In this document: positions 1 to 64,000 of the stretch, piece by piece
Numbering within the stretch: the first letter of the stretch is position 1
How the letters are laid out: every line of letters begins with the position of its first letter
Source: Macrocystis pyrifera
Taxonomy: Eukaryota; Sar; Phaeophyceae; Laminariales; Laminariaceae
Assembly (NCBI GenBank): GCA_031763025.1
Contig: JASSKH010000002.1
Span: 20,216,168-20,280,167 of the forward strand
Reading direction: 5' to 3'
Length of the DNA stretch: 64,000 nt
Notes under the pieces: model-generated
What the model saw: only the letters and a program-made list of their open reading frames with translations
Told to the model about the DNA's origin: nothing
The model's database searches: none
Translations under genes and position numbers: made by a program

Positions 1-606
1 CTCATTTGTTTTGTTTCGAATAGCCGCATCTTCGACCACCTTTTTCATGGTCGTTTGGGATGAACTTTGTCATCACCCTCCGACCATCTTGTGGTCTGCA
101 CATGCGACTATTCAGGGTGGGCTAATGTGGTATGAGTAGAGCACTCATGGGCTATATAGATAATACGTTGCAGTCTTGTAGTCTCACGAATACGAGAATA
201 ATCCGGAGAATGGATTAACCCGGCGGATATTCCGTTAGTCGAGAGTAACGTTCTTTTAGGAATGTTCTCTAGGGCAGATAACCCGCTAGACGAGAGTAAT
301 GTTCCTTAACACAGATAGGACCACGAAGTGAGAAGTTCTTATATTAGCAGAAGAACGACCGGTAGCCATAGGAAAGTTCTGTAGGCGTACATCAGATAGG
401 AGGAATTTAGGTGAGCTTGTGGCGTGGGGTGGGACGAGTATATCTGGGCGTCGAGTCCCTCCCCCCTACCTCTCACTTCTCTACCAGAGCACCTCGTCAG
501 CTCTCGCCATCAATAAGATGTAAATCAGAAGAAGCGAAGCACTGCTCCCAGCTGCCAGAACCACCTGCGTCCCTTACCACTACCCTATAGCGGCCACCGC
601 TTCACA
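1..606 (+). mobile_element. LTR (3' portion) of an LTR retrotransposon, same family as 32044-32793
   Basis: This stretch aligns almost base for base with the reverse complement of 32044-32668. That copy is a 750-bp solo LTR bounded by TG...CA. Here the 5' end lies outside the window and the 3' end is the CA at 605-606, just after the shared GCGGCCACCGC. The following DNA (607 on) matches two other R2 copies across the junction, so this LTR sits inside an R2 copy. Whether it is a solo LTR or the 3' LTR of a longer element cannot be seen. No coding sequence is present. Confidence 0.8.
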
Positions 607-1115
607 CACGCGCACGAAACGAAATAAAATGACTTCAGATTATATACAAGCAACGCTTGACCCGTACCTGGTACGTTGTTGACACAGGAGTACACAGCAT
701 ACAAGAAGGCGCTTCTATTGACGAACGTAGTGTTTGTTCGAAAAACTAAGCTCTATCGGGACATTGTTTGCCAAAAAACAGTATACCTTGACATAAAATG
801 TCATATGACTTGGGTTTGGTGTGTCCTGATCACCTCGTTTGACTTTTAGAACCCTAAAATTGCAAAAATACAATGGTGTACCGTTTTTATTGGCATTTTT
901 GCAAGTGAAACGGACGGACATGGATGGTTTGCCAAAAAACGGTATACCTTGAGAGAAAAATGTCATCTAACTTGGGTTTGGTGTACCCCGACGGGTTGGT
1001 TTGAGTTTTTCATACCGTAGACTGGTAAAAAAGCGCTGGTGTGCGGATTTTTGTCATTTTGTCCGTTAGGACAGGAAATTAATTTTGCTTCTAGATTACC
1101 CTATAGGGTAAACCT
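607..1115 (+). repeat. R2 repeat, copy 1
   Basis: Matches 23870-24385 and 28180-28665. The core is a diverged tandem unit of about 155-160 bp, seen twice here (near 768 and 928). Each unit contains a block around CGGTATACCTTGACA followed by TTGGGTTTGGTGT and a run around TGGTGTACCGTTTTT. Reading frames are short and interrupted, so I see no gene. The LTR at 1-606 truncates its left side; the two other copies continue leftward into GC-rich sequence. Confidence 0.85.
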
Positions 1116-1320
1116 AGGGAATTTACGAATGTGATGTGGCTGGTTGGATGCATTTCGTTCCTATTGGCAATGGATCTGTGGATATGTCAAAACTGCAACT
1201 GCTGGTAGGCTTTTCATTGTGTGTTGGACGGAAGACTTCCAAATTTCAACTGTTGGTGGGCCGTTCGTTTTCTGTGCACGTCAGCAAAACGTCACAGCGC
1301 TGACGGTACAGCGGTAGAAT

Positions 1321-2060
1321 GCTGACAGCAGAAGCAGTGTGCCATGTGTGGAAGTTTTTGCATGCGAAATCAGAAGCTGATGCCCCTGATGTCGACTGCT
1401 CAGCAGCAGTGCCCGATTTGTGTAAGCTTCCATGCGAAACAAGAAGCTATTGCTGCTGTTAATGCTACAGCTTCTCGTTGCAGATGCTGCTGCTGTTGCT
1501 CTGCTGATGCTGCTGCTGCTGTGCCGTGTCTCAGCTGTTCCAAACATGTTTTTTTCGTGCAATTGCTCCTGCAACTACTTGCTGCCTATGCTGCTGTCGC
1601 TCGTTCTACTGTGTTGCTGCTGCTGCGCCGTCTCCTCCTCCTGCCGTGTTGCTTCTGCTGCGCTGTCTCTGCTGTTGCCGCTACAGCGCTGCACGCTGAA
1701 AAACAAAATGGCGCATGTCTTTTAGACTGCTGTAGTACACAATCTTCACTTACGTGTTGTCCATAGCAGCAGTATATTTGTATCTACTGCAGAAGTAGAC
1801 TGACATCAAGCAGCAGCAGTGTCCGACGTGGGGATGTTTGCATGCGAAATTATGAAGATCATGATGCTGCCGCTGCGCATACTGCTGGTGCTGTCTGATA
1901 TATATAGACTGCTGACAGCAGCAGCACAGCGCAGCAGATCCTGTCCGATGTGGGGAAGCCACGATGTCGCGCGTTCCCAAAGGTGACAATTTGACGCAGT
2001 TCCTGCATTCCGGTACATTTAAAGGTTGCTGCAGTACAGCGCAATTTGGACGTATGCGTA
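1321..2060 (+). repeat. CTG/CAG-rich degenerate array with repeated GCATGCGAAA units
   Basis: Imperfect (CTG)n tracts are interspersed with a recurring unit containing CAGCAGCAGTG, CCGA.GTG.GGAAG and GCATGCGAAA (near 1345, 1400, 1815 and 1925). Both strands and several frames stay open only because CTG/CAG triplets rarely create stops. The predicted peptides are Leu/Cys/Ala homopolymer-like and I do not call them genes. Similar triplet-rich DNA recurs at 4865-5330, 7738-8170, 12000-12600 and 42700-45400. Confidence 0.7.
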
Positions 2061-3470
2061 CGGTATTGATTCCTCGATGTATTATTTCGGAGTGATTATG
2101 AGTGATCAGTCGTGAATACCATCTACACATTGTCGGATGGCAAGCCTACTACTAAAAACCTTTCGTTTAGACGGATTGTAGACTGCTGATCATCACCCTT
2201 GCGTCACCGCATGCGCACGAAGGGGAACCTTGTACAAGGCATAGATTTATACCTAAAAAATGGCGTTGACACGTTGCCACACGGATGAACAGACACATAC
2301 ACAAAAACTGTTGAAATGTTGACACAGATTTACGTATTTACTGTCGTAGACCAAACAGACAACAACGGACATTGCACCGATGAAAAGTAAGAACGTACGT
2401 GTAATACGTGGAGACGAACCAATTGAGAGTTGATATATTGAGTATTTCACACTACTCGTAGCCCTTTCGGTAACCGGGTATAGCGACAAAAACAATGGAA
2501 CGTACCGTTCCATCACACCTACTGTGAGCGCGCAGCAAAACGAGTCTAAAAAAAATGAAAAAGTGTGTACTGAAAAAACTAGAAAAATACCGAAAAAAGC
2601 ACTGCAAAATATTTCAACAATTCAATTCAACGTCCGTCGAGCACAAGCACCAGTCGCAGTGGTTGAAAAGGGCGGTGGCGTAGGATTATACCCAAGCAGG
2701 CGAAAAGTTTAACGCCGCACTCAGTTTTGCTAGAGGGTCTGAAAATTGTTGTTAGGCGGACAAAAAAAAGCAACGATGACCAGTCGCAAACTGTTTTCCA
2801 ACATAAACCGGATCATCCGCCAGCTTATTGCGCAACTCATCAATTCCCCTTGCGTACGCAAGAAAGAACGAGGCATAAAACAGAAGGTGTTTGGAGAAAA
2901 TAAACTGAAATCATAGATAAAACGCTTGGCGGGGATAACCCCTCCCGCCGCCCACCATGTTTCACCTGCCGAGGCCTTTCCTTCACCCCTCAATTCTACG
3001 CCTTTGCTTCCTCCCCTATCTCGCCCGGGTTTGACAAAAATGTTAAAATTGTCCACTTTCGCGGCCATCGTATAGCGCGATTTGCCTGCTTGCTTCGAAA
3101 CTTTAAAAAAAATCCTACCGCTGCCATATACAGCGTGCCTGCGTATGTACGTAAACGCTAGTTACAAACTGCTTGAAAGATACACTATGCCAATCTGTTC
3201 GTAAATGTGACGACCGTCTGGCTATTGTTTTCAGCTATAGATCATTTACAGCGTTACGATTAGTTCCGCGGGTGAATTTTATACAGTGTCGGGTACGTAT
3301 ACGGAGTTGAACATAGACAGGGTCGATCGATTTTGCTTGAATGACACTCAACTTGAACTTACTATATTTGCGGTTAAAGCATGCCCCTGGGTAGTTTGAG
3401 TTCGAGCTAAGAGCGTGACAGTGGGATGGATTAAGTTTTTCTCCCGCCCGAGAACGCGATTCCAGCACTT
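2061..3470. other. No supported gene; unclassified DNA
   Basis: Short frames occur, for example a Lys-rich 62-residue frame at 2524-2712 (+, GTG start) and an interrupted Lys/Arg-rich frame around 2760-3060 (+). None has a recognisable domain, and I found no repeat partner inside the window. Confidence 0.5.
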
Positions 3471-3475
3471 ATATA

Positions 3476-3691
3476 ATGAAATGCTGTCGCGTCTGTGGGT
3501 TGCCTAAACGTGGTGGATTTAAGGCGCAACCCCTTCCCTTTTCTCGCAAGCAGTCGCACGGCGTTCACTTGTCCGAAAGTGCGTGCGCAACTCTGTCGCG
3601 AAATGAAAAATATGCCGATATTGCCATTACAACTCCTTGCCCATTCCCGATTGAACAACGTTTCAACAGCAGTACTGGTGCAATGCCTTAG
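3476..3691 (+). CDS. Small unrecognised ORF with one Cys-x2-Cys, tentative
   Basis: An ATG-initiated frame of 71 residues begins MKCCRVCGLPKRGG and ends in TAG. The N-terminal CRVC could be half of a zinc knuckle, but no second Cys/His pair follows at a usual spacing. Composition is balanced and not triplet-repeat-derived, which is why I list it. A 5' TATATA lies just upstream of the ATG. It could equally be one exon or chance. I do not recognise a family. Confidence 0.15.
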   Translation: MKCCRVCGLPKRGGFKAQPLPFSRKQSHGVHLSESACATLSRNEKYADIAITTPCPFPIEQRFNSSTGAMP

Positions 3692-3794
3692 ACAACACAA
3701 TACACGACGAAATAATTTTTTGCTTTGGTTGGCACAGAAATAATTATAAATAAATATGTCCTACTTGTATACGGCTGGGCAGCGCAATACCCAT

Positions 3795-4400
3795 ACACTG
3801 GTAACAACGAGTGCGCCATCATCACATCACAGCAGCAGTAGTATACATAACGTGTTCGGGTGGGTCACGTAGCTCACGAACCTGCTGCCCGAAGAGAGGA
3901 CGAACCAAGCCTGTGGAGCCCATTATCAGCAGCGAGAACCGGCCTTGAAAGGGAAGCCCGTCGCGTCCGCGCGCATGCGATGCGGATGCATGCCGATGCT
4001 GCTCGTTTTTTTTTTGCGTTGCGGACATGACGGTGACCAATTTTGCTAGAAATCCATTTTCGTATCCTTTGTCCGAAATGTAAGGACCGCTTTAATACTA
4101 TTATGAATATCATGATTGTCCTTACGACTGCGGGCAAAGAGCGATAGTGCGGTATCACAGCAGTAGATGCCACGTTCGGGTCGGCCACGTGGATCAACGC
4201 GTACAGGGCGTCCGAGAAGCTCGGAGCTGGACCGGGCCGCTTGGGTGTGCGTGGGCTCCAGACATCTAAGACGTGCGCACACACTATTTTAGTATTGGCC
4301 GGGTAAACACTTTTTTCGGGGCTAAGCCCCTCTAAAGGTATCATGTGTATGCTGAAAATCGCCATTGAAGACAACAAAGCAAGACACAGCCCATTCTTCT
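3795..4400. repeat. Diverged local duplication
   Basis: A block near 3815-3875 (ATCACAGCAGCAGTAG, then ACGTGTTCGGGTGGGTCACGT) is repeated, diverged, near 4150-4200 (ATCACAGCAGTAGATGCC, then CGTTCGGGTCGGCCACGT). A minus-strand frame at 3874-4377 (167 codons) spans both halves. Its Arg-rich composition and lack of any motif make it unconvincing as a gene. A short AAGGACCGCTT motif near 4082 also occurs near 17290. Confidence 0.45.
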
Positions 4401-4864
4401 AGTTGATAACTACTTTCTCGACGAGAATGAGCATTAGTTTTTTATCTTGAGAGATGTATTTCTCCAACAGAAAAAACTTACCCTGTAAAATTATTCAATA
4501 TAATACAGCTATAAGGATCAAGTGGGTGAATATCTAGGGTACAGTGGGGAAAAACCCACACATCGTGCGAGAGCAATGTAGACCACCGCAAAAAAAAGAC
4601 TTCGATATAGGCTTCAGTGCGCTGGTAAGGACGATCGAAGGTCCGTAGCGACAATAAATGCGCTTACTTTTTGGTGGGGGTGGGGCCTGTCTGTTGTGTG
4701 GAGACGTGGATACGTCCATTAGTTCGCATCCGAATTTATTTCTTCAAGTTCCAAGTATATTCGCGTTCGAGAAATATAATTTCATTCAATGTTATTATCA
4801 ATCAAAAGCACTCTGCCCGGCCAGCATGACCAACAATAGCAGTGTCTCCTGACATCTTCGGTGT
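4401..4864. other. No supported gene
   Basis: AT-rich in the first half, with a GGTGGGGGTGGGG stretch near 4670. I see no domain, tandem repeat or partner copy. Confidence 0.5.
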
Positions 4865-5335
4865 GTGACGGCACAAATTGATTTCTACTGCCGCTGCTCT
4901 GCTCTTCTTCTGCTTGCCACTAATAGAGATAGACTGCAGCAGAACAGCAGCAACAATGAAGCAAGTAGTGCGACGCTCGCAGCAGCGGAGAGGCCAGGAG
5001 TCAGCAAGTATGTCCCTACGAGCACCTGTCGCCGTTGCTGTTGCCATATTGACCCCAGGCACACTACTACTTGCTCGGCTTGCTGCAGTCTGCAGGCATT
5101 TTTTGCATATTTTTGTCTTCGCACCAAAGAAGTGGAAACGATCCCTCCCTCCCGTTTGAGCATGTACGTCGTTCGCACAATCATCGTACGAACCACTTAC
5201 TGGTCTTTACTCTACTGCTGCTGCCGTACACCACTCTCCTACCGAGAGCAATGGACTCTCCTACAGAGAGCAGTAGTAGCAGTGTGATTTTTACAGTCAA
5301 CCGAAAGGGTAGCAGTAAACGTCCCTGTTGTTGAG
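4865..5335. repeat. CTG/CAG-rich degenerate DNA
   Basis: Dense GCAGCAG/CTGCTG interruptions give overlapping open frames of 70-140 codons on both strands. These are explained by triplet composition rather than coding. Confidence 0.55.
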
Positions 5336-5559
5336 TGTAGTATTATCTTGCAATGCCGTCATATCATAACGTCATACGAGTACGTACATGATACACGTAC
5401 GCGAGGTGCAGTGAGAGGTTCGGCATCATTTAAAAATTTTAAAAGGCCTGAAAGACATGAGTAACATTATTCGCAGCTGTGTTGTACCGAAGGTGTCTAA
5501 TCCTGGTCACTGATATCAGAGTATCGTGTTTCGATGCTCACGTTCGGTCTCATTTGTTT

Positions 5560-6440
5560 TGTTTGCACAGTCAATTTCGATCTCTACACTGAAATCAAGT
5601 CAATATCGATCCACCACAAAAACCAAATCACTTCCAGCCCGCACACAAAACCCAAGTCAATTTCGACCACCCATACAAAAAAGAGGTGAATTCATCGCAC
5701 AAAAAGCCACCTCATTTCCGGCCGAACACAAAAATTACGTCAATTTCGACTACCTACACAAAAACCAAGACCTTTTCGATCCCCCCCACGAAAACGAAGT
5801 TATTTCGGCCCGCATACAAAAATCATGTCAATTCGACCACCCACACGAAATACAAGTCAATTTTGATCCCCCACACAAGGACCAAGTCAGTTTCGGCCCG
5901 CACAAAAAAAACAAGTCAACCACCCACACAAAAGCAGGTGACTCGATCCCTACACTAAAACCACGTCATTTCCGGCCGAACACAAAAATTAAGTCAATTT
6001 CGACTACCCGAACCAAAACCAAGTCCACTTCGACCCCTCGACAAAAAACAGGTGAATCGATCTACGCACTAAAACCACGTCAGTTCCCGCCAAACACAAA
6101 AATGGAGTCAAGTTTGACAATCCACACAAAAACCAAGTCCATTTCGATCCCCTGCACAAAAACCAAGTCATTTTCCGTCCGCGGACGAAAATCAAGTCAA
6201 TTTCAACCACCCACATAAAATTCAAGTCAATTTTGATCTTCAACACAATAACCAAGTCATTTGCGGCCCGCACACAAAAAATGAGGTCAACTTCGACCAC
6301 CCACACAAAAAGGAAGCCTGTCCATTCCAACACTAAGACCAAGAAAATTTAGATTCCACCCCAACAAATAATTCATTTTTCGGCCCTCAAACAAAACCGA
6401 GTCAATTTCGGTCCCCCACTCAATAATCAAGTAGATTTCA
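5560..6440 (+). repeat. About 35-bp degenerate minisatellite (CAAGTCAATTTCGACC type)
   Basis: Roughly 25 diverged units carry the pattern CACAAAAACCAAGTCAATTTCGAC (in pieces), alternating with GGCCCGCACACAAAA. The period drifts around 35 bp. A 230-codon plus-strand frame (5526-6218) runs through it, giving a Lys/Thr/Ser/Pro-rich peptide. Two further frames are also open for long stretches, as expected for an AC-rich repeat without stop triplets. A short inverted array of the same unit is at 18365-18515. Confidence 0.8.
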
Positions 6441-7180
6441 CAGGTAATATTGAGGGTTCCAGCCTCTCCCACGTGGCATCCTTTTTTATTTCGGCAAATA
6501 AATATTATCCGACTAACTGTGTGCCGTTTGTCACGCGTCTACGGTATGTGCCGTGTTTCACGCGTGTTGTGGGCAATGTGTCACGCGTGGAGTGTCCTCA
6601 GACCGTTTTTTTGGTCGGGAGTCATCGGTTCTTTGCGGGAGAGGCCTTGTCTATCTCGAGCGCCACAACGAAGACACACATACACACCGGCACTACATGA
6701 TAATACCGTTTGGCCTAATCAAAGCCATTAAAATGACTAAATCAGTACTGACGGTTCCACACTATTCCCAAGCATCTTTGGTCCAGAAAAATCCAGCTGT
6801 CGGTGCAGTTCTAGAAGCGTCCCCGGGTAAAAAGCAGGTATTTCATAATGCCGTGATGTGATATCATATGCTATGGGATATGCGTATGCTATGGGATACA
6901 CGTATTATACAACCAGGGGTATATCAACATGCTGTAAGGTTTTCATTTCGCCCTTGCGCCACTCCCCCAGGCACCTCCCGGAGGGGAACTTGTCCGCATG
7001 TTCAGCGGTAGTAGGAGAGCTAATGCAGTCACCATCACATCACATCTGCAACAAAAAAGCGAGTAAGTGTGATACACAGCAGGGCTCAACTACCTGGTTT
7101 CGGTAAAAATAAACATAAAGCCGACAGCTGTCGAAATTAGTATGATTTTTAGTCTATATACATACAAGGGGGGTTTCGCC
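6441..7180. other. Unclassified DNA with a fragment of the X-family end
   Basis: Between 6950 and 6995 there is CTTGCGCCACTCCCC, then CACCTCCCGGAGGGGAAC. This is the sequence found at the downstream end of all three X copies (33925-33970, 39193-39235, and inverted at 52258-52305). The rest (including a TTTCACGCGT motif repeated near 6560) has no recognised gene. Confidence 0.5.
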
Positions 7181-7182
7181 GT

Positions 7183-7200
7183 GGCGGGCTGACGCCCGCC
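7183..7200. repeat. GC hairpin, 7-bp perfect stem
   Basis: GGCGGGC - TGAC - GCCCGCC, a perfect 7-bp inverted repeat with a 4-base loop. It lies in otherwise unclassified DNA (7140-7735) and no T-run follows it. Confidence 0.6.
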
Positions 7201-7737
7201 GGCGACTCCGCGCATGCCCGTAATGGCTGAACGTGTACCAGTATCCAACTCGAGGTTGTTAGTGCGACAGTACTGCCAAGGGGTGCAATATAAGAAATAA
7301 CTTTGAGTGAAACGAAAGAAACGCTGGAAACACAGGAAAAACGACTAATGCCATCCGCCATTCGGCACAAAACAACACATAACTCGTTCGTACAGCAGCA
7401 AGCAGCACATTAAAAAAAAGTGTCACGTACGACACGCTCGGTGTCCGTACTGTATACTTCGTGTGCAGATAGCCACAAAAAAGTTAGTTGAGCAGCAGTC
7501 AATTGAGCTAATCGACAGTGCGAAGCGGCGACGATTACGTTGGTGTAGCAAACAGGTACGTATCGTACGAAATTACGCTGGTGCGAGACCTCCGCCGAGA
7601 CGCCAAACAAATGTCAACTACGAGACGGTACTCGTACAGCTTCCAAAGCAGATGGATCCGTCTCTCAACTTCAAGATGCGGAGACACATCCCCGATAGGG
7701 GGTGACTTGCATAATAACCATTCTCACAGGGGTTAGC

Positions 7738-8170
7738 AGCAAAAACATATCGCAGACATAGCAAGAGCAGCAGCAGAACAGCACAGTAGTAGCACGTGCA
7801 TAGCAGCAGCACCAGGGCAGCGGCAGAACAGCAACAGCAGCCGCCGCCGAAGTAGCACATCATGCACGCCCGAGGCTGCCCTTGGCGCATGAGTCCAGGA
7901 AGGGCAGCCCGTTGGCGCAAGAAGAGGAAAGGCATAATACTGTATCCCAGGCAGACCTACTCCGTGAGGAGGACTGCGTGAGCAACAGCAGCAACAGCAG
8001 AACAACACAGCAACTGCACGAACTAGCAGCAGCAGCAGCAGAAGCAGCAGAGCAGCGGCAGCAATAGCAGCAGTACAGCACATCACGCACGCCCGAGGCC
8101 GCTCTCGGCACAGCAGTCAAGGCAGGGAAGCACCGTGGGGCACGACGAGGAAAGGTAACGTGGTGTCTCC
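7738..8170. repeat. CAG-rich DNA with an internal duplicated block
   Basis: CAG-dominated tracts frame two diverged copies of a block reading CAC.CACGCCCGAGGC, then GTC.AGG.AGGG, then ACGA/AAGAGGAAAGG (near 7855-7935 and 8080-8155). Long minus-strand frames here are Leu/Cys/Ala-rich and I regard them as artefacts of the triplet DNA. Confidence 0.6.
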
Positions 8171-8955
8171 GATGGAGTTACTTTGTACTGGGTGAATCTC
8201 GTCTCTGCTAAAGTCAAGTTGTTGGGTTCGAGTCTCGCCGAGTGCGTACTCCATTCGTCTCTACAGCAGCGAAGAAAGGCGTAATCACACCCTCGGGGGC
8301 CAGCAACACGTTGCAGGGTGAGCGTAACGCGCACATAGATGCATACATGTACTCGTTCATAACTTCTTTTTTTCTTGGTAGTTACGTAAGAATACAAAAC
8401 TCCTCAACAACACAACCAAAACTCCACGATGCATGTGACAGTCTGCCAGTGCTGCGTGTCGTGTGTCAGTGTGTACAAAATTGTATTCGTAGCCACCGTT
8501 TGTACCTCCACCACCGTACCGCTCCTGCCGTGGCATAGGCTCATCCGATTCGGTCGACACCAACGACTCCGTCCTCTCTGCCTTACGGAGTCTGGTCGCC
8601 CGGCGTGCACAGCAGCCGAAGAGGCTCGCGACGCTCGTTTCGCGACCATATGCTATAGCCTACGAATCTCAACTGTTGTGTGCAAAACTCGTGCGCCAAC
8701 AGGTAAAACAGCCCAGATGGGATTTTCGACACTCGTTTTTGGAAAGCCCAACCCTCAACGCACAAGCAACGGCGGAGCATGACACCCGCCACCCCAGCCC
8801 ATATTCCCCACACTCTTGCCGCCATGAGCTGCCAAAAGCCGCGGAGGATGCGGCCTCTCCCGTTTCGGCCAAAGGAGAAGAGGTCCAATCTGGGTGCTGG
8901 CATCGAAAACAAAATATTTCAAGAGCGAACATAGATGTCGGTTGACGGCACATTC
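8171..8955. other. Unclassified DNA, one tentative plus-strand frame
   Basis: A plus-strand frame at 8676-8945 (TTG/GTG-started, no ATG) has balanced composition without repeats, but no family is recognised and the opposite strand is equally open. It may be exon-like or chance. Confidence 0.2.
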
Positions 8956-9020
8956 GCCCCTTGACGGGCAGCCGTCAAGTACATCCCCATGCTAAAAAAT
9001 CATGTATTTCAGAAGAAGGC

Positions 9021-9368
9021 TTGATGGGCCAAAGGTAGGCCTGATGGGGCAAAGGTAGGCCGTCAACCAAAATCTTTGGCCACGAGACTGTGGTAAGTCA
9101 AGTATGGCCCACTCAACTAGTCCAACTCACAGCTGACGTTTATATAAAAAAGTTTCTGTAAGAAACGAGCACAGCACATCCAGCCACAGCTGTCAAGGCC
9201 ATCCCAATGGTGACAACTACTGTATTATATTTTAAAAGAGGGTTTGACGGGCCAAACGTAGGCCTGACGGGGCAAAGGTAGGCCGTCAACCAAATTCTTC
9301 GGCCACGAGACTGTCACAAATCAAGTATCGACCATTCAACTGGTCCGACTCACAGCTGACGTACTCAC
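9021..9368 (+). repeat. Two-unit tandem repeat, period about 223 bp
   Basis: A block at 9021-9145 (TTGATGGGCC, AAAGGTAGGCCTGA, GGCCGTCAACCAAA, GGCCACGAGACTG, ACTCACAGCTGACGT) is repeated with about 90 percent identity at 9244-9366. A distant echo of the end, CAGTCGAACTTACAGCTAACGTA, occurs near 17545. Confidence 0.8.
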
Positions 9369-9584
9369 ACCCGGCCAGCCGGCAGCCAGGGCACGGCGCA
9401 AGCACGACCGAGGCCGCCCCCGACACAGTCGGGGTCGGGGATCACGATGAGGCAGCTTCGTCCCGTGATTAAACCTCATCTCGCGCTGGCACGAACAACG
9501 CAAACAATACATCTAATAAACGCTGGAGAGCGCTGAGAGCACAGGGCCAACAACATCGTACTTATATCTACAAGGGGGCTTCGT

Positions 9585-9770
9585 CGAGAGACCTCCAAAG
9601 GGCCTCCGACGAAGCTAAGGCCCGCAGGCAACGCTAAGGCCCGCGCTAAGGCCCGCGCTAAGGCCCGCAGGCAACCCAGAGTTAAGGGAGGCCTTCAAAG
9701 GGCCTCCGACGAAGCTAAGGCTTGCATGCAACGCTAAGGCCCGCAGGCACCCCACAGTTAACGGCTAAGG
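9585..9770 (+). repeat. GC-rich nested minisatellite (GCTAAGGCCCGC)
   Basis: GCTAAGGCCCGCAGGCAAC and shorter GCTAAGGCCCGC units occur about six times. The larger block GGCCTCCGACGAAGCTAAGG appears twice (near 9600 and 9703), giving a nested period of about 100 bp. Confidence 0.75.
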
Positions 9771-9888
9771 CACGTCAGTTCACAATGCCAAGGCCCCGTT
9801 GATGTAGACGCAACGATCTATGCTCGAAATAAGTCCAGTAAAAACAGGTTCTACTGTTGATCCCTGACGTGAAGCATCTTGTGAAGAA

Positions 9889-9915
9889 GGCCCGTCACAT
9901 CGAAAGTGACGGGCC
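9889..9915. repeat. Perfect 10-bp GC-rich hairpin
   Basis: GGCCCGTCAC, 7-base loop ATCGAAA, then GTGACGGGCC: a perfect 10-bp inverted repeat. It lies close to the GCTAAGGCCCGC array and no gene is adjacent. It could fold in RNA but has no terminator-like T-run. Confidence 0.75.
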
Positions 9916-10224
9916 GCCGACCAAGCCAATCCCCGCATGCAACGGGCAGCTAAGCTGCTGCAAACGGGAGTTTACGATGCCAAGGGTCCGTTTAGGATGA
10001 AATAATACGAACTGTTCGAAAAAGGTGTCCTCCTGTTTCAGATATTAATGACAAAAGACGCATTGGATGTTCCCGTAGGCAATGACAAAAGCACGAAACA
10101 AAAACGATTTCTTCCCTAAATTCTGCCGCACGCCACCCTCGGGTCATTCCAAAATCTCTGCCCCCCCCCAAAACACCAGTGTTTGTACCAAAGCGAGACT
10201 CGTACGATGCACGATCGGCAACTG

Positions 10225-10480
10225 AGAATCCTCGCCTGATACGAATGAAAAAAGCCAATGCCATGATAGATAATGCATAATATACCGTTCGTGACAAACG
10301 TATTATACTCTCTTGTCCCGTACAGCCCAGGCCAGATACGGGAGAATTTATCTACGCTATCCGAGAATCTATCTACGTCCCCCTGCGACGAATCGAAGAA
10401 AGCCAAAGCCAAGATGCAATATACCGTTCGAGGGAGGGTGTGCTATTTTCTCGTCCCATACAACCACGGCAGGTAAAACA
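10225..10480 (+). repeat. Two diverged tandem units, about 155 bp
   Basis: GAATGAAAAAAGCCAATGCC to TCTTGTCCCGTACAGCCCAGG (10244-10332) recurs as GAATCGAAGAAAGCCAAAGCC to CTCGTCCCATACAACCACGG (10390-10474). Both contain AATATACCGTTCG. Neither unit codes for anything I recognise. Confidence 0.7.
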
Positions 10481-11414
10481 GACTAATCTACGCTCTGCTG
10501 CACGGCAGGTAATGGAGAAAGCATCTACGCACTCAGGATGTAAAGCGAAAGGAAACAGAAAAACTATGATTTCCCATTGTCCCCTAAAACCCAACAAACA
10601 GCGCTCTTCAGCAACAACGCCAAAAAGAGAAAGCCTGGTTGAAAATACAGTAATTTCGTCGGACACACAACGAAAGCCCCAGAAAAAATAAGCGGGCGTA
10701 GGCGGGCAGGTTACAACAACAACGGTCGTGTCATCCAATCTGATGAGTATTTGAGCATCGAACCAAGCAACCCTCACCCGTTAAACGAATGTGACGAATT
10801 TGAGACAAAACGTAAAAAAATCAAAAGGGAAATACACAACAAAACACACAAAATACTAATAGTGCTTCTATTGTGCGTTTTTGGGGACAAACCACTCTAA
10901 TTTCATATGGTTTGTCCCCAAAATAGGAATTCATGTGGTTTGTCCGCAACACGGGACTGCAGTAGCACTAAAATAGTTAATCTCCCCCGAAAACATAACA
11001 TGCAGAGACACCAAAGGAATAACACACCAGCCAGTGTCTGCTGCTGTACTAGTAAGCAGTAATGCACACCAGGCAGTGTTCTTTTTTATACTTCACAACA
11101 GTGAGGAGGCGGGGGGAAAACCTGATCTGTGACCGACCCCGGATCAAGGTTATATACGACGCCTCCCAGAAGGGAGCAAAAAAATTAGGGCGAATGTAAA
11201 TAATAGGTTGTGCGAAAGATCGGGAAAAACAAATGTTAAGCTGAAGTGCAGAATGCAGGGAGGGGATACAAAAAAATAATCTCTCACTAAGGTTTAAACA
11301 AAAAGACTCTTGTTTTACCTTGTATTCTATCTGGTATATATAGTCTACTGCTTCTGTGAAAATATGTTTTATTACGGGGGTCCATAGTAAATAGGACCTA
11401 GGGCATATACACAA
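10481..11414. other. No supported gene; isolated P-family palindrome at 10866-10965
   Basis: At 10866-10965 a GGGGACAAACCACTCTAATT block is followed by its inverse around GGTTTGTCCCC and the CGGGACTGCAG end. This is the signature palindrome of the P arrays at 13.9-16.3 and 62.45-64 kb. A Lys/Ser-rich frame at 10440-10691 has no recognisable domain. From about 11040 to 11414 no structure was found. Confidence 0.5.
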
Positions 11415-11800
11415 AAAACTATATAAATACAACTATTTTTACGATTTTTGCGGTCGGTGTCACTTGCTATAGCTCTTGGCAAACAGACCAACTGATAGAC
11501 AGCTCTTCGCAAACAGCCCTTTTGAAACAGCCGAACAGCCAAACAGCCAAACAACCTTTCTTCTTTCTTCGCAAACTGCCAACCAATAGACAGCTCTCGC
11601 CTAAAAGAGGCGTCTGGCCTTTGACGAACGGCATAGGTACAGCTGTCGGCGGCCAAGCTGCTGCTGTCGGTGGCGAACCTGCTGGTGCTGCAACCCCCGC
11701 CACTCCCTTCTCCACGCCCCCTAAGCTCACCTCCCCCTCGTCGAGAGGCGCGTGATCTTCGCCCTCTGGCAAGAGAGCGGCAACGACAAGGACCGACCTG

Positions 11801-11989
11801 GTGCCGGCTGTTGTTTGCGACCGGTGCACGGACCAGCACTTGGTCTGGGCAACCGACTGCGAGTTCTGTGCTCGCCCGATCAAGGAAGGGACTGTTTCGT
11901 ACTCCCTCGAGACTGCTGACAACCGACTGCGAGTTCTGTGCTCGCCCGACCAAGGAAGGGATTGTCTCGTACTCCCTCGAGTGCCTTAG
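11801..11989 (+). pseudogene. Cys-rich zinc-finger-like coding relic of element F (copy A)
   Basis: The frame reads VCDRCTDQHL, then CEFCARPIKEGTVSYSLE. Two CxxC pairs followed by I-x-x-G resemble small zinc-binding domains such as PARP-type fingers, but the second ligand pair is not clear. Copy B (45695-45944, minus) has about 35 extra residues between the first and last pairs, including an F-A-T-C-K-D-L-T-C segment, so copy A has an internal deletion. A 70-bp stretch (11871-11925) is also duplicated in tandem at 11921-11985. Comparison with copy B requires frame changes, so I call it a pseudogene. Zinc binding is inference. Confidence 0.5.
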
Positions 11990-11999
11990 GTCTTCCTTA

Positions 12000-12600
12000 T
12001 TTTCATATCGTTGCTATGCTGCTGCTGCTGCCAACGCTGCCAACGCTGCGGCGATTCGTTGCAGCTTCTGCTGCTGCTAATGTTGTAGCTTCTTCTGCTG
12101 CTGCTGCTGCTGCTAATGCTGCCGCAATATCCACTGATTGTTCGTATGTACTCGGATTACTGTTTTTCTTGGTCGTTTTTGTACCCAAATGGTTCTTTTG
12201 ATACGTGAAAAAATATTTTTGTCGTTTTGCTTCTGCATTTTGCGTACGTACTGCTTTTTCTCGTTTTTGGCTACTGCTTTTTCTCGTTTTTGGCTTGGTT
12301 TTTTTCATACGCTGCGGCGACCCATTGCTGCTTCTGCTGCTGCTGCTAATGTTGCTAATGCTGCCGCAACCACTGCTCGAAGCCGTTGCTGCTGCTGCTA
12401 ACACTGCTAATGCTGCCTCAATATCCACTGATTGTTCGTATGTATTCGGATTACTGTTTTTCTTGGTCGTTTTCGCACCCAAATGGTCGTTTTGGTACGT
12501 TAAAAAAATATTTTGGCCGTTTTCCTGCTGCGTTTTACGCACGTACTTGCTGCTTCCGCTGCTGCTGCCGTCGTATAGCAAGCGATTACGCACTGCTGTT
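12000..12600 (-). repeat. GCT-rich satellite inside element F copy A
   Basis: About two units of the satellite that is expanded in F copy B (43030-45140). On the minus strand a 196-codon frame stays open and encodes two imperfect repeats. Each has an aromatic/basic segment ending Y-Q-K-N-H-L-G-T-K-T-T-K-K and then N-P-S-T-Y-E-Q-S-V-D-I, followed by an alanine run encoded by GCA/GCT triplets. Because this strand opposes the F coding strand, the open frame may simply be a by-product of triplet composition. Confidence 0.6.
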
Positions 12601-12635
12601 GTGCCGCTGTAAAGCAGTACAAATAATGAACTCTG

Positions 12636-12660
12636 CCCCCCCCCCCCCCCCCCCCCCCCC
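12636..12660. repeat. C25 homopolymer, left part of a poly-C tract split by element E
   Basis: 25 consecutive C residues. After the E insertion a further 11 C (12932-12942) lead into TCTTCCCCCTCCCCCGCC. In F copy B the same flanks are joined by one uninterrupted 48-base G tract (42633-42680). Confidence 0.95.
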
Positions 12661-12931
12661 TGTTGGAAGTGGCTACACCGGAAATTAAACTAACTCATTG
12701 AAGCTGTCATCCATATGCAAGTCGCCTCACAAGCGGTTCTTAGTAGGATGCAGCTCACCCTTCATGCGACTCGCCGGACACCTCACGGCGCTTCGCGCTT
12801 GGTGCAAGCAATGTCTGCCTGGTCGGTGAAAACCCGACATGCTCCGTCCCGGCATTGTGGGGATGCGAGGGTCTATGGTCATACGACTACGGCCATGCAT
12901 GAGATCGAGTACATCTCTCCTATCAGGTGCA
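12661..12931 (+). mobile_element. Element E, 5'-truncated copy inserted in element F
   Basis: Nearly identical to the last 270 bp of the full-length E copies (39331-39847, 46354-46872, and inverted 41241-41760), starting at GGAAGTGGCTACACCGG. It lacks the first half of E and is bordered by C-runs on both sides. F copy B provides the empty site. 5' truncation with a constant 3' end is typical of target-primed retroposition (established for LINEs/SINEs). The 3' end is followed by C residues instead of A. No protein is evident; several GC-rich hairpins are present, for example GTCGG-TGAAAAC-CCGAC. Confidence 0.85.
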
Positions 12932-12984
12932 CCCCCCCCCCCTCTTCCCCCTCCCCCGCCATTCCCTGCACGCCACTCCCGCCC

Positions 12985-13511
12985 CGCGCACCCTATCTAC
13001 GTTTACTTCGACCAGGTCGGTGGCAAGTGCTACAAGTGCCGCCTGACGGATTCCACCATCACAGACGGAGACATCATCATCAAGCGCAAGAAGACTCCCT
13101 TCCATTTCGCCTGCCCCAGGGCTTCGCGGAATTCCGAAGCAGTACGCCACGCAGATTATCGCCATCCAGGACGAACGAAAGGCGACAAATTGTTTCCCAC
13201 ATTTCCCAAAATCACGATTATTTCTTCCTACACATACCCAACGGGTTCAACAGCGGACACATCCACATTCTGGGCCTCCCGCCTCGTTACTACAGCAGCC
13301 TGGAAGACTATTTACATATCATGTCTCATCCAAACTCTATGCTGGCTACATCGAAATCGCGGCCGCCCAGCAACTATACAACATTTCCATAACCGTTGTC
13401 GTTGCCGGCACTGCTGCTTTCCCTCCTGTCCCAAACCTTCCTTTAAACAACAGCCTGTATGTTGTATATCATCCACATGCCATGCACTACTCAACTCTCT
13501 CCCTGCACTGA
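12985..13511 (+). pseudogene. OTU-like cysteine protease relic of element F (copy A)
   Basis: Conceptual reading with one frame change near 13330 gives, in order: a segment with CYKCRL and HFAC; a helix-like stretch ERRQIVSHISQNHDYF; SSLEDYLHIMSHPN; then YAGYIEIAAAQQLYN-ISITVVV (IEI at 13350-13358); and finally LYVVYHPHAMHYSTL before TGATGA. The order I-V-x-H-I..., [WY]-x-G-x-I-E-I-x-A-x-x-x-x-Y-x-x-x-I, and Y-H-x-x-x-x-H-Y is the characteristic C-terminal half of OTU-family proteases, with the catalytic His at 13485-13487. A catalytic Asp-Gly-x-Cys is not clearly present; HFAC followed by RALAEAI in copy B is the nearest candidate. The frameshift makes this copy inactive. OTU domains are known as cargo in some eukaryotic transposons and LINEs. 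Confidence 0.55.
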
Positions 13512-13624
13512 TGAAATATGTTATTCTTATTATTAGACGAATGTCATTCTTACTCTTCTTGCGTCACCCAATCTTACGTTTCACATTACATTCATAAATA
13601 AACGCGATTATTACATCCTTCACC

Positions 13625-13744
13625 GTTTCTTACACAAATACATTTAGTTTGCTTGGCTTTGGGCTATTACCCCAATTGCAGTTAATATTGCAATTGGGGT
13701 AATAGCCCAAAGCCAACCAGTCTAAATGTATTTGCACAAGAAAC
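13625..13744. repeat. Terminal hairpin of element F copy A, 56-bp arms
   Basis: Left arm 13625-13680 and right arm 13689-13744 are near-perfect inverse copies (GGCTTTGGGCTATTACCCC against GGGGTAATAGCCCAAAGCC) with an 8-base loop. Equivalent hairpins occur at 41795-41923 (copy B) and about 34223-34352 (copy C). Arm changes are partly compensated between copies. Confidence 0.9.
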
Positions 13745-13914
13745 GACGGAATACCCACTCCGAAGGAAAGCCTTGTACTTCCCTATTTTTACCAACAATA
13801 TTTGGTCCTAGTTACTATGGTCCCCCGTAATATTAATATTTAGCCGTTTGGCGATGTCGCAAGAAATGAAAAGAACGTCATCATTGTGCACAACACGATC
13901 TCAGCGAAATCGAT

Positions 13915-16310
13915 AACGGGGAAGGAGGAGAAGAGCTTGTTCCACGACCACCCTGAATCTAGGTTATAAGGCAGAGGCTCGAAAGGGTTGTTGTACTTCA
14001 GTAGTCTATTGAAATGATAGTTATTTTATTCTCAGCCTAATGCTTTTTGCAACGTACTGCTGTAATTGTAATAACTCTCACTGCTGCTCAGAAGTATTTA
14101 GTCCTACGTACGTCTGCGGTAGTTGATTGTTAATATTAAAAGCAATAATAGTTATCTCACTTTGTTGCTCAGAAGTCCAATCACAAACTTCACGACAAAA
14201 ACGTGCGTATGTGATCGGTTTACATGAAAAAGGTATCCCCGTTACGCCAAAGAAAATATGGTCCGCTAGTTGGAGAATTTCAATGATGTGGTACGCCAAA
14301 AGTATTTTACCCTGAAAACAAAACAACGAGAACAACACCGCATCATCTGGAAGAAATCACATTCGTTCAAAATGAAGGATTGATACGCCCCTGATCCACA
14401 ACTCCGGAAAAAGTTATATGGGTCCCTCGGATCAAGCCCTCAAAAGAACACACCAGTCGATGTACCGTTTTAACTGCTGCAGCAGAAATTACCACACAGC
14501 ACATGACATCTTACTGTGGGGAGGGAGGAGAAGAGCTTCCTCTACGACCACCTCGGATCAAGGCTATACGACAGAGGCTTGAAAGGGTTGAAACAGTAGT
14601 GAGGAAGCAGACCATCTACTATCAATACTTACTACTGCTGTATGTAGTACCCTTCATGGGTATACATACATACCTGGTGCGTAAAATTGCTGAATTCGGG
14701 CAGACGGAATCAAGAACACAAAATACCCGAGAAACACATAATACACTCTATTAAAATAATAGTTGTTTTTTTGTTTTTGTTACATTTTCTGGTCCCTGGG
14801 ATCAAGCCATCAACCCCTTCGTATTGCAGTCCCGTTTCGAGGACAAAGCACTCTAATTTCATGTCGTTTTCCCCCAAAATGGGACTGCAGTACTACCGCA
14901 TGGAATTGGAGTGGTTGGTCCACGAAACGGGACTCCAGTTCTTAAAGGGTTAGTCTCCCGCCCCCAAAACAATACGCAGGCATCGAAGAAAGGACGGCAT
15001 GCTCGACAACATCGTTGTGGGGAGGGAGGAGAAGAGCTTGCTCTACGACCACCCCGGATCTAGGTTATGTAAGACAGAGGCTTGAAAGGGTTGTGAGGAA
15101 GAAACCATCTACTACTACTGCTGTATGCAGAACGTACTCTTCATGGGCACACATGCGAAATTACGGAAATGCAGTATCTGCAGTATGTGCATATTATCAG
15201 CATAATTTGTGGTAGGAGATGGAATGCCTACGACGTGGTGTCAGCTTCGAACTAAAGATAAACATTTTGCCGTTTGCACGTTTTCTTAAAAACAAATGTA
15301 TAATAGCATACATTATGGAAATTACGAGATAGAAAAAACGCTGCAGTAATTACGGCAGGTCTTCTCTGCCGCAGTATCGCGGAAAGATTATAGTTCTTCT
15401 AAGACAGAGGCTTAAAAGGGTTGTGAGGAAGAAGACCATCTACAGAAGGTATTTAGTCCTACGTACTCGGTAGTTGTTCGTTAGTATTTTAAAGTAATAA
15501 TAGTCATCTCACTGCTGCTCAGAAGTCCAACCACAAACAACACAAACTTCACGACCAAAGCGTGCGTATGTGATCGGTTTACAAAAAAAAATGTATCCCC
15601 GTTATACCACCGCATAGATTGATGCGTACCTGATCAAATAACGTGGCGATAAATCTGTTTTTTTTGTTTTTTTGGTTTCATTTTCTGGTCCCTGGGATCA
15701 AGCCATTAACCCCTCAGCACTGCAGTCCCGATTCGAGGTGGACAAACCACTCTAATTTCATGTGGTAGTACTGCAGCCCCATTTTGCGGGAAAACCACAT
15801 GAAATTAGAGTGCCTTGTCAACCAAACGGGACTGCAGTGATTACTGGGTTAGCCCCCCCCCCAAAAACAACACGCACTTATCAAAGAACCGCATGCTTGA
15901 CAACATAGTAGTGGGGAGGGAGGAGAAGAGCTTGCTCTACGACCACCCCAGATCTAGGTCATAAGACAGAGCCTTGAAAGGGTCGAAACAGCAGTGAGGA
16001 AAAAGACCATCTACTACTACTGCTACTAACTCTTCATTGGTACATACGTATCCCCGTTAAGCCTGATCAAATACGTGGCGATGATCTATGTTTTTTGTTG
16101 TTTTGGTTTCATTTTCTGGTCCCTCGGATCAAGCCATTCACCCCTCAGCCCTGCAGTCCCGTTTCGAGGAGGACACACCACTCTAATTTCATGTGGTAGT
16201 ACTGCTGAAGAAATGACGGAAAATGCAACGGATCTGCAACACGAGAGCAACAGCACAATAACTTACAGTACGAGATAAGTAATTACGTACGAAATGTCTG
16301 ATCTGCATAT
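13915..16310 (+). repeat. P family array 1 (composite palindromic repeats)
   Basis: Four to five units of GTGGGGAGGGAGGAGAAGAG, CTACGACCACC..GGATC, AGGCTTGAAAGGGTTG, GAGGAAGAAGACCATCTACT (near 13920, 14515, 15015, 15395 and 15912) alternate with two other blocks. The first is TCCCTCGGATCAAGCC followed by a palindrome built on CACTCTAATTTCATGTGG and ending CGGGACTGCAG (14790-14950, 15680-15845, 16110-16210). The second is TTGCTCAGAAGTCCAATCAC through GTGATCGGTTTACA (14150-14250, 15510-15590). The same set occurs inverted at 62450-64000. Short frames inside are not conserved and I see no gene. Confidence 0.8.
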
Positions 16311-17700
16311 CCCCGGGCACGTATGGTAAGCACACGAGCCGGAAAGAGTCGCAAGGGGGGATTTCGAAATGCTGAACGTAGGTCGCGTCCAAGGACGACG
16401 GAGAGGCCAGGATTCCGAAATGGTGAACGTAAATATCTTACTTATGTTTGTATATCCGGCTGGCTAACTATCACCTGGCACATCCGAAAACATGCGTACG
16501 ATGAACCCAAAGCAGTCGTTGTCATGTACCAGGTATGTGCCAGCCTCCACAACACGGCGGCGAAACGCGAGACTTGTCTGCCTTCATATATAACGCGAGG
16601 TCGGGAACGCACAGGCCAGGCTACGGCAAACATCAGGCGTTGTCATCTGCCGTGTCGGACTTTGGAAGAACGCTCCGACGAGTATTCATATTCAAGAGTC
16701 AGCTACTAATAGCAAGTTCGCCAAAATGCGGTTAAATGCTGACGCGAAAATATAGGAGAGACAAATCGCTGCGAATCAAAAGCTCTCGCTTGATCCTCGA
16801 ACTTGGCGTACCGTCATCAACGCGCTACGTACCTAGGTCCCACAAGACCAGAAAAGAGGCAAAATCTTCACCCATGTCCTCATGATCTCTGCCCTAAGGG
16901 ATGAAAGACAGAGTACAGGGGGAATACCGCACACGTAGCACCACACAACGAAAAGTGCCTCGTACGAGTCGGAGGAAAAAAAGCAACAGTTAGTAGATAT
17001 ATGAAAAGCTAAATATATTCTGAACTCCTGCAAAATTCGGTGTTTAATGAGTACTGTACTCTCCACAAAACCCACAGCCTGCTCTCTGCTACGCAACACA
17101 GAACAAGGCACAGACATATACACGTCGCAAGGAAGGGCGCTAGGCATGTATAGGTACGTCATCGCTGGCACAGTAAATAGAGGAGGTCGATGAAGAGGCT
17201 GGGCGAGGCGTAGCTGGTTTTGACTGGGGCACGAAACATGTATGATCACACAAACTTACACTTGTCAAGTACCACTCTGTCCCGAAAAATAAGGACCGCT
17301 TGCATTAAATACTATATCATTCTCCCTTGTTCGGGATATATAGTATCAGTGCGCAGAATTATTATTTTAAATTGTCCTGTTGACCCGGGCAGCATCCAGG
17401 GGAGCCACTGGCCTATATCTTTGACAAGGAACTACATATAGAATACGCGCGTTCGGTTTACTACAACACTTGTAAAATTCGGTAAAATGGAATATAGACG
17501 AGACGTATTACGCAGCTTGCAAAGTTGAGTATCAACTATTTAATCAGTCGAACTTACAGCTAACGTATTTCATAAATTTATAAAAGATGAAAGGAAATCC
17601 TCATCTTTCGGGACAGAGCGGTCGTACCGTAGTAATGACGGTGTTGAAGCCACAAGAAGAGGGCAGAAAAAGAGCATGTGCTGTGTGCAACTTTCTGTAC
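16311..17700. other. No supported gene; left part shared with 62450-62600
   Basis: 16170-16360 matches the reverse complement of about 62450-62600 (GAAATGACGGAAAATGC, GAAATGTCTGATCTGCA, CCCGGGCACGTATGG), so the P composite extends to here. A plus frame at 16323-16709 is Arg-rich and includes a short duplication (GGATTTCGAAATGCTGAACG and GGATTCCGAAATGGTGAACG). A minus frame at 16833-17249 has no motif. Confidence 0.4.
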
Positions 17701-18680
17701 TAACCAGCTCTCTCTTGCTCGTTTTTGCTCATCTCTCGTGATCTTCAGCATCTTGGAAAGTGGTGGCCTGCTGTACAGCAGTACAACAACCGCATTATGA
17801 TATACCTGGTAGAGTGCTGTAGTACAGAGAAGCTCAAAGCTACGTGTACCATGCCGGTCTTGCCGCAGAAGTCGGCGTACTCATCGTTGCGTACCCGACA
17901 CGGAATATCCACCAAATCCTGTAACAGTGTATCAGGTACTGGGTAATGGCTATACTGCCAGCATACCGGGGGAGTACCAGCATACTCTAGGGCGCGCAGT
18001 ACTCGCAATATGAACTACAGAAGAACGGAATGAATGAAGATATTCCGTCCGCGTGTACGGTAGAAACCTTTTCTCCTAACTGCACTTGGTAAACCAACCC
18101 TGCACGTAACCCCCAAGCTCCCCTCACACCACACGCGACCACCCACAAACCTCGGCAGCAACAGTACAGCAGGAGCAGTGCAAGACCTACTACTCTGGCA
18201 GCCACAAGAGTAGCGGTTGGACTGTCTTCAAACCAACGTCCAGCAACGCATCATCATCAGTGGCAACAGGCAGTTGTATGCTACCAGGTATTTGGCGGTG
18301 TCGAACACAACAAAAAATGACGGTTACACAAAGCATTACCGACGGTTGGGGTTGGGGTGCTTGACAGTGAAGTCCCCCGTAGGGTAAGCAGATCTCCCTC
18401 TTAGTGCGGTGATCGAAACTGACTTGTTTTTTGTGTGCAGGATGAAAATGACTTTGTTTTTAGTGTCGGCATCGCACTTGACTTGGTTTTCGTGTTTGGT
18501 GGTAACATATAGTGACACTGCGGTACATAGGTCAGTGCTGTATATCGCGTAATATAGCAGTACTGCTGTAAGCTTTCTCCACACTTTGTGCATATGAATT
18601 CAGTATGGACCCGCCAACAAAAAACTCCTGACCCGAGCAAGCCTTAAAACACATTACATTTCTAAAATACAGAAAGAAAA
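17701..18680. other. No supported gene; short inverted 35-bp minisatellite at 18365-18515
   Basis: 18365-18515 carries three to four reverse-complement units of the 5.56-6.44 kb minisatellite (GACTTGTTTTTTGTGTGCA, GACTTGGTTTTCGTGTTTGG). The remainder has only short, unrecognised frames. Confidence 0.5.
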
Positions 18681-19625
18681 TGTGAGTTTTGTCGCCAACC
18701 ATTCGAAAGCACAGCTTGATAGTCATGGACTCTACCGACGTATGGGCTCTAACGCCGTAACGGTTTTATCCTGGTTGAAGGCAAGGAGGACGGAAAGACC
18801 CTCGAGTACCTCGTGCTTCATGCGCGAAGCTGCGTGTGTAGAGCAGCATGCAGTGAGTCTCTCAAGTCTCTCATCTGAAGCGAGCGAAGAAAGGCGCGTT
18901 TCGCATTCATGTTTTGTTGCGCGAAGCCCGCTGTTTGTACACGCGTACACCCTGTAAGTACAGGGCGGGCTTTTTGTGCTGCAGATGTTCCCTACTTACA
19001 GCAGTTGCATATATACCGTGTGTACGTTCCTGTGTTTCAGCGTAAAATTTCACGACAAAATCTTTGAGGGCAGAAAATCGACCTAGTCCTCGTTGTGGGC
19101 CTGTCACGTATCAGGTACCAGTTATTGTGCTATTGCACTGGTGCTGCATTGCTGATGCACGCAGTGTGGTTTAGTTCGCCCAACTCGTCGAGGTCTGAGC
19201 GACATGCAACTGTGTTCTTCGAAATGCCCTTTGATACTATTGTATCTGGTACGTGCGTATACTTGTACGTACACACGTACACACCGTGATAGAGCCGATC
19301 AACGCGGAAGTATTCTGCCAAATAACACCAGCCACTGCACTTGGTGTCCCTAGCACGTACTCATTCTGTAGCGGGCATGTATACACCAGCACAGCAGCGG
19401 TACCAGAAATGGGCACTTGGCGCGGTACTATTTATTACGGGTGAAAGCATGCAGCTCTGCAGTGGGCCTATTTTAGATGAGACTGGCTTTATAGACGACA
19501 TACCAGATTCTGGCAGTATCTGATAGTGGTCTACGATCACAGGCCCATACTAAATAGGTCCAAAATAGGTGCGGTTGTTGCTATCGCGGGCGATCCAGAA
19601 ATAAACCCTCAGTTGGTTGGCTTTA
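18680..19625 (+). repeat. Family Z, copy 1
   Basis: Matches the reverse complement of 56440-57790 in order: CCAACCATTCGAA...GACTCTACCGACGTA; CTCAAGTCTCTCATCTGAAG; GGGCCTGTCACGTA..CAGGTACCAG; GTGCTGCATTGCTGATGCACGC; a block ending GTACACACCGTGATAGAGCC; and GGCGATCCAGAAATAAACC. Copy 1 lacks about 300 bp that in copy 2 encode the MSSGDWWNDIS frame, and it has a TGA directly after the K-S-L-I codons. It is therefore a more decayed copy. Confidence 0.75.
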
Positions 19626-20244
19626 TGTCGACGGCTGTTGTTATGCTTGTTAAAAAACAATTGAAAAAAAATACACGCAAAAGCACCCAGTTTGGTCTGT
19701 GTATCAAGAACTACCGCTGCATTGGATGTTTTATCGTAACAGAACAAAAAATATCGCCGTTCTAATACGCTGCACTTACAACTTTGGCCGGTGGTCTGGA
19801 GAGCGGCCGTGACCCGAAAGAACTTCAATACAACAGCTTGTGATTCTCTCGATATTGCTTGCCCCCAGGATCTGAACAGAGACTTACACTTCGAGTCAGA
19901 GGTGCTTTAGTGGTCTAAATTGGTCGACGGCGTCGGTGCACAGAATGAGGCAAAAAAAACAACCCCCGACTTGAACGTTTGCACTGAAGTTGCGGACAGC
20001 TACAGCTCCCCACAAGAAACTACAGACCGCGAAATTGAGGAATGCTCCTGATGGGGTGTGTGAGGACTCGGTTTGCCAGACAGCAGTGGTAGGCAGACAG
20101 AAACGACTCACGAGGTGTTATCGTATACTATTAATATAAGTTGTAAGCGAATAGCACAAAAAAATCCCAAATCGCGACGTTAAATGATTCATTTCACCGG
20201 CGGGAGCATAGTACAATGGCTACACCACCGATGAAGAAATGTCT
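19626..20244. other. No supported gene
   Basis: Short interrupted frames only. The start overlaps the end of the Z-family GDPEIN-coding segment (19588-19765, +). I found no repeat partner for 19830-20240. Confidence 0.4.
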
Positions 20245-21925
20245 TCCACTACAGCATTGTAGGGCAGGGCAAGGGTTGCCCTGCTGTTCTCCAGGTGTTA
20301 CCATATAATAAAAAAAGGTTGGACGGAGGTATGAAAATTCTCTCGCGACGTCGATATTTGCCACGTAGAATATTACGTGTTTGAACATGCTGCAGTTGCC
20401 GCTATTTCGAAGCAAAAAACAAAAACATAACATCACAGTCGCATCGCGCAGATTGCGACGACCTCGACGTGTCGCGAACACAGCCATACCAAATAAAACG
20501 CCGCAGTGAAGTCCAAGATGACAAAAGGCATACACGTAGACTTTTCGCCAATGATCGTTACGTACATGCACCCCGTACAGAACACTCTGTCGACCGAACA
20601 GTTACCAAAAATTTAGCTGCGCAGAACTCGAAAGGCTGGACGCGCCGTGCAACATTTCTGCAAAATGCGTTCTAGAAACAAGACGGAAACAAGAAGGCAG
20701 GAAGTCCGAATCGAGAAGCAATATCACACAAAAAATCAAAACGTTACAACACACATGTGAAGAACACGTGAGACGCTTAAGGCGGCGGCACGTCGAAGTC
20801 GAGTCGGCAAGGCACACCTGCGCTCCCCACGTCGTAGTGGCCAGGACTTCGGTACGGCGGAGGCATGATGGGTCTTTGTCTAGTCGCCTCGATTATCTCC
20901 GCGCGTTCTTGGCTTGCGCGCTCATGGTAGCTAGCACTACGGTATGCTGTCGTTTGTGCCTGGGGAACAGGCAAGGTCATAGACTTTCGAAGGTAGACAT
21001 ACATATGCTGGAAACCATGATACCAGTCGTAGTCGAAATCGTCGCAAGACGTGGTACTCCCCCCCCGAGTATACAATCGTACTTCAACCACCGCCCTCTC
21101 GAACGCAACTGGGTCACGAAATGGTTCGGAATGGAGTAGATGACAGCTGCGAGGCAGTACTCAACGCCTATCATCAAAATGGGTGACGGTGCTGGCGGGT
21201 CTCCGGCGTCCTCGTAGATGTCTACCCGTACAGACGCGAAGAAAACGCGATCTGGGGCGTTGTCCGCACTCCAAGGAAGAATCGACCATATGGATATGCT
21301 GATGTGCCGGGCGCAGCTTCTCGTCGCAGGGGGTGCACGGAGCAGGTCCAGGAAATGAGAAGTCGAAGGCGGCTCCGGTCAGGAACAAGGCATTGACTGC
21401 ATCCGGGAGTGACTGGGGTTGTCCGTGCGGAATCAAGACTGGTGCGGGATCTCGCCATCGTGGACATTGGGATGCGGTTATCTCGATATCGCCATGGTCC
21501 TCGACATGGCAATCGGTAGTGTAGTTGCCAGCTGAATCCGAGAGCCGTCCGAGTGTACACGATACGAGCATGCCGTTCCACGACGTCACCTGGCCATCCG
21601 CTGTTGGGGTGGAGTTGATCATCAGGTCGAAGGGTGATACAGAGAGGTCCGATCGAGACCCCGGCCGCTAAGCGGCAGCACCGTTGTTGACGTGGGCCGT
21701 TATCGTTCTAATAACGTAAGTATCAAGAAAAGTACGTAGGAAGCACATATTCGAACCATAGAATTTCCGCTTTTTCTTGTGGTTTTGGTAATAAAAAAAA
21801 TGGTTTTGGCACTATAAGAAGTGGGTACCGTAGGTTGCAGGTATCGAGAAGTCAGCATCACTGCAGTCTTGTCTCGATCAGCTGTGTAGGGTGTTAGAAG
21901 GGTAGGTTGTCTGTCGTCCAACGAT
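20245..21925 (-). mobile_element. R4 element, copy 1
   Basis: Shares both flanks with R4 copy 2 (25315-26575). The plus-strand left side is GCAGGGCAAGGGTTGCCCTG, ATGAAAATTCTCTCGCGACG and the block through CGCAGTGAAGTCCAAGATGAC. The right side is GAGGTCCGATCGAGACCCC through GAAAAGTACGTAGGAAGCAC. A third, left-side fragment is at 57850-58520. Copy 1 retains about 500 bp of internal coding sequence missing from copy 2. The coding strand is minus. GCAGGGCAAGGGTTGCCCTGC forms a palindrome at one end. The element class is unknown. Confidence 0.7.
20768..21655 (-). pseudogene. USP-like (C19) protease relic carried by R4
   Basis: Read on the minus strand with two frame changes (near 21250 and at the G/C tract 21059-21067). 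The order is: SPFDLMINSTPTADG and SWNGMLVS; two Cys-containing segments (QCPRWRDP and CTPCDEKL); then VRVDIYEDAGDPPAPS, YCLAAVIYSIPNHFVTQL and GRWLKYD; then HGFQHMYVYLRK; and a Pro/Tyr-rich tail ending DFDVPPP. The block Y-x-L-x-A-V-I-Y-x(4)-H-F-x(6)-G-x-W-x-x-Y-D followed by a Y-V-Y-L-R-like strand matches the His-box half of ubiquitin-specific proteases; the His codon is 21121-21123. No N-terminal Cys box is visible. R4 copy 2 keeps only the C-terminal tail. Assignment is from remembered family patterns and needs a profile search. Confidence 0.45.
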
Positions 21926-22029
21926 TTTGAGGCGTTTCAGTCGATTTTTCGACCGCCTCAATGCCGGTCGAGCAACGTTTGCACAGCAAGATATAGGCGG
22001 TGTGCATGGTGTGGAGGCAAAGGACGACC

Positions 22030-23180
22030 GCAGGAACTATACTGCTACTACTACTGCTGTGCTCTCAAGTGGTTGCAGGGGACACCCTGTTACTACTGTG
22101 ACGCTGCTTTTGGGTCCACTATATACATGAATGAAATTATGACGAGCTTGTCGATCCAAAATACCAACCGCGCAGCTCGAACAACAGCTGAGACGGCGGT
22201 GCGTGGTCGTGGCGCAGGCAAACGGTGGCGACAGCAGGCACATGCGTACTGCTGCCCTCTCGATCGGCTGTGAGAAATGCACTGCTGCTCAGAACAACAG
22301 AAGAGGAGTACAGCAATTTTTTTTCTGGTGGCGGTTGTTGATCGTTGTGGTCGGTGTGTGGTTTGGAGTCGGGATGTCATTCATGCTGTACATGCGCCCG
22401 TGCCCCCAGCTCTGCCTACTATCCGTCCTCGGTGCTGCATCGTAGGCTCCGATGCATGCAACTAGTAATAAATTACACCCCGCATATGCCAACGTGCGCG
22501 CATGATTTTGCCTGCTGCTGCTGGTGTGCTGCTGGGCGCCTGTTGCTGCTGGCAGCTGGTCGTTATCGTTGTGGTGGGCGTGGTCGGGAATCAGGATACA
22601 TACATGGGTACATAGATACATACATACGCCCGCACCCCAAGCTCTTCCTATTTATCCTCGATGATGCATCGTAGGGTCCGACAATTGCAACTACTACAGG
22701 TACAACAGTAGCCAAGAGTACACCCTGGATGAGTCACCTCACGCAGTTTTGCCTGGTGGCAGTTAGTTGGTTGTTGATCGGTGGGCGTGTTCTGTTCAGG
22801 AGTCGGGGTACACACACATGCCCCCGCACACCAAGCTCTGCCTAGGCTCCAACACTTGCAACTACAGGTACAGTAGCCAAGAATACACTGCGGGTGTGCA
22901 CCTCACGCGCTGCTTTGGCCTGTTACTATGCTGCTGGGCAACAGCAGGTGGCGGTTGTTGTTCGTCGTGGTGGTGGGTGTGGACGGGAGTCGGGATACAT
23001 ACATGCGCCCGCACCCCAAACTCTACCTATCCATCCTCCGTGATGCATATCGCAGGCCCCGACACAAGCCATCCACAGAGTATACTGCGGATGTGCTACC
23101 TCACGCGCATGGTCTGCCTGCTGCTGCTGCTGCTGGGCGGCATGGCCGCAGCGATGCACAACAGCCTGCTTGTTGTACTC
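22030..23180 (+). repeat. Tandem repeat, about four units of 185-230 bp
   Basis: A block GCCCGCACCCCAAGCTCTGC followed by TCCTCGGTGATGCATCGTAG recurs near 22397, 22627, 22820 (partial) and 23006. It is separated by GCCTGCTGCTGCTG and GTTGTTGATCGTTGTGGTGG segments and CACCTCACGCG. Overlapping frames in all phases reflect the repeat and its CTG triplets. Confidence 0.75.
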
Positions 23181-23364
23181 GTAGCAAGCTCAATACGATA
23201 TCTGTGCTCAGCAGCAGTTGTAACGGCACTGTTGGCCAATCACGGCCCATTTTGCAAGTCATACGGTGAGTCATAGCTCTGCTTTGATTGGTGCAAGCTC
23301 CAAAAGTCTATTAATAGTCTGTTTTTACGTTATTTTTTGCTTGTAAATATGCCTTGGCCTTTTC
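23181..23364. other. Unclassified spacer
   Basis: No structure recognised; the D duplication begins at its right edge. Confidence 0.3.
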
Positions 23365-24385
23365 TGCCTGATTGGAACACGTTCCCACCGGTCAAAAAGA
23401 AAAAACGAACAGCAAAGCTTCCCTCTTAGCCTTGTACGCCGCCCGCCCGTCTCGCGACCACCTCACCACCGATTCGGTCCGGATAAAGTTTTCTTCTCTC
23501 TCTGCCACAGTGAGCGTCGTCGCCTGCCCCACGTAAAGCCCAGTGCACACCGTGGCCCTTCTTCGCCACTTCGACAAAGTTGGTGCTCAAACTGCATTGA
23601 AGTCTCTTTGAAGTTTAGTTTGGTCGCAAAAATAAGCACCGCTTAAATATTATTTCGCATATCAAAACGACCCTTATATCTCGTATATGGTGCAAGCGGA
23701 GCCTCACAAGGAGGCCAGACAGAGCCCATTCGTGCTTCCTGCGTGTCTCGAGACACACGCGACGCCTAGCCATGCAAACGGCGACGGCGCTCCTTGCAAC
23801 ACCCCCTCTACCTGCTAGCACCCGCTGACACCCGCGGCGGCGCCGGGCTCGCCCGCGGTACCGTGTTCTGACTACACGCATGCGCACGAAACGAAATAAA
23901 ATGGCTTCATATTATCTGTAAGCAACGCTTGACTCGTAGCTGGTACGTTCGTTTGAACACGAGTACACAGTACAAGAAGGCGCTTCTATTGACGAACGTA
24001 GTCTTTGTTCGAAAATGTAAGCTGTACCGGGACATTGTTTGTTTTCCAGAAACGGTATACCTTGACAGAAAATATCATATTACTTGGGTTTGGTGTGCCC
24101 TGATCACCTCGTTTTACTTTCGTACCGTAAACTGGATAAAATACAATGGTGTACCGTTTTTTTGGCAATTTTGCAAGTGAGACGGACATGGATGTGTCGC
24201 CAAAAAACGGTATACCTCGACAGAAAATGCCATATAACTTGGGTTTGGTGTACCCTGATGGCCTGGTTTGAGTTTTTCGTACCGTAAACTGGCAAAAAAG
24301 AGCTGGTGTACCGTTTTTTTGTCATTTTGTCCGTTAGGACAGGGAATTAATTTTGCTTCTAGATAACCCTGGGGTAAACCCTAGG
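23365..24385 (+). repeat. D duplication, copy 1 (coding-like block plus R2 copy 2)
   Basis: Aligns with 27645-28665 at high identity over about 1 kb: GCCTGATTGGAACACG, then AACAGCAAAGCTTCCCTCTTAGCC, CACCACCGATTCGGTCCGG, a GC-rich stretch with GGCGGCGCCGGGCTCGCCCGCGG (in pieces), then R2. Two R2 sub-units are near 24050 and 24205. The plus-strand frame of 23400-23530 equals part of the frame described at 27522-27818. Confidence 0.85.
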
Positions 24386-24485
24386 GAACAAGATTGCTAT
24401 TTCCAGGCGGATGGTATTTCTCTTTTCGGGTCGTCGTCGAAGATGCTGCGGGTAACAAAACTACTTCGCCATGATACGTAGTAAG

Positions 24486-25317
24486 TTATTGCCGCCCCCC
24501 AAAAGCAAGAGAAGTGCTGTGATGCTGGACGGGGAAATATCGAAGTATGTTGATACCTGGTATTTTACAAGGAGTTGCACAGGGATGTACGTTGTTACCT
24601 AACCTATTCAAGATATATATTAACGACCCGATATAGCAGTCGAGGCAGCAAGGCAGGAAGTCACGGTAGGGCAAGATACGGTGTCGGGATTGATGTTTGC
24701 GGATGACTTCGTGGGGATATCAGAGACACCCGAAGGATTGGAGAACAAATAGAGAATGCGCTAGGATACAGTAGGAGATGGAGGGTGACAGCGAACGTCA
24801 AGAAATGCGCAGTGGTTGTTTGCAACGAAGATAAGGTAAACCCGGTAAATGTCAGTTGGAAGTGGGGAGAAGATGAATTGCCGATCGTAGATCAGTATAC
24901 ATACCTTGGCGTAGAGATCTCAACAGATTGCTCTTGTGATACACATATAGCAAAAGTAATAGGAAAGGGTAAGGCACAAGAAGGCGAGATGGATGCGATC
25001 CTAACAGACTCGCACCTTGACACCAGGATTAAGAGATGTATTCTGATGAATGTGATAGTACCAAAGCTAGAATATCCAGGAAAAGTATGGGAAGGGAACG
25101 CGAAACTCGTAAAACAGTTGGAAACAGCACAAATGACAGCATCTAAAAAAATCCTAGGATGCTCAAGTACGACTAGTAATACAGTATCAAGAGCAGAACT
25201 GGGAATGCACCAACTCGAGACAAATAGAGACATGAGAAAGTTGAACTGGCAATATATAGTAAGGATCATGCCAAAAAAGAGGTTGCCAGCCAAAGTCGAC
25301 ATTATTCTAGAGCAGGG
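24486..25317 (+). pseudogene. Non-LTR (LINE-type) reverse transcriptase relic
   Basis: The first half needs frame changes and contains stops. It reads KYVDILQGVAQGCTLLPN, LFKIYINDPI and then SGLMFADDFVGISETPEGLE. FADD (24696-24707) is the [YF]-x-D-D catalytic motif C of reverse transcriptases, and G-V-x-Q-G-C-x-L-x-P is motif B. From 24785 a clean 185-codon frame continues with the thumb/C-terminal region: VTANVKKCAVVVC, VDQYTYLGVEIS, DTRIKRCILMNVIVPKLEYP and WQYIVRIMPKKRLPA. Y-L-G-V is the usual motif after the palm in LINE RTs. The 5' part (endonuclease, RT motifs 1-4) is missing and the 3' end is cut by R4 at about 25318. Inactive. Confidence 0.85.
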
Positions 25318-26305
25318 CAAGGGTTGCCCTGCTGTTCCCTAGGTGTTACCATATAATAAAAAACGGTTGGACAGAGGTATGAAAATTCTCTCGCGACGTA
25401 GATACTTGCCACGTAGAATATTACTTGTTCGAAGATGCTGCAGTTGCGGCTATTTCAAGGCAAAAAACCAAAACATAACTTCACAGTCGCATAGCGCAGA
25501 TTGCGATGACCTCGACGTGTCACGAGCACACCCATACCAAATAAAAGGCCGCAGTAAAATCCAAGATGACAAAAGGTATACAAGTAGACTTTTCGCCGAT
25601 GATCGTTACGTACACGCACCCCGTGAACAACACTCTGTCGACCGAACAGTTACCATAAATGTAGCTGCGCAGAAGTCGAAAGGCTAGACGCGCCGTGCAA
25701 CATTTCTGCAAAATGCGTTCTAGCAAAAAGACGGAAACAAGAAGGCAGGCAGTCTGAATCGAGAAGCAATATCACACAAAAAATCAAAACGTTTCAACAC
25801 ACATGTGATGAACACGTGAGATGCTGAAGGCGGGGGTGCGTCGGACTCGAGTCGGCAGGGCACACCTGCGCTCCCCACGTCGTAGTGGCCAGGACTTCGA
25901 TAAGGCCGAGGCACGATCGGTCCATATCTAGTTGCCTCGATTATCTCCGAGCGTTCTTGGCTTTTTGCGCGCTCATGGTAGCTAGCACTACCGTATGCTG
26001 TCGTTTATGCCTGGGGAACAACCAAGGTCCTAGACTTTCGAAGGTAGACATACATACGCTGGAAACCATGCAGAAGACGCAGTCGCCGCAGCGCCCGCAG
26101 TCGCCGCAGGGGGCGGAAACGGCCCAGAGCTCCCGTACGCCGCAAAAAACAAGTCCGGCCCAGACCCGCAAAGGGAAACCGAAGGGCAAACACAAATCTG
26201 TGGACCACAGAGAGGGTCCGATCGAGACCCCGTCCGCTAAGCGCCAGCACGTCGAGCAGATGGGACTACAGAGAGGGTCCGATCGAGACCCCGGTCGCTA
26301 AGCAG
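25318..26305 (-). mobile_element. R4 element, copy 2
   Basis: Begins exactly where the RT reading frame is interrupted (GAGCAGGGCAAGGGTTGCCC) and follows R4 copy 1 closely to the C-terminal part of the USP-like relic (minus: HGFQRMYVYLRK to ESDAPPP, about 25830-26080). The protease core is replaced by a short (CAGTCGCCG)-type repeat and unrelated sequence. A plus-strand frame at 25885-26301 through this junction yields a Gln/Ser/Pro/Lys-rich tail and is probably fortuitous. Junction position suggests R4 landed in the LINE relic. Confidence 0.65.
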
Positions 26306-27260
26306 CAGCACCGATGTTGACGTGGGCCGTTATCGTCCTAATGTAAGTATCAAGAAAAGTACGTAGGAAGCACGTATTCGTACCGTAGAATTTCCGTTTT
26401 TTCTTGTGGTTTTGGTACTAAAAAAAATGGTTTTGGCACTATAAATAGTGGGTACCGTAGGTTGTAGGTATCGAGAAATCAGTATCACTGCAGTTTTGTT
26501 TCGACCAGCTGTGTAGGGTGTTAGAAGGGTAGGTTGTCTGTCGTCCTTTGTTGTTGTAGGCCGTTATTGTCGGACGTTGTTGTCGTGGGACGTTATCCTG
26601 TTTGGTCATTGTCCGTATGCACTACAAATAGGAGGCACCCCTTATGGTTTCGACCTGTGTAGTATGTTAGAAGGATAATTTGTTTGTCATTCTTTGTAGT
26701 TGTAGGCCGTTGTTGACGTGGGCCGTCATCGTCCTAATGTAATAATCGAGAAAAGAACGCAGGAAGTACGTATTCGTACCATAGAATTTCCGCTTCATTT
26801 CTTTTGGTTTTGGTACTACAGAATTTGGTTTTGGCACTATAAATAGTGGGTACCGTAGGTTGTAGGTACGGAGAAGTCAGTATCACTGCTGTCTTGTTTC
26901 GACCAGCTGTGTAGGGTGTTAAAATGGTAGGCTGTCTGTCATCCTTTGCTGTTGTCGTGGGACGCTGACCCCAATGTGGGCACTAAATTGCTGTATATCG
27001 TCCTATAGTGTAGGTACCAAGCAAAGTACGTAGGAAGCACGTTTCGTACCATAGAAATTCCGTTTTTTCTTTTGGTCTTGGTACTATAAAATTTGGTTTT
27101 GGCACTAGAAATAGTGGGTACCGTAGGTTGTAGGTATGGAGTTGTAGGCCGTTGTTGACGTGGGCCGTTATCGTCCTGCTTAATGCAAGCCTCAAGAAAA
27201 GTACGTAGGAAGCACGTATTTTGCCATTTTGTTCGTATGCACTACAAATAGGAGGCACCG
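26306..27260 (+). repeat. Tandem array of the R4 tail unit (about 280-390 bp)
   Basis: Three to four diverged units carry GACGTGGGCCGTTATCGTCC, AAGAAAAGTACGTAGGAAGC, TAGAATTTCCG, TTTGGTTTTGGCACTATAAA, GTGGGTACCGTAGGTTGTAG and CGACCAGCTGTGTAGGGTGT, starting near 26310, 26700, 26985 and 27150. The same unit occurs once after R4 copy 1 (21690-21920) and diverged at 61990-62240. TATAAATA within each unit resembles a TATA box, but no transcript is evident. Confidence 0.8.
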
Positions 27261-27369
27261 CGGGTTGTACGTATTTCGCGTTCTTCTTGCCGATTGTTGT
27301 TGTCGTGGGACGCTAACTCTTGTCGCGGTCGACCATGTCTTTTTCTTCGAACTAATAATTGGAAATATT

Positions 27370-27830
27370 TTTTTCCCGCAACCTCTTCCTCTGTCTGCTG
27401 GGCATTTTCATGAGCGATGGACGACGAAACTCTTCCTTCATGCAGCACATTGTCGGATATCGTCTCGACACAAAAGACAGCATTGCACGTACAAAACTTA
27501 CACACACTGTAATACAGGTACTTGTGCACGTGGAACATTCGGAGAGGTTCACGATGTCTACGGGCTATTCGTATGAACATGTACGACGCGAAAAAGCACG
27601 GAGAGGAAAAAAATCCCTGTCTCCTCTCATGTAATGATTTTCTGCCTGATTGGAACACGTGCCCGCGGTCAAAAAGAAAAAAAAAAACGAACAGCAAAGC
27701 TTCCCTCTTAGCCTTGTACGCCGCCCACCCGTCTCGCGACCACCTCACCACCGATTCGGTCCGGATGAAGTTTTCCTCTCTCTCTGCCACAGTGAGCGTC
27801 GTCGCCCGCCTCGCGTGAAGCCCGGTGCTC
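27370..27830 (+). CDS. Unrecognised coding-like sequence, likely repeat-borne
   Basis: The frame 27522-27818 (98 codons, GTG/ATG internal starts) reads NMYDAKKHGEEKNPCLLS, DFLPDWNTCPRSKRKKKT, SLLALYAAHPSRDHLTTD and SVRMKFSSLSATVSVVAR, then TGA. Upstream, in another phase, DDETLPSCSTLSDIVSTQKT suggests a longer ancestral protein broken by a frameshift. The 3' half is duplicated with the D copy at 23390-23530, where most differences are small but the frame is not fully kept. Mixed polar/hydrophobic composition argues for former coding. No family recognised; a transposon gag or cargo protein is possible. Confidence 0.25.
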
Positions 27831-28665
27831 ACCGTGGCCCTTCTTCGCCAATTCGACAAAGTTGGTGCTCAAACCGCATTGTAAGTCTCTTTGAAGTTTA
27901 GTTTGGTCGCAAAAATAAGCATCGCTTGAATATTATTTCGCATATCAAAACGACCCTTATATCTCGTATTTGGTACAAGCGGAGCCTCGCAAGGAGGCCA
28001 GACAGAGCCCATTCGTGCTTCCTGCGTGTCTCGAGGCACGCGCGACGCCTAGTCCATGCAAAGGCGACCGCGCTAGCCATGCAAAGGGCGACCGCGCTTC
28101 TTGCAACACCCCCTCTACCTGCTAGCACCCGCTGACACCCGCGGCGGCGCCGGGCTCGCCCGCGGTACCGTGTTCTGACTATACGCACGCGCACGAAACG
28201 AAATAAAATGTATTCTCGACTCGTACCTGGTATGTTCGTATGAACACGAGTACAACAAGGCGTTTCTATTAACGAACGCGGTTTCTGTTCAAAATATGAG
28301 CTGTACCGGGACATTGCTTTTTTGCCAGGAAACGGCATACCTTGATAGAAAACGTCATACAGCTCGAGTTTGTTGTGCCCTGATCACCTCGTTTTACTTT
28401 TTCGTACAATAAACTGGAAAAAAACGACGGTGTACCGTTTTTTGGCATTTTCGCAAGTAAGACGGACGGACATGGATATTTCGCCATACGACGGTATACC
28501 TTGACATATAATGTCATCTAACTTGGGTTTGGTGTACCCTGATTGCCTGGTTTGATTTTTTTGTGCCGTAAACTGGCAAAAAAGAGATGTACCGTTTTCT
28601 GTCATTTTTCCGTTAGGACAGGAAATTAATTTTGCTGTTAGATAACCCTAGGTAAACCTAGGGAA
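27645..28665 (+). repeat. D duplication, copy 2 (with R2 copy 3)
   Basis: Partner of 23365-24385. A short GCCATGCAAAGGGCGACCGCGC duplication is present at 28060-28100 that copy 1 has once. R2 sub-units are near 28325 and 28490. Contains the AAATAAAATG junction also found at 620-631. Confidence 0.85.
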
Positions 28666-29300
28666 TTACACTATGAAAAAAACTCTCTTCTAGGGCTGGC
28701 GGGTGTCAGGTCGTTTAATCCTCTCTCAAATCCCGAGTTACCGTGTATCAGGCTCTTCTATATCGGTTCACCTACTGTACCTGATAGTGATTTCATACGG
28801 AAAAAGTCGTTCCATCTAAAAACTGCTTGGAGGGTACGTGGCGAAAGCCAAAGAAAAAAGAGACCTTGAACGCTAGCGAACAGCTCGCAAGAGCTACTCG
28901 TAGCGAATAACTCTCAGGTAGCGACCGACCGCAGTAACAGCCTATGTGGAGGCCAGCGGAAGCTGCGTATACATGCGACATTCCTGCTAAGAGATATGAT
29001 GCAACAGAAGACGGTTGCGTAGTAGTGGTAATAGCAGCTAAATACAGTCGTGCAGCAGCAGTACTACACAACAGCAACGTATGGCAGGAGAAAAAGCTGG
29101 GTATATATGCGACAGTATAACCCAGAGATGCGGCGGTAGACTGCTGCTTGGGATGTACGTAGCGATAACAGCACCCACAATACACTCAGTAACGCTAAAA
29201 AAAAAACTACAGGAATTTAGCCCAGAGATTATTATATACTCCAGTAGCGACACGTTGATACTTGATACGGGCACACGTACATCAACATTATATATTTCGA
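28666..29300. other. No supported gene
   Basis: Some ACGTA-rich and CAG-bearing stretches and a TAGCGA motif repeated near 28875-28925. No domain or repeat partner found. Confidence 0.4.
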
Positions 29301-29310
29301 CAAATATTAC

Positions 29311-29460
29311 CGTCTGGTCCCCTCCGAGGGCCCTCTCGGACCCCTTGATCTCTTCAATGTCGTTCTCTTCGAGGTGATTAGGGATGAGTTTTTTGTCCTC
29401 ATCTCTCTCCTCCCCGACGAAGCCCACGATCCTCTCCATGTCGTTAACCAGGTCACGCAG
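29311..29460 (-). CDS. Candidate 150-bp phase-0 exon encoding an acidic coiled-coil-like segment
   Basis: The minus strand shows a pyrimidine-rich tract (T-rich, ending GTGGAGCAG) before CTGCGTGACC and a GTAATA donor after CAGACG. The 50 intervening codons have no stop and read LRDLVNDMERIVGFVGEERD, then LIPNHLEENDIEEIKGSERA, ending LGGDQT. Heptad-like spacing of L/V/I with many E/D/K/R suggests a coiled coil. The exon is symmetrical (exactly 50 codons). Two related segments lie upstream on the same strand (29617-29717 and about 29950-30014) in a roughly 275-bp tandem arrangement. No host family is recognised. It is the most gene-like non-mobile sequence in the window, but no flanking exon is confirmed. 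Confidence 0.4.
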
Positions 29461-29616
29461 CTGCTCCACGAAAAACAAGAAAAAAACGAAAATAAAAAGG
29501 AAATGTGATTTATAAACCCTTTCGGGACGTAGGTAAGGCTTTCCAAAAAGCGGTAAGTGCCGTCTTATCAGGCAGCTGCACAACAAAAAATAACAAAAAG
29601 GGGAGATTAAACTAAC

Positions 29617-30014
29617 CAAAAAAGATGTGCTCCAACTGGTGTTGGATATCGAAGCGAAAGTCTAGACACATCGATGTATCCAAGGATCCTCTCCACGTCA
29701 TTGACCAGCTCACGCAGCTGTTCAACAATGAACAAACAAAAAAGGTGGAAGGAAAGAGCAAGGACATGTAAATGAATACCAGTACAGTAGGGAAGTACTC
29801 TGAGATAACCGGGTACAAAGCCTGATTGATGTTATTATCTCGGGTACGTATCCGAGGACCCCCCACCGGTATCAAGTGCACCCTTGGAAATGTCCTATAA
29901 ACGATTTTGGGACCTACTTATAGCGACCTAAAAAACGACAAGTGCGGTCTTACCAACGTCCAAATATCTCATCTATGCCAATCCCAAGATCATGCAGCTG
30001 CTCCACGAGAAACA
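29617..30014 (-). pseudogene. Two further copies of the coiled-coil exon unit, diverged
   Basis: Minus strand: CTGCGTGAGCTGGTCAATGA at 29717 encodes LRELVNDVERILGYIDVSRL after a TTGAACAG acceptor-like site. Near 30000, GAGCAGCTGCATGATCTTGG encodes VEQLHDLGIGIDEIFG and ends at a strong donor-like TTG/GTAAGA. Flanking introns also align (GACCGCACTTGTCG against GACGGCACTTACCG). Exon lengths are not multiples of three as drawn, so splicing of these two units is uncertain. Either tandem exon duplication in a real gene or remnants. Confidence 0.35.
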
Positions 30015-30109
30015 CTACAAAAGGAAACAAAATACAGTAGTAACAACTAGGATGTGCACACATGCCTCACATAAAGATCTAGACTCTCATTTACCGATAT
30101 CGACATCCT

Positions 30110-30500
30110 ATGGCTATCTACATTTCTTCACTCATCGCTGCCGCTAGTGTCAAAGTTGATGGTCTCGATATCGCTATCGATGTGACCATCACAACGGCTA
30201 CCAGGTATTTCCGTATAGTTGTTCGTCGCAATCGCTGACGTAATCGCTGATGGTACAGCCATCGCTGTCGGCAAACATATCACTAATGATATCGCTATCG
30301 CAACCGATGTGACTTATCACCATCGCTATCGCTATGTGAGTCTTTAAGTATCGCTATCGCGATTACTGTAGGATCGCTGATGCTATCGCTATTCAAGTAT
30401 CCACAATTCCAAGTACATCGCTATCACTAGAATTATCGCTGATCCTATCGCCATCGCTATTGGTATCGCCGTCTGTATCAATACTCCACATCTATCGCTA
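30110..30500. repeat. ATCGCT microsatellite-like region
   Basis: Degenerate (TATCGC/ATCGCT)n with interruptions across about 390 bp. Similar ATCGATATC/ATCGC-rich DNA follows X copies 1 and 2 (33975-34110 and 39236-39290), so the two ends of X are associated with this simple sequence. Confidence 0.75.
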
Positions 30501-30504
30501 TCTG

Positions 30505-33500
30505 CATACGTATATTTGTCAAATTTTCGTACTTTTGCCAACTTTTCTCTTCGCACGAGCGCTTTTAGGCAAAACACACGAAGTACACGGACACGGGAAG
30601 CCTTGCCGGACACATTGGTCTAGGTCTCGGCGCGATCCGTGCACTCTGAAGCGCGCGGCGGGCGATCAAAGTTTTTTTTTTTTTCCGGCGGGAGTGGATA
30701 AGACGATTTCCCTGGTTTCAGTAAGAGGCCTTACTTTGTACGTACGTATCGGTACATACATGCTGTCTGTTTTCTCCCCTAGGCGCTCACGAGCTGTGAG
30801 CACACAGCTCAGACGTATACCAGGTACACAACAGACAGAATGCGCAGATCCCAACGTTCCAACGCTGCCGCCCCCCCGCCCACCCGCCGTGCGTGTGCGC
30901 CACACCCATATGCGCAGTGTTGCTGTGGTTGGTTGCGTTTGTCGGAGCCTGCAGTCCGCATTCCACCGTCTGCCATATACGTTTTGATCCGTATATACCC
31001 AGGATGACATATATCCCTGTACATATTTTTTGTGTTGCACGGAGCACAGACCACCGCCTAGAAAACAATACCCACAGCAGTGCACAGAGCGTGCTTACCT
31101 CCAGCTTCCTACAGCACCACACACTGCTGCCCTGCTGCCCAGCAGCAGCAGCAGTGGGCACACCTTGCGCGTATGGATGATCGTACTGCGGCTATCACAG
31201 TTGCTTTATTCGACCGATCACTTGACCACGCCACGAACACGCCATCTAGCATCACACACCTCTCTTCATGCTTCAGAATCCTCTTGTTCTGCTTATTGCT
31301 GTGTGTGATCCAACATTGCCACTGCTCAAGCTGTGCTCAGCACAGTGCGCCAACAGCAGCAGCAGGCAGGGTACTATGCGCATGTGCAAGATCCGCGCTG
31401 TAAGCGCAGTACTACTGTAGTTCGCTGTTGTTGCCATCGGCATTGGCCGATGCACGTACCTTCCGCAGTGTGTGACTCATTATCCCCGGATCGATATATT
31501 CGTCGTCTCGAGTACAACAAAAACAAATCGTTCGTACTGCTGTACAACAAATTATTCGTACAGCAGCGTTCGTACAAAGCATACTTACAGCAGTAGTTCT
31601 CATTGCTGTGTGTCCTACATTGCTGACCGATAGACACTAGAGCCAGCTGAAAGGGGGTCAGTACACGTACGTTCCTCGCGTGGCATTCTACAGCAGTACT
31701 GCTGTATATGCAAGTCGTACCTGTACAAGCTACTCTACTGCTGTAGTAGATCGTGCAAATTGTTTTAGATTGCGTAAAAAACACGACGTGCCAGTTGTAT
31801 GGACACTATTGTTCTAGCGTAGACGTGTATACTGCGCGCAATAAAAAAATTGTTTCCGAGGTTCGACTCGCACCATCCACGCTTTTTTTAAATTCACTTT
31901 TGACTTTTTTTGTACCAGGACTACAACAGTACTATTAATCATAATACATTCGTCCACACCTTGCTTTTCTGAGCGTATAGTATGATATACTGTAATATAA
32001 GTTGTGTGTGTTTATTTTCCACTTCTGACTTTTTTTGTACCAATGTGATGCGGTGGCCGCTCTAGGGTAGTGGTAAGGGTAGTGGTAAGGGACGCAGGTG
32101 GTTCTGGCAGCTGGGAAGCAGTGCTTCGCTTCTTCTGATTTAGATCTTCTTATTGATGGCGAGAGCTGAGGAGGTGCTCTGGTAGAGAAGTGAGAGGTAG
32201 GGGGGCGGGACTCGACGCCCAGATATACTCGTCCCACCCCACTCCACAAGCTCTCCTAAATTCCTCTTATCTGATGTACGCCTATAGAACTTTCCTATGG
32301 CTACCGATCGTTCTTCTGCTAATATAAGAACTTCTCACGTCGTGGTCCTATCTGCGTTAGGGAACATTACTCGTCTAACGGGTTATCCGCCCTAGGGAAC
32401 ATTCCTAAAAGAACGCTACTCTCGACTAACGGAATATCCGCCGGGTTAATCCATTCTTTGAATTATTCTCGTATTCGTGAGACTACAAGACTGAAACGTA
32501 TTATCTATATATATAGCCCATGAGTGCTCTACTCATATCACATTAGCCCACCCTGAATAGTCGTATATGCAGACCACAAGATGGTCGGAGGGTGATGACA
32601 AAGTTCATCCCAAACGGCCAGGGAAAAGGTGGTCGAAGATGCGGCTATTCGAAACAAAAGAAATGAGGCTATAGATCCCCCCACACCTCGTGATAAAACT
32701 CAAACACTACGAAGAGGGGGTGTTCGCTGAGAACAACCGCTAAAAGGGGGTCTAAAGGAGAGAGATACAGAACTCAAAGCAGAGGCGACACCAACCAGTA
32801 CATTCATCCACCTTGCTTTTCTGAATGTATAATATGATATACAAGTTACATGTGTGTTTTTACCCAAGGTAAAGTTTACGTTTGGCGTGCGTTCACACCT
32901 CAACATTTCACAGCTACTCCCAATACTTGGGAGTAAAGCAAAGTATGCTCGAGAAAATACTGCTATTATTACCGTAGGTACTTCGTACACTCGCAGTACT
33001 TCGGGGTTTTTGTACTCGAGATACTGCGAGTACTCGCAGTATTTTGAGGTTCTATCGATACTACTTCGTACACTTTCGAGCTCGCACTAATGCGGGGTTC
33101 GCTACTGCTGCTGGCGTGGATACCCGTCTGTGCACCGCGTCGACAATTCTCAGGCCCAGCGTTCGGAACCAAACACACCCAGATAGTCCCACACGAGTGG
33201 GAGTTGCAGCAAACCACTTTCGCTGGAGACAACTGGAGTACTTAAAGCAGTCTGGCAGAATTTCGAGATACGCTTTTGCGAGGAATGTACAGATGCATGT
33301 ACTGCGAATACTCTCAGTATCTCGAGGTTCTGTATTGCGCATATGGCCTTTACTCCAAGTATTTCGTGTTTCGATACTACTGCGGGCTACGGGTACATAC
33401 TTTCCTGTATTCTTGGGGTTCGGTACTGCTCACACTCTCATTACTCTCAGTATTTGGGCCTTCTCAGTGCTGGCAATATTTTTGCCGCCAGTACTCCAAT

Positions 33501-33975
33501 ACTCTCAGTGCTCGGACTACAATTTGTTCTCGAGCATTTCTCTGTGAAACCTTGATGTTACCCTGAGCACCCAGAAACATTTATTTTGAGGCAACATATA
33601 TTTTGTACCAGTATGTATGTGCTGTACCTTACTCAACCGGTCACAAAGTACTATGGCGCAACCTCGACCTCGCGCACCTTTTTTGTACTTACGAACTTAA
33701 ATTAATCGCCGCGAGTCGGCTGGATCAATATATCCACTTGCCGCTACCCTATTTTACATTTTTGTAGTAATGATCCCACACTAATTCCGTGAACAGTATA
33801 ATAGTCTGTCCTCAAAAATATGTCGTGTGAGTTCTTCACGTTAAAATGATGGGTGGATGCAGGTACTACTACTACTTCTCCACAAGTGTGCAGGGTTGTA
33901 TACGAATATTATTTCGCTCTTGCGCCACTCCCCAATTCATACGGCACCTCCCGGAGGGGAACCTTGTACCTCGTA
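30505..33975 (+). repeat. X family, copy 1 (interrupted by a solo LTR)
   Basis: Colinear with 36650-39240 (+) and 52255-54868 (-). In order: TTTTCGTACTTTTGCCAAC; TTCGCACGAGCGCTTTT; a block with CACGGACACGGGAAGCC; CAGCAGCAGCAG followed by GGCACACCTTGCGCGTATGG; GAGGTTCGACTCGCACCATC followed by a T-run; CACCTTGCTTTTCTGA; an array of degenerate CTCGCAGTATTTCG units (32940-33540); and TGCGCCACTCCCC with CCTCCCGGAGGGGAACC. Without the LTR it is about 2.7 kb. Frames such as 30460-30987 are partly shared between copies but interrupted differently. I cannot assign a class and see no transposase. Confidence 0.85.
32044..32793 (-). mobile_element. Solo LTR, 750 bp, with 5-bp target duplication
   Basis: On the minus strand it starts TGGTGTCGCC and ends CCGCATCACA, that is TG...CA. 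Flanking bases are ACCAA (32039-32043) and ACCAG (32794-32798), a 5-bp duplication with one mismatch. Both paralogous X copies lack it: the unbroken sequence TACCAGTACATCC is at 38035-38047 and the inverted form ACTGGCAC at 53646-53653. No primer binding site, coding region or second LTR is attached. Formation by LTR-LTR recombination is the standard explanation. Ty1/copia and Ty3/gypsy cannot be told apart without an internal region. Confidence 0.92.
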
Positions 33976-34222
33976 TCGCTGATACTGTCGGCATCGCAAT
34001 CGTCAACGAAATCTGAAACAATTTTGTTCATGTCCGCCATCCGCATCTATGTTCGTTGTCAATCTCGAAACCTGCTATCGATCTTATGTCCGTTTCGCTA
34101 TTCGTTATCGACCTCAAAATCGCGCAATCAGATACTAGTGTCCGCCATACATATCTGTATGTATACGTATGTTTGTCACGATGTACAAGGCTTCCTGCGG
34201 AGTGTCAGAGTAAGATGGAGTT

Positions 34223-34650
34223 GCTTCTTGTACGAATACGACTTCGTTTAGTTGGGTTTGGGCTATTCCGCCAATTATCGCAGGCTATATGCTGCAATTG
34301 GGGTAATGGCCTAATGAAAGCCAACCAAACCAAGTTGTGTTCGTGAAAAAAACGAAAATATCATCTTGGCAGCAATAATAATGTGACCCACGAGCGGGCG
34401 ACGTAGGAGTAAGGTTTAAACCCGGCGAACAACAGGGTAATACCAGGTACTATTTGGTCCGGGGCAAAGGCATGGCGGGGATGGTATTAGTTGGAGGAGG
34501 GTTCGGTACGGGGGTAAAGGCAGCAGTGCGCCCGCAACAACAACGGTTATGGAAACGTCGTACAGCAGTTGTTGGACGGCGGCGATTTCGATATTTACTT
34601 GTACTTATACGTACTGTCGTAGAGTTTCCTTCGGAGATGTCGTGTTAAAA
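34223..34650 (-). mobile_element. Element F, copy C (3' fragment)
   Basis: The terminal hairpin (about 34223-34352, arms around GGGTTTGGGCTATTCCGCC and GGGGTAATGGCC) is followed by a region whose minus strand encodes NIEIAAVQQLLYDVSITVVVAG, aligning with the OTU-like segment of copies A and B (34480-34625). A one-base frame change follows VVVAG. It is more diverged than A and B are from each other, so it is probably older. Confidence 0.7.
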
Positions 34651-34800
34651 CCATAACGAGGAAACAAAAGTCCACATCAATATGCCTGAATACTTGTTTG
34701 AGTTATCCACCTACTTCGTCTGCTTGAATTCGAGAAAATGATAATCAACCCTATTTCCAGCAGAAAATACAGACGTTGAAAATTCAAGTTATTTAATTGT

Positions 34801-35154
34801 GTGTTTGGATCAGATTACATCCCCGAATCGGAAAATAAAGAAATACATGAATTATCTAAAAGTAACAGGGCCACCATCCACATGCACGAAGAAAGCAATA
34901 ACTCACTCACGTACGACCCGACTGATCGGCCCACCCTCCTGAACACCCACCCACGGATCATCGACAAACCCACCAACAGGCCCACCCACACACAATGCTC
35001 CGCCCAAGACTGCTGTACGATGAAATACGCGCCTGGTAAAATACTCAAACCCATACAATTGCTGCAACTAAAACGAAAAAGAAGTAGCACTCGAAAACAC
35101 AAAGACGAAGGTAATAAAAATACCCACCTCCCAAAAATGCTGGTACGCAACTAA
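34801..35154 (+). CDS. Unrecognised ORF, tentative
   Basis: An open frame of 117 codons (GTG at 34801; first ATG inside at MHEESNN) is Asn/Thr/Lys/His-rich and ends KNTHLPKMLVRN before TAA. It is not triplet-repeat DNA, has no partner copy in the window and lies between an F fragment and AT-rich sequence. The opposite strand is also open for 111 codons, which weakens the case. No domain recognised. Confidence 0.2.
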   Translation: MFGSDYIPESENKEIHELSKSNRATIHMHEESNNSLTYDPTDRPTLLNTHPRIIDKPTNRPTHTQCSAQDCCTMKYAPGKILKPIQLLQLKRKRSSTRKHKDEGNKNTHLPKMLVRN

Positions 35155-36595
35155 TGCAGGGGAATTCGACTCACGTGTCTGCGCTCGTCAGTTGAGCGCC
35201 GCACCGACAACATACTCTTCGTATATTTTAGGTTCATCCTCTGACGATTTTAATTTTTTGGACCTTTTATATTGGATTTAGAGCAGGAGCGGCTATCTCG
35301 CTCAGTTTTGAGTGTTTTTCCATTCTGACTCGACTTTTGGGGATCCAATTTTTTTTTTTATTAGTATGGAGAAATATGTCTTGGAATTAGCTTGGAAACG
35401 ATTGACCTGAAAATAGTGTATTGTCTTCAAATTAGTTTGGATTGGTTGATCACAATCCAGTGTCGGTGTCGGGGAGATCCGCCCCGCTCCCGGGAAGAGA
35501 GCGAGCCGTCACCGGGAGAGCGCCTCTGCGCGCCCCACGGTCCCCGACTTCGTCATCGGTGCCCGTTCTTTCGTTGGGGTCACCGACGGCGTTGTTACAG
35601 GCAGACCACAGCAACAGCAGCAAAAACAAAGCAGCAGTGTCGAAAATGTATTATAAAGAATACCAGAACAACGAAAAAAACACTCAAAACGTATTGGAAC
35701 CGGAACGCATACGTGTATCATACAGGAGGGGCATATATATGTAGACATCTAAAGTAAGGCAAAGTGTGTCCTGTCAAAGGCCCGAGGGTTCCACGCTAGC
35801 ACTTGGTAGTGCGGTGTCAGTCAGTCGAGGCATCTCAAGTCAAAGTTGCCGTCTCCTGACATCTTTTCTGCGGAGAGCTAAAACAGCAATCAGTGCGTGA
35901 TGATGAGAGCCAAAAACAAACCGAACGCGATAAAAGAGTTGGAAAAAAATTGTTTTGGCGACTCTCGCACGGCCCAACATTAGCGACAAATACCATGTAA
36001 ATAAACATGATAGGTTTCCTGTCATACATAGCTGTAAGTCACAAATTGCAGTGGTGACGGGATGCGGGCGAAAAACACCTAACACACACACAAAAAAAAC
36101 TGGCAAGCAGGAAGAAGAGTTACAGATATACCAGTACAGCAGCAGCAGACCAGCAGCAGCAGCCGCAGGCAGAGCAGGACCTTTAACTATTGCTTCCCCT
36201 TTCTTCCGTACTCTTGCTTTCCTGAAACATACACCAGTATTGTGGTGCTTTGCTCTCTGTCCGCATGTGTTCAAAAAAGAACGACAGTATTAATAGTTCA
36301 ATTCGGCAAACAAGATACATACAACAGCAGTAGTAGTACGTACTGGTACGTTTCGTGTTTGCTGTCACAGCCGTCAAGACACGGCAGCTGTCCGTGATGA
36401 GGGAGTGCGGTGAAATCGTGAAACATTGCTGACGGGCTAGTCGTGCCGTGCGTACGTCACCTCGGGTGCTGACACTATTAATAAACGCCTGCCTGCTGCA
36501 GGCTAGTCGTGCTCGTCGCCTGCTGTAAGCTGCTGACTCTAAAAGCCAGACTGCTTGGGCTTGTCGTACCGACCGACGCCTGGTACGAACCGAAG
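35155..36595. other. No supported gene
   Basis: A GC-rich patch at 35460-35600 gives overlapping plus-strand frames (35392-35757 and 35442-35744) without recognisable domains. A CAG run lies at 36135-36175. No repeat partner was found for most of this stretch. Confidence 0.4.
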
Positions 36596-36630
36596 AGCTA
36601 GCAAGTGACACCGACCCTGGACCCTGAAAA
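36590..36630 (-). repeat. Element F 5'-end fragment
   Basis: AAGAGCTAGCAAGTGACACCGACCC is the outer end of F copy B (46238-46264) and, inverted, of copy A (11455-11480). Only about 40 bp remain, directly upstream of X copy 2. It could be a truncated F end or shared target sequence. Confidence 0.6.
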
Positions 36631-36649
36631 AATAGTTATATCTATACCT

Positions 36650-39240
36650 GGTACGTATGTTTGTCAATTTTTCGTACTTTTGCCAACTTTTTTCTTCGTA
36701 CGAGCACTTTTCGGCAAAACACCAAGTTCTCGGACACGGGAAGCCGGACATTGGTCGAGGTCTCGGCGTGATCTGTGCACTCTGAAGCGCGTGGCGGGCG
36801 TTCAAAGTTTTTTTGCAGGCGGGAGTGGACAAGACCATTCCCCAGGTTTCAGTACGAGAGGCCTTATTTTGTACATACGTACCAGCACAATGTTCTCTGT
36901 TTTCTACCCTAGGCTCTCATGACCTGTGAGCACACCGTCTGGACATATACCAGGTACACAACAGACAACACACACATATCATATCCTATCGTTACAACGC
37001 TGCCGCCCACACGCTGTGCGTGTACGACACACCCATATGCGCAGTATTGAAGTGGCCAGTGTTTATCGGAGCGTGCCATCCGTATTCCACCGTCTTTTTA
37101 CCAGGTACCCAGAAATATTTTCATACGTATATACCAAGGCTAACGTACCTGTACATTTGCTTGTGTTTGTTGCACCAAGCACGGCCCAGACAACAAAAGC
37201 AGCAGTACACAGAGCGCTTCCCTCCAGCTCCCTAGAGTATCACAACCCTGCTACCCAGCAGCAGCAGCAGGGGGCACACCTTGCGCGTATGGATGATCGT
37301 ACTGCGGCTATTATGGTCGATTTATCGGAGACTTCGATCGATCACTAGACTACGCCACCACCACATCATCAATCTCCTCACTGCTGCTTCTTCTGCGTAT
37401 TGTTGTGTGTGATCCAACATTGTCACTGCTGCAGCTGTGCTCAGTACAGTGCGCCAACAGCGGCAGCAGGTAGCGTACTATGCGCATTAGGCAGATCCGC
37501 GCTGTATTCTCAGTACTATGGTAGTGTTTGTTGTTGTCATTGGCATTGGCCTACACGTATCTGCTGCAGTGTGTGACCGGCTTTTTTGGCTCCGTACCGA
37601 TCATCCCCGGATCGTGTACGTTCGTCGAGTCCGGTACAACAAATCGTTCGTACAAGCATCGTGTACAGCAGGATTCGTACAAAACATACTCGCAGCTTCT
37701 GACTGCTGTGTGTCCTACACTGCTGACCGATAGATCCTAGAGCCAGCTGAAAGGGCAGCAGTACACGTTCCTTTGTCGCAGTACGCGTATCTTCTGCTGT
37801 CGTATCATATCACATGGTATTTTACAGCAATACTGCTGTACATGCAGTTGTACCTGTACAAGCTACTCTTAAGAGATCCTGCAATGTGTTTTAAACTGCG
37901 TAAAACACACATCGTGCCATTTGTATGAGTACTGCTGTAGCGTAGATGGCACACTGCGCTTGATAGTATTTTCGTTACCGAGGTTCGACTCGCACGATCC
38001 TCGCTTTTTTATTTTCAACTTTTGACTTATTTCGTACCAGTACATCCACCTTGCTTTTCTGACCTACTATTCATACGTATGGTACAACATGAGTTGTGTG
38101 TTTTTACGCAAGGCGGCGGAGTTTGGGCGCGTTTATGCGTGGCGTGCGTTCACACCTCAACTTTTCACAGTTGCTCCCCATACTTGGGAGTTCGAGAAAA
38201 TACTGTAGGTACCTCGTGCACTCGCAGTATTTCGGGTTTGTACTGCAGCAGATACTGCCAGTGCGCGCAGTGTACGAGGTTTTGCACTACTTCGGATACT
38301 ACTCTGCGGATACTTACGGGCTCGCACTAATTCGGGATTCGCTACTGTTGCTGCTGTGGATACTCCCTGTTGACACGGCGCACAGACGGTCGAAGTATGT
38401 TCGTCATACTCCAAGTATACTGGGCATATTGAGAACACTACCAACGGACGAAATACTGATTGTAATTACACTACCCGCAGTACAGATGGTCCCACGAGTG
38501 AGAGTGGGAGCAAATTACTTTCGCTGGGGACGACTCGAGCACTTGAGCACTGGCAGTATTTCGGGGATAGGTATTGCGAGCAGTATGTGCCGCAAGCACT
38601 CTCATTAGCTCGAGGTTTTGCACTGCGGATATTGCCTGTACTCCAAGTATTCATGTTTCGATACTGCGGGTACACATATGCCTGTGCTCTCGAGGTTCAG
38701 TGCTGCTCATACTCATCAGTAGTCTCAGTAGTTTGGCCTTTTCAGTACTCGCAATATTTTGGCCACCACTCCAATACTCTCAGTGCTCAGACTACGAATT
38801 GTTCTCGAGCATCTACCGTACCTGTAAATTCTTTACTTCACTCTGAGCGCCGAGAAACATTTACTTTGGGGGAATATATTCTGCATGTGCTGGATTTTAC
38901 TCAGCCGGCCACAAAGAATAATGTCGCAATCTCGACCTCACGCAACTTTTTGTCCTTACTTTTACGCCGCAAGCATTGAATTGATCGCCGCGAGTCATCT
39001 GTTCCGGATTAATATCCACTCACCGGTACCCTCTCTTGTATTATTGTAGTCGTAATGATCCCACACTTCTTTCACAAACAGTAGTATATAGCCTGTCCGC
39101 AAACATATGTGTGTGTTCTCCACATCAATCATGGGTGGATGCAGTTAGTTATGAACAGGTGTGCAGGTAGTTCATACGAGTACTATTTCGTTCTTGCGCC
39201 ACTCCCCTAGGCATCTCCCGGAGGGGAACCTTGTATCCAT
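36650..39240 (+). repeat. X family, copy 2
   Basis: Uninterrupted copy of X, about 2.6 kb, with all blocks listed for copy 1. It carries the empty site for the LTR at 38036-38040 (ACCAG). The degenerate CTCGCAGTATTTCGGG array spans 38190-38790. Open frames at 36605-36922 and 36926-37348 partly match frames in the other copies but differ by stops. Confidence 0.85.
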
Positions 39241-39330
39241 CATCAATATCCGATATCGACACCGAGTATCGATATCGATACCAATATCGAAATAACGGAC
39301 CCCACGTCCGCCCCATTATATATATTATAT

Positions 39331-39847
39331 GTGGGTTGGGTTGGCGTCGGTTGGCAACGACACTGTAAAACATGCCGCTCACTACGTGAGCTAGACATCC
39401 AGGGTATCGTTTTTATTTACTTATTTATCTTTTGGCGGTCGCCCACAGCTGGTTGTCAAGTTAGACCATTTGTGCGAAGTAAAGAACCTTTACTCTGCAC
39501 AAGGGAATTGATCGTATCACGTAGTGTTCAAGGTAAGGCACCCAAGAGGCAGTTACATAGTACTCCCATTGCTGTCTCTGGAAGTGGCTACATCGGAAAT
39601 TAAACTAACTCATTGAGGCTGTCATCCATATGCAAGTCCGCCTCACAAGCGGTTCTTAGTAGGATGCAGCTCACCCTTCATGCGACTCGCCGGACACCTC
39701 ACGGCGCTTCGCGCTTGGTGCAAGCAATGTCTGCCTGGTCGGTGAAAACCCGACACACTCCGTCCCGGCATTGTAGGGATGCGAGGGTCTATGGTCATAC
39801 GACTACGGCCATGCATGAGATCGAGTACATCTCTCGTACCGAGTACA
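39331..39847 (+). mobile_element. Element E, full-length copy
   Basis: Aligns over its whole length with 46354-46872 and with the reverse complement of 41241-41760. It begins GTGGGTTGGGTTGGCGTCGG after a TA-rich run, includes CATGCCGCTCACTACGTGAG, GGCGGTCGCCCACAGCTGG, TTCAAGGTAAGGCACCCAAG and CACGGCGCTTCGCG, and ends GATCGAGTACAT...GAGTACA followed by CCCC. The 3' 270 bp are also found truncated at 12661. Predicted frames are not conserved by selection in any obvious way. Non-autonomous retroposon is my best guess; no pol III boxes are certain. Confidence 0.85.
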
Positions 39848-40576
39848 CCCCACCTCCAGGTTCATCTTGACCTTGCAGTAGATGTATCCCTGGTAAATTG
39901 GCTCCTCCTTGAACGTAACCGTCTTGCCCACTTGCTTTGGCACCTATTCAAATTGGTAGCAGTACATGGAACGCATGTTACATAGTTATGTTACTAGGAG
40001 TAAATCAACAGCTAAAAACTTTAACACCTACCAGATATGTACCAACCATACACATATTAATGCAGTACTGACTAGGGTTTAGAGTCGGCCCCTCCACCCC
40101 GATGGCGAAGGGAACATGTGTTATAAAAATGGACCGGGAAAACGAAATGTAGTTTATCGTGAGTTTATTGAGGATGGGAGGTTAACTTTTGGGTGAGGCC
40201 ACCTTTTTCACGATGGGCCAATTCCGAAAAAGAAAGCTGGATATAAGTAGCGTATTATATGTTCTAAAACTAAGGGTACTGGAACGCGTGACCAATAAAA
40301 ATATCGTTGTGTTCAGTTCTGCCAGACCGGTCGAAAAGGGTTGAGACACTTCCTGTGATTGTGTGTTCTGACGGTTGTCGAATGGAAACGAACTGCGATA
40401 TATACTCTACGTGCACGAATATTATTCAAAAAGTACGCAAGACAACGTAACGACAAGAGAAGGGGTACCAAAACAAAAAAAAAAACTGGAACCGCACCCC
40501 TATTTCCGAGACCCGGTTAAGCAAGGGTTACTTTGTTGTATATCCTTCGAAATGTCACACTATTATTCTCGGTAAC
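39848..40576. other. No supported gene
   Basis: Unclassified, moderately AT-rich. No partner copies or domains seen. Confidence 0.4.
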
Positions 40577-40730
40577 GTCGGGGGTTGGCTTAACGGGCGT
40601 GGTACGAGAACCACGACACCGGCCGCTACTTCTCGTTCCCTATCATACTGCCAGTACCCGAAAATCCCCTCCCCAGCCGACCGGCCGGGGCCCTGACACA
40701 TGCGGTTTCGGACCATCAACTCCCAAATAG
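40577..40730 (-). repeat. Fragment of the recombinase-element end
   Basis: GGTTGGCTTAACGGGCGTGGT and CCCCAGCCGACCGGCCGGGGC match 46314-46332 and 46875-46897. At the latter locus element E (46354-46872) lies between these two blocks. So this is a second, E-free copy of the terminal region of the tyrosine recombinase element. Confidence 0.7.
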
Positions 40731-40887
40731 AATAAAATCATTAACATGCTCGTACCCCCTTCTGCTAGTGAGCCCGGCTACCAGTCAATCGCACCCACTA
40801 ACATAAATTTTGTCGCACGTTGTGGTCAGACCATTCATGTATAGCCGCTCCGTTTCACACGCCTTCGAAAGAAGGGGCGGGCGGGCG

Positions 40888-41170
40888 GGAGAAACCACAA
40901 CAGTAGACCTAGTCTAGGCCTATCAATCGGCAGCGGGCAGTGTCATGCTGTGTGCTCGTGTGTCTCTGCGCTGCACGCGCAACTATGCACTTCAAGCATG
41001 AGGTACTCAAACGTGACCCCCCATTTCCGTCCTCCTTGCCTTCAACCAAGGAAATACCCTCACGTCGGTAGAGCCCACGACTAACAAACAGTAAATTCGA
41101 ATGGTTGGTAACAAAAACTCACCTTTCTTACTGTATGGTTGACGTTAGAAATGTTATGCATTGTTGTGTA
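40888..41170 (-). repeat. Family Z, partial copy 3
   Basis: Matches 57555-57830 directly: GACCTAGTCTAGGCCTATC against GATCTAGTCTAAGCCTGTT, then CAATCGGCAGCGGGCAG, CGTGACCCCCCATTTCCGTC, CGTCGGTAGAGCCC and TTGACGTTAGAAATG. About 80 percent identical by eye. Confidence 0.75.
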
Positions 41171-41207
41171 TCCTTCGAATTGTCTGGCTATTATTATCTG
41201 CGACGTG

Positions 41208-41210
<3 letters not shown>

Positions 41211-41240
<30 letters not shown>
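41211..41240. repeat. G30 homopolymer at the 3' end of an inverted E copy
   Basis: Thirty consecutive G residues directly abut TGTACTCGAT, the inverted 3' end of element E. Confidence 0.95.
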
Positions 41241-41241
<1 letters not shown>

Positions 41242-41760
41242 GTACTCGATAAGAGAGATGTACTCGATCTCATGCATGGCCGTAGTCGTATGACCATAGA
41301 CTCTCGCATCCCTACAATGCCGGGACGGAGCATGTCGGGTTTTCACCGACCAGGCAGACATTGCTTGCACCAAGCGCGAAGCGCCGTGAGGTGTCCGGCG
41401 AGTCGCATGAAGGGTGAGCTGCATCCTACTAAGAACCGCTTGTGAGGCGGACTTGCATATGGATGACAGCTTCAATGAGTTAGTTTAATTTCCGGTGTGG
41501 CCACTTCCAGAGACAGCAATGGAAGTACTATGTAACTGCCTCTTGGGTGCCTTACCTTGAAAACTGCGTGATACGATCAATTCCCTTGTGCAGAGTAAAG
41601 GCTCTTTACTTCGCACAAATGATCTAACTAGACGACCAGCTGTGGGCGACCGCCAACAAAAAAAAAAAAACGGTGCCCTGGATATCTAGCTCACGTAGTG
41701 AGCGGCACATTTTACAGTGTCGTTGCCAACCGACGCCAACCCAACTCATCTATAATATAT
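41241..41760 (-). mobile_element. Element E, full-length copy, inverted
   Basis: Reverse-complement partner of 39331-39847 and 46354-46872. Its 3' end faces the G30 tract (C30 in element orientation). Its 5' end (CCAACCCAAC, then a TATAATATATAT run) abuts the terminal hairpin end of F copy B at 41764. Confidence 0.88.
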
Positions 41761-42079
41761 ATACAAGGCTTTCCTTCGGAGTGGGTATTCCGTCGTTTCT
41801 TGTGCAAATACATTTGGTTTGGTTGGCTTTGGGCTATGACGCCAATTGTTGCAATTGGCGTAACAATTGGCGTCATAGCCCAAAGCTAACCAAACTAAAT
41901 GCATTTTTATTTGTGTAAGAAACGGTGAAGGATGTGATTAATAATAATCGCGTTTATTTCTAAATGTAATAATGTGAAACGAAAGATCGGGTGACGCAAG
42001 AGTAACAAGAATGACATTCGTGTAACGATATAGCGCAATAGTAAGAATAACATATTTCATCAGTGCGGGGAGAGTGGAG

Positions 42080-42590
42080 TAGTGCATGGCATGTGGATGA
42101 TATACAACATACAGGCTGTTCTTTAAACGAGGGTTCGGGACAGGAGGGAAAGCAGCAGTGCCGGCAACGACAAAACGGTTATGGAAATGTTGTATAATTG
42201 CTGGGCGACCGCGATTTCGATGTAGCCAGCAAAGGAGTTTGGATGAGACATGATACGTAAATAGTCTTGCAGGCTGCTGTAGTAACACGAGACGGGAGGC
42301 CCAGAATGTGGATCTGTTCGCTGTTGAACCCGTTGGATATGTGTAGCAAGAAATAATCGTGATTTTGGGAAATGTGGTAAACAATTTGTTGTCTTTCGTT
42401 CGTCCTGGATGGCGACACTTTTGCTTGGCGTATTGCTTCCGCTAAGCCCTGGAGCAGGCGAAATGGGAGGGAGTCTTCTTGCGCTTGATGATGTCTCCGT
42501 CTTTGATGGTGGAGTCCGTCAGGCGGCAGTTGTAGCTCTTGCCACAGACCTGGTCGAAGTAAACACAGATAGGGTGCGCGGGGGGTCGGG
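42080..42590 (-). pseudogene. OTU-like cysteine protease relic of element F (copy B)
   Basis: Aligns with 12985-13511. The minus strand reads SYNCRLTDSTIKDGDI, HFACSRALAEAI (over a stop), TNERQQIVYHISQNHDYFLL, then after a one-base shift SSLQDYLRIMSHPNSFAGYI and EIAVAQQLYNISIT, a further shift, and YVVYHPHAMHYSTLPALMKY. Here MSHPN runs straight into FAGYIEI, which shows that the frame break at that point in copy A is secondary. Shifts elsewhere make copy B inactive too. The independent damage in A and B implies both descend from an intact OTU-coding ancestor. Confidence 0.55.
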
Positions 42591-42630
42591 AGTGGGGAGT
42601 GGCGTGCAGGGAATGGCGGGGGAGGGGGAA

Positions 42631-42632
<2 letters not shown>

Positions 42633-42680
<48 letters not shown>
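42633..42680. repeat. G48 homopolymer
   Basis: Forty-eight uninterrupted G residues (C48 on the F coding strand) separate AGGGGGAAGA from AGAGTTCATTATTAG. It is the unoccupied counterpart of the E insertion site in copy A. Confidence 0.95.
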
Positions 42681-42681
<1 letters not shown>

Positions 42682-43029
42682 GAGTTCATTATTAGTACTG
42701 CTCGACAGCGGCACAACAGCAGTACGTAATCGCTTGCTAAACGACGACAGCAGCGGCAGAAGCAGCAAGTACGTGCGTAATACGCAGCAGGAAAACGGCC
42801 AAAATCTTTTTTTAACGTACCAAAACTACCCTTTGGGTGCATGCAGAAACGATCAAGAAAAAACAGCAATCCGAATTCATACGAACAATCATTGGATCTT
42901 GAGGCAGCATTAGCAGTATTAGCAGCAGCAGCAGCAACTGCTTCGAGCAGTGGTTGCGGCAGCATTAGCAACACTAGTAGCAGCAGAAGCAGCAATGGAT
43001 TGCCGCAGCGTTGGCAGCAGTAGCAGCAT

Positions 43030-45140
43030 AGCAACGATATGAAAAAAAAAGAAGAAAAAAGTATGTACCCTGGTATGCCGCGACCGCAAAAACTACGGAA
43101 TTTCATTGACGAAACAAAAATATGTACACACAAATGACCAGCATGATGTACGGCAACAACACAGCAGCAACACCACAGCAGCGGCGGAGCAGCGGTATGA
43201 AAAGAACGAAGCCCAAAACGAGAAAAAGCGGTACGTACGCAAAATGCAGCAGCAAAATGACCAACATGTTTTTTTCAGGTACCAAAACGACCATTTAGGT
43301 ACAAAAACGATCAAGAAAGACAATAATCCGAGTACATACGAAGATTCAGTGAATATTGCGGCAGCATTAGCATTAGCAGCAGCAGCAGCAGCAAAAACAG
43401 CAACGGATCGCCGCAACGTTGGCTGCAGCAGCAGCAGCATAGCAACGATATGAAACGAAGGAAGAAAAAAACTATGTACCCTGGACTGCCGCAATCGCAA
43501 AACCTACGGAATTTCATTGACGATACAGAAATATGTACACACACAAGTGTAATACACACACACAAATCACGTCCAGCATGATGTACGGCAACAACGCAGC
43601 AGCACCACAAAAAAAATCATTTGACGACACAGAAATATGTACACACGCACAAGTGTAATAGACATACAAATCATGTCCAGCATGATGTACGGCAACAACG
43701 CAGCAGCGCCACAAAACGACCAAGAAACACAATTATCCGAGTACATACGAACCTTCAGTGAACATTGCGGCAGCACTAGCAGCAGCAGCAGCAGCAGAAG
43801 CAGCAACGATATGAAAAGAAGGAAGAAACAGAGTATGTACCCCGAGACCTTCCGAAAAGTATTTTTGGTACCTCACTATAGCCCCACCCCCGCATGCTGT
43901 ACGGCAACAACGCAGCAGCAGCATCGCAACAATACGAAAAGAACCAAGCTAAATACGAGAAAAAGTAGTACGTACGCAAAATGCAGGAGAAAAACGACCA
44001 AATATTTTTTTACGTATCAAAAGAACCATTTGGGTACAAAAACGGCCAATAAAAACAATAATCCGCGTTGGCAGCAGCAGCAGCAGCATAGCAACGCATG
44101 CATATGAAAATAAGGAAGAAAAAAAACCATGCACCCTGGTACTGGTATGCCGCAATCGCAAAACCTACGGAATTTCATTGACGATACAGAAATATGTACA
44201 CACACAAGTGCAGCATGATGTACGGCAACAACGCAGCAGCACCACAGCAGCAGCAGCAGCATAGCAACGATATGAAAAGAACCAAGCCAAAAACGAAAAA
44301 AAGCAGTACGTACGCAAAATGCAGGAGCAAAACGACCAAGCAATATATTTCTTCACGTATCAAAAGAACTATTTGGGTACAAAAACGACCAAGAGAAACA
44401 ATAATCCGAGTACATACGAACATTCATTGGATATTGAGGCAGCATTAGCAGCAGCAGCAGCAGCAACGGCTTCGAGCAGTGGTTGCGGCAGCATTAGCAG
44501 CAGAAGAAGCAATGGATCGCCGCAGCGTTAGCAGCAGCAGCAGCATAGCAACGATTTTAAAAGAAGAAAAAAAAGTATGTACCTTGGTATGCCGCAATAA
44601 TAACAAAACCTACGGAAATTCATTGACGATACAAAACACACACAAGTGCAATGTACACACATAAATCACGTCCAGCATGATGTACAGATGTCGACGGGTA
44701 GAAAGAACGGTTTCACGTAAAGAACAGACACACACACGGCAACAACGCAGCAGCACCACAGCAGCAGCAGCATAGCAACGACATGAAAAGAACGAAGCCA
44801 AAAAAAAAAAGAAGCAGTATGTGCATGCACGCAAAAAATGCAGCAGCAAAACGACTAAAATATTTTTTTCAGGTACCAAAACCACCATTTATTTGGGTAC
44901 AAAAATGGCCAAGAAAAACAGTAATCCGAGTACATACGAACATTCAGTGGATATTGCGGCAGCATTAGCAGCAGCAGCAGCAGCAGAAGCAGCTACAGCA
45001 TCAGCAGCAGCAGAAGCAGCTACAGCATCAGCAGCAGCAGAAGCTGGAACGAATCGCCGCAGCGTTGGCAGCAGCAGCATAGCAACGATATGAAAATAAG
45101 AAAGAAAAAAAGCATGTACCCTGGTATGCCGCCATCGCAA
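43030..45140 (+). repeat. Expanded AGC-rich satellite of element F (about five units of 410-650 bp)
   Basis: Unit landmarks: TATGCCGCAATCGCAAAA with CCTACGGAATTTCATTGACG (near 43075, 43485, 44145, 44590 and 45125); AAATATGTACACACACAAGTG; CCAGCATGATGTACGGCAAC; GCAGCAGCA runs; CATAGCAACGATATGAAAAG; TACCAAAACGACCATTTGGG; and CAATAATCCGAGTACATACG. In most units one plus-strand frame encodes a basic stretch, then H-L-G-T-K-T-x-K-K, then N-P-S-T-Y-E-x-S, then an alanine run. Phases differ between units, so there is no single long protein. Unit length varies mainly through AGC tracts. Confidence 0.8.
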
Positions 45141-45279
45141 AACCTACGGAATTTTTTTGACGATCCAAAAATATTTACACTTCCAGCATGATGCACGGCA
45201 ACAACGCAGCAGCACTACAGCAGCAGCAAGTATACAGGAGCAGCAGGTGCACAGGAGCAGCACTCATGGCGTGGCGCTG

Positions 45280-45325
<46 letters not shown>
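45280..45325 (+). repeat. (CAG)n microsatellite, about 15 uninterrupted triplets
   Basis: The longest pure CAG run in the window, flanked by TGGCGCTGA and CCGAAAACGAGC. Absent from F copy A at the matching position. Confidence 0.9.
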
Positions 45326-45327
<2 letters not shown>

Positions 45328-45694
45328 GAAAACGAGCAAAAGGAGTACGTAGGGTCACCAAAAAAACATGTACAAACAGAAATAGTGTGCACCGAAAATG
45401 CACCACAGCAGTAGCTCACGTCGTTCGGTGCAGCGGTGACGGCGATAGCTGAATCCTCCGTTCCTTCGTTCACGTTCCGCAAACAGTTGTGCATGTGCGC
45501 GTTCGCGTGCACTGTGTAAGAGGAGCCGACGCAACCGACGAAGGGGAAAGAACGAGCATCTGGATGAGTCCAAAAAATAAACGCTTTGAGGTAGGTTTGT
45601 ATGCAAAGAGGCAATCGAAAACCCCCAAAAAAACGTACCGGCAACAGACAGCATGCAACAACAGACCCAAGACACTCACCACCGTCAGCAGTCT

Positions 45695-45944
45695 CGAGGG
45701 AGTACGATACAGTCCCTTCCTTGATCGGGCGAGCACAGAACTCGCAGTCGGTTGCCCAGTACAGGATGATCCCGCCACCAGCGCACGTGAGATCCTTGCA
45801 GGTGGCGAAGGCCACGTTTTTTCCACCAGGCGCGGAGTTCTTGACCAAGTGACCAAAGTGCTGCTCCGTGCACCGGCCGCAACAACAGCCGGCACCAGGT
45901 CGGTCTTTGTCGTTGCCGCTCTCTTGCCAGAGGGCGAGGACCAC
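45695..45944 (-). pseudogene. Cys-rich zinc-finger-like relic of element F (copy B)
   Basis: Minus-strand frame: CCCGRCTEQHFGHLVKN, FATCKDLTCAGGGIILYW, then TDCEFCARPIKEGTVSYSLE. Three Cys pairs (CxxC, CxxxxC, CxxC) are spread over about 60 residues. Copy A lacks the middle pair. The leading segment DLVPAVVC in copy A aligns only after a frame change, so neither copy is intact. Family assignment is uncertain. Confidence 0.45.
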
Positions 45945-46353
45945 GCGCCTCTCGACGAAGGGGAGGTGAGCTTAGGGGGCGTGGAGAAGGGAGAGGCGGG
46001 GGTTGCAGCACCAGCAGGTTCGCCACTGACAGCAGCAGCTTGGCCGCCGACAGCTGCACCTATCTATGCCGTTCGTCGAAGGCGAGACGCCTCTTTTAGG
46101 CGCCGTGCGAAGAGCTGTCTATTCGTTGGCAGTTTGCGAAGAAGAAAGAAGAAAGGTTGTTTGGCTGTTTGGCTGTTCGGCTGTTTCAAAGAAGAAGGGC
46201 TGTTTGCGAAGAGCTGTCTATCAGTTGGTCTGTTCGCCAAGAGCTAGCAAGTGACACCGACCCCAAAAATCGTAATAATAGTTGTATTTACATAATAGAG
46301 GGAGGGGGGGGCTTAACTGGCGTGGTCTACCAGCACCCGAGAGCGCCCCCCTT

Positions 46354-46872
46354 ATATATGGGTTGGGTTGGCGTCGGTTGGCAACGACACTGTAAAACAT
46401 GCCGCTCATTACGTGAGCTAGACATCCAGAGTACCGTTTTTTTTTTTGTTTTTTTTTGGCGGTCGCCCACAGCTGGTTGTCAAGGTAGATCATTTGTGCG
46501 AAGTAAAGAACCTTTACTCTGCACAAGGGAATTGATCGTATCACGTAGTGTTCAAGGTAAGGCACCCAAGAGGCAGTTACATAGTGCTCCCATTGCTGTC
46601 TCTGGAAGTGGCCACACCGGAAATTAAACTAACTCATTGAAGCTGTCATCCATATGCAAGTCCGCCTCACAAGCGGTTCTTAGTAGGATGCAGCTCACCC
46701 TTCATGCGACTCGCCGGACACCTCACGGCGCTTCGCGCTTGGTGCAAGCAATGTCTGCCTGGTCGGTGAAAACCCGACACACTCCGTCCCGGCATTGTAG
46801 GGATGCGAGGGTCCACGGTCATACGACTACGGCCATGCATGAGATCGAGTACATCTCTCCTATCGAGTACAG
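46354..46872 (+). mobile_element. Element E, full-length copy inside the recombinase element end
   Basis: Full-length E between GAGAGCGCCCCCC (46340-46352) and ACCCCCCCAGCCGAC (46873-46887). The locus at 40577-40730 contains the two flanks without E. The target again is a C-run. Internal sequence differs from 39331-39847 by only scattered substitutions. Confidence 0.88.
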
Positions 46873-46984
46873 ACCCCCCCAGCCGACTGGCCGGGGCCCT
46901 AACACACGCAGTCTCGGACGACCAAGACCCAGCGGAAGAAAACCAATGACGTTCCCCAGCTCCGAAGTCGCGTCGGTCCTTTGG

Positions 46985-47905
46985 TATTTGGTCCCATACG
47001 GTACCCTAACCTGGCTGCTTCTGCTCTATCTTCGTCGTTTTGCTAGTTTACGAGATACTATACCCGCGTCCTCCGGGTTGTTGCGGGTATGTTTCTCGCA
47101 CGACTCTAAGGATTTCCATCTACCTTACAGCTGCATCATCCTCTGAGGCACCTCCCCCTCGGCCGCCAGCGTAGTGGCTGCACCTATACGCAATGAGTGG
47201 AGGGCTACTTCGCTGGGGTCATCTCCCGCCTTCGCTATCACTTGGCGAAGTGCCCCGAGGGCCTGCATGTACCTTCACACTCCAACCTCTTTACCGTAGC
47301 GATACGACGACAGGGCGGCGCCTTCCCGCAGTGTCGAATAACCCGACAGCAACTCCATGAAAGTGACGGCGCCGCCGCCTGCTCTTACCACGAAATGCGT
47401 CCCCCAGGCGTCGTCGCGCGTGTGCACGATAACCGACCCCTGTTGGGTCTGCTCGCCTTTATGGTCTCGAAACAAACCCGATGCTGGTGGCCTGGTGCAA
47501 CAGCAAAGAGGTAAACCGCCGTCCGTCCGGTACAGCGCAATATCTCCTGTTGAGCCGAAGATTTCGTCCGACCCCGCCACGTTACACCTATGCCAACGTG
47601 AGGGACATCCAAAGAACTCAGCCGCCCGGCCCCCGCAACGAGGCTTAATCCTGTCCTCCCAGCAATGATTCCCACTAGGTAGGTGACGAGGTCTCGATGG
47701 GGTTCCTGGGGCAACGTGCGATCATGCATCCCCCTTCCGTGCGCGTTTTAGTAAGCAGCGACGACGTAGGCAATTATATCTGCACATTGCGTAACACGCC
47801 TGACAGTTTACCCGCGAAAGTGCCGGTTTGATTTACTCCGACGCACCCAAGCTACAAACTTGAGCAACGCCTGGATGTTTACAGTATCGGAGGCTGCCAC
47901 ACCAA
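46985..47905 (-). pseudogene. Tyrosine recombinase (integrase) relic, eukaryotic YR-element type
   Basis: Read on the minus strand with stops and frame changes. N-terminal core-binding-like segment: NIQALLKFVAWVRRSKSNR, then ADIIAYVVAAY. Catalytic domain: DLVTYLVGIIAGRTGLSL, then FRDHKGEQTQQGSVIVHTRD, MQALGALRQVIAKAGDDPSE, then VALHSLRIGAATTLAAEGEV, MMQL-stop-GRWKS, and ESCEKHTRNNPEDAGIVSRK. HSLR (47188-47199) is the conserved H-x-x-R box and GRWKS precedes the nucleophile region. The expected Tyr is a His codon (47089-47091, CAT) and a TAA lies at 47125-47127. Such recombinases occur in Cryptons, DIRS-like elements and related integrases of algae and oomycetes; which class is not resolvable here. 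Inactive. Confidence 0.8.
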
Positions 47906-48012
47906 GTACTCAACATCCACTATCAACCCCGGATAACAAAACCAAAAACGGTTCAAGACCGGAAACCTCATGTAAAAGCTCGGTGAAGACGCATGAATTC
48001 CCCGATCGAAGT

Positions 48013-48560
48013 TCATAGGCTCACCGCCGTATGTGCGAACCTTCTTCCTCCCCCCAGCCCCCCCCTGTCCCATGGCGAGCCCGCCCGCCTGTCCGGAAAA
48101 GAGGGGTAAGTGGGCAGCTCGGCGTAGGCGCCCATGACCCCCCGGACGGGGTGGCCGGATATATACCGCGCTGTCGGTGGGAGAGCCCCGGTGACGGGAC
48201 CCTCGGACGGCTGCGCGAGCGCGACCACCCGGACGGGTTCACCGGCGAAGCTGCAGACGCCTCTGATGGGCCTCCGGGTCGGCTGACCGAGCAGAGTAAG
48301 TATCGAGGGAGCCGTGGCCCGGTAGGGAGACTCCGACCACCTAGATGCCCGAATGCGATCCAAGCCTGCGAGAACCGTTCGTCCTCCTCTCAGGGCGGGT
48401 TGGTACCCGGTAGCGATGGCGTTCACCGGTTTCTGAAGCGCGGCTTGAAGCTGGGCGACCTCGTTCGCCGTACATCCGGCTTCAAGTTCGCGAGTAGAAA
48501 TGCGACACGGACCCCGCCCCGGCGTTGTCGCGAACGTCGAGCCTCCAACAAGAGCCTTTC
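48013..48560 (-). CDS. GC-rich open frame upstream of the recombinase relic, tentative
   Basis: The minus strand stays open for about 180 codons before TGA/TAG-rich sequence. It includes STRELEAGCTANEVAQLQAA, LQKPVNAIATGYQP and GAYAELPTYPSFPDRRAG. It lies directly upstream of, and in the same orientation as, the recombinase relic, with the same elevated GC content, so it could be another gene of that element. The plus strand (48031-48675) and a third frame are open too, which is expected at high GC. I cannot choose between strands with confidence. Confidence 0.25.
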
Positions 48561-48792
48561 TCCCCGTTTTGAACAAATTGGGACGCGACGGGAAGGTACG
48601 GACACAGAACATAGGACAGACGTGGCGGGACAGCACGGCACGGAACACAGCACAGACGCGGCGGGACAAGGCTGAACGGAGCAGAACACAGGCGGGGTGG
48701 GACGGCAAGGAGAAACAAACGGAAGCGAACAAACTGACGGCAACGGAAAAGAGAGAGAAAGGCGGCGACGATAGCAGACAGACAGACATCGG

Positions 48793-49325
48793 TGGGTACT
48801 AACCATGCACCGGCATGCACGAGGGTACTATCGATGCACCGGCGTGGACGAGAATACTATCCATGCACCGGATGAACGAGGGTACTACCCATGCACCGGC
48901 ATGGACGAGGGTATTGTCCATGCACCGGAAAAGACGAGATTAGTATCCATGCACCGGCATGGACGAGGGTACGATCCATGCACCCGCATGGACGAGGATG
49001 CTGTCCATGCCCCGACATACACGAGGGTACTATCCATGCACCGGCATGGACGAGGGTACTATCCATGTACCGGCGTGGACGAGAATACTATCCATGCACC
49101 GGATGAACGAGGGTACTACCCATGCACCGGCATGGACGAGGGTATTGTCCATGCACCGGAAAAGACGAGATTAGTATCCATGCACCGGCATGGACGAGGG
49201 TACGATCCATGCACCCGCATGGACGAGGATGCTGTCCATGCCCCGACATACACGAGGGTACTATCCATGCACCGGCATGGACGAGGGTACTATCCATGCA
49301 CTGGCATAGACGAGGGTACTATACC
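48793..49325 (+). repeat. 29-bp satellite, array 1, with 231-bp higher-order repeat
   Basis: The monomer is CATGCACCGG CATGGACGAG GGTACTATC (29 bp), about 18 copies. A set of eight monomers repeats exactly with period 231 bp (for example GTGGACGAGAATACT at 48844 and 49075). Each monomer contains CCATGC-ACCG-GCATGG, a 6-bp hairpin with a 4-base loop. No stop triplet occurs in any plus-strand phase, so frames such as 48805-49398 are open by composition. Confidence 0.95.
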
Positions 49326-49329
49326 TCCG

Positions 49330-50364
49330 TTCCCCTTCGCTGCCTTGGCAAGGCATGCTGCGAGGCATGCCCTATCAGCCTTAGAGCGAGTGGGGTAGGT
49401 CTTTCTGGCGGGTGTAAGGCCGGATACCCCCCAAAGGAGTGACTTCTTTCTGCTGCGTGTGGCCGTGAGGCTTACTCGTGGCAGTCGAGTTGGGTCTTAT
49501 GTGATGCGTTAGGCACGGGCACCTACGATTCGCGCGTCCTTTTTAGGAAGCAGCCGCAGAGCAGCAATGTTCAATCGGGATGTCCGCGCGCGGAGGCAGG
49601 CGCCACCCAAGGCCAAACTGCGACACAGTATTGCGCCGGTAGGAGGCTGGATTCGACGACGAAGGGGGAGGGAGACAGAGCGTCGACGAGCGAGGAAGAG
49701 ACGGAGTGAAATCACCCTGCGCGAGCATTTTTGTTTTCAGATCAGAACCGCAAGTGCGAGGAGCACTTTGTTTTCGGGACGGGGGAGAAGAGGAACCGGA
49801 GAAGAGGAACCAACTGGGAGGGAGTGGCAATGAGAGCGAGTGCGAAGGAGCGGGCCCATGGAGCTAAGGCGACGAGGCGGCCATGGACAACGGCAGCAGG
49901 ACGGCCCACGGATAACCACGACCGGCGCGCACACTATCACGAGACCACAGCAGTCAACATTTTTTTCTGATTTTGTTTTGTACAAGGCAGTAGTGTGTAC
50001 CTCATATTTACGTCACTGGTCTTTGTAGTGTTGCACGTATACCCGTCATAGGGAATGACCCCCGCATTTGTCAGGGACGTGGTATTAGCTGGGCTGCACC
50101 CTTTGTCAGACAGTCCGGGAAAACATGGCGATCGTTGACATTTGTATGATATTTTTTGTTGGATTGCTATGTTATTAATAGTTCAGTTTGCACATTAATT
50201 TCATTTTCTGTGCGCCTTTTTCGTCGCGCGTACTTTTGAGTGGGAAGCGTCGTGCTTCTCAGCCGAATTTTGCTTTAATTATAGCTTTTCGGATCTTCCT
50301 AGGGCTCCAGCACCTTCGTGTGACCACGCACTCCTTGATTTGAGAGTTAATGTGAGATCAACAA
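49330..50364. other. Unclassified spacer between satellite arrays
   Basis: Purine-rich GC segment 49570-49870 with overlapping Arg/Glu-rich frames on plus and Ser/Pro-rich frames on minus. I see no domain. AT-richer from 49970. AAGGCATGCTGCGAGGCATGCC at 49350-49371 is an imperfect short repeat. Confidence 0.4.
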
Positions 50365-51480
50365 CAACATGCATCGGCATGGACGACGGTACGATCCATA
50401 CACCGGCATGACACGAGGATACGATCCATGAATTGGCATGGACGGGGGTACTATCCATGCATCGGCAAGGACAAGGGTGCTACCCATGGCCCGGCATGGA
50501 CGAGGTACTACCCATGAACCTCCATGGTCGAGGGTACTATCCACGTACCGGCATGGACGAGGGTACTATCCATGCACCGGCATCGACGAGGACATAGTCC
50601 ATACATCGACATGGATGAGGGTACTGTCGATGCACCGGCAGGGCCAAGGATACTATCCGTGCACCGGCATGGACGAGGGTACTATCGATGCACCAGCATG
50701 GACGAGGGCACTATCCATGCATCGGCATAGACGAGGATACTGTCCATGTACCGGCATGCACAACGGTACGGACGAGCGTACTGTCCATGCACCGGCGTGG
50801 ACGAGGGTACGATCCATGCACCGGCATGGACGACGATACTATCCGTACACCGGTATGGACGATGGTACTATCCACAAACCAGGCAAGGACGGGGGTACTA
50901 TCCATACACCGGCATGGACGAGGGTGGGTACTATCCATAAAGTGGCGTGGACGAAAGAGGGTACTATTCATGCCTTCCAAATAGTCGCATTGGCGTTGTG
51001 TTTTATTTGTAATAATTAAGTTTCTTATTTATATGCATCAGCATATATTCGAATCATTATTATCTATGCACCGGCCTGGACGAGAGTGCGAACTATCCGC
51101 TCATTGCCCCGAACGAGTGCGCATCCCATTTATATGCACCGGCAGTCTTCTACCACTTCTACCCATGAACCGGCCTGGATGAAAGTGGGTACTGTCCATG
51201 CATTGGAGTGGACGAAGGCACGTGCAATCCATGCATTGGGCTGGACGAGAGTACGCATCCTATTTATACACCCGTGCACCGGCCTGGACGAGAGTGGGTA
51301 CTATCAATGCATTGGCGTGGACGAAGCCGCGTACATTCCATGCATGGGCCTGGACGACAGTACACATCGGCGTTGTTTATTGCCGCCTTTCATTTTGATT
51401 TTTATACCTATATATACGCTTTTTCATTACTTTCGTTTTACATGCACCGGCATATACTCCAATCATCAACGCCCTCTAGC
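50365..51480 (+). repeat. 29-bp satellite, arrays 2 and 3 (diverged)
   Basis: 50365-50985 holds about 20 diverged monomers of the same 29-bp unit. 51060-51375 has a longer variant, CCATGCACCGGCCTGGACGA followed by GAGTGGGTACTAT, of 31-33 bp. A last TGCACCGGCATATAC lies at 51442. Divergence increases outward from array 1. Predicted proteins (MHRHGRGYYPCTG-like) are repeat artefacts. Confidence 0.9.
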
Positions 51481-51509
51481 TGGCTTGGCACCGCGTGAGT
51501 CGTTGTACG

Positions 51510-51815
51510 TACTTTCGGGCGCATAATATACGCCAGTATATTCTATAAACCATAGACAAAACACCAGCTGTGAGTTCGACCGATTGAGGGGTGGACACCC
51601 AGGAACTTGCGTGATAACATATGGACCGGCATAGACAAATGGAAGGGTCGCCGATGGCGCGTGAGACACACCAGTATATTATGTACACGCGACACCAGTA
51701 TGTCGGCTGTGAGTTCGGCCCGTTAAGAAGTTGGCAATCAGGAGTCTGCGTGATACTGGTACTAGATATACGCGCGGGCACGGATACGTGGAAGGGAAAA
51801 CACAAAATCGGAACG
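51510..51815 (+). repeat. Two diverged tandem units of about 145 bp
   Basis: CGCCAGTATATTCTATA, AGCTGTGAGTTCGACCG, CTTGCGTGATAACATA and ATGGAAGGG (51530-51650) recur as CACCAGTATATTATGTA, GGCTGTGAGTTCGGCCCG, TCTGCGTGATACTGGTA and GTGGAAGGG (51668-51802). Confidence 0.7.
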
Positions 51816-52254
51816 TTCTCAACCCCAGCCTGAAAACGGCAAACCAGCACCATCTTCTGGGTTCACGTACGTTCGCGTATCTCGCTTCCCATATTTTCGT
51901 ACATACACGCGCGTCCCCTTTCCCATACCACCGGAGAGCTAACGACCAAAACCCTTCGTGGGAAAACAAGGCTCGCAAACGAAATAACGTGTGTGGACGG
52001 TCGGCTGTTGTACTATATTTTTTGCATATATCCCCGCTGACCAGAGCTCCGGGCCGAGCCGTTGAGGGTATCGACTCCCGTAGTGACTTCGGTATGTACT
52101 CCTGTACTCTCACATAAATACGTAAAGGTACCACTGTACGCGCAATTGGCAGCAATATACGGCCCTGCTGATGATGCGCCCCTCCGGCACCGCTTTTCTA
52201 TTGTGGGGCAAGGGCGCGCTGCTCTCGCGACGCCGTTGATGAAATATCTGAGGT
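51816..52254. other. No supported gene
   Basis: Short frames on both strands, no domain or repeat partner identified. X copy 3 begins at the right edge. Confidence 0.4.
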
Positions 52255-54868
52255 GTACAAGGTTCCCCTCCGGGAGGTGCCGTATTAATGGGGGAGTGGC
52301 GCAAGAGCGAAATAATACTCGTATTAAACCCTGCACACTCGTTTATTAGAGGTAGCATCTGCATCCACCCATCGTTTTAACGTGAACAACACACACGACA
52401 TATTTTGGAGGACAGACTGTTATGATGCTGTTCGCGGAACTAGTGTGGGATCATTACTACAATATAATAATATAATAGGGTATCGGTAAGTGGATATATT
52501 GATCCAGCTTACTCGCGGCGATTAATTCGTAAGTACAAAAAAGTTGCGCGAGGTCGACGTTGCGCGCCATAATACTTCGTGACCGGCTGAGTAAAGGTAC
52601 AGCACATACAAACATACTGGTACTACTGTACAATATATATGTTCCCCCAAAATAAATGTTTCTTGGTGCTCAGGGTAATATCAAGGTTTCACAGGTAAAT
52701 GCTCGAGAACAAATCGTAGTCCGAGTACTGAGAGTATTGGAGTACTGGAGGCACAAATATTGCGAGTACTGAGAAGGCCCAAATACTAGAGTAATGAGAG
52801 TGTGAGCAGTACCGAACCCCGAGAATACAGGTAAGTATGTACCCGCAGTAGTATCGAAACGCGAAATACTTGGGGCAAAGGCAATATGCGCAGTACAGAA
52901 CCTCGAGATACTGAGAATATTCGCAGTACATGCATATATATATTCCTCGCAAATGCATATATATCTCGAAATACTGCCAGACTGCTTTAAGTGCTCAAGT
53001 TGTCTCCAGTGAAAGTAGTTTGCTCCAACTCCCACTCGTGTGGGACTATCTGGGCGTGTTTTGTGCCGAACGCTGAGCCTGTCTACACGGTGCACAGACG
53101 GTTGAAGTATACTTCATGCTCGAAGTATACTGGGCATATTGAGGGTATTTCATTACCACTGCAAGTACTGAGTCTCGCAGAAGCAGCAGTACGAACACTG
53201 CCAACGGACGAAATACTGCTAGACTAGTATTATACTTGTAGTACCCGCGGTACATACCCCCGAGATACTTAAAGCACAACAGGCGGTATCCATGCCAGCA
53301 GCAGTAGCGAGCCCCGCATTATTAGTGCGAGCCCGAAAGTATATGCAGTAGTATCTACAGAACCTCAAAATACTGCGAGTACTCGCAATATCTTGAGTGA
53401 GTACAAAAACCCCGAAATACTGCTTGTGTGTACGAAGTGCCTACGGTAATAGCAGTATTTTCTCGAGCATACTTTGCTTTACACCCAAGTATTGGGAGTA
53501 GCTGTGAAATGTTGAGGTATGAACGCACGCCACACGCAAGCGCGCCCAAACTCTTTAATTTGGGCTAAAACACACAAGTAACATGTGGGTATGTACTATG
53601 AAATATATCATTTTGTACGTTCAGAAAAGCAAGGTGGATGAATGTACTGGCACAAAAAAAGTCAGAAGAAATGGAAAATAAACACACACAACTTATTTAC
53701 AGCAGTATATCATGCTATACGTTCAGAAAAGCAAGGTGTGGACGAATGTATTATTACTACAGCAGTGTGTAGTACTGTTGTAGCCCTGGTACAAAAAAAA
53801 GTCAAAAGTGAAAAAAAAAAAAAAAAAAACGTGGACGGTGCGAGTCGAACCTCGGAAACGAAAATGTTGTCTAGCGCACAGCAGTAGTATAAACGTCTAC
53901 ACTAGAACAGTGCTCGTACAACTGACACGTCGTGTTTTCTACGCAATCTAAAACACTTTGCACGATCTCCTACAGCAGTAGAGTAGCTTGTACAGGTACG
54001 GCTGCATATGCAGCAGTAGTGCTGTAAAATGCCACGCGAGGAACGTACGTGTACTGAAAAATGCCACGCGAGGAACGTACGTGTACTGATCCCCTTTCAG
54101 CTGGCTCTAGGATCTATCGGTCAGCAATGTAGGACACACTGTAGTCAGCACTAACTACTGTCTGTACTACTGCTGTAAGTATGTTTTGTACGAACGCTGC
54201 TGTACGAATGAGCCGCAGGCCGATCATCCATACGCGCAAGGTATGCCCACTGCTGCTGCTGCGCAGCAGGGTTGTGGTGCTGTAGGAAGCTGGAGGTAAG
54301 CACGCTCTGTGCACTGCTGTGGGTATTGTTCTCTAGGCGGTGGTCCGTGCTCCGTGCAACAACCCAAAAAAAATGTACACGGATATTGCACGTCATCCTG
54401 GGTACATACGGATAAAAAAATATATATGGCAGACCGTGGAATGCGGACGGCAGGCTCCGACAAACACAACCAACCACAGCAACACTGCGCATATGGGTGT
54501 GTCGAACACGCACGGCGTGTGGGCGGCAGCGTTGGAACGATGGGATCTGTGCAGGTTGTCTGTTGTGTACTTGCTCACAGCTCATGAGAGCCGGGGGGAG
54601 AAAACAGAGAGCATGTATGTACCGATACCTACGTACAAAATAAGGCCTCTCGTACTGAAACCAGGGAAATCGTCTTATCCACTCCCGCCGGAAAAAAAAC
54701 TTTGGGCCCGCCACGTGCTCCAGAGTGCACGGATCGCTCCAACACCTCGATCAATGTGTCCGGCCGGGCTTCCTGTGTCCGAGCATTGGTGTTATGCCGA
54801 AAAGTGCTTTGTACGAAGAGAAAAGTTGGCTAAAGTACGAAAATTTGACAAATATACGTGCACATATG
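52255..54868 (-). repeat. X family, copy 3 (inverted)
   Basis: Reverse-complement partner of X copies 1 and 2, starting at CCTCCGGGAGGTGCCG (52270) and ending at AAAGTACGAAAATTTGACAAA (54834-54854). It preserves an unoccupied site for the solo LTR (53647-53651). A near-perfect 30-bp tandem duplication of ATGCCACGCGAGGAACGTACG occurs at 54030-54085, absent from the other copies. The minus frame 54151-54714 is the longest version of the X internal frame (187 codons), but its homologous frames in copies 1 and 2 contain stops. Confidence 0.85.
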
Positions 54869-56439
54869 AACGGATCACTTCTCTCTCGTTTGAGGGACAG
54901 TTTTGTAAGCGGCGTACCGAGATTAATATAAGTACCACTATTAACAGTGCTGAGGCACCCCAACCGGCACAAAAAATAGTGACAAAATAAGAAAAAAAAC
55001 AGCAGCTGTAAGATCGAGGATTTCGTCGAAACTCGTCTTTGCAAGTTGTCTGTGATACTCCGGTCGCGCGTACTGCGAGTACGGGTTTTATGTGGCCTCA
55101 TGAAGGATATACATTTCGTATATGAGAAAGATAGAGGAGCCTTCTGTGCTCCTGCGGACCACTCACACATTTGGGACAATAATCCGTACGCACGCACTGC
55201 GTACAGTAGCATGCCGTATCGATGTCGCGTATAGCTCGGTACCGCCTCCTACCCTCTCGTCTACAACCTTGACGAACAGATGCGTAGCGACGCCACGTAT
55301 TTTCAGAGCACGGAATAATATGTGGCAAGGGTCGTCTTAGACCATACAAGTATTGTCATAGCCCCATGGGGTAATACCGGAACATCATGCTGCCATACTT
55401 ACCAGGTACCAGGGAAGACTATAGTCGTACTCGTTCTATCACTGCTGTGGTCCCTAATATATAGGCCCCAAAAAAGGGGGAGAGGGGCTTCACGATGAAT
55501 TTCTGAAGCATACTGATACAAAAATGTAGCATCGATGCAAAGCCTATCAATAACCGCATACTTTAAACAGACAGGATTTCGACTCAAGCAGCAGCGTTTC
55601 ATGAAATACACAAAACAAAGTGTGTGCTGAGGGTCTTGTTTTATTTCATGAACACGCAGAACAACAGCCGTCGACATAATTCAACTGAGGTTCTAACGAT
55701 ACATTCTTAGCAAAAAAACTTGCTAGAAAAGCAAATTATGGGAATTTCGACTTGCCAAAAGAGCGAAAAAACTTGCTCAACTCTTTTACGAGAACGAAAA
55801 ACATAATCCTATTTGTAATAGCTGTTCGTTGTCAAGTTCATGGGAAGTCAGAGTTTCCGATAAATGCGGGTATTTAATTTGCCATTTCAGCCCAATAACG
55901 CCACCGCAAGAGTGAATAAACCGCACGCCGGCACTAACTGGCACGACCCTCTGCACTGCACGGGGGCATCGGGGTCAGAGGGTGGTGCTGACAGCACTGG
56001 TAGTGCTGACAGCGCTGCTGATTGATGGGGTACACGACAAGGGTGACCCACTCCGTGTGGGTGTGGCACGGGTACCGCTTTGGTGGTGCTCAAGTCAACT
56101 CCAACAAAGCAACCGTCCCAGCTTCCCCATACAGCCGACACGTGCATACACTCGGGCAGGGAGACCTGTCGTGGGGTCTACTAGTCATGCCGCCTCTTCC
56201 TCGACAGAGTATGCCGCCTATAACGGATGTCTGCTGTACGGGGTTCAATATAAAACCGAGGGCGTTTTATTACCCACAGAAATTCCGTGTCACTGGGAAT
56301 AGCTTTTTTGCTACGTTGATGTATTTGCCGATAAAAGGGTTGGACTTCTTTCTCTCTTTTTTTTCTTCTGGCGAGACCTGACATTTTTTTGTTGCCAAAA
56401 TAGAAAAAACACACGCTACTCCATCTTGTCGTTAAAAAC
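54869..56439. other. No supported gene
   Basis: AT-rich stretches (54960-55010, 55680-55880) and a GTGCTGACAGC triplication near 55985-56020. Frames are short. From 56180 the minus-strand frame continues out of the Z family segment. Confidence 0.4.
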
Positions 56440-57790
56440 GACTCTAAGCGAAGGTTTATTTCCGGATCGCCTGCATTAAAAACAAAGACACCCATTCGGG
56501 GCCTTTATTATAGGCCTCCGTGATGGTAGACTACTGCCAACATGAGAATGTAGTATCTCTGTGTCGTAGTTTCGTGACCACAGAGCTTTTATCTCTCTAG
56601 AACTGGAGAATCGGCACCGATACTGGTTGTGCTGAATGTCGACGGGTAGAAAGAATGGTTTAACGGGAAGGACACACACCTCAGATACCGTCAAAACCTG
56701 GTATGTCGTCCATGAAGCCAATATATCTTATCTAATATAGGCTTAGGGCTGCGTGCGCTTACCCGTCTAATCTAGTAGCGCGTCAAGCACACATCTCCGA
56801 CACCACGGTTGTGCTGGTATATGCATATCTGCTGTAGAATGAGTACGTGCCAGGGACACCAGATGCAGTGGCCGGTGTAGTTCGGCAGAAAACTTGCGCG
56901 GTTATCGGCTCTATCACGGTGTACGTGTGTACGTACAGCAGTACGTACGTACCAGATACAGTATCGAAGTGATTTGCCAAAAACACAGGCACACATTGCT
57001 CAGACCTCGACGAGTCGGGCAGATCCACGCTGCGTGCATCAGCAAAGCACCACCAGCGCAATAGCACAATACCTGGTGCCTGGTACGTGACAGGCCCACA
57101 ACAAGCATTTCCGTGATTTTCTGCTCTCGAAAGATTTTTTTCGTGAATTATTACACTACAACACTGGAACGTACTCTTACAGCAGTAAATGGGACACAAC
57201 TCAAGCCTAAAAGGCGCAGCCTGCTCTGCACGTACGTGCACGTAAAGGGTATACCAGGTACGCGACAAACAATGGTCTTCGCAGAACAAAACACGAATCC
57301 AAGATGTCCCTCTCTGCGCTCGCTGCAGATGAGAGACTTCAGAGCTTCACTGTATGCCGAGTCCGAGTTCTCGAAGCCGTTCTCATTCATCGCGGCCAGC
57401 AGCTCGTCGTCCGTCTCCACCGAAGATCCCGGGGTGTAGGTCGCGGGGACATGGTCGTTCTCGTACACAGATATATCATTCCACCAATCCCCTGACGACA
57501 TTGCCTTTCTTTTTTCAACGGTGCAAGGGAGAGCTATTAATAGGGAGAGCAAGGGAGTTGACCACAACAATAGATCTAGTCTAAGCCTGTTAATCGGCAG
57601 CGGCCAGCGTCGTACCGTGTGCTCGTTTGACTCTGCTCTGCACGCGCAGCTATGCACATTAAGCACGAGGTAATCAAACGTGACCCCCTATCTCCGTCCT
57701 CCTTGTCTTCTACCAGGATAAAACCCCTACGTCGGTAGAGTCTATGACTATCAAACAGTGAATTCGAATGGTTGGTCACAAAACTCACAT
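56440..57790 (-). repeat. Family Z, copy 2 (inverted, longer)
   Basis: Partner of 18680-19625, with about 300 bp more (57360-57640). The minus-strand segment VFNAGDPEINLRLESF (about 56425-56480) matches VAIAGDPEINPQLVGF of copy 1 at the protein level, and the match starts right after a possible AG acceptor in both. This suggests that Z once carried an exon here. Confidence 0.75.
57151..57501 (-). CDS. Unrecognised acidic ORF within family Z
   Basis: From the ATG at 57501 the minus strand encodes MSSGDWWNDISVYENDHVPA, then SVETDDELLAAMNENGFENS, DSAYSEALKSLICSERREGH and LGFVFCSAKT, before lower-quality sequence. Composition is strongly protein-like (acidic, Trp-containing, no simple repeats). 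Z copy 1 retains only the ALKSLI portion followed by a stop. It may be the N-terminal exon of an element-encoded or captured gene; downstream of about 57260 a splice donor is likely but not identified. Function unknown. Confidence 0.35.
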   Translation of the reverse strand: MSSGDWWNDISVYENDHVPATYTPGSSVETDDELLAAMNENGFENSDSAYSEALKSLICSERREGHLGFVFCSAKTIVCRVPGIPFTCTYVQSRLRLLGLSCVPFTAVRVRSSVVV

Positions 57791-57849
57791 TTGCTTCTGC
57801 ATGTTTGACGTTAGAAATGCTCTGATTTTTTCGTGTCGTTTAACAAATT

Positions 57850-58520
57850 GTAAAGCAGGGCAAGGGTTGACCTGCTGTTCCCTAGGTGTTTCCAATTGAC
57901 ACAAGGCTGGACGGAGGTTTGGAAATTTCAGGAATTGGTTGGGCTTAGAAAAGCGGCCAAAAAGCAGGAACAATACGTTCGCAAAGAGGTCGGCCAGAAG
58001 CAATAACAACATGTACGTGCATTGAGGGCAGGAGCGAAAAAAAGCAGCAGCGATACAATAACACAATACTGCAGAGGTCAGGTGCATTTTGGGCAGGAGT
58101 GAAAATGAAAATGCAGCAGCGACACGAGAACTACATACTGCAAGCAAAAAGGTCGGCATGAGTACCAATGCCCAGTCATCAGGACTCAGTCGTTGACTCG
58201 CGAATACCAGTCATTTTGAAGTACCGAGTCCAAAAGTACGTCAGAGTACCGAAACGACAGAATCCTCGTGAGTCTCAAGGGTACCAGGGACTGAAATGAG
58301 TGAGTCCTCGCGAGTCTCATGGGTACTTGAGATTCGAAATACAAAACCGAGACATAATATTGCAGTCGAATCGCGCAGGTTGCGATGGCTTCGACGTGCC
58401 GTCAACACCCCCATACCAAATAAGACGCCGCAGTAAAGTCCAACATGACAAAAGGCATACAAGGAGAACTTTTGCTGATGATCGTTACGTACGTACATGC
58501 ACCCCGTAAGCAAAACTCTG
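57850..58520 (+). repeat. R4 left-end fragment (copy 3)
   Basis: GCAGGGCAAGGGTTGACCTGC and TGTTCCCTAGGTGTTTCC, then later TTGCAGTCGAATCGCGCAGG, CACCCCCATACCAAATAAGACGC and CATGACAAAAGGCATACAAG, match 20258-20590 and 25315-25640. About 400 bp of unrelated, partly tandem sequence (GGGCAGGAG and AGTACC.AGTC motifs) separates the two parts. Confidence 0.7.
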
Positions 58521-58999
58521 TGGACAAAATAAATCATTGTTATTGCCCTCGATGAAATACATCGAGCGCTGTTCTCAGTTTGCTTGTCTCTTTTTTTGTA
58601 AAGTCGCAGGTGGAATTGTTGAGAGTGACGGGAGAGGCCAGTCGGGACCAGCACACACGGAACCCCAGAGTGCTGTGTTTGGCTCAGGCAGAGCGTCTAC
58701 TTGTGACTATTGGTACCATTTGTTATAGTACTTGGCGGGGACATATATCCAGCAGCAGCACACGAAGACGGCATGAGCACCCGCACCAGTACAACAGCAA
58801 TGGGATCGATATCATTGAGGTGTAATTGGGGCTGCAGGGCTAAATACAAGACTGTTGGCCAATGAAAAACGAAACATGAACGGGGAGAGATCTCCAACAA
58901 TCAGTCAAGAAGCTGACCACGCTCTCTTGGCCAAACCAAAACATGTCGGTTGTTTATTACAACAAGAAAACGACAGATTGACAAGAGATCTCTGTACCG
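58521..58999. other. Unclassified, one tentative frame
   Basis: A plus-strand frame at 58580-58825 (no ATG start) has balanced composition (VELLRVTGEASRDQHTRNP) but no recognised domain. Nothing else noted. Confidence 0.2.
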
Positions 59000-61250
59000 C
59001 GAAATAGTTGTTGGCGAAATGAGAACTGAGGTGGATGCATGCTCTAGGGGGCAAGAGCTTGCCGCCGGCGTCCTACGGTATCCTCCCAAACCTGAAAAAA
59101 GCCCATTTCTTGTTGTGTGTTGTTACACATTCGACAGATTGACGTATTTCAACTGCCGGGTTATTATTTTTGCGAGTACCGAAACATATACGATGAGGAT
59201 CGCAAAATACAAATAAAGGCGAAAAGTATAAAGTAATCAACTAACTGCTGTTGTTGTAAAAGACCTACGTTAGTATGCAATTTTGGGTCGTTCTTTTTGC
59301 GAGTACCGAAACATACGACGAGGGTCGCAAAATACAAATAAAGGCAACAAGTAGAAAGTAATCAAGGCAACAAGTAGAAAGTAATCAACTAACTGCTGTT
59401 GTTGTAAAAGACTTACGATAGTTCGTATGCAATTTTTGAATAGTACTCGTAGATAATTTTGTTGTCGCGCAAGAAGTAATCCACTCCTGTTGTAATGTAA
59501 AATACCTACTTGTGCTATAGTATGCGAAGTTGTTGTTGGCAAAGTGAGAAATGAGGTGGATGCATGCTCTAGGGGGCAAAAAACATGACCAAGTACTATG
59601 GAAATATCATATCGTATAGGGGGTATAAATAGGGTAGCCCTATACTGATACCAGGCTCTACTGCTATAGAATGCGAATGACGACGCTTTGTTAGCCGATG
59701 AAAAACATTTTGTGGGTTATTACACATTCGACAGATTGACATGTACTTTCAACTAGCGGGTTATTATTTGCGAGTACCGAAACATACGATGAGGATCGCA
59801 AACAAATAAAGGCGCAAAGTAGAAAGTAATCCACTGCTGTTGCCGGCGGCGTCCTACGGTATCCTCTCAAACCTGAAAAAAAGCCCATTTATTGCCTTTC
59901 GCTGCTGTAAACGACCTGCGATAGTATGCATCTTTTTTGCCATTCGAGACGGATACAGCACTACACAGTAGTACTCGTAGATAATTTTGCTGTGGCACAA
60001 AAAGTAACCCACTCCTCTTGTACTCTAAAAGACCTGCTCTAGTATGCGAATGGAAACGCGAAGTACACCAAAAAAGTATGGTTTCAGCGCGTGCGACGAT
60101 ACACGATAGACGCTCGATCTCGACAAAGACTCCGCCCACGGACAACCCGCGCGGTGGCGGGCAAGATCAACTAGTATAGATGACGGGCTCGAAGAAATGA
60201 GGTGGATGCATGCTCCAGGGGGCTAGCCGGCGGCGTCCTACGGTACCGTCCTAAAACTGAAAAAGCCCATTTTTTGCCATTCGAGACGTTTGTTGTACTG
60301 ATAGACGAAATGCATTTTTTTTTTGCCATTCGAGACGGATACAGCACTCTGCACTACAGCAGTAGTACTCGTCGATAATTTTGCTGTGGCACAAAAAGCA
60401 ACCCACTCCTGTTGCACTGTAAACGACCTGCTATATTATGCGAATAGAAACAACGCGAAGTACACTAAAAAAATATTATTTCAGCTGGTGCGACGATACA
60501 CGATCGACGCTCGATCTCGACAGATACTCAGCCCACGGGCAACCCGCGCGGTGGCGGGCAAGATCAACTATTATAGTATAGATGACGGGCTCGAAGAAAT
60601 GAGGTGGATACATGCTCTAGGGGGCAAGAGCTTGCCGGCGGCGTCCAACGGTATCCTCCCAGACCCGAAAAGAAGTCCATTCTTTGTAATTCGACAAGTT
60701 TGTTGTACTGTAAAAGACCTGCTCGTGCGACGATAAACGTTTGTTGTACAGTAACTGTAAAAGACCTGCTTGTGCGACGATAGACATAGACGCTCGATCT
60801 CGACAGAGACTCAGCCCACGAGCAGCCCGCTCGGTGGCGGGAAATATCAACTACTGTACTAGTAGTCTAGATGACGGGCTCGAAGAACTGAGGTGGATGC
60901 ATGCTCTAGGGGGCAAGAGCTTGCCGGCGGCGTTCAACGGTATCCTCCCAAACCTGAAAAGAAGTCCATTTTTTTCCATTCGACACGTTTGTTGTACTGC
61001 AAAGACCTGCTCTTGCGACGATAGACGTTTGCTGTACAGTAACTGTAAAATACCTGCTTGTGCGACAATAGACGATAGACGCTCGATCTCGACAGAGACT
61101 CAGCCCACGAGCAACCCGCTCGGTGGCGGGAAAGATCAACTAGTATAGATGACGGGCTCGAAGAAATGAGGTGGATGCATGCTCTAGGGGGCAAGAGCTT
61201 GCCGGCGGCGTCCTACGGTATCCTCCCAAACCTGATTTTATATTATTTTT
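59000..61250 (+). repeat. Tandem array, six diverged units of about 280-650 bp
   Basis: The anchor GAGGTGGATGCATGCTCTAG with GGGGC occurs near 59031, 59552, 60198, 60601, 60890 and 61169. The last three units are near-identical in order: GATGACGGGCTCGAAGAA, the anchor, GCTTGCCGGCGGCGTCC, ACGGTATCCTCCCA, GTTTGTTGTACTG, AAAGACCTGCTTGTGCGACG, CGCTCGATCTCGACAGAGAC, CAGCCCACGAGCAACCCGC, GGTGGCGGGAAAGATCAAC. Earlier units are scrambled with GCGAGTACCGAAACATACGA blocks. A plus-strand frame (D-D-G-L-E-E-M-R-W-M-H-A-L-G-G-K-S-L-P) is open in several units. Confidence 0.85.
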
Positions 61251-61989
61251 TGTCATTCGAGACGGGTACAGCAGTAGTATTAATAGTACTCGCACAAGTC
61301 GACGAGACGAGGAAAGCGCATGGCTCGAGCTGTTTGCTGCTGCTTGACAGTTGCTGTTGTTGCCTGTTTGATAATGACTATTTACTCCGATTTACTGTAG
61401 AGCAGGAAGCGACCCTGTCGAAAAACGCTACATGATATATTGCAAACTCCATGGGGTCAAGACATTGTAGCCAGAAGCGCCCTCGCACGGCCGTTTGCGA
61501 GCGACAGGCAACGACCTCATTAACATCGTTAACCAAACGCGCTGAGCGAGTTATGCTTCTGCAAGGTGATCCCACTCTTGTTATGATCGATGTGCTGTCG
61601 CCAATTTGCGAAAGATTTCGCTGCTCGCGCCGACTCTGGCACAAGCGATTGTCCACAAGGGGTTGGCCCCCCGGTGAGGCTGGGTCGCTTAGCTCAAGGT
61701 GCAGGGTTCCGTTGAACCCGAAAGTTGGTCCAGGCTGCTCGTACGTGAGTCCGCTATCGGTTCGCGCGGTATACAACTCAACGTCGGGAGCGGTTTGGGA
61801 CCGGATTTTGCGAGGATTGGAGTTTCCTTGTGACTGCGGTCAGACAGACAGACATATTTGCAATTACCAAAACAGAGACTCAGTTCTACAAACTGAGAAT
61901 ATTATGAAGCTGCGCACAACTCGAAGGCCTCGACGCGCCGAGCAACAACCTGAACCAAATAAACCAACGCCGCCACAACGTCAACGGTG
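61251..61989. other. Unclassified, strands ambiguous
   Basis: A plus frame at 61451-61990 (179 codons, ATG start) and a minus frame at 61378-61776 (132 codons) overlap; neither shows a recognisable domain. A perfect GGGTTC-CGTT-GAACCC hairpin lies near 61705-61720. No repeat partner for 61440-61880. Confidence 0.25.
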
Positions 61990-62440
61990 ACGGATAGCTG
62001 GGTAGGTTGACGGTCGTCTTTCGTGGGCCGTTAGCGACGTAATAATGTAGGTATGTATCGAGAAAGTACGTAGAAAGTACGCACTCGTGTTTCAACTTCA
62101 ATAATACAGTTCGCAGCCTAGTACGGCAGTAAGTAGTAGGTTTCAGGTTTGGGGAAAATATTGTCATGTACAGTAGATATCGAGAAAGGACATAAAAAAT
62201 ACGTACTCCTACCATAGTCTAGTGCAGTAGCCTAGTACAGCAGTGAGTTGGTCTTCTTTGGTCAGTAGTAGTAGTCACGATGTTTACCCCCAATTTGCGA
62301 TGATATCATCTTTTTCATTCGTTTTGTCTCGTATGAATTATCTTTCATTTTTTTTGGAGTTTCGGTCTATCGATTTTTTTCGTTCTTTCCGCCTGTTTTT
62401 TTCGTTTCCGTATATTTTTCGCATTTCGAAATCCCGGCCT
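61990..62440 (+). repeat. R4 tail unit, diverged solitary copies
   Basis: GTGGGCCGTTAGCGACGTAA, TATCGAGAAAGTACGTAGAAAGTACGC (in pieces) and a second weaker GATATCGAGAAAGGAC block at 62175 resemble the 26306-27260 array and 21690-21920. A T-rich stretch follows to 62440. Confidence 0.6.
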
Positions 62441-64000
62441 CTCGTGCGTCGTAGAGAATGCGACTCTTTGCGGCTCGAGTGCTTACTATACGTGCCCGGG
62501 GATCTGCAGATCAGACATTTCGTACGTAATTACTTATCTCGTACCGTAAGTTTTTGGGCTGTTGCGCACGTACTGCAGATCTGCTGCATCTCCGTCATTT
62601 CTTCAGCCAACTACTCTTAACATGAGCAAACACGTACCGAGTACGTAGGATTTAATACTTCTGAGCGGCAGCGAGAGTTGTTTTCAATCAGAGCAGTACG
62701 TGGCGATAGGCTGAGAATGAACAAACGACTGCCGAGTGCGTAGAATTGTATACTTCTGAGCAGCAGTGAGAGTTGCTTTCCATCAGAGCAGCACATAGCA
62801 CTAGGCTGAAAATAGAAGAACTATCATGTTTCCGTAATGTTGCAGCAGAGAAGACCTGCCGTAATTACTTCACCTTTATTCATGTCTCGTAATTTCCATA
62901 ATTTATGCTATTACGCACATGCATCTGTTTTTAAGAAAACGCGCAAACGGCAAAATGTTTGTCTTTAGCTCGAAAGTGCTGACACAACCTCGCAGGCATT
63001 CCATTTCGTACCACTGCATTTCCGAAATTACGTATGTGTATCCGTGAAGAATACTACATGCAGCAGTAGTAGTAGATAGTCTTCTTCCTCACAACCCTTT
63101 CAAGATTCTCTGTCTTAGAACCTAGATCCGGTGCGGTCGCAGATCAAGCTCTTCTCCTCCCTCCCCACTACTATGTTGTCAAGCATGCGGTCCTTTCTTT
63201 GATGTCTGCGTGTTGTTTTTTGGGGGGGCTAACCCACTAATTACTGCTGTCCCGTTCGGTGGACAAAGCACTCTAATTTCATGTGGTTTTCCTGCAAAAT
63301 GGGGCTGCAGTACTACTACATGAAATTAGAGTGGTTTGTCCACCTCGAAACGGGACTGCAGTACTGAAGTGTTAATGGCTTGATCCGAGGGACCAGAAAA
63401 TGAAACAAAAAAAAAAACAAACATATTCATCGCCACGTATTTGATCAGGTACGCATCAATCTAGGCATAACGGGGATACATATTTTTGTGTACCCATGAA
63501 GAGTACTACATACAGCAGCAGTATTAGTAGATGGTCTTCTTCCTCACTGTTTCGACCCTTTCAAGTCTGTCCTATAACCTAGATCCGGGGAGGTCGTATA
63601 GCAAGCTCTTCTCCTCCCTCTCAACTACTTTGATGTAGAGGATGCGGCTCTTTGATGTCTGCGTGTTGTTTTTTTTGGGGGGGGGGGCTAACCCACTAAC
63701 TACTGCAGTCCCGTTCGGTGGACAAAGCACTCTAATTTCATGTGGTTTTCCCGCAAAATGGGACTGCAGCACTACCACATGAAATTAGAGTGGTTTGTCC
63801 ACCTCGAAACGGGCTTGCAGTACTGAGGGGTTGATGGCTTGATCCCAGGGACCAGAAAATGAAACCCAAACGGAAAAAAAACATCTTTATCGCCATGTTG
63901 CTTGATCAGGTACGCATCAATCTATGCGGTGGCGTGAAGGGGCTACCATTTATTTTGTAAACCGACCACATACATACGCACGCTTTGGTCGTGAAGTTCG
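62441..64000 (-). repeat. P family array 2 (inverted, runs off the window)
   Basis: Inverted counterpart of 13915-16360: GAATGCGACTCTTTGCGGC to TCCGTCATTTCTTCAGCC (62455-62602); two units ending AGCTCTTCTCCTCCCTCCCC (63140-63166, 63600-63625); two CACTCTAATTTCATGTGG palindromes (63245-63365 and 63705-63825); and AAACCGACCACATACATACG at the very end. Unit order differs from array 1, so the two arrays have rearranged since duplication. Confidence 0.8.

Follow-up and report, generated by a model that had tools for sequence, protein, structure and literature searches.

The stretch of Macrocystis pyrifera DNA analysed here, 64 kb in length and referred to below as the window, contains four copies of a repeat of ~520 bp, which we call E, three on the forward strand and one on the reverse. 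By blastn, the copies in the window are 94 to 96% identical to E4, which was taken as the reference. The features on which the argument draws are as follows, with positions in the window and the basis of each assignment in parentheses.

11420-12635, forward strand: left part of F copy A, the host of E1, itself outside the E/LINE system (sequence comparison)
12636-12660, forward strand: C25, the C-tract of F copy A to the left of E1, which splits that tract (sequence)
12661-12931, forward strand: E1, an E copy lacking about 250 nt at its 5' end (95.7% identical to E4 over 278 nt by blastn)
12932-12942, forward strand: C11 immediately 3' of E1 (sequence)
12943-13777, forward strand: right part of F copy A (sequence comparison)
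24707-25339, forward strand: open reading frame of a degenerate partner-LINE copy, without the LINE 3' end (82% to L037 over 133 aa; 83 to 87% to 11 LINE loci)
39311-39315, forward strand: CCCCA, the 5' copy of a possible E2 target duplication, with its 3' copy at 39848-39852 (5 bp, weak alone)
39316-39847, forward strand: E2, a full-length E with a TA-rich start longer than that of E4 (sequence comparison)
40577-40730, forward strand: E-free paralogous site, with CCCCTCCCC at the E4 position and CCCCC on the other strand at the E3/F position (sequence)
41207-41240, reverse strand: 3' junction of E3, reading C30 TCCC in the sense direction (sequence)
41241-41762, reverse strand: E3, a full-length E (blastn)
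46300-46311, reverse strand: CCCCCCCCTCCC in the sense direction, beyond F copy B, matching 12 letters at 41207-41218 (putative target duplication)
46346-46351, forward strand: C6 preceding E4 (sequence)
46352-46871, forward strand: E4, the reference E copy (sequence, blastn)
46872-46880, forward strand: GA and C7 following E4 (sequence)

Within the window, E ends in GAGTACA, with the variant GTGCA in E1, and on the sense strand the 3' ends are followed by C11 in E1, CCCCA in E2, C30 in E3 and GA-C7 in E4. The original prediction that all four 3' ends run into C residues (11, 30, 7 and 4) therefore held on the sense strand, with the qualifications that the C4 after the copy at 39316 occurs alone within the possible 5-bp CCCCA duplication and that GA precedes the C's of E4. 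The 5'-truncated E1 was likewise correctly described as splitting a C-tract, since it lies between C25 and C11 whereas the paralogous F copy B carries an unbroken 48-mer C-tract at 42633-42680. E4 is situated inside the C-tract of a repeat, the occupied locus reading CCAGCACCCGAGAGCGCCCCCC[E]gaCCCCCCCAGCCG and the E-free paralogue CCAGTACCCGAAAATCCCCTCCCCAGCCG; its proposed position between two C-runs was borne out by the C6 before it and the C7 after it, except that GA intervenes before the latter. A block consisting of E3 and F copy B sits ~35 bp away, in the G-tract of the same repeat. The 5' side of E3 itself is taken by F, and the outer flanks of the block (46300-46311 and 41207-41218) read GGGAGGGGGGGG on the forward strand. 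In the E3 sense, the paralogue at the E3/F site (around 40577-40612) reads CCAACCCCCG, versus CCCCCCCCTCCC in both outer flanks, and from their sequence these flanks look like a target duplication. If letters were independent, 0.065 C- or G-runs of at least 10 nt would be expected in the window. There are six, comprising two E 3' junctions, two runs that are part of F's own tract, and two (15853 and 63677) in other repeats.

F copy A lies inside an element bounded by 29-bp terminal inverted repeats, 93% complementary, at 11370-11398 and 13804-13832, into which F was apparently inserted at a TA; visual inspection showed short elements with similar ends in L023 and L033 as well. An inverted repeat (13624-13745) close to the right end of F copy A has 57-nt arms, 89% complementary and 8 nt apart, and its counterpart in F copy B was located at 41806-41906 by self-comparison. 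F's own C48 tract, at 42633-42680, is placed between a CAG/CTG-rich part and a zinc-finger-like frame, recognized by eye, that had no Pfam match. F copy B (41763-46299) adjoins the TA-rich 5' end of E3, an F-like end adjoins the 5' end of another E in L092 (by eye), and F may prefer TA repeats such as the start of E. Because of the arrangement in L092, insertion of F into the TA-rich start of E is a simpler account than one in which F copy B and E3 were retroposed as a single chimera. Among the other repeats of the window, three start near GCAGGGCAAGGGTTG (20256, 25304 and 57847), one of them joined to the LINE fragment 24707-25339, and they may represent a further element whose 5' end is fixed. 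A 29-bp unit (GGGTACTATCCATGCACCGGCATGGACGA) is arrayed at 48794-49322 and 50368-50971, the first array having a 231-bp higher-order period.

Across the 537-Mb assembly, a 30-mer internal to E occurred at 4108 sites with at most one mismatch, and the same pattern read backward, used as a control, occurred at none. We sampled the junctions at 40 loci around the best DNA matches, two of which were copies in the window, together with the window itself, giving 64 rows. Seventeen of these were dropped because the 3' end was incomplete or identity was below 88%, and 47 with a complete young-type 3' end were kept; E1 is absent from the 47 because it ends in the variant GTGCA and so did not count as having a complete 3' end. 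On the 3' side, a run of C6 or longer began within 3 nt in 43/47 copies, versus 0.64% of 20000 random positions drawn from the same sequences, and a run of C4 or longer in 45/47, versus 2.4%. On the 5' side, C6 or longer was present at most 50 nt before the match to E4 in 41/47 copies, versus 3.9% of random positions. The C's are on the sense strand of E: G6 or longer was found within 50 nt in none of the 47 copies on the 3' side and in one on the 5' side. At the 3' end, L038 continues with CACACACCCCC and L014b with CCACATGG; six of the 47 had no C6 on the 5' side, and two of those (L008 and L013) had not even C4 there. Many of the older copies that were dropped likewise run into C's. As the first loci had been chosen by similarity, we took a second set of 20 copies by the internal pattern, spread through 100 listed places, and found C4 or longer after the 3' end in 18, the remaining two reading CCCGC29 and CACACACACACCC. 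Thus, in these samples, E copies did not for the most part lie outside C/G tracts, nor were C-runs absent from their 3' junctions.

Several E loci hold a second repeat, ending ...AAAGGGATGCGTGGTCAATGGTCAAATGACTAAGGCAAGCAACAAATGAGTAC and then C's, with a reverse transcriptase (RT) coded upstream of that end (RVT_1, 2.3e-31). The best PDB matches of the RT were R2 and LINE-1 ORF2p, at 3e-19 to 6e-19, and by this predicted RT we class the partner element as a LINE. Two frames of L076 matched PF03372 (Exo_endo_phos) at 1.8e-4 and 1.3e-4, with bit scores of 21.8 and 22.2 that fall below the cut-off of 24.5, and the C-terminal piece from L073 gave no such match; the LINE also contains the candidate motifs GDFNSRIG and GTTDHCLI, which we take to be endonuclease (EN)-like. 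An APE-like LINE is weakly supported by its sequence.

The 3' ends of this LINE behave like those of E. A protein search gave 150 scored matches out of 4366 first-look candidates. Among 12 loci selected from these by their RT, 11 contained the LINE 3' end and all 11 ran into C's, the weakest being L044 with GC4TC6; the sole locus without the end was the window's own copy. Among 20 further places from the list of that search, taken as 301-base stretches, the end was found in 19 (L061 being the one without it), and all 19 ran into C's. An exact 22-mer from the LINE end had 3856 occurrences. Counting the forward strand, where each site appears once in the listed places, 1539/1936 ends had CCCCC within 2 nt and 397/1936 did not; the reverse-strand figure of 3332 was inflated by the variable gap, which lets a site appear up to three times, and was left out. 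The 5' end of the LINE copy fell inside the stretch in 5 of the 11 loci, at five different LINE positions; LINE copies, like those of E, are often 5'-truncated. We recognized target duplications by eye at L042, L047 and L051; at L044 there was no target duplication by eye and no C-run before the 5' end.

These counts bear on the possibility that the homopolymers were inflated or created by sequencing and assembly. The giant kelp assembly was made from PacBio reads with Canu/Racon, as described in PMC10498591, and the exact lengths of long runs are doubtful. We nevertheless give almost no credence to an artefact as the explanation of the junctions, as C is the same letter after 43/47 E copies and 1539/1936 forward LINE ends, and on one strand only.

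The 3' terminus of the LINE is ...TGAGTAC-(G)-C-run and that of E is ...GAGTACA-C-run, with ~54 nt up to GAGTAC related between the two; their alignment scored 54, versus at most 33 in 5000 mononucleotide shuffles. The recommended search for a LINE sharing the E 3' end thus yielded an abundant LINE with a related 3' end in the same genome. In the LINE, the stop codon TGA lies 4 to 5 nt before the C-run (...ACAAATGAGTAC-G-Cn). In young E copies the stretch related to the LINE is followed by its final 18 nt repeated in tandem, and, judged from its sequence, the young 3' end has the appearance of a tandem duplication of those 18 nt. In older E-like copies (L014, L026, L031, L035, L089 and L092) the terminal 18 nt are missing and the sequence stops at the first GAGTACA, where C's likewise follow.

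E is about 520 bp long, is dispersed over at least 4108 sites and has at its 3' end a stretch related to a LINE from its own genome; in size, copy number and 3' end it is SINE-like. The open frame of E had no Pfam match, and a comparison of E with tRNA and Rfam gave no match above threshold (three were at chance level). E contains T-runs near position 85-105, and such T-runs would stop Pol III. Because of the lack of a tRNA or Rfam match and the internal T-runs, which speak against Pol III, we use the term SINE-like and do not assign E to the classical SINEs. At the 3' end, no RNA stem beyond chance was found in four copies (z from -0.48 to +1.14). Searches of non-eukaryotic collections gave no relatives of E, whether with exact 22- to 25-nt patterns in viral or bacterial/archaeal contigs, with a translated query against viral contigs, or with blastn against phages and plasmids; nor did the window RT open reading frame have relatives in viral contigs.

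We also considered E as an internally deleted LINE of the RIME/ingi kind, as positions 311-489 of E are 85% identical to a stretch before the LINE in L073. No such stretch is present upstream in L076, L079, L084 and L086, where the LINE continues without it, so that the stretch in L073 is more likely an older E-like copy lying before a 5'-truncated LINE. With the failure of this test, E did not prove to be part of a larger element.

The E match began at position 1-5 in 31/47 copies and at positions from 14 to 468 in the other 16, whose 5' part is missing. A fairly constant start of this kind, together with C-tracts that could recombine, would be compatible with E having been moved or copied at the DNA level, as a MITE, as a Helitron-like element or by recombination between C-tracts. 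We disfavour this reading and regard it as highly improbable, since no terminal inverted repeat was seen by eye at the ends of E (self-comparison of E4 gave internal ones only), the 16 shorter copies lose 5' sequence while keeping a constant 3' end, and that 3' end is related to a LINE. It is instead very probable, on the comparisons described above, that E is SINE-like and non-autonomous, a retroposon that the abundant LINE of the same genome mobilises through their related 3' end, the two forming a LINE/SINE-like pair that inserts by target-primed reverse transcription (TPRT) at C/G homopolymers. In this the original proposal of retroposition at C/G homopolymers with 5' truncation gains support from the junction counts, the 16/47 truncated copies and the LINE with a related 3' end.

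Whether the C's at the 3' junction belong to the target or to the element can be judged in part from target duplications. We scored a duplication where six or more letters following the 3' C-run were found again, with one mismatch allowed, behind a C-run in the 5' flank. Such duplications read past the C-run in 11/45 E copies, versus a mean of 1.1 and a maximum of 5 in 2000 random re-pairings of flanks. The clearer ones are those of L009 (CCCCCTCTCCACAAACCC), L005, L030 and L002 and, in the second set, L106 (CCCCCCCTCCGTCAGTC). Weaker cases among the 11 are L003, L007 and L037, which match in C-rich letters only, and L032, which lies within an E array where tandem duplication could give the same picture. 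No duplication of six or more letters past the C-run was found in 34/45 copies. Because the duplications read past it, the C-run must have existed before insertion and was first of all the target.

These observations raise the question of whether the C-run is all target, with no C-tail added and with the longer 3' runs produced by later expansion of the homopolymer. C-runs on both sides of the element and duplications that extend past the C-run agree with such pure target specificity, as do the absence of a tail between the end of E2 and CCCCA and the 3' C-runs of L002, L005, L011b, L024 and L106, which are shorter than the 5' ones and argue against an obligatory C-tail. Three LINE copies examined by eye point the other way: in L042, G-C13-A stands between the LINE end and the duplication, before C14ACTAC; in L047, the target is CCCCCGTCGAC, yet the LINE is followed by three G-Cn units (GC7GC5GC13), before GTCGAC, after a C5 target; and in L051, C26 contrasts with CCC, before TCACC. 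Later expansion does not readily explain the G and A letters in the added runs, and we think it rather unlikely that target specificity is the whole explanation. From these junction sequences, a C-tail appears to be gained in some insertions but is not demonstrable in all. The description of E as having a C-run instead of an A-tail accordingly needs to be revised, in that the C's are mainly those of the target as it was before insertion, found on either side of the element and within the duplications; what stands is a gain of C's in some copies (L042, L047, L051, E3 and L007).

With C on the sense strand, the 3' end of a bottom-strand G-run could prime on the C's at the 3' end of the RNA. In the mechanism that we propose for TPRT in this pair, the LINE protein would bind the 3' end common to the LINE and E RNAs, and that protein, or a break, would expose a 3' OH in the bottom-strand G-run. 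An RNA with a C-rich 3' end, arising by read-through into the C-run downstream of the source copy, would then pair with the G-run. Reverse transcription would proceed toward the RNA 5' end, its frequent early stop giving 5' truncation, and C-on-G slippage, or the copying of C's from the RNA, would lengthen the run. The insertion would thereby keep or enlarge the C-run, providing a target for the next one.

The same orientation, in which a G-rich 3' end is the primer, would also be seen if insertion were independent of an endonuclease, with reverse transcription of C-ended RNAs primed by the G-rich 3' ends that breaks leave in G-tracts (G-quadruplex sites) and the nicking specificity of the LINE playing no part. 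C/G homopolymers as targets and the weak EN match are compatible with this idea. Duplications of about 15 to 20 bp containing non-C sequence, found in some copies, fit a staggered enzyme cut, and GDFNSRIG and GTTDHCLI, presumably EN-like, are present in the LINE; we consider endonuclease-independent insertion improbable.

E was found directly in the C-run of a LINE at L056 and L060 (2 of 19 stretches) and also at L033 and L037, and chains of the form E-C-E were found at L035, L032 and L014. Such nesting in the C-runs of earlier insertions of E or the LINE implies that an insertion can leave a target for the next. An extension of the TPRT scheme is that a single nucleotide serves as the landing code: the G homopolymer would be the primer and the C-run of the RNA the guide, the insertion would keep or lengthen the run, and copies would seed nested arrays and help to build long C/G homopolymers, with RNA-DNA tail pairing rather than protein recognition picking the target. 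We put this forward tentatively, as a possibility a little short of evenly balanced.

Parts of this system have precedents. Waldo, Kibi and Dong are reportedly among the microsatellite-specific non-LTR retrotransposons. Togen, at (TG)n, and some HERO families are further examples (PMC4640811), and the kelp LINE resembles them in that its insertions are also concentrated in one simple repeat. It differs from them in its target, a C/G homopolymer, mono-C not being among the targets named in the passages of PMC4640811 cited here; in that an abundant non-autonomous family has the same target; and in its apparent type, HERO and Togen being of the restriction-like type and the kelp LINE weakly APE-like by sequence. 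LINE/SINE pairs with a common 3' tail are thought to use stringent recognition of the 3' end, and the 3' repeats given for them in the part of PMC3747384 used here are (A)n, (ATT)n, (CTTT)n, (T)n, (TTG)n and (TTGATG)n, with no (C)n among them. E and the kelp LINE are like these pairs in having about 54 related nt at the 3' end, but the related stretch in the kelp LINE is in the coding end, with the stop codon 4 to 5 nt from the C-run. In Zepp of Chlorella, new LINE copies insert into the tails of those already present; nesting is common to both systems, but the tails of Zepp are poly(A), in clusters at chromosome ends, and the kelp runs are of C. SINE tails made by slippage, reportedly described by Tu et al. 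in 2004, are similar in the variable length of the 3' repeat and in short units such as the GC7 GC5 GC13 of L047, and differ in that the kelp repeat is C-based and combined with a C-tract target. A limited search of the open-access literature, a weak negative, met no C-tailed or C-targeting elements. We tentatively suggest that a C/G homopolymer as both target and tail is apparently new, microsatellite-targeting LINEs and LINE/SINE tail pairs being already known.

If the proposed pairing is correct, the homopolymer would join the known targets and tails of non-LTR retrotransposons, with a likely autonomous partner supplied. The thousands of element ends at C-tracts, some with non-C duplications, would amount to a natural experiment on tail-target pairing in TPRT, and a LINE that primes on G-runs could interest builders of RNA-templated insertion tools. 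The giant kelp genome is 57.6% repetitive (PMC10498591). Insertion of this kind is a possible cause of the long C/G homopolymers in that genome, where homopolymers may often mark the ends of elements.
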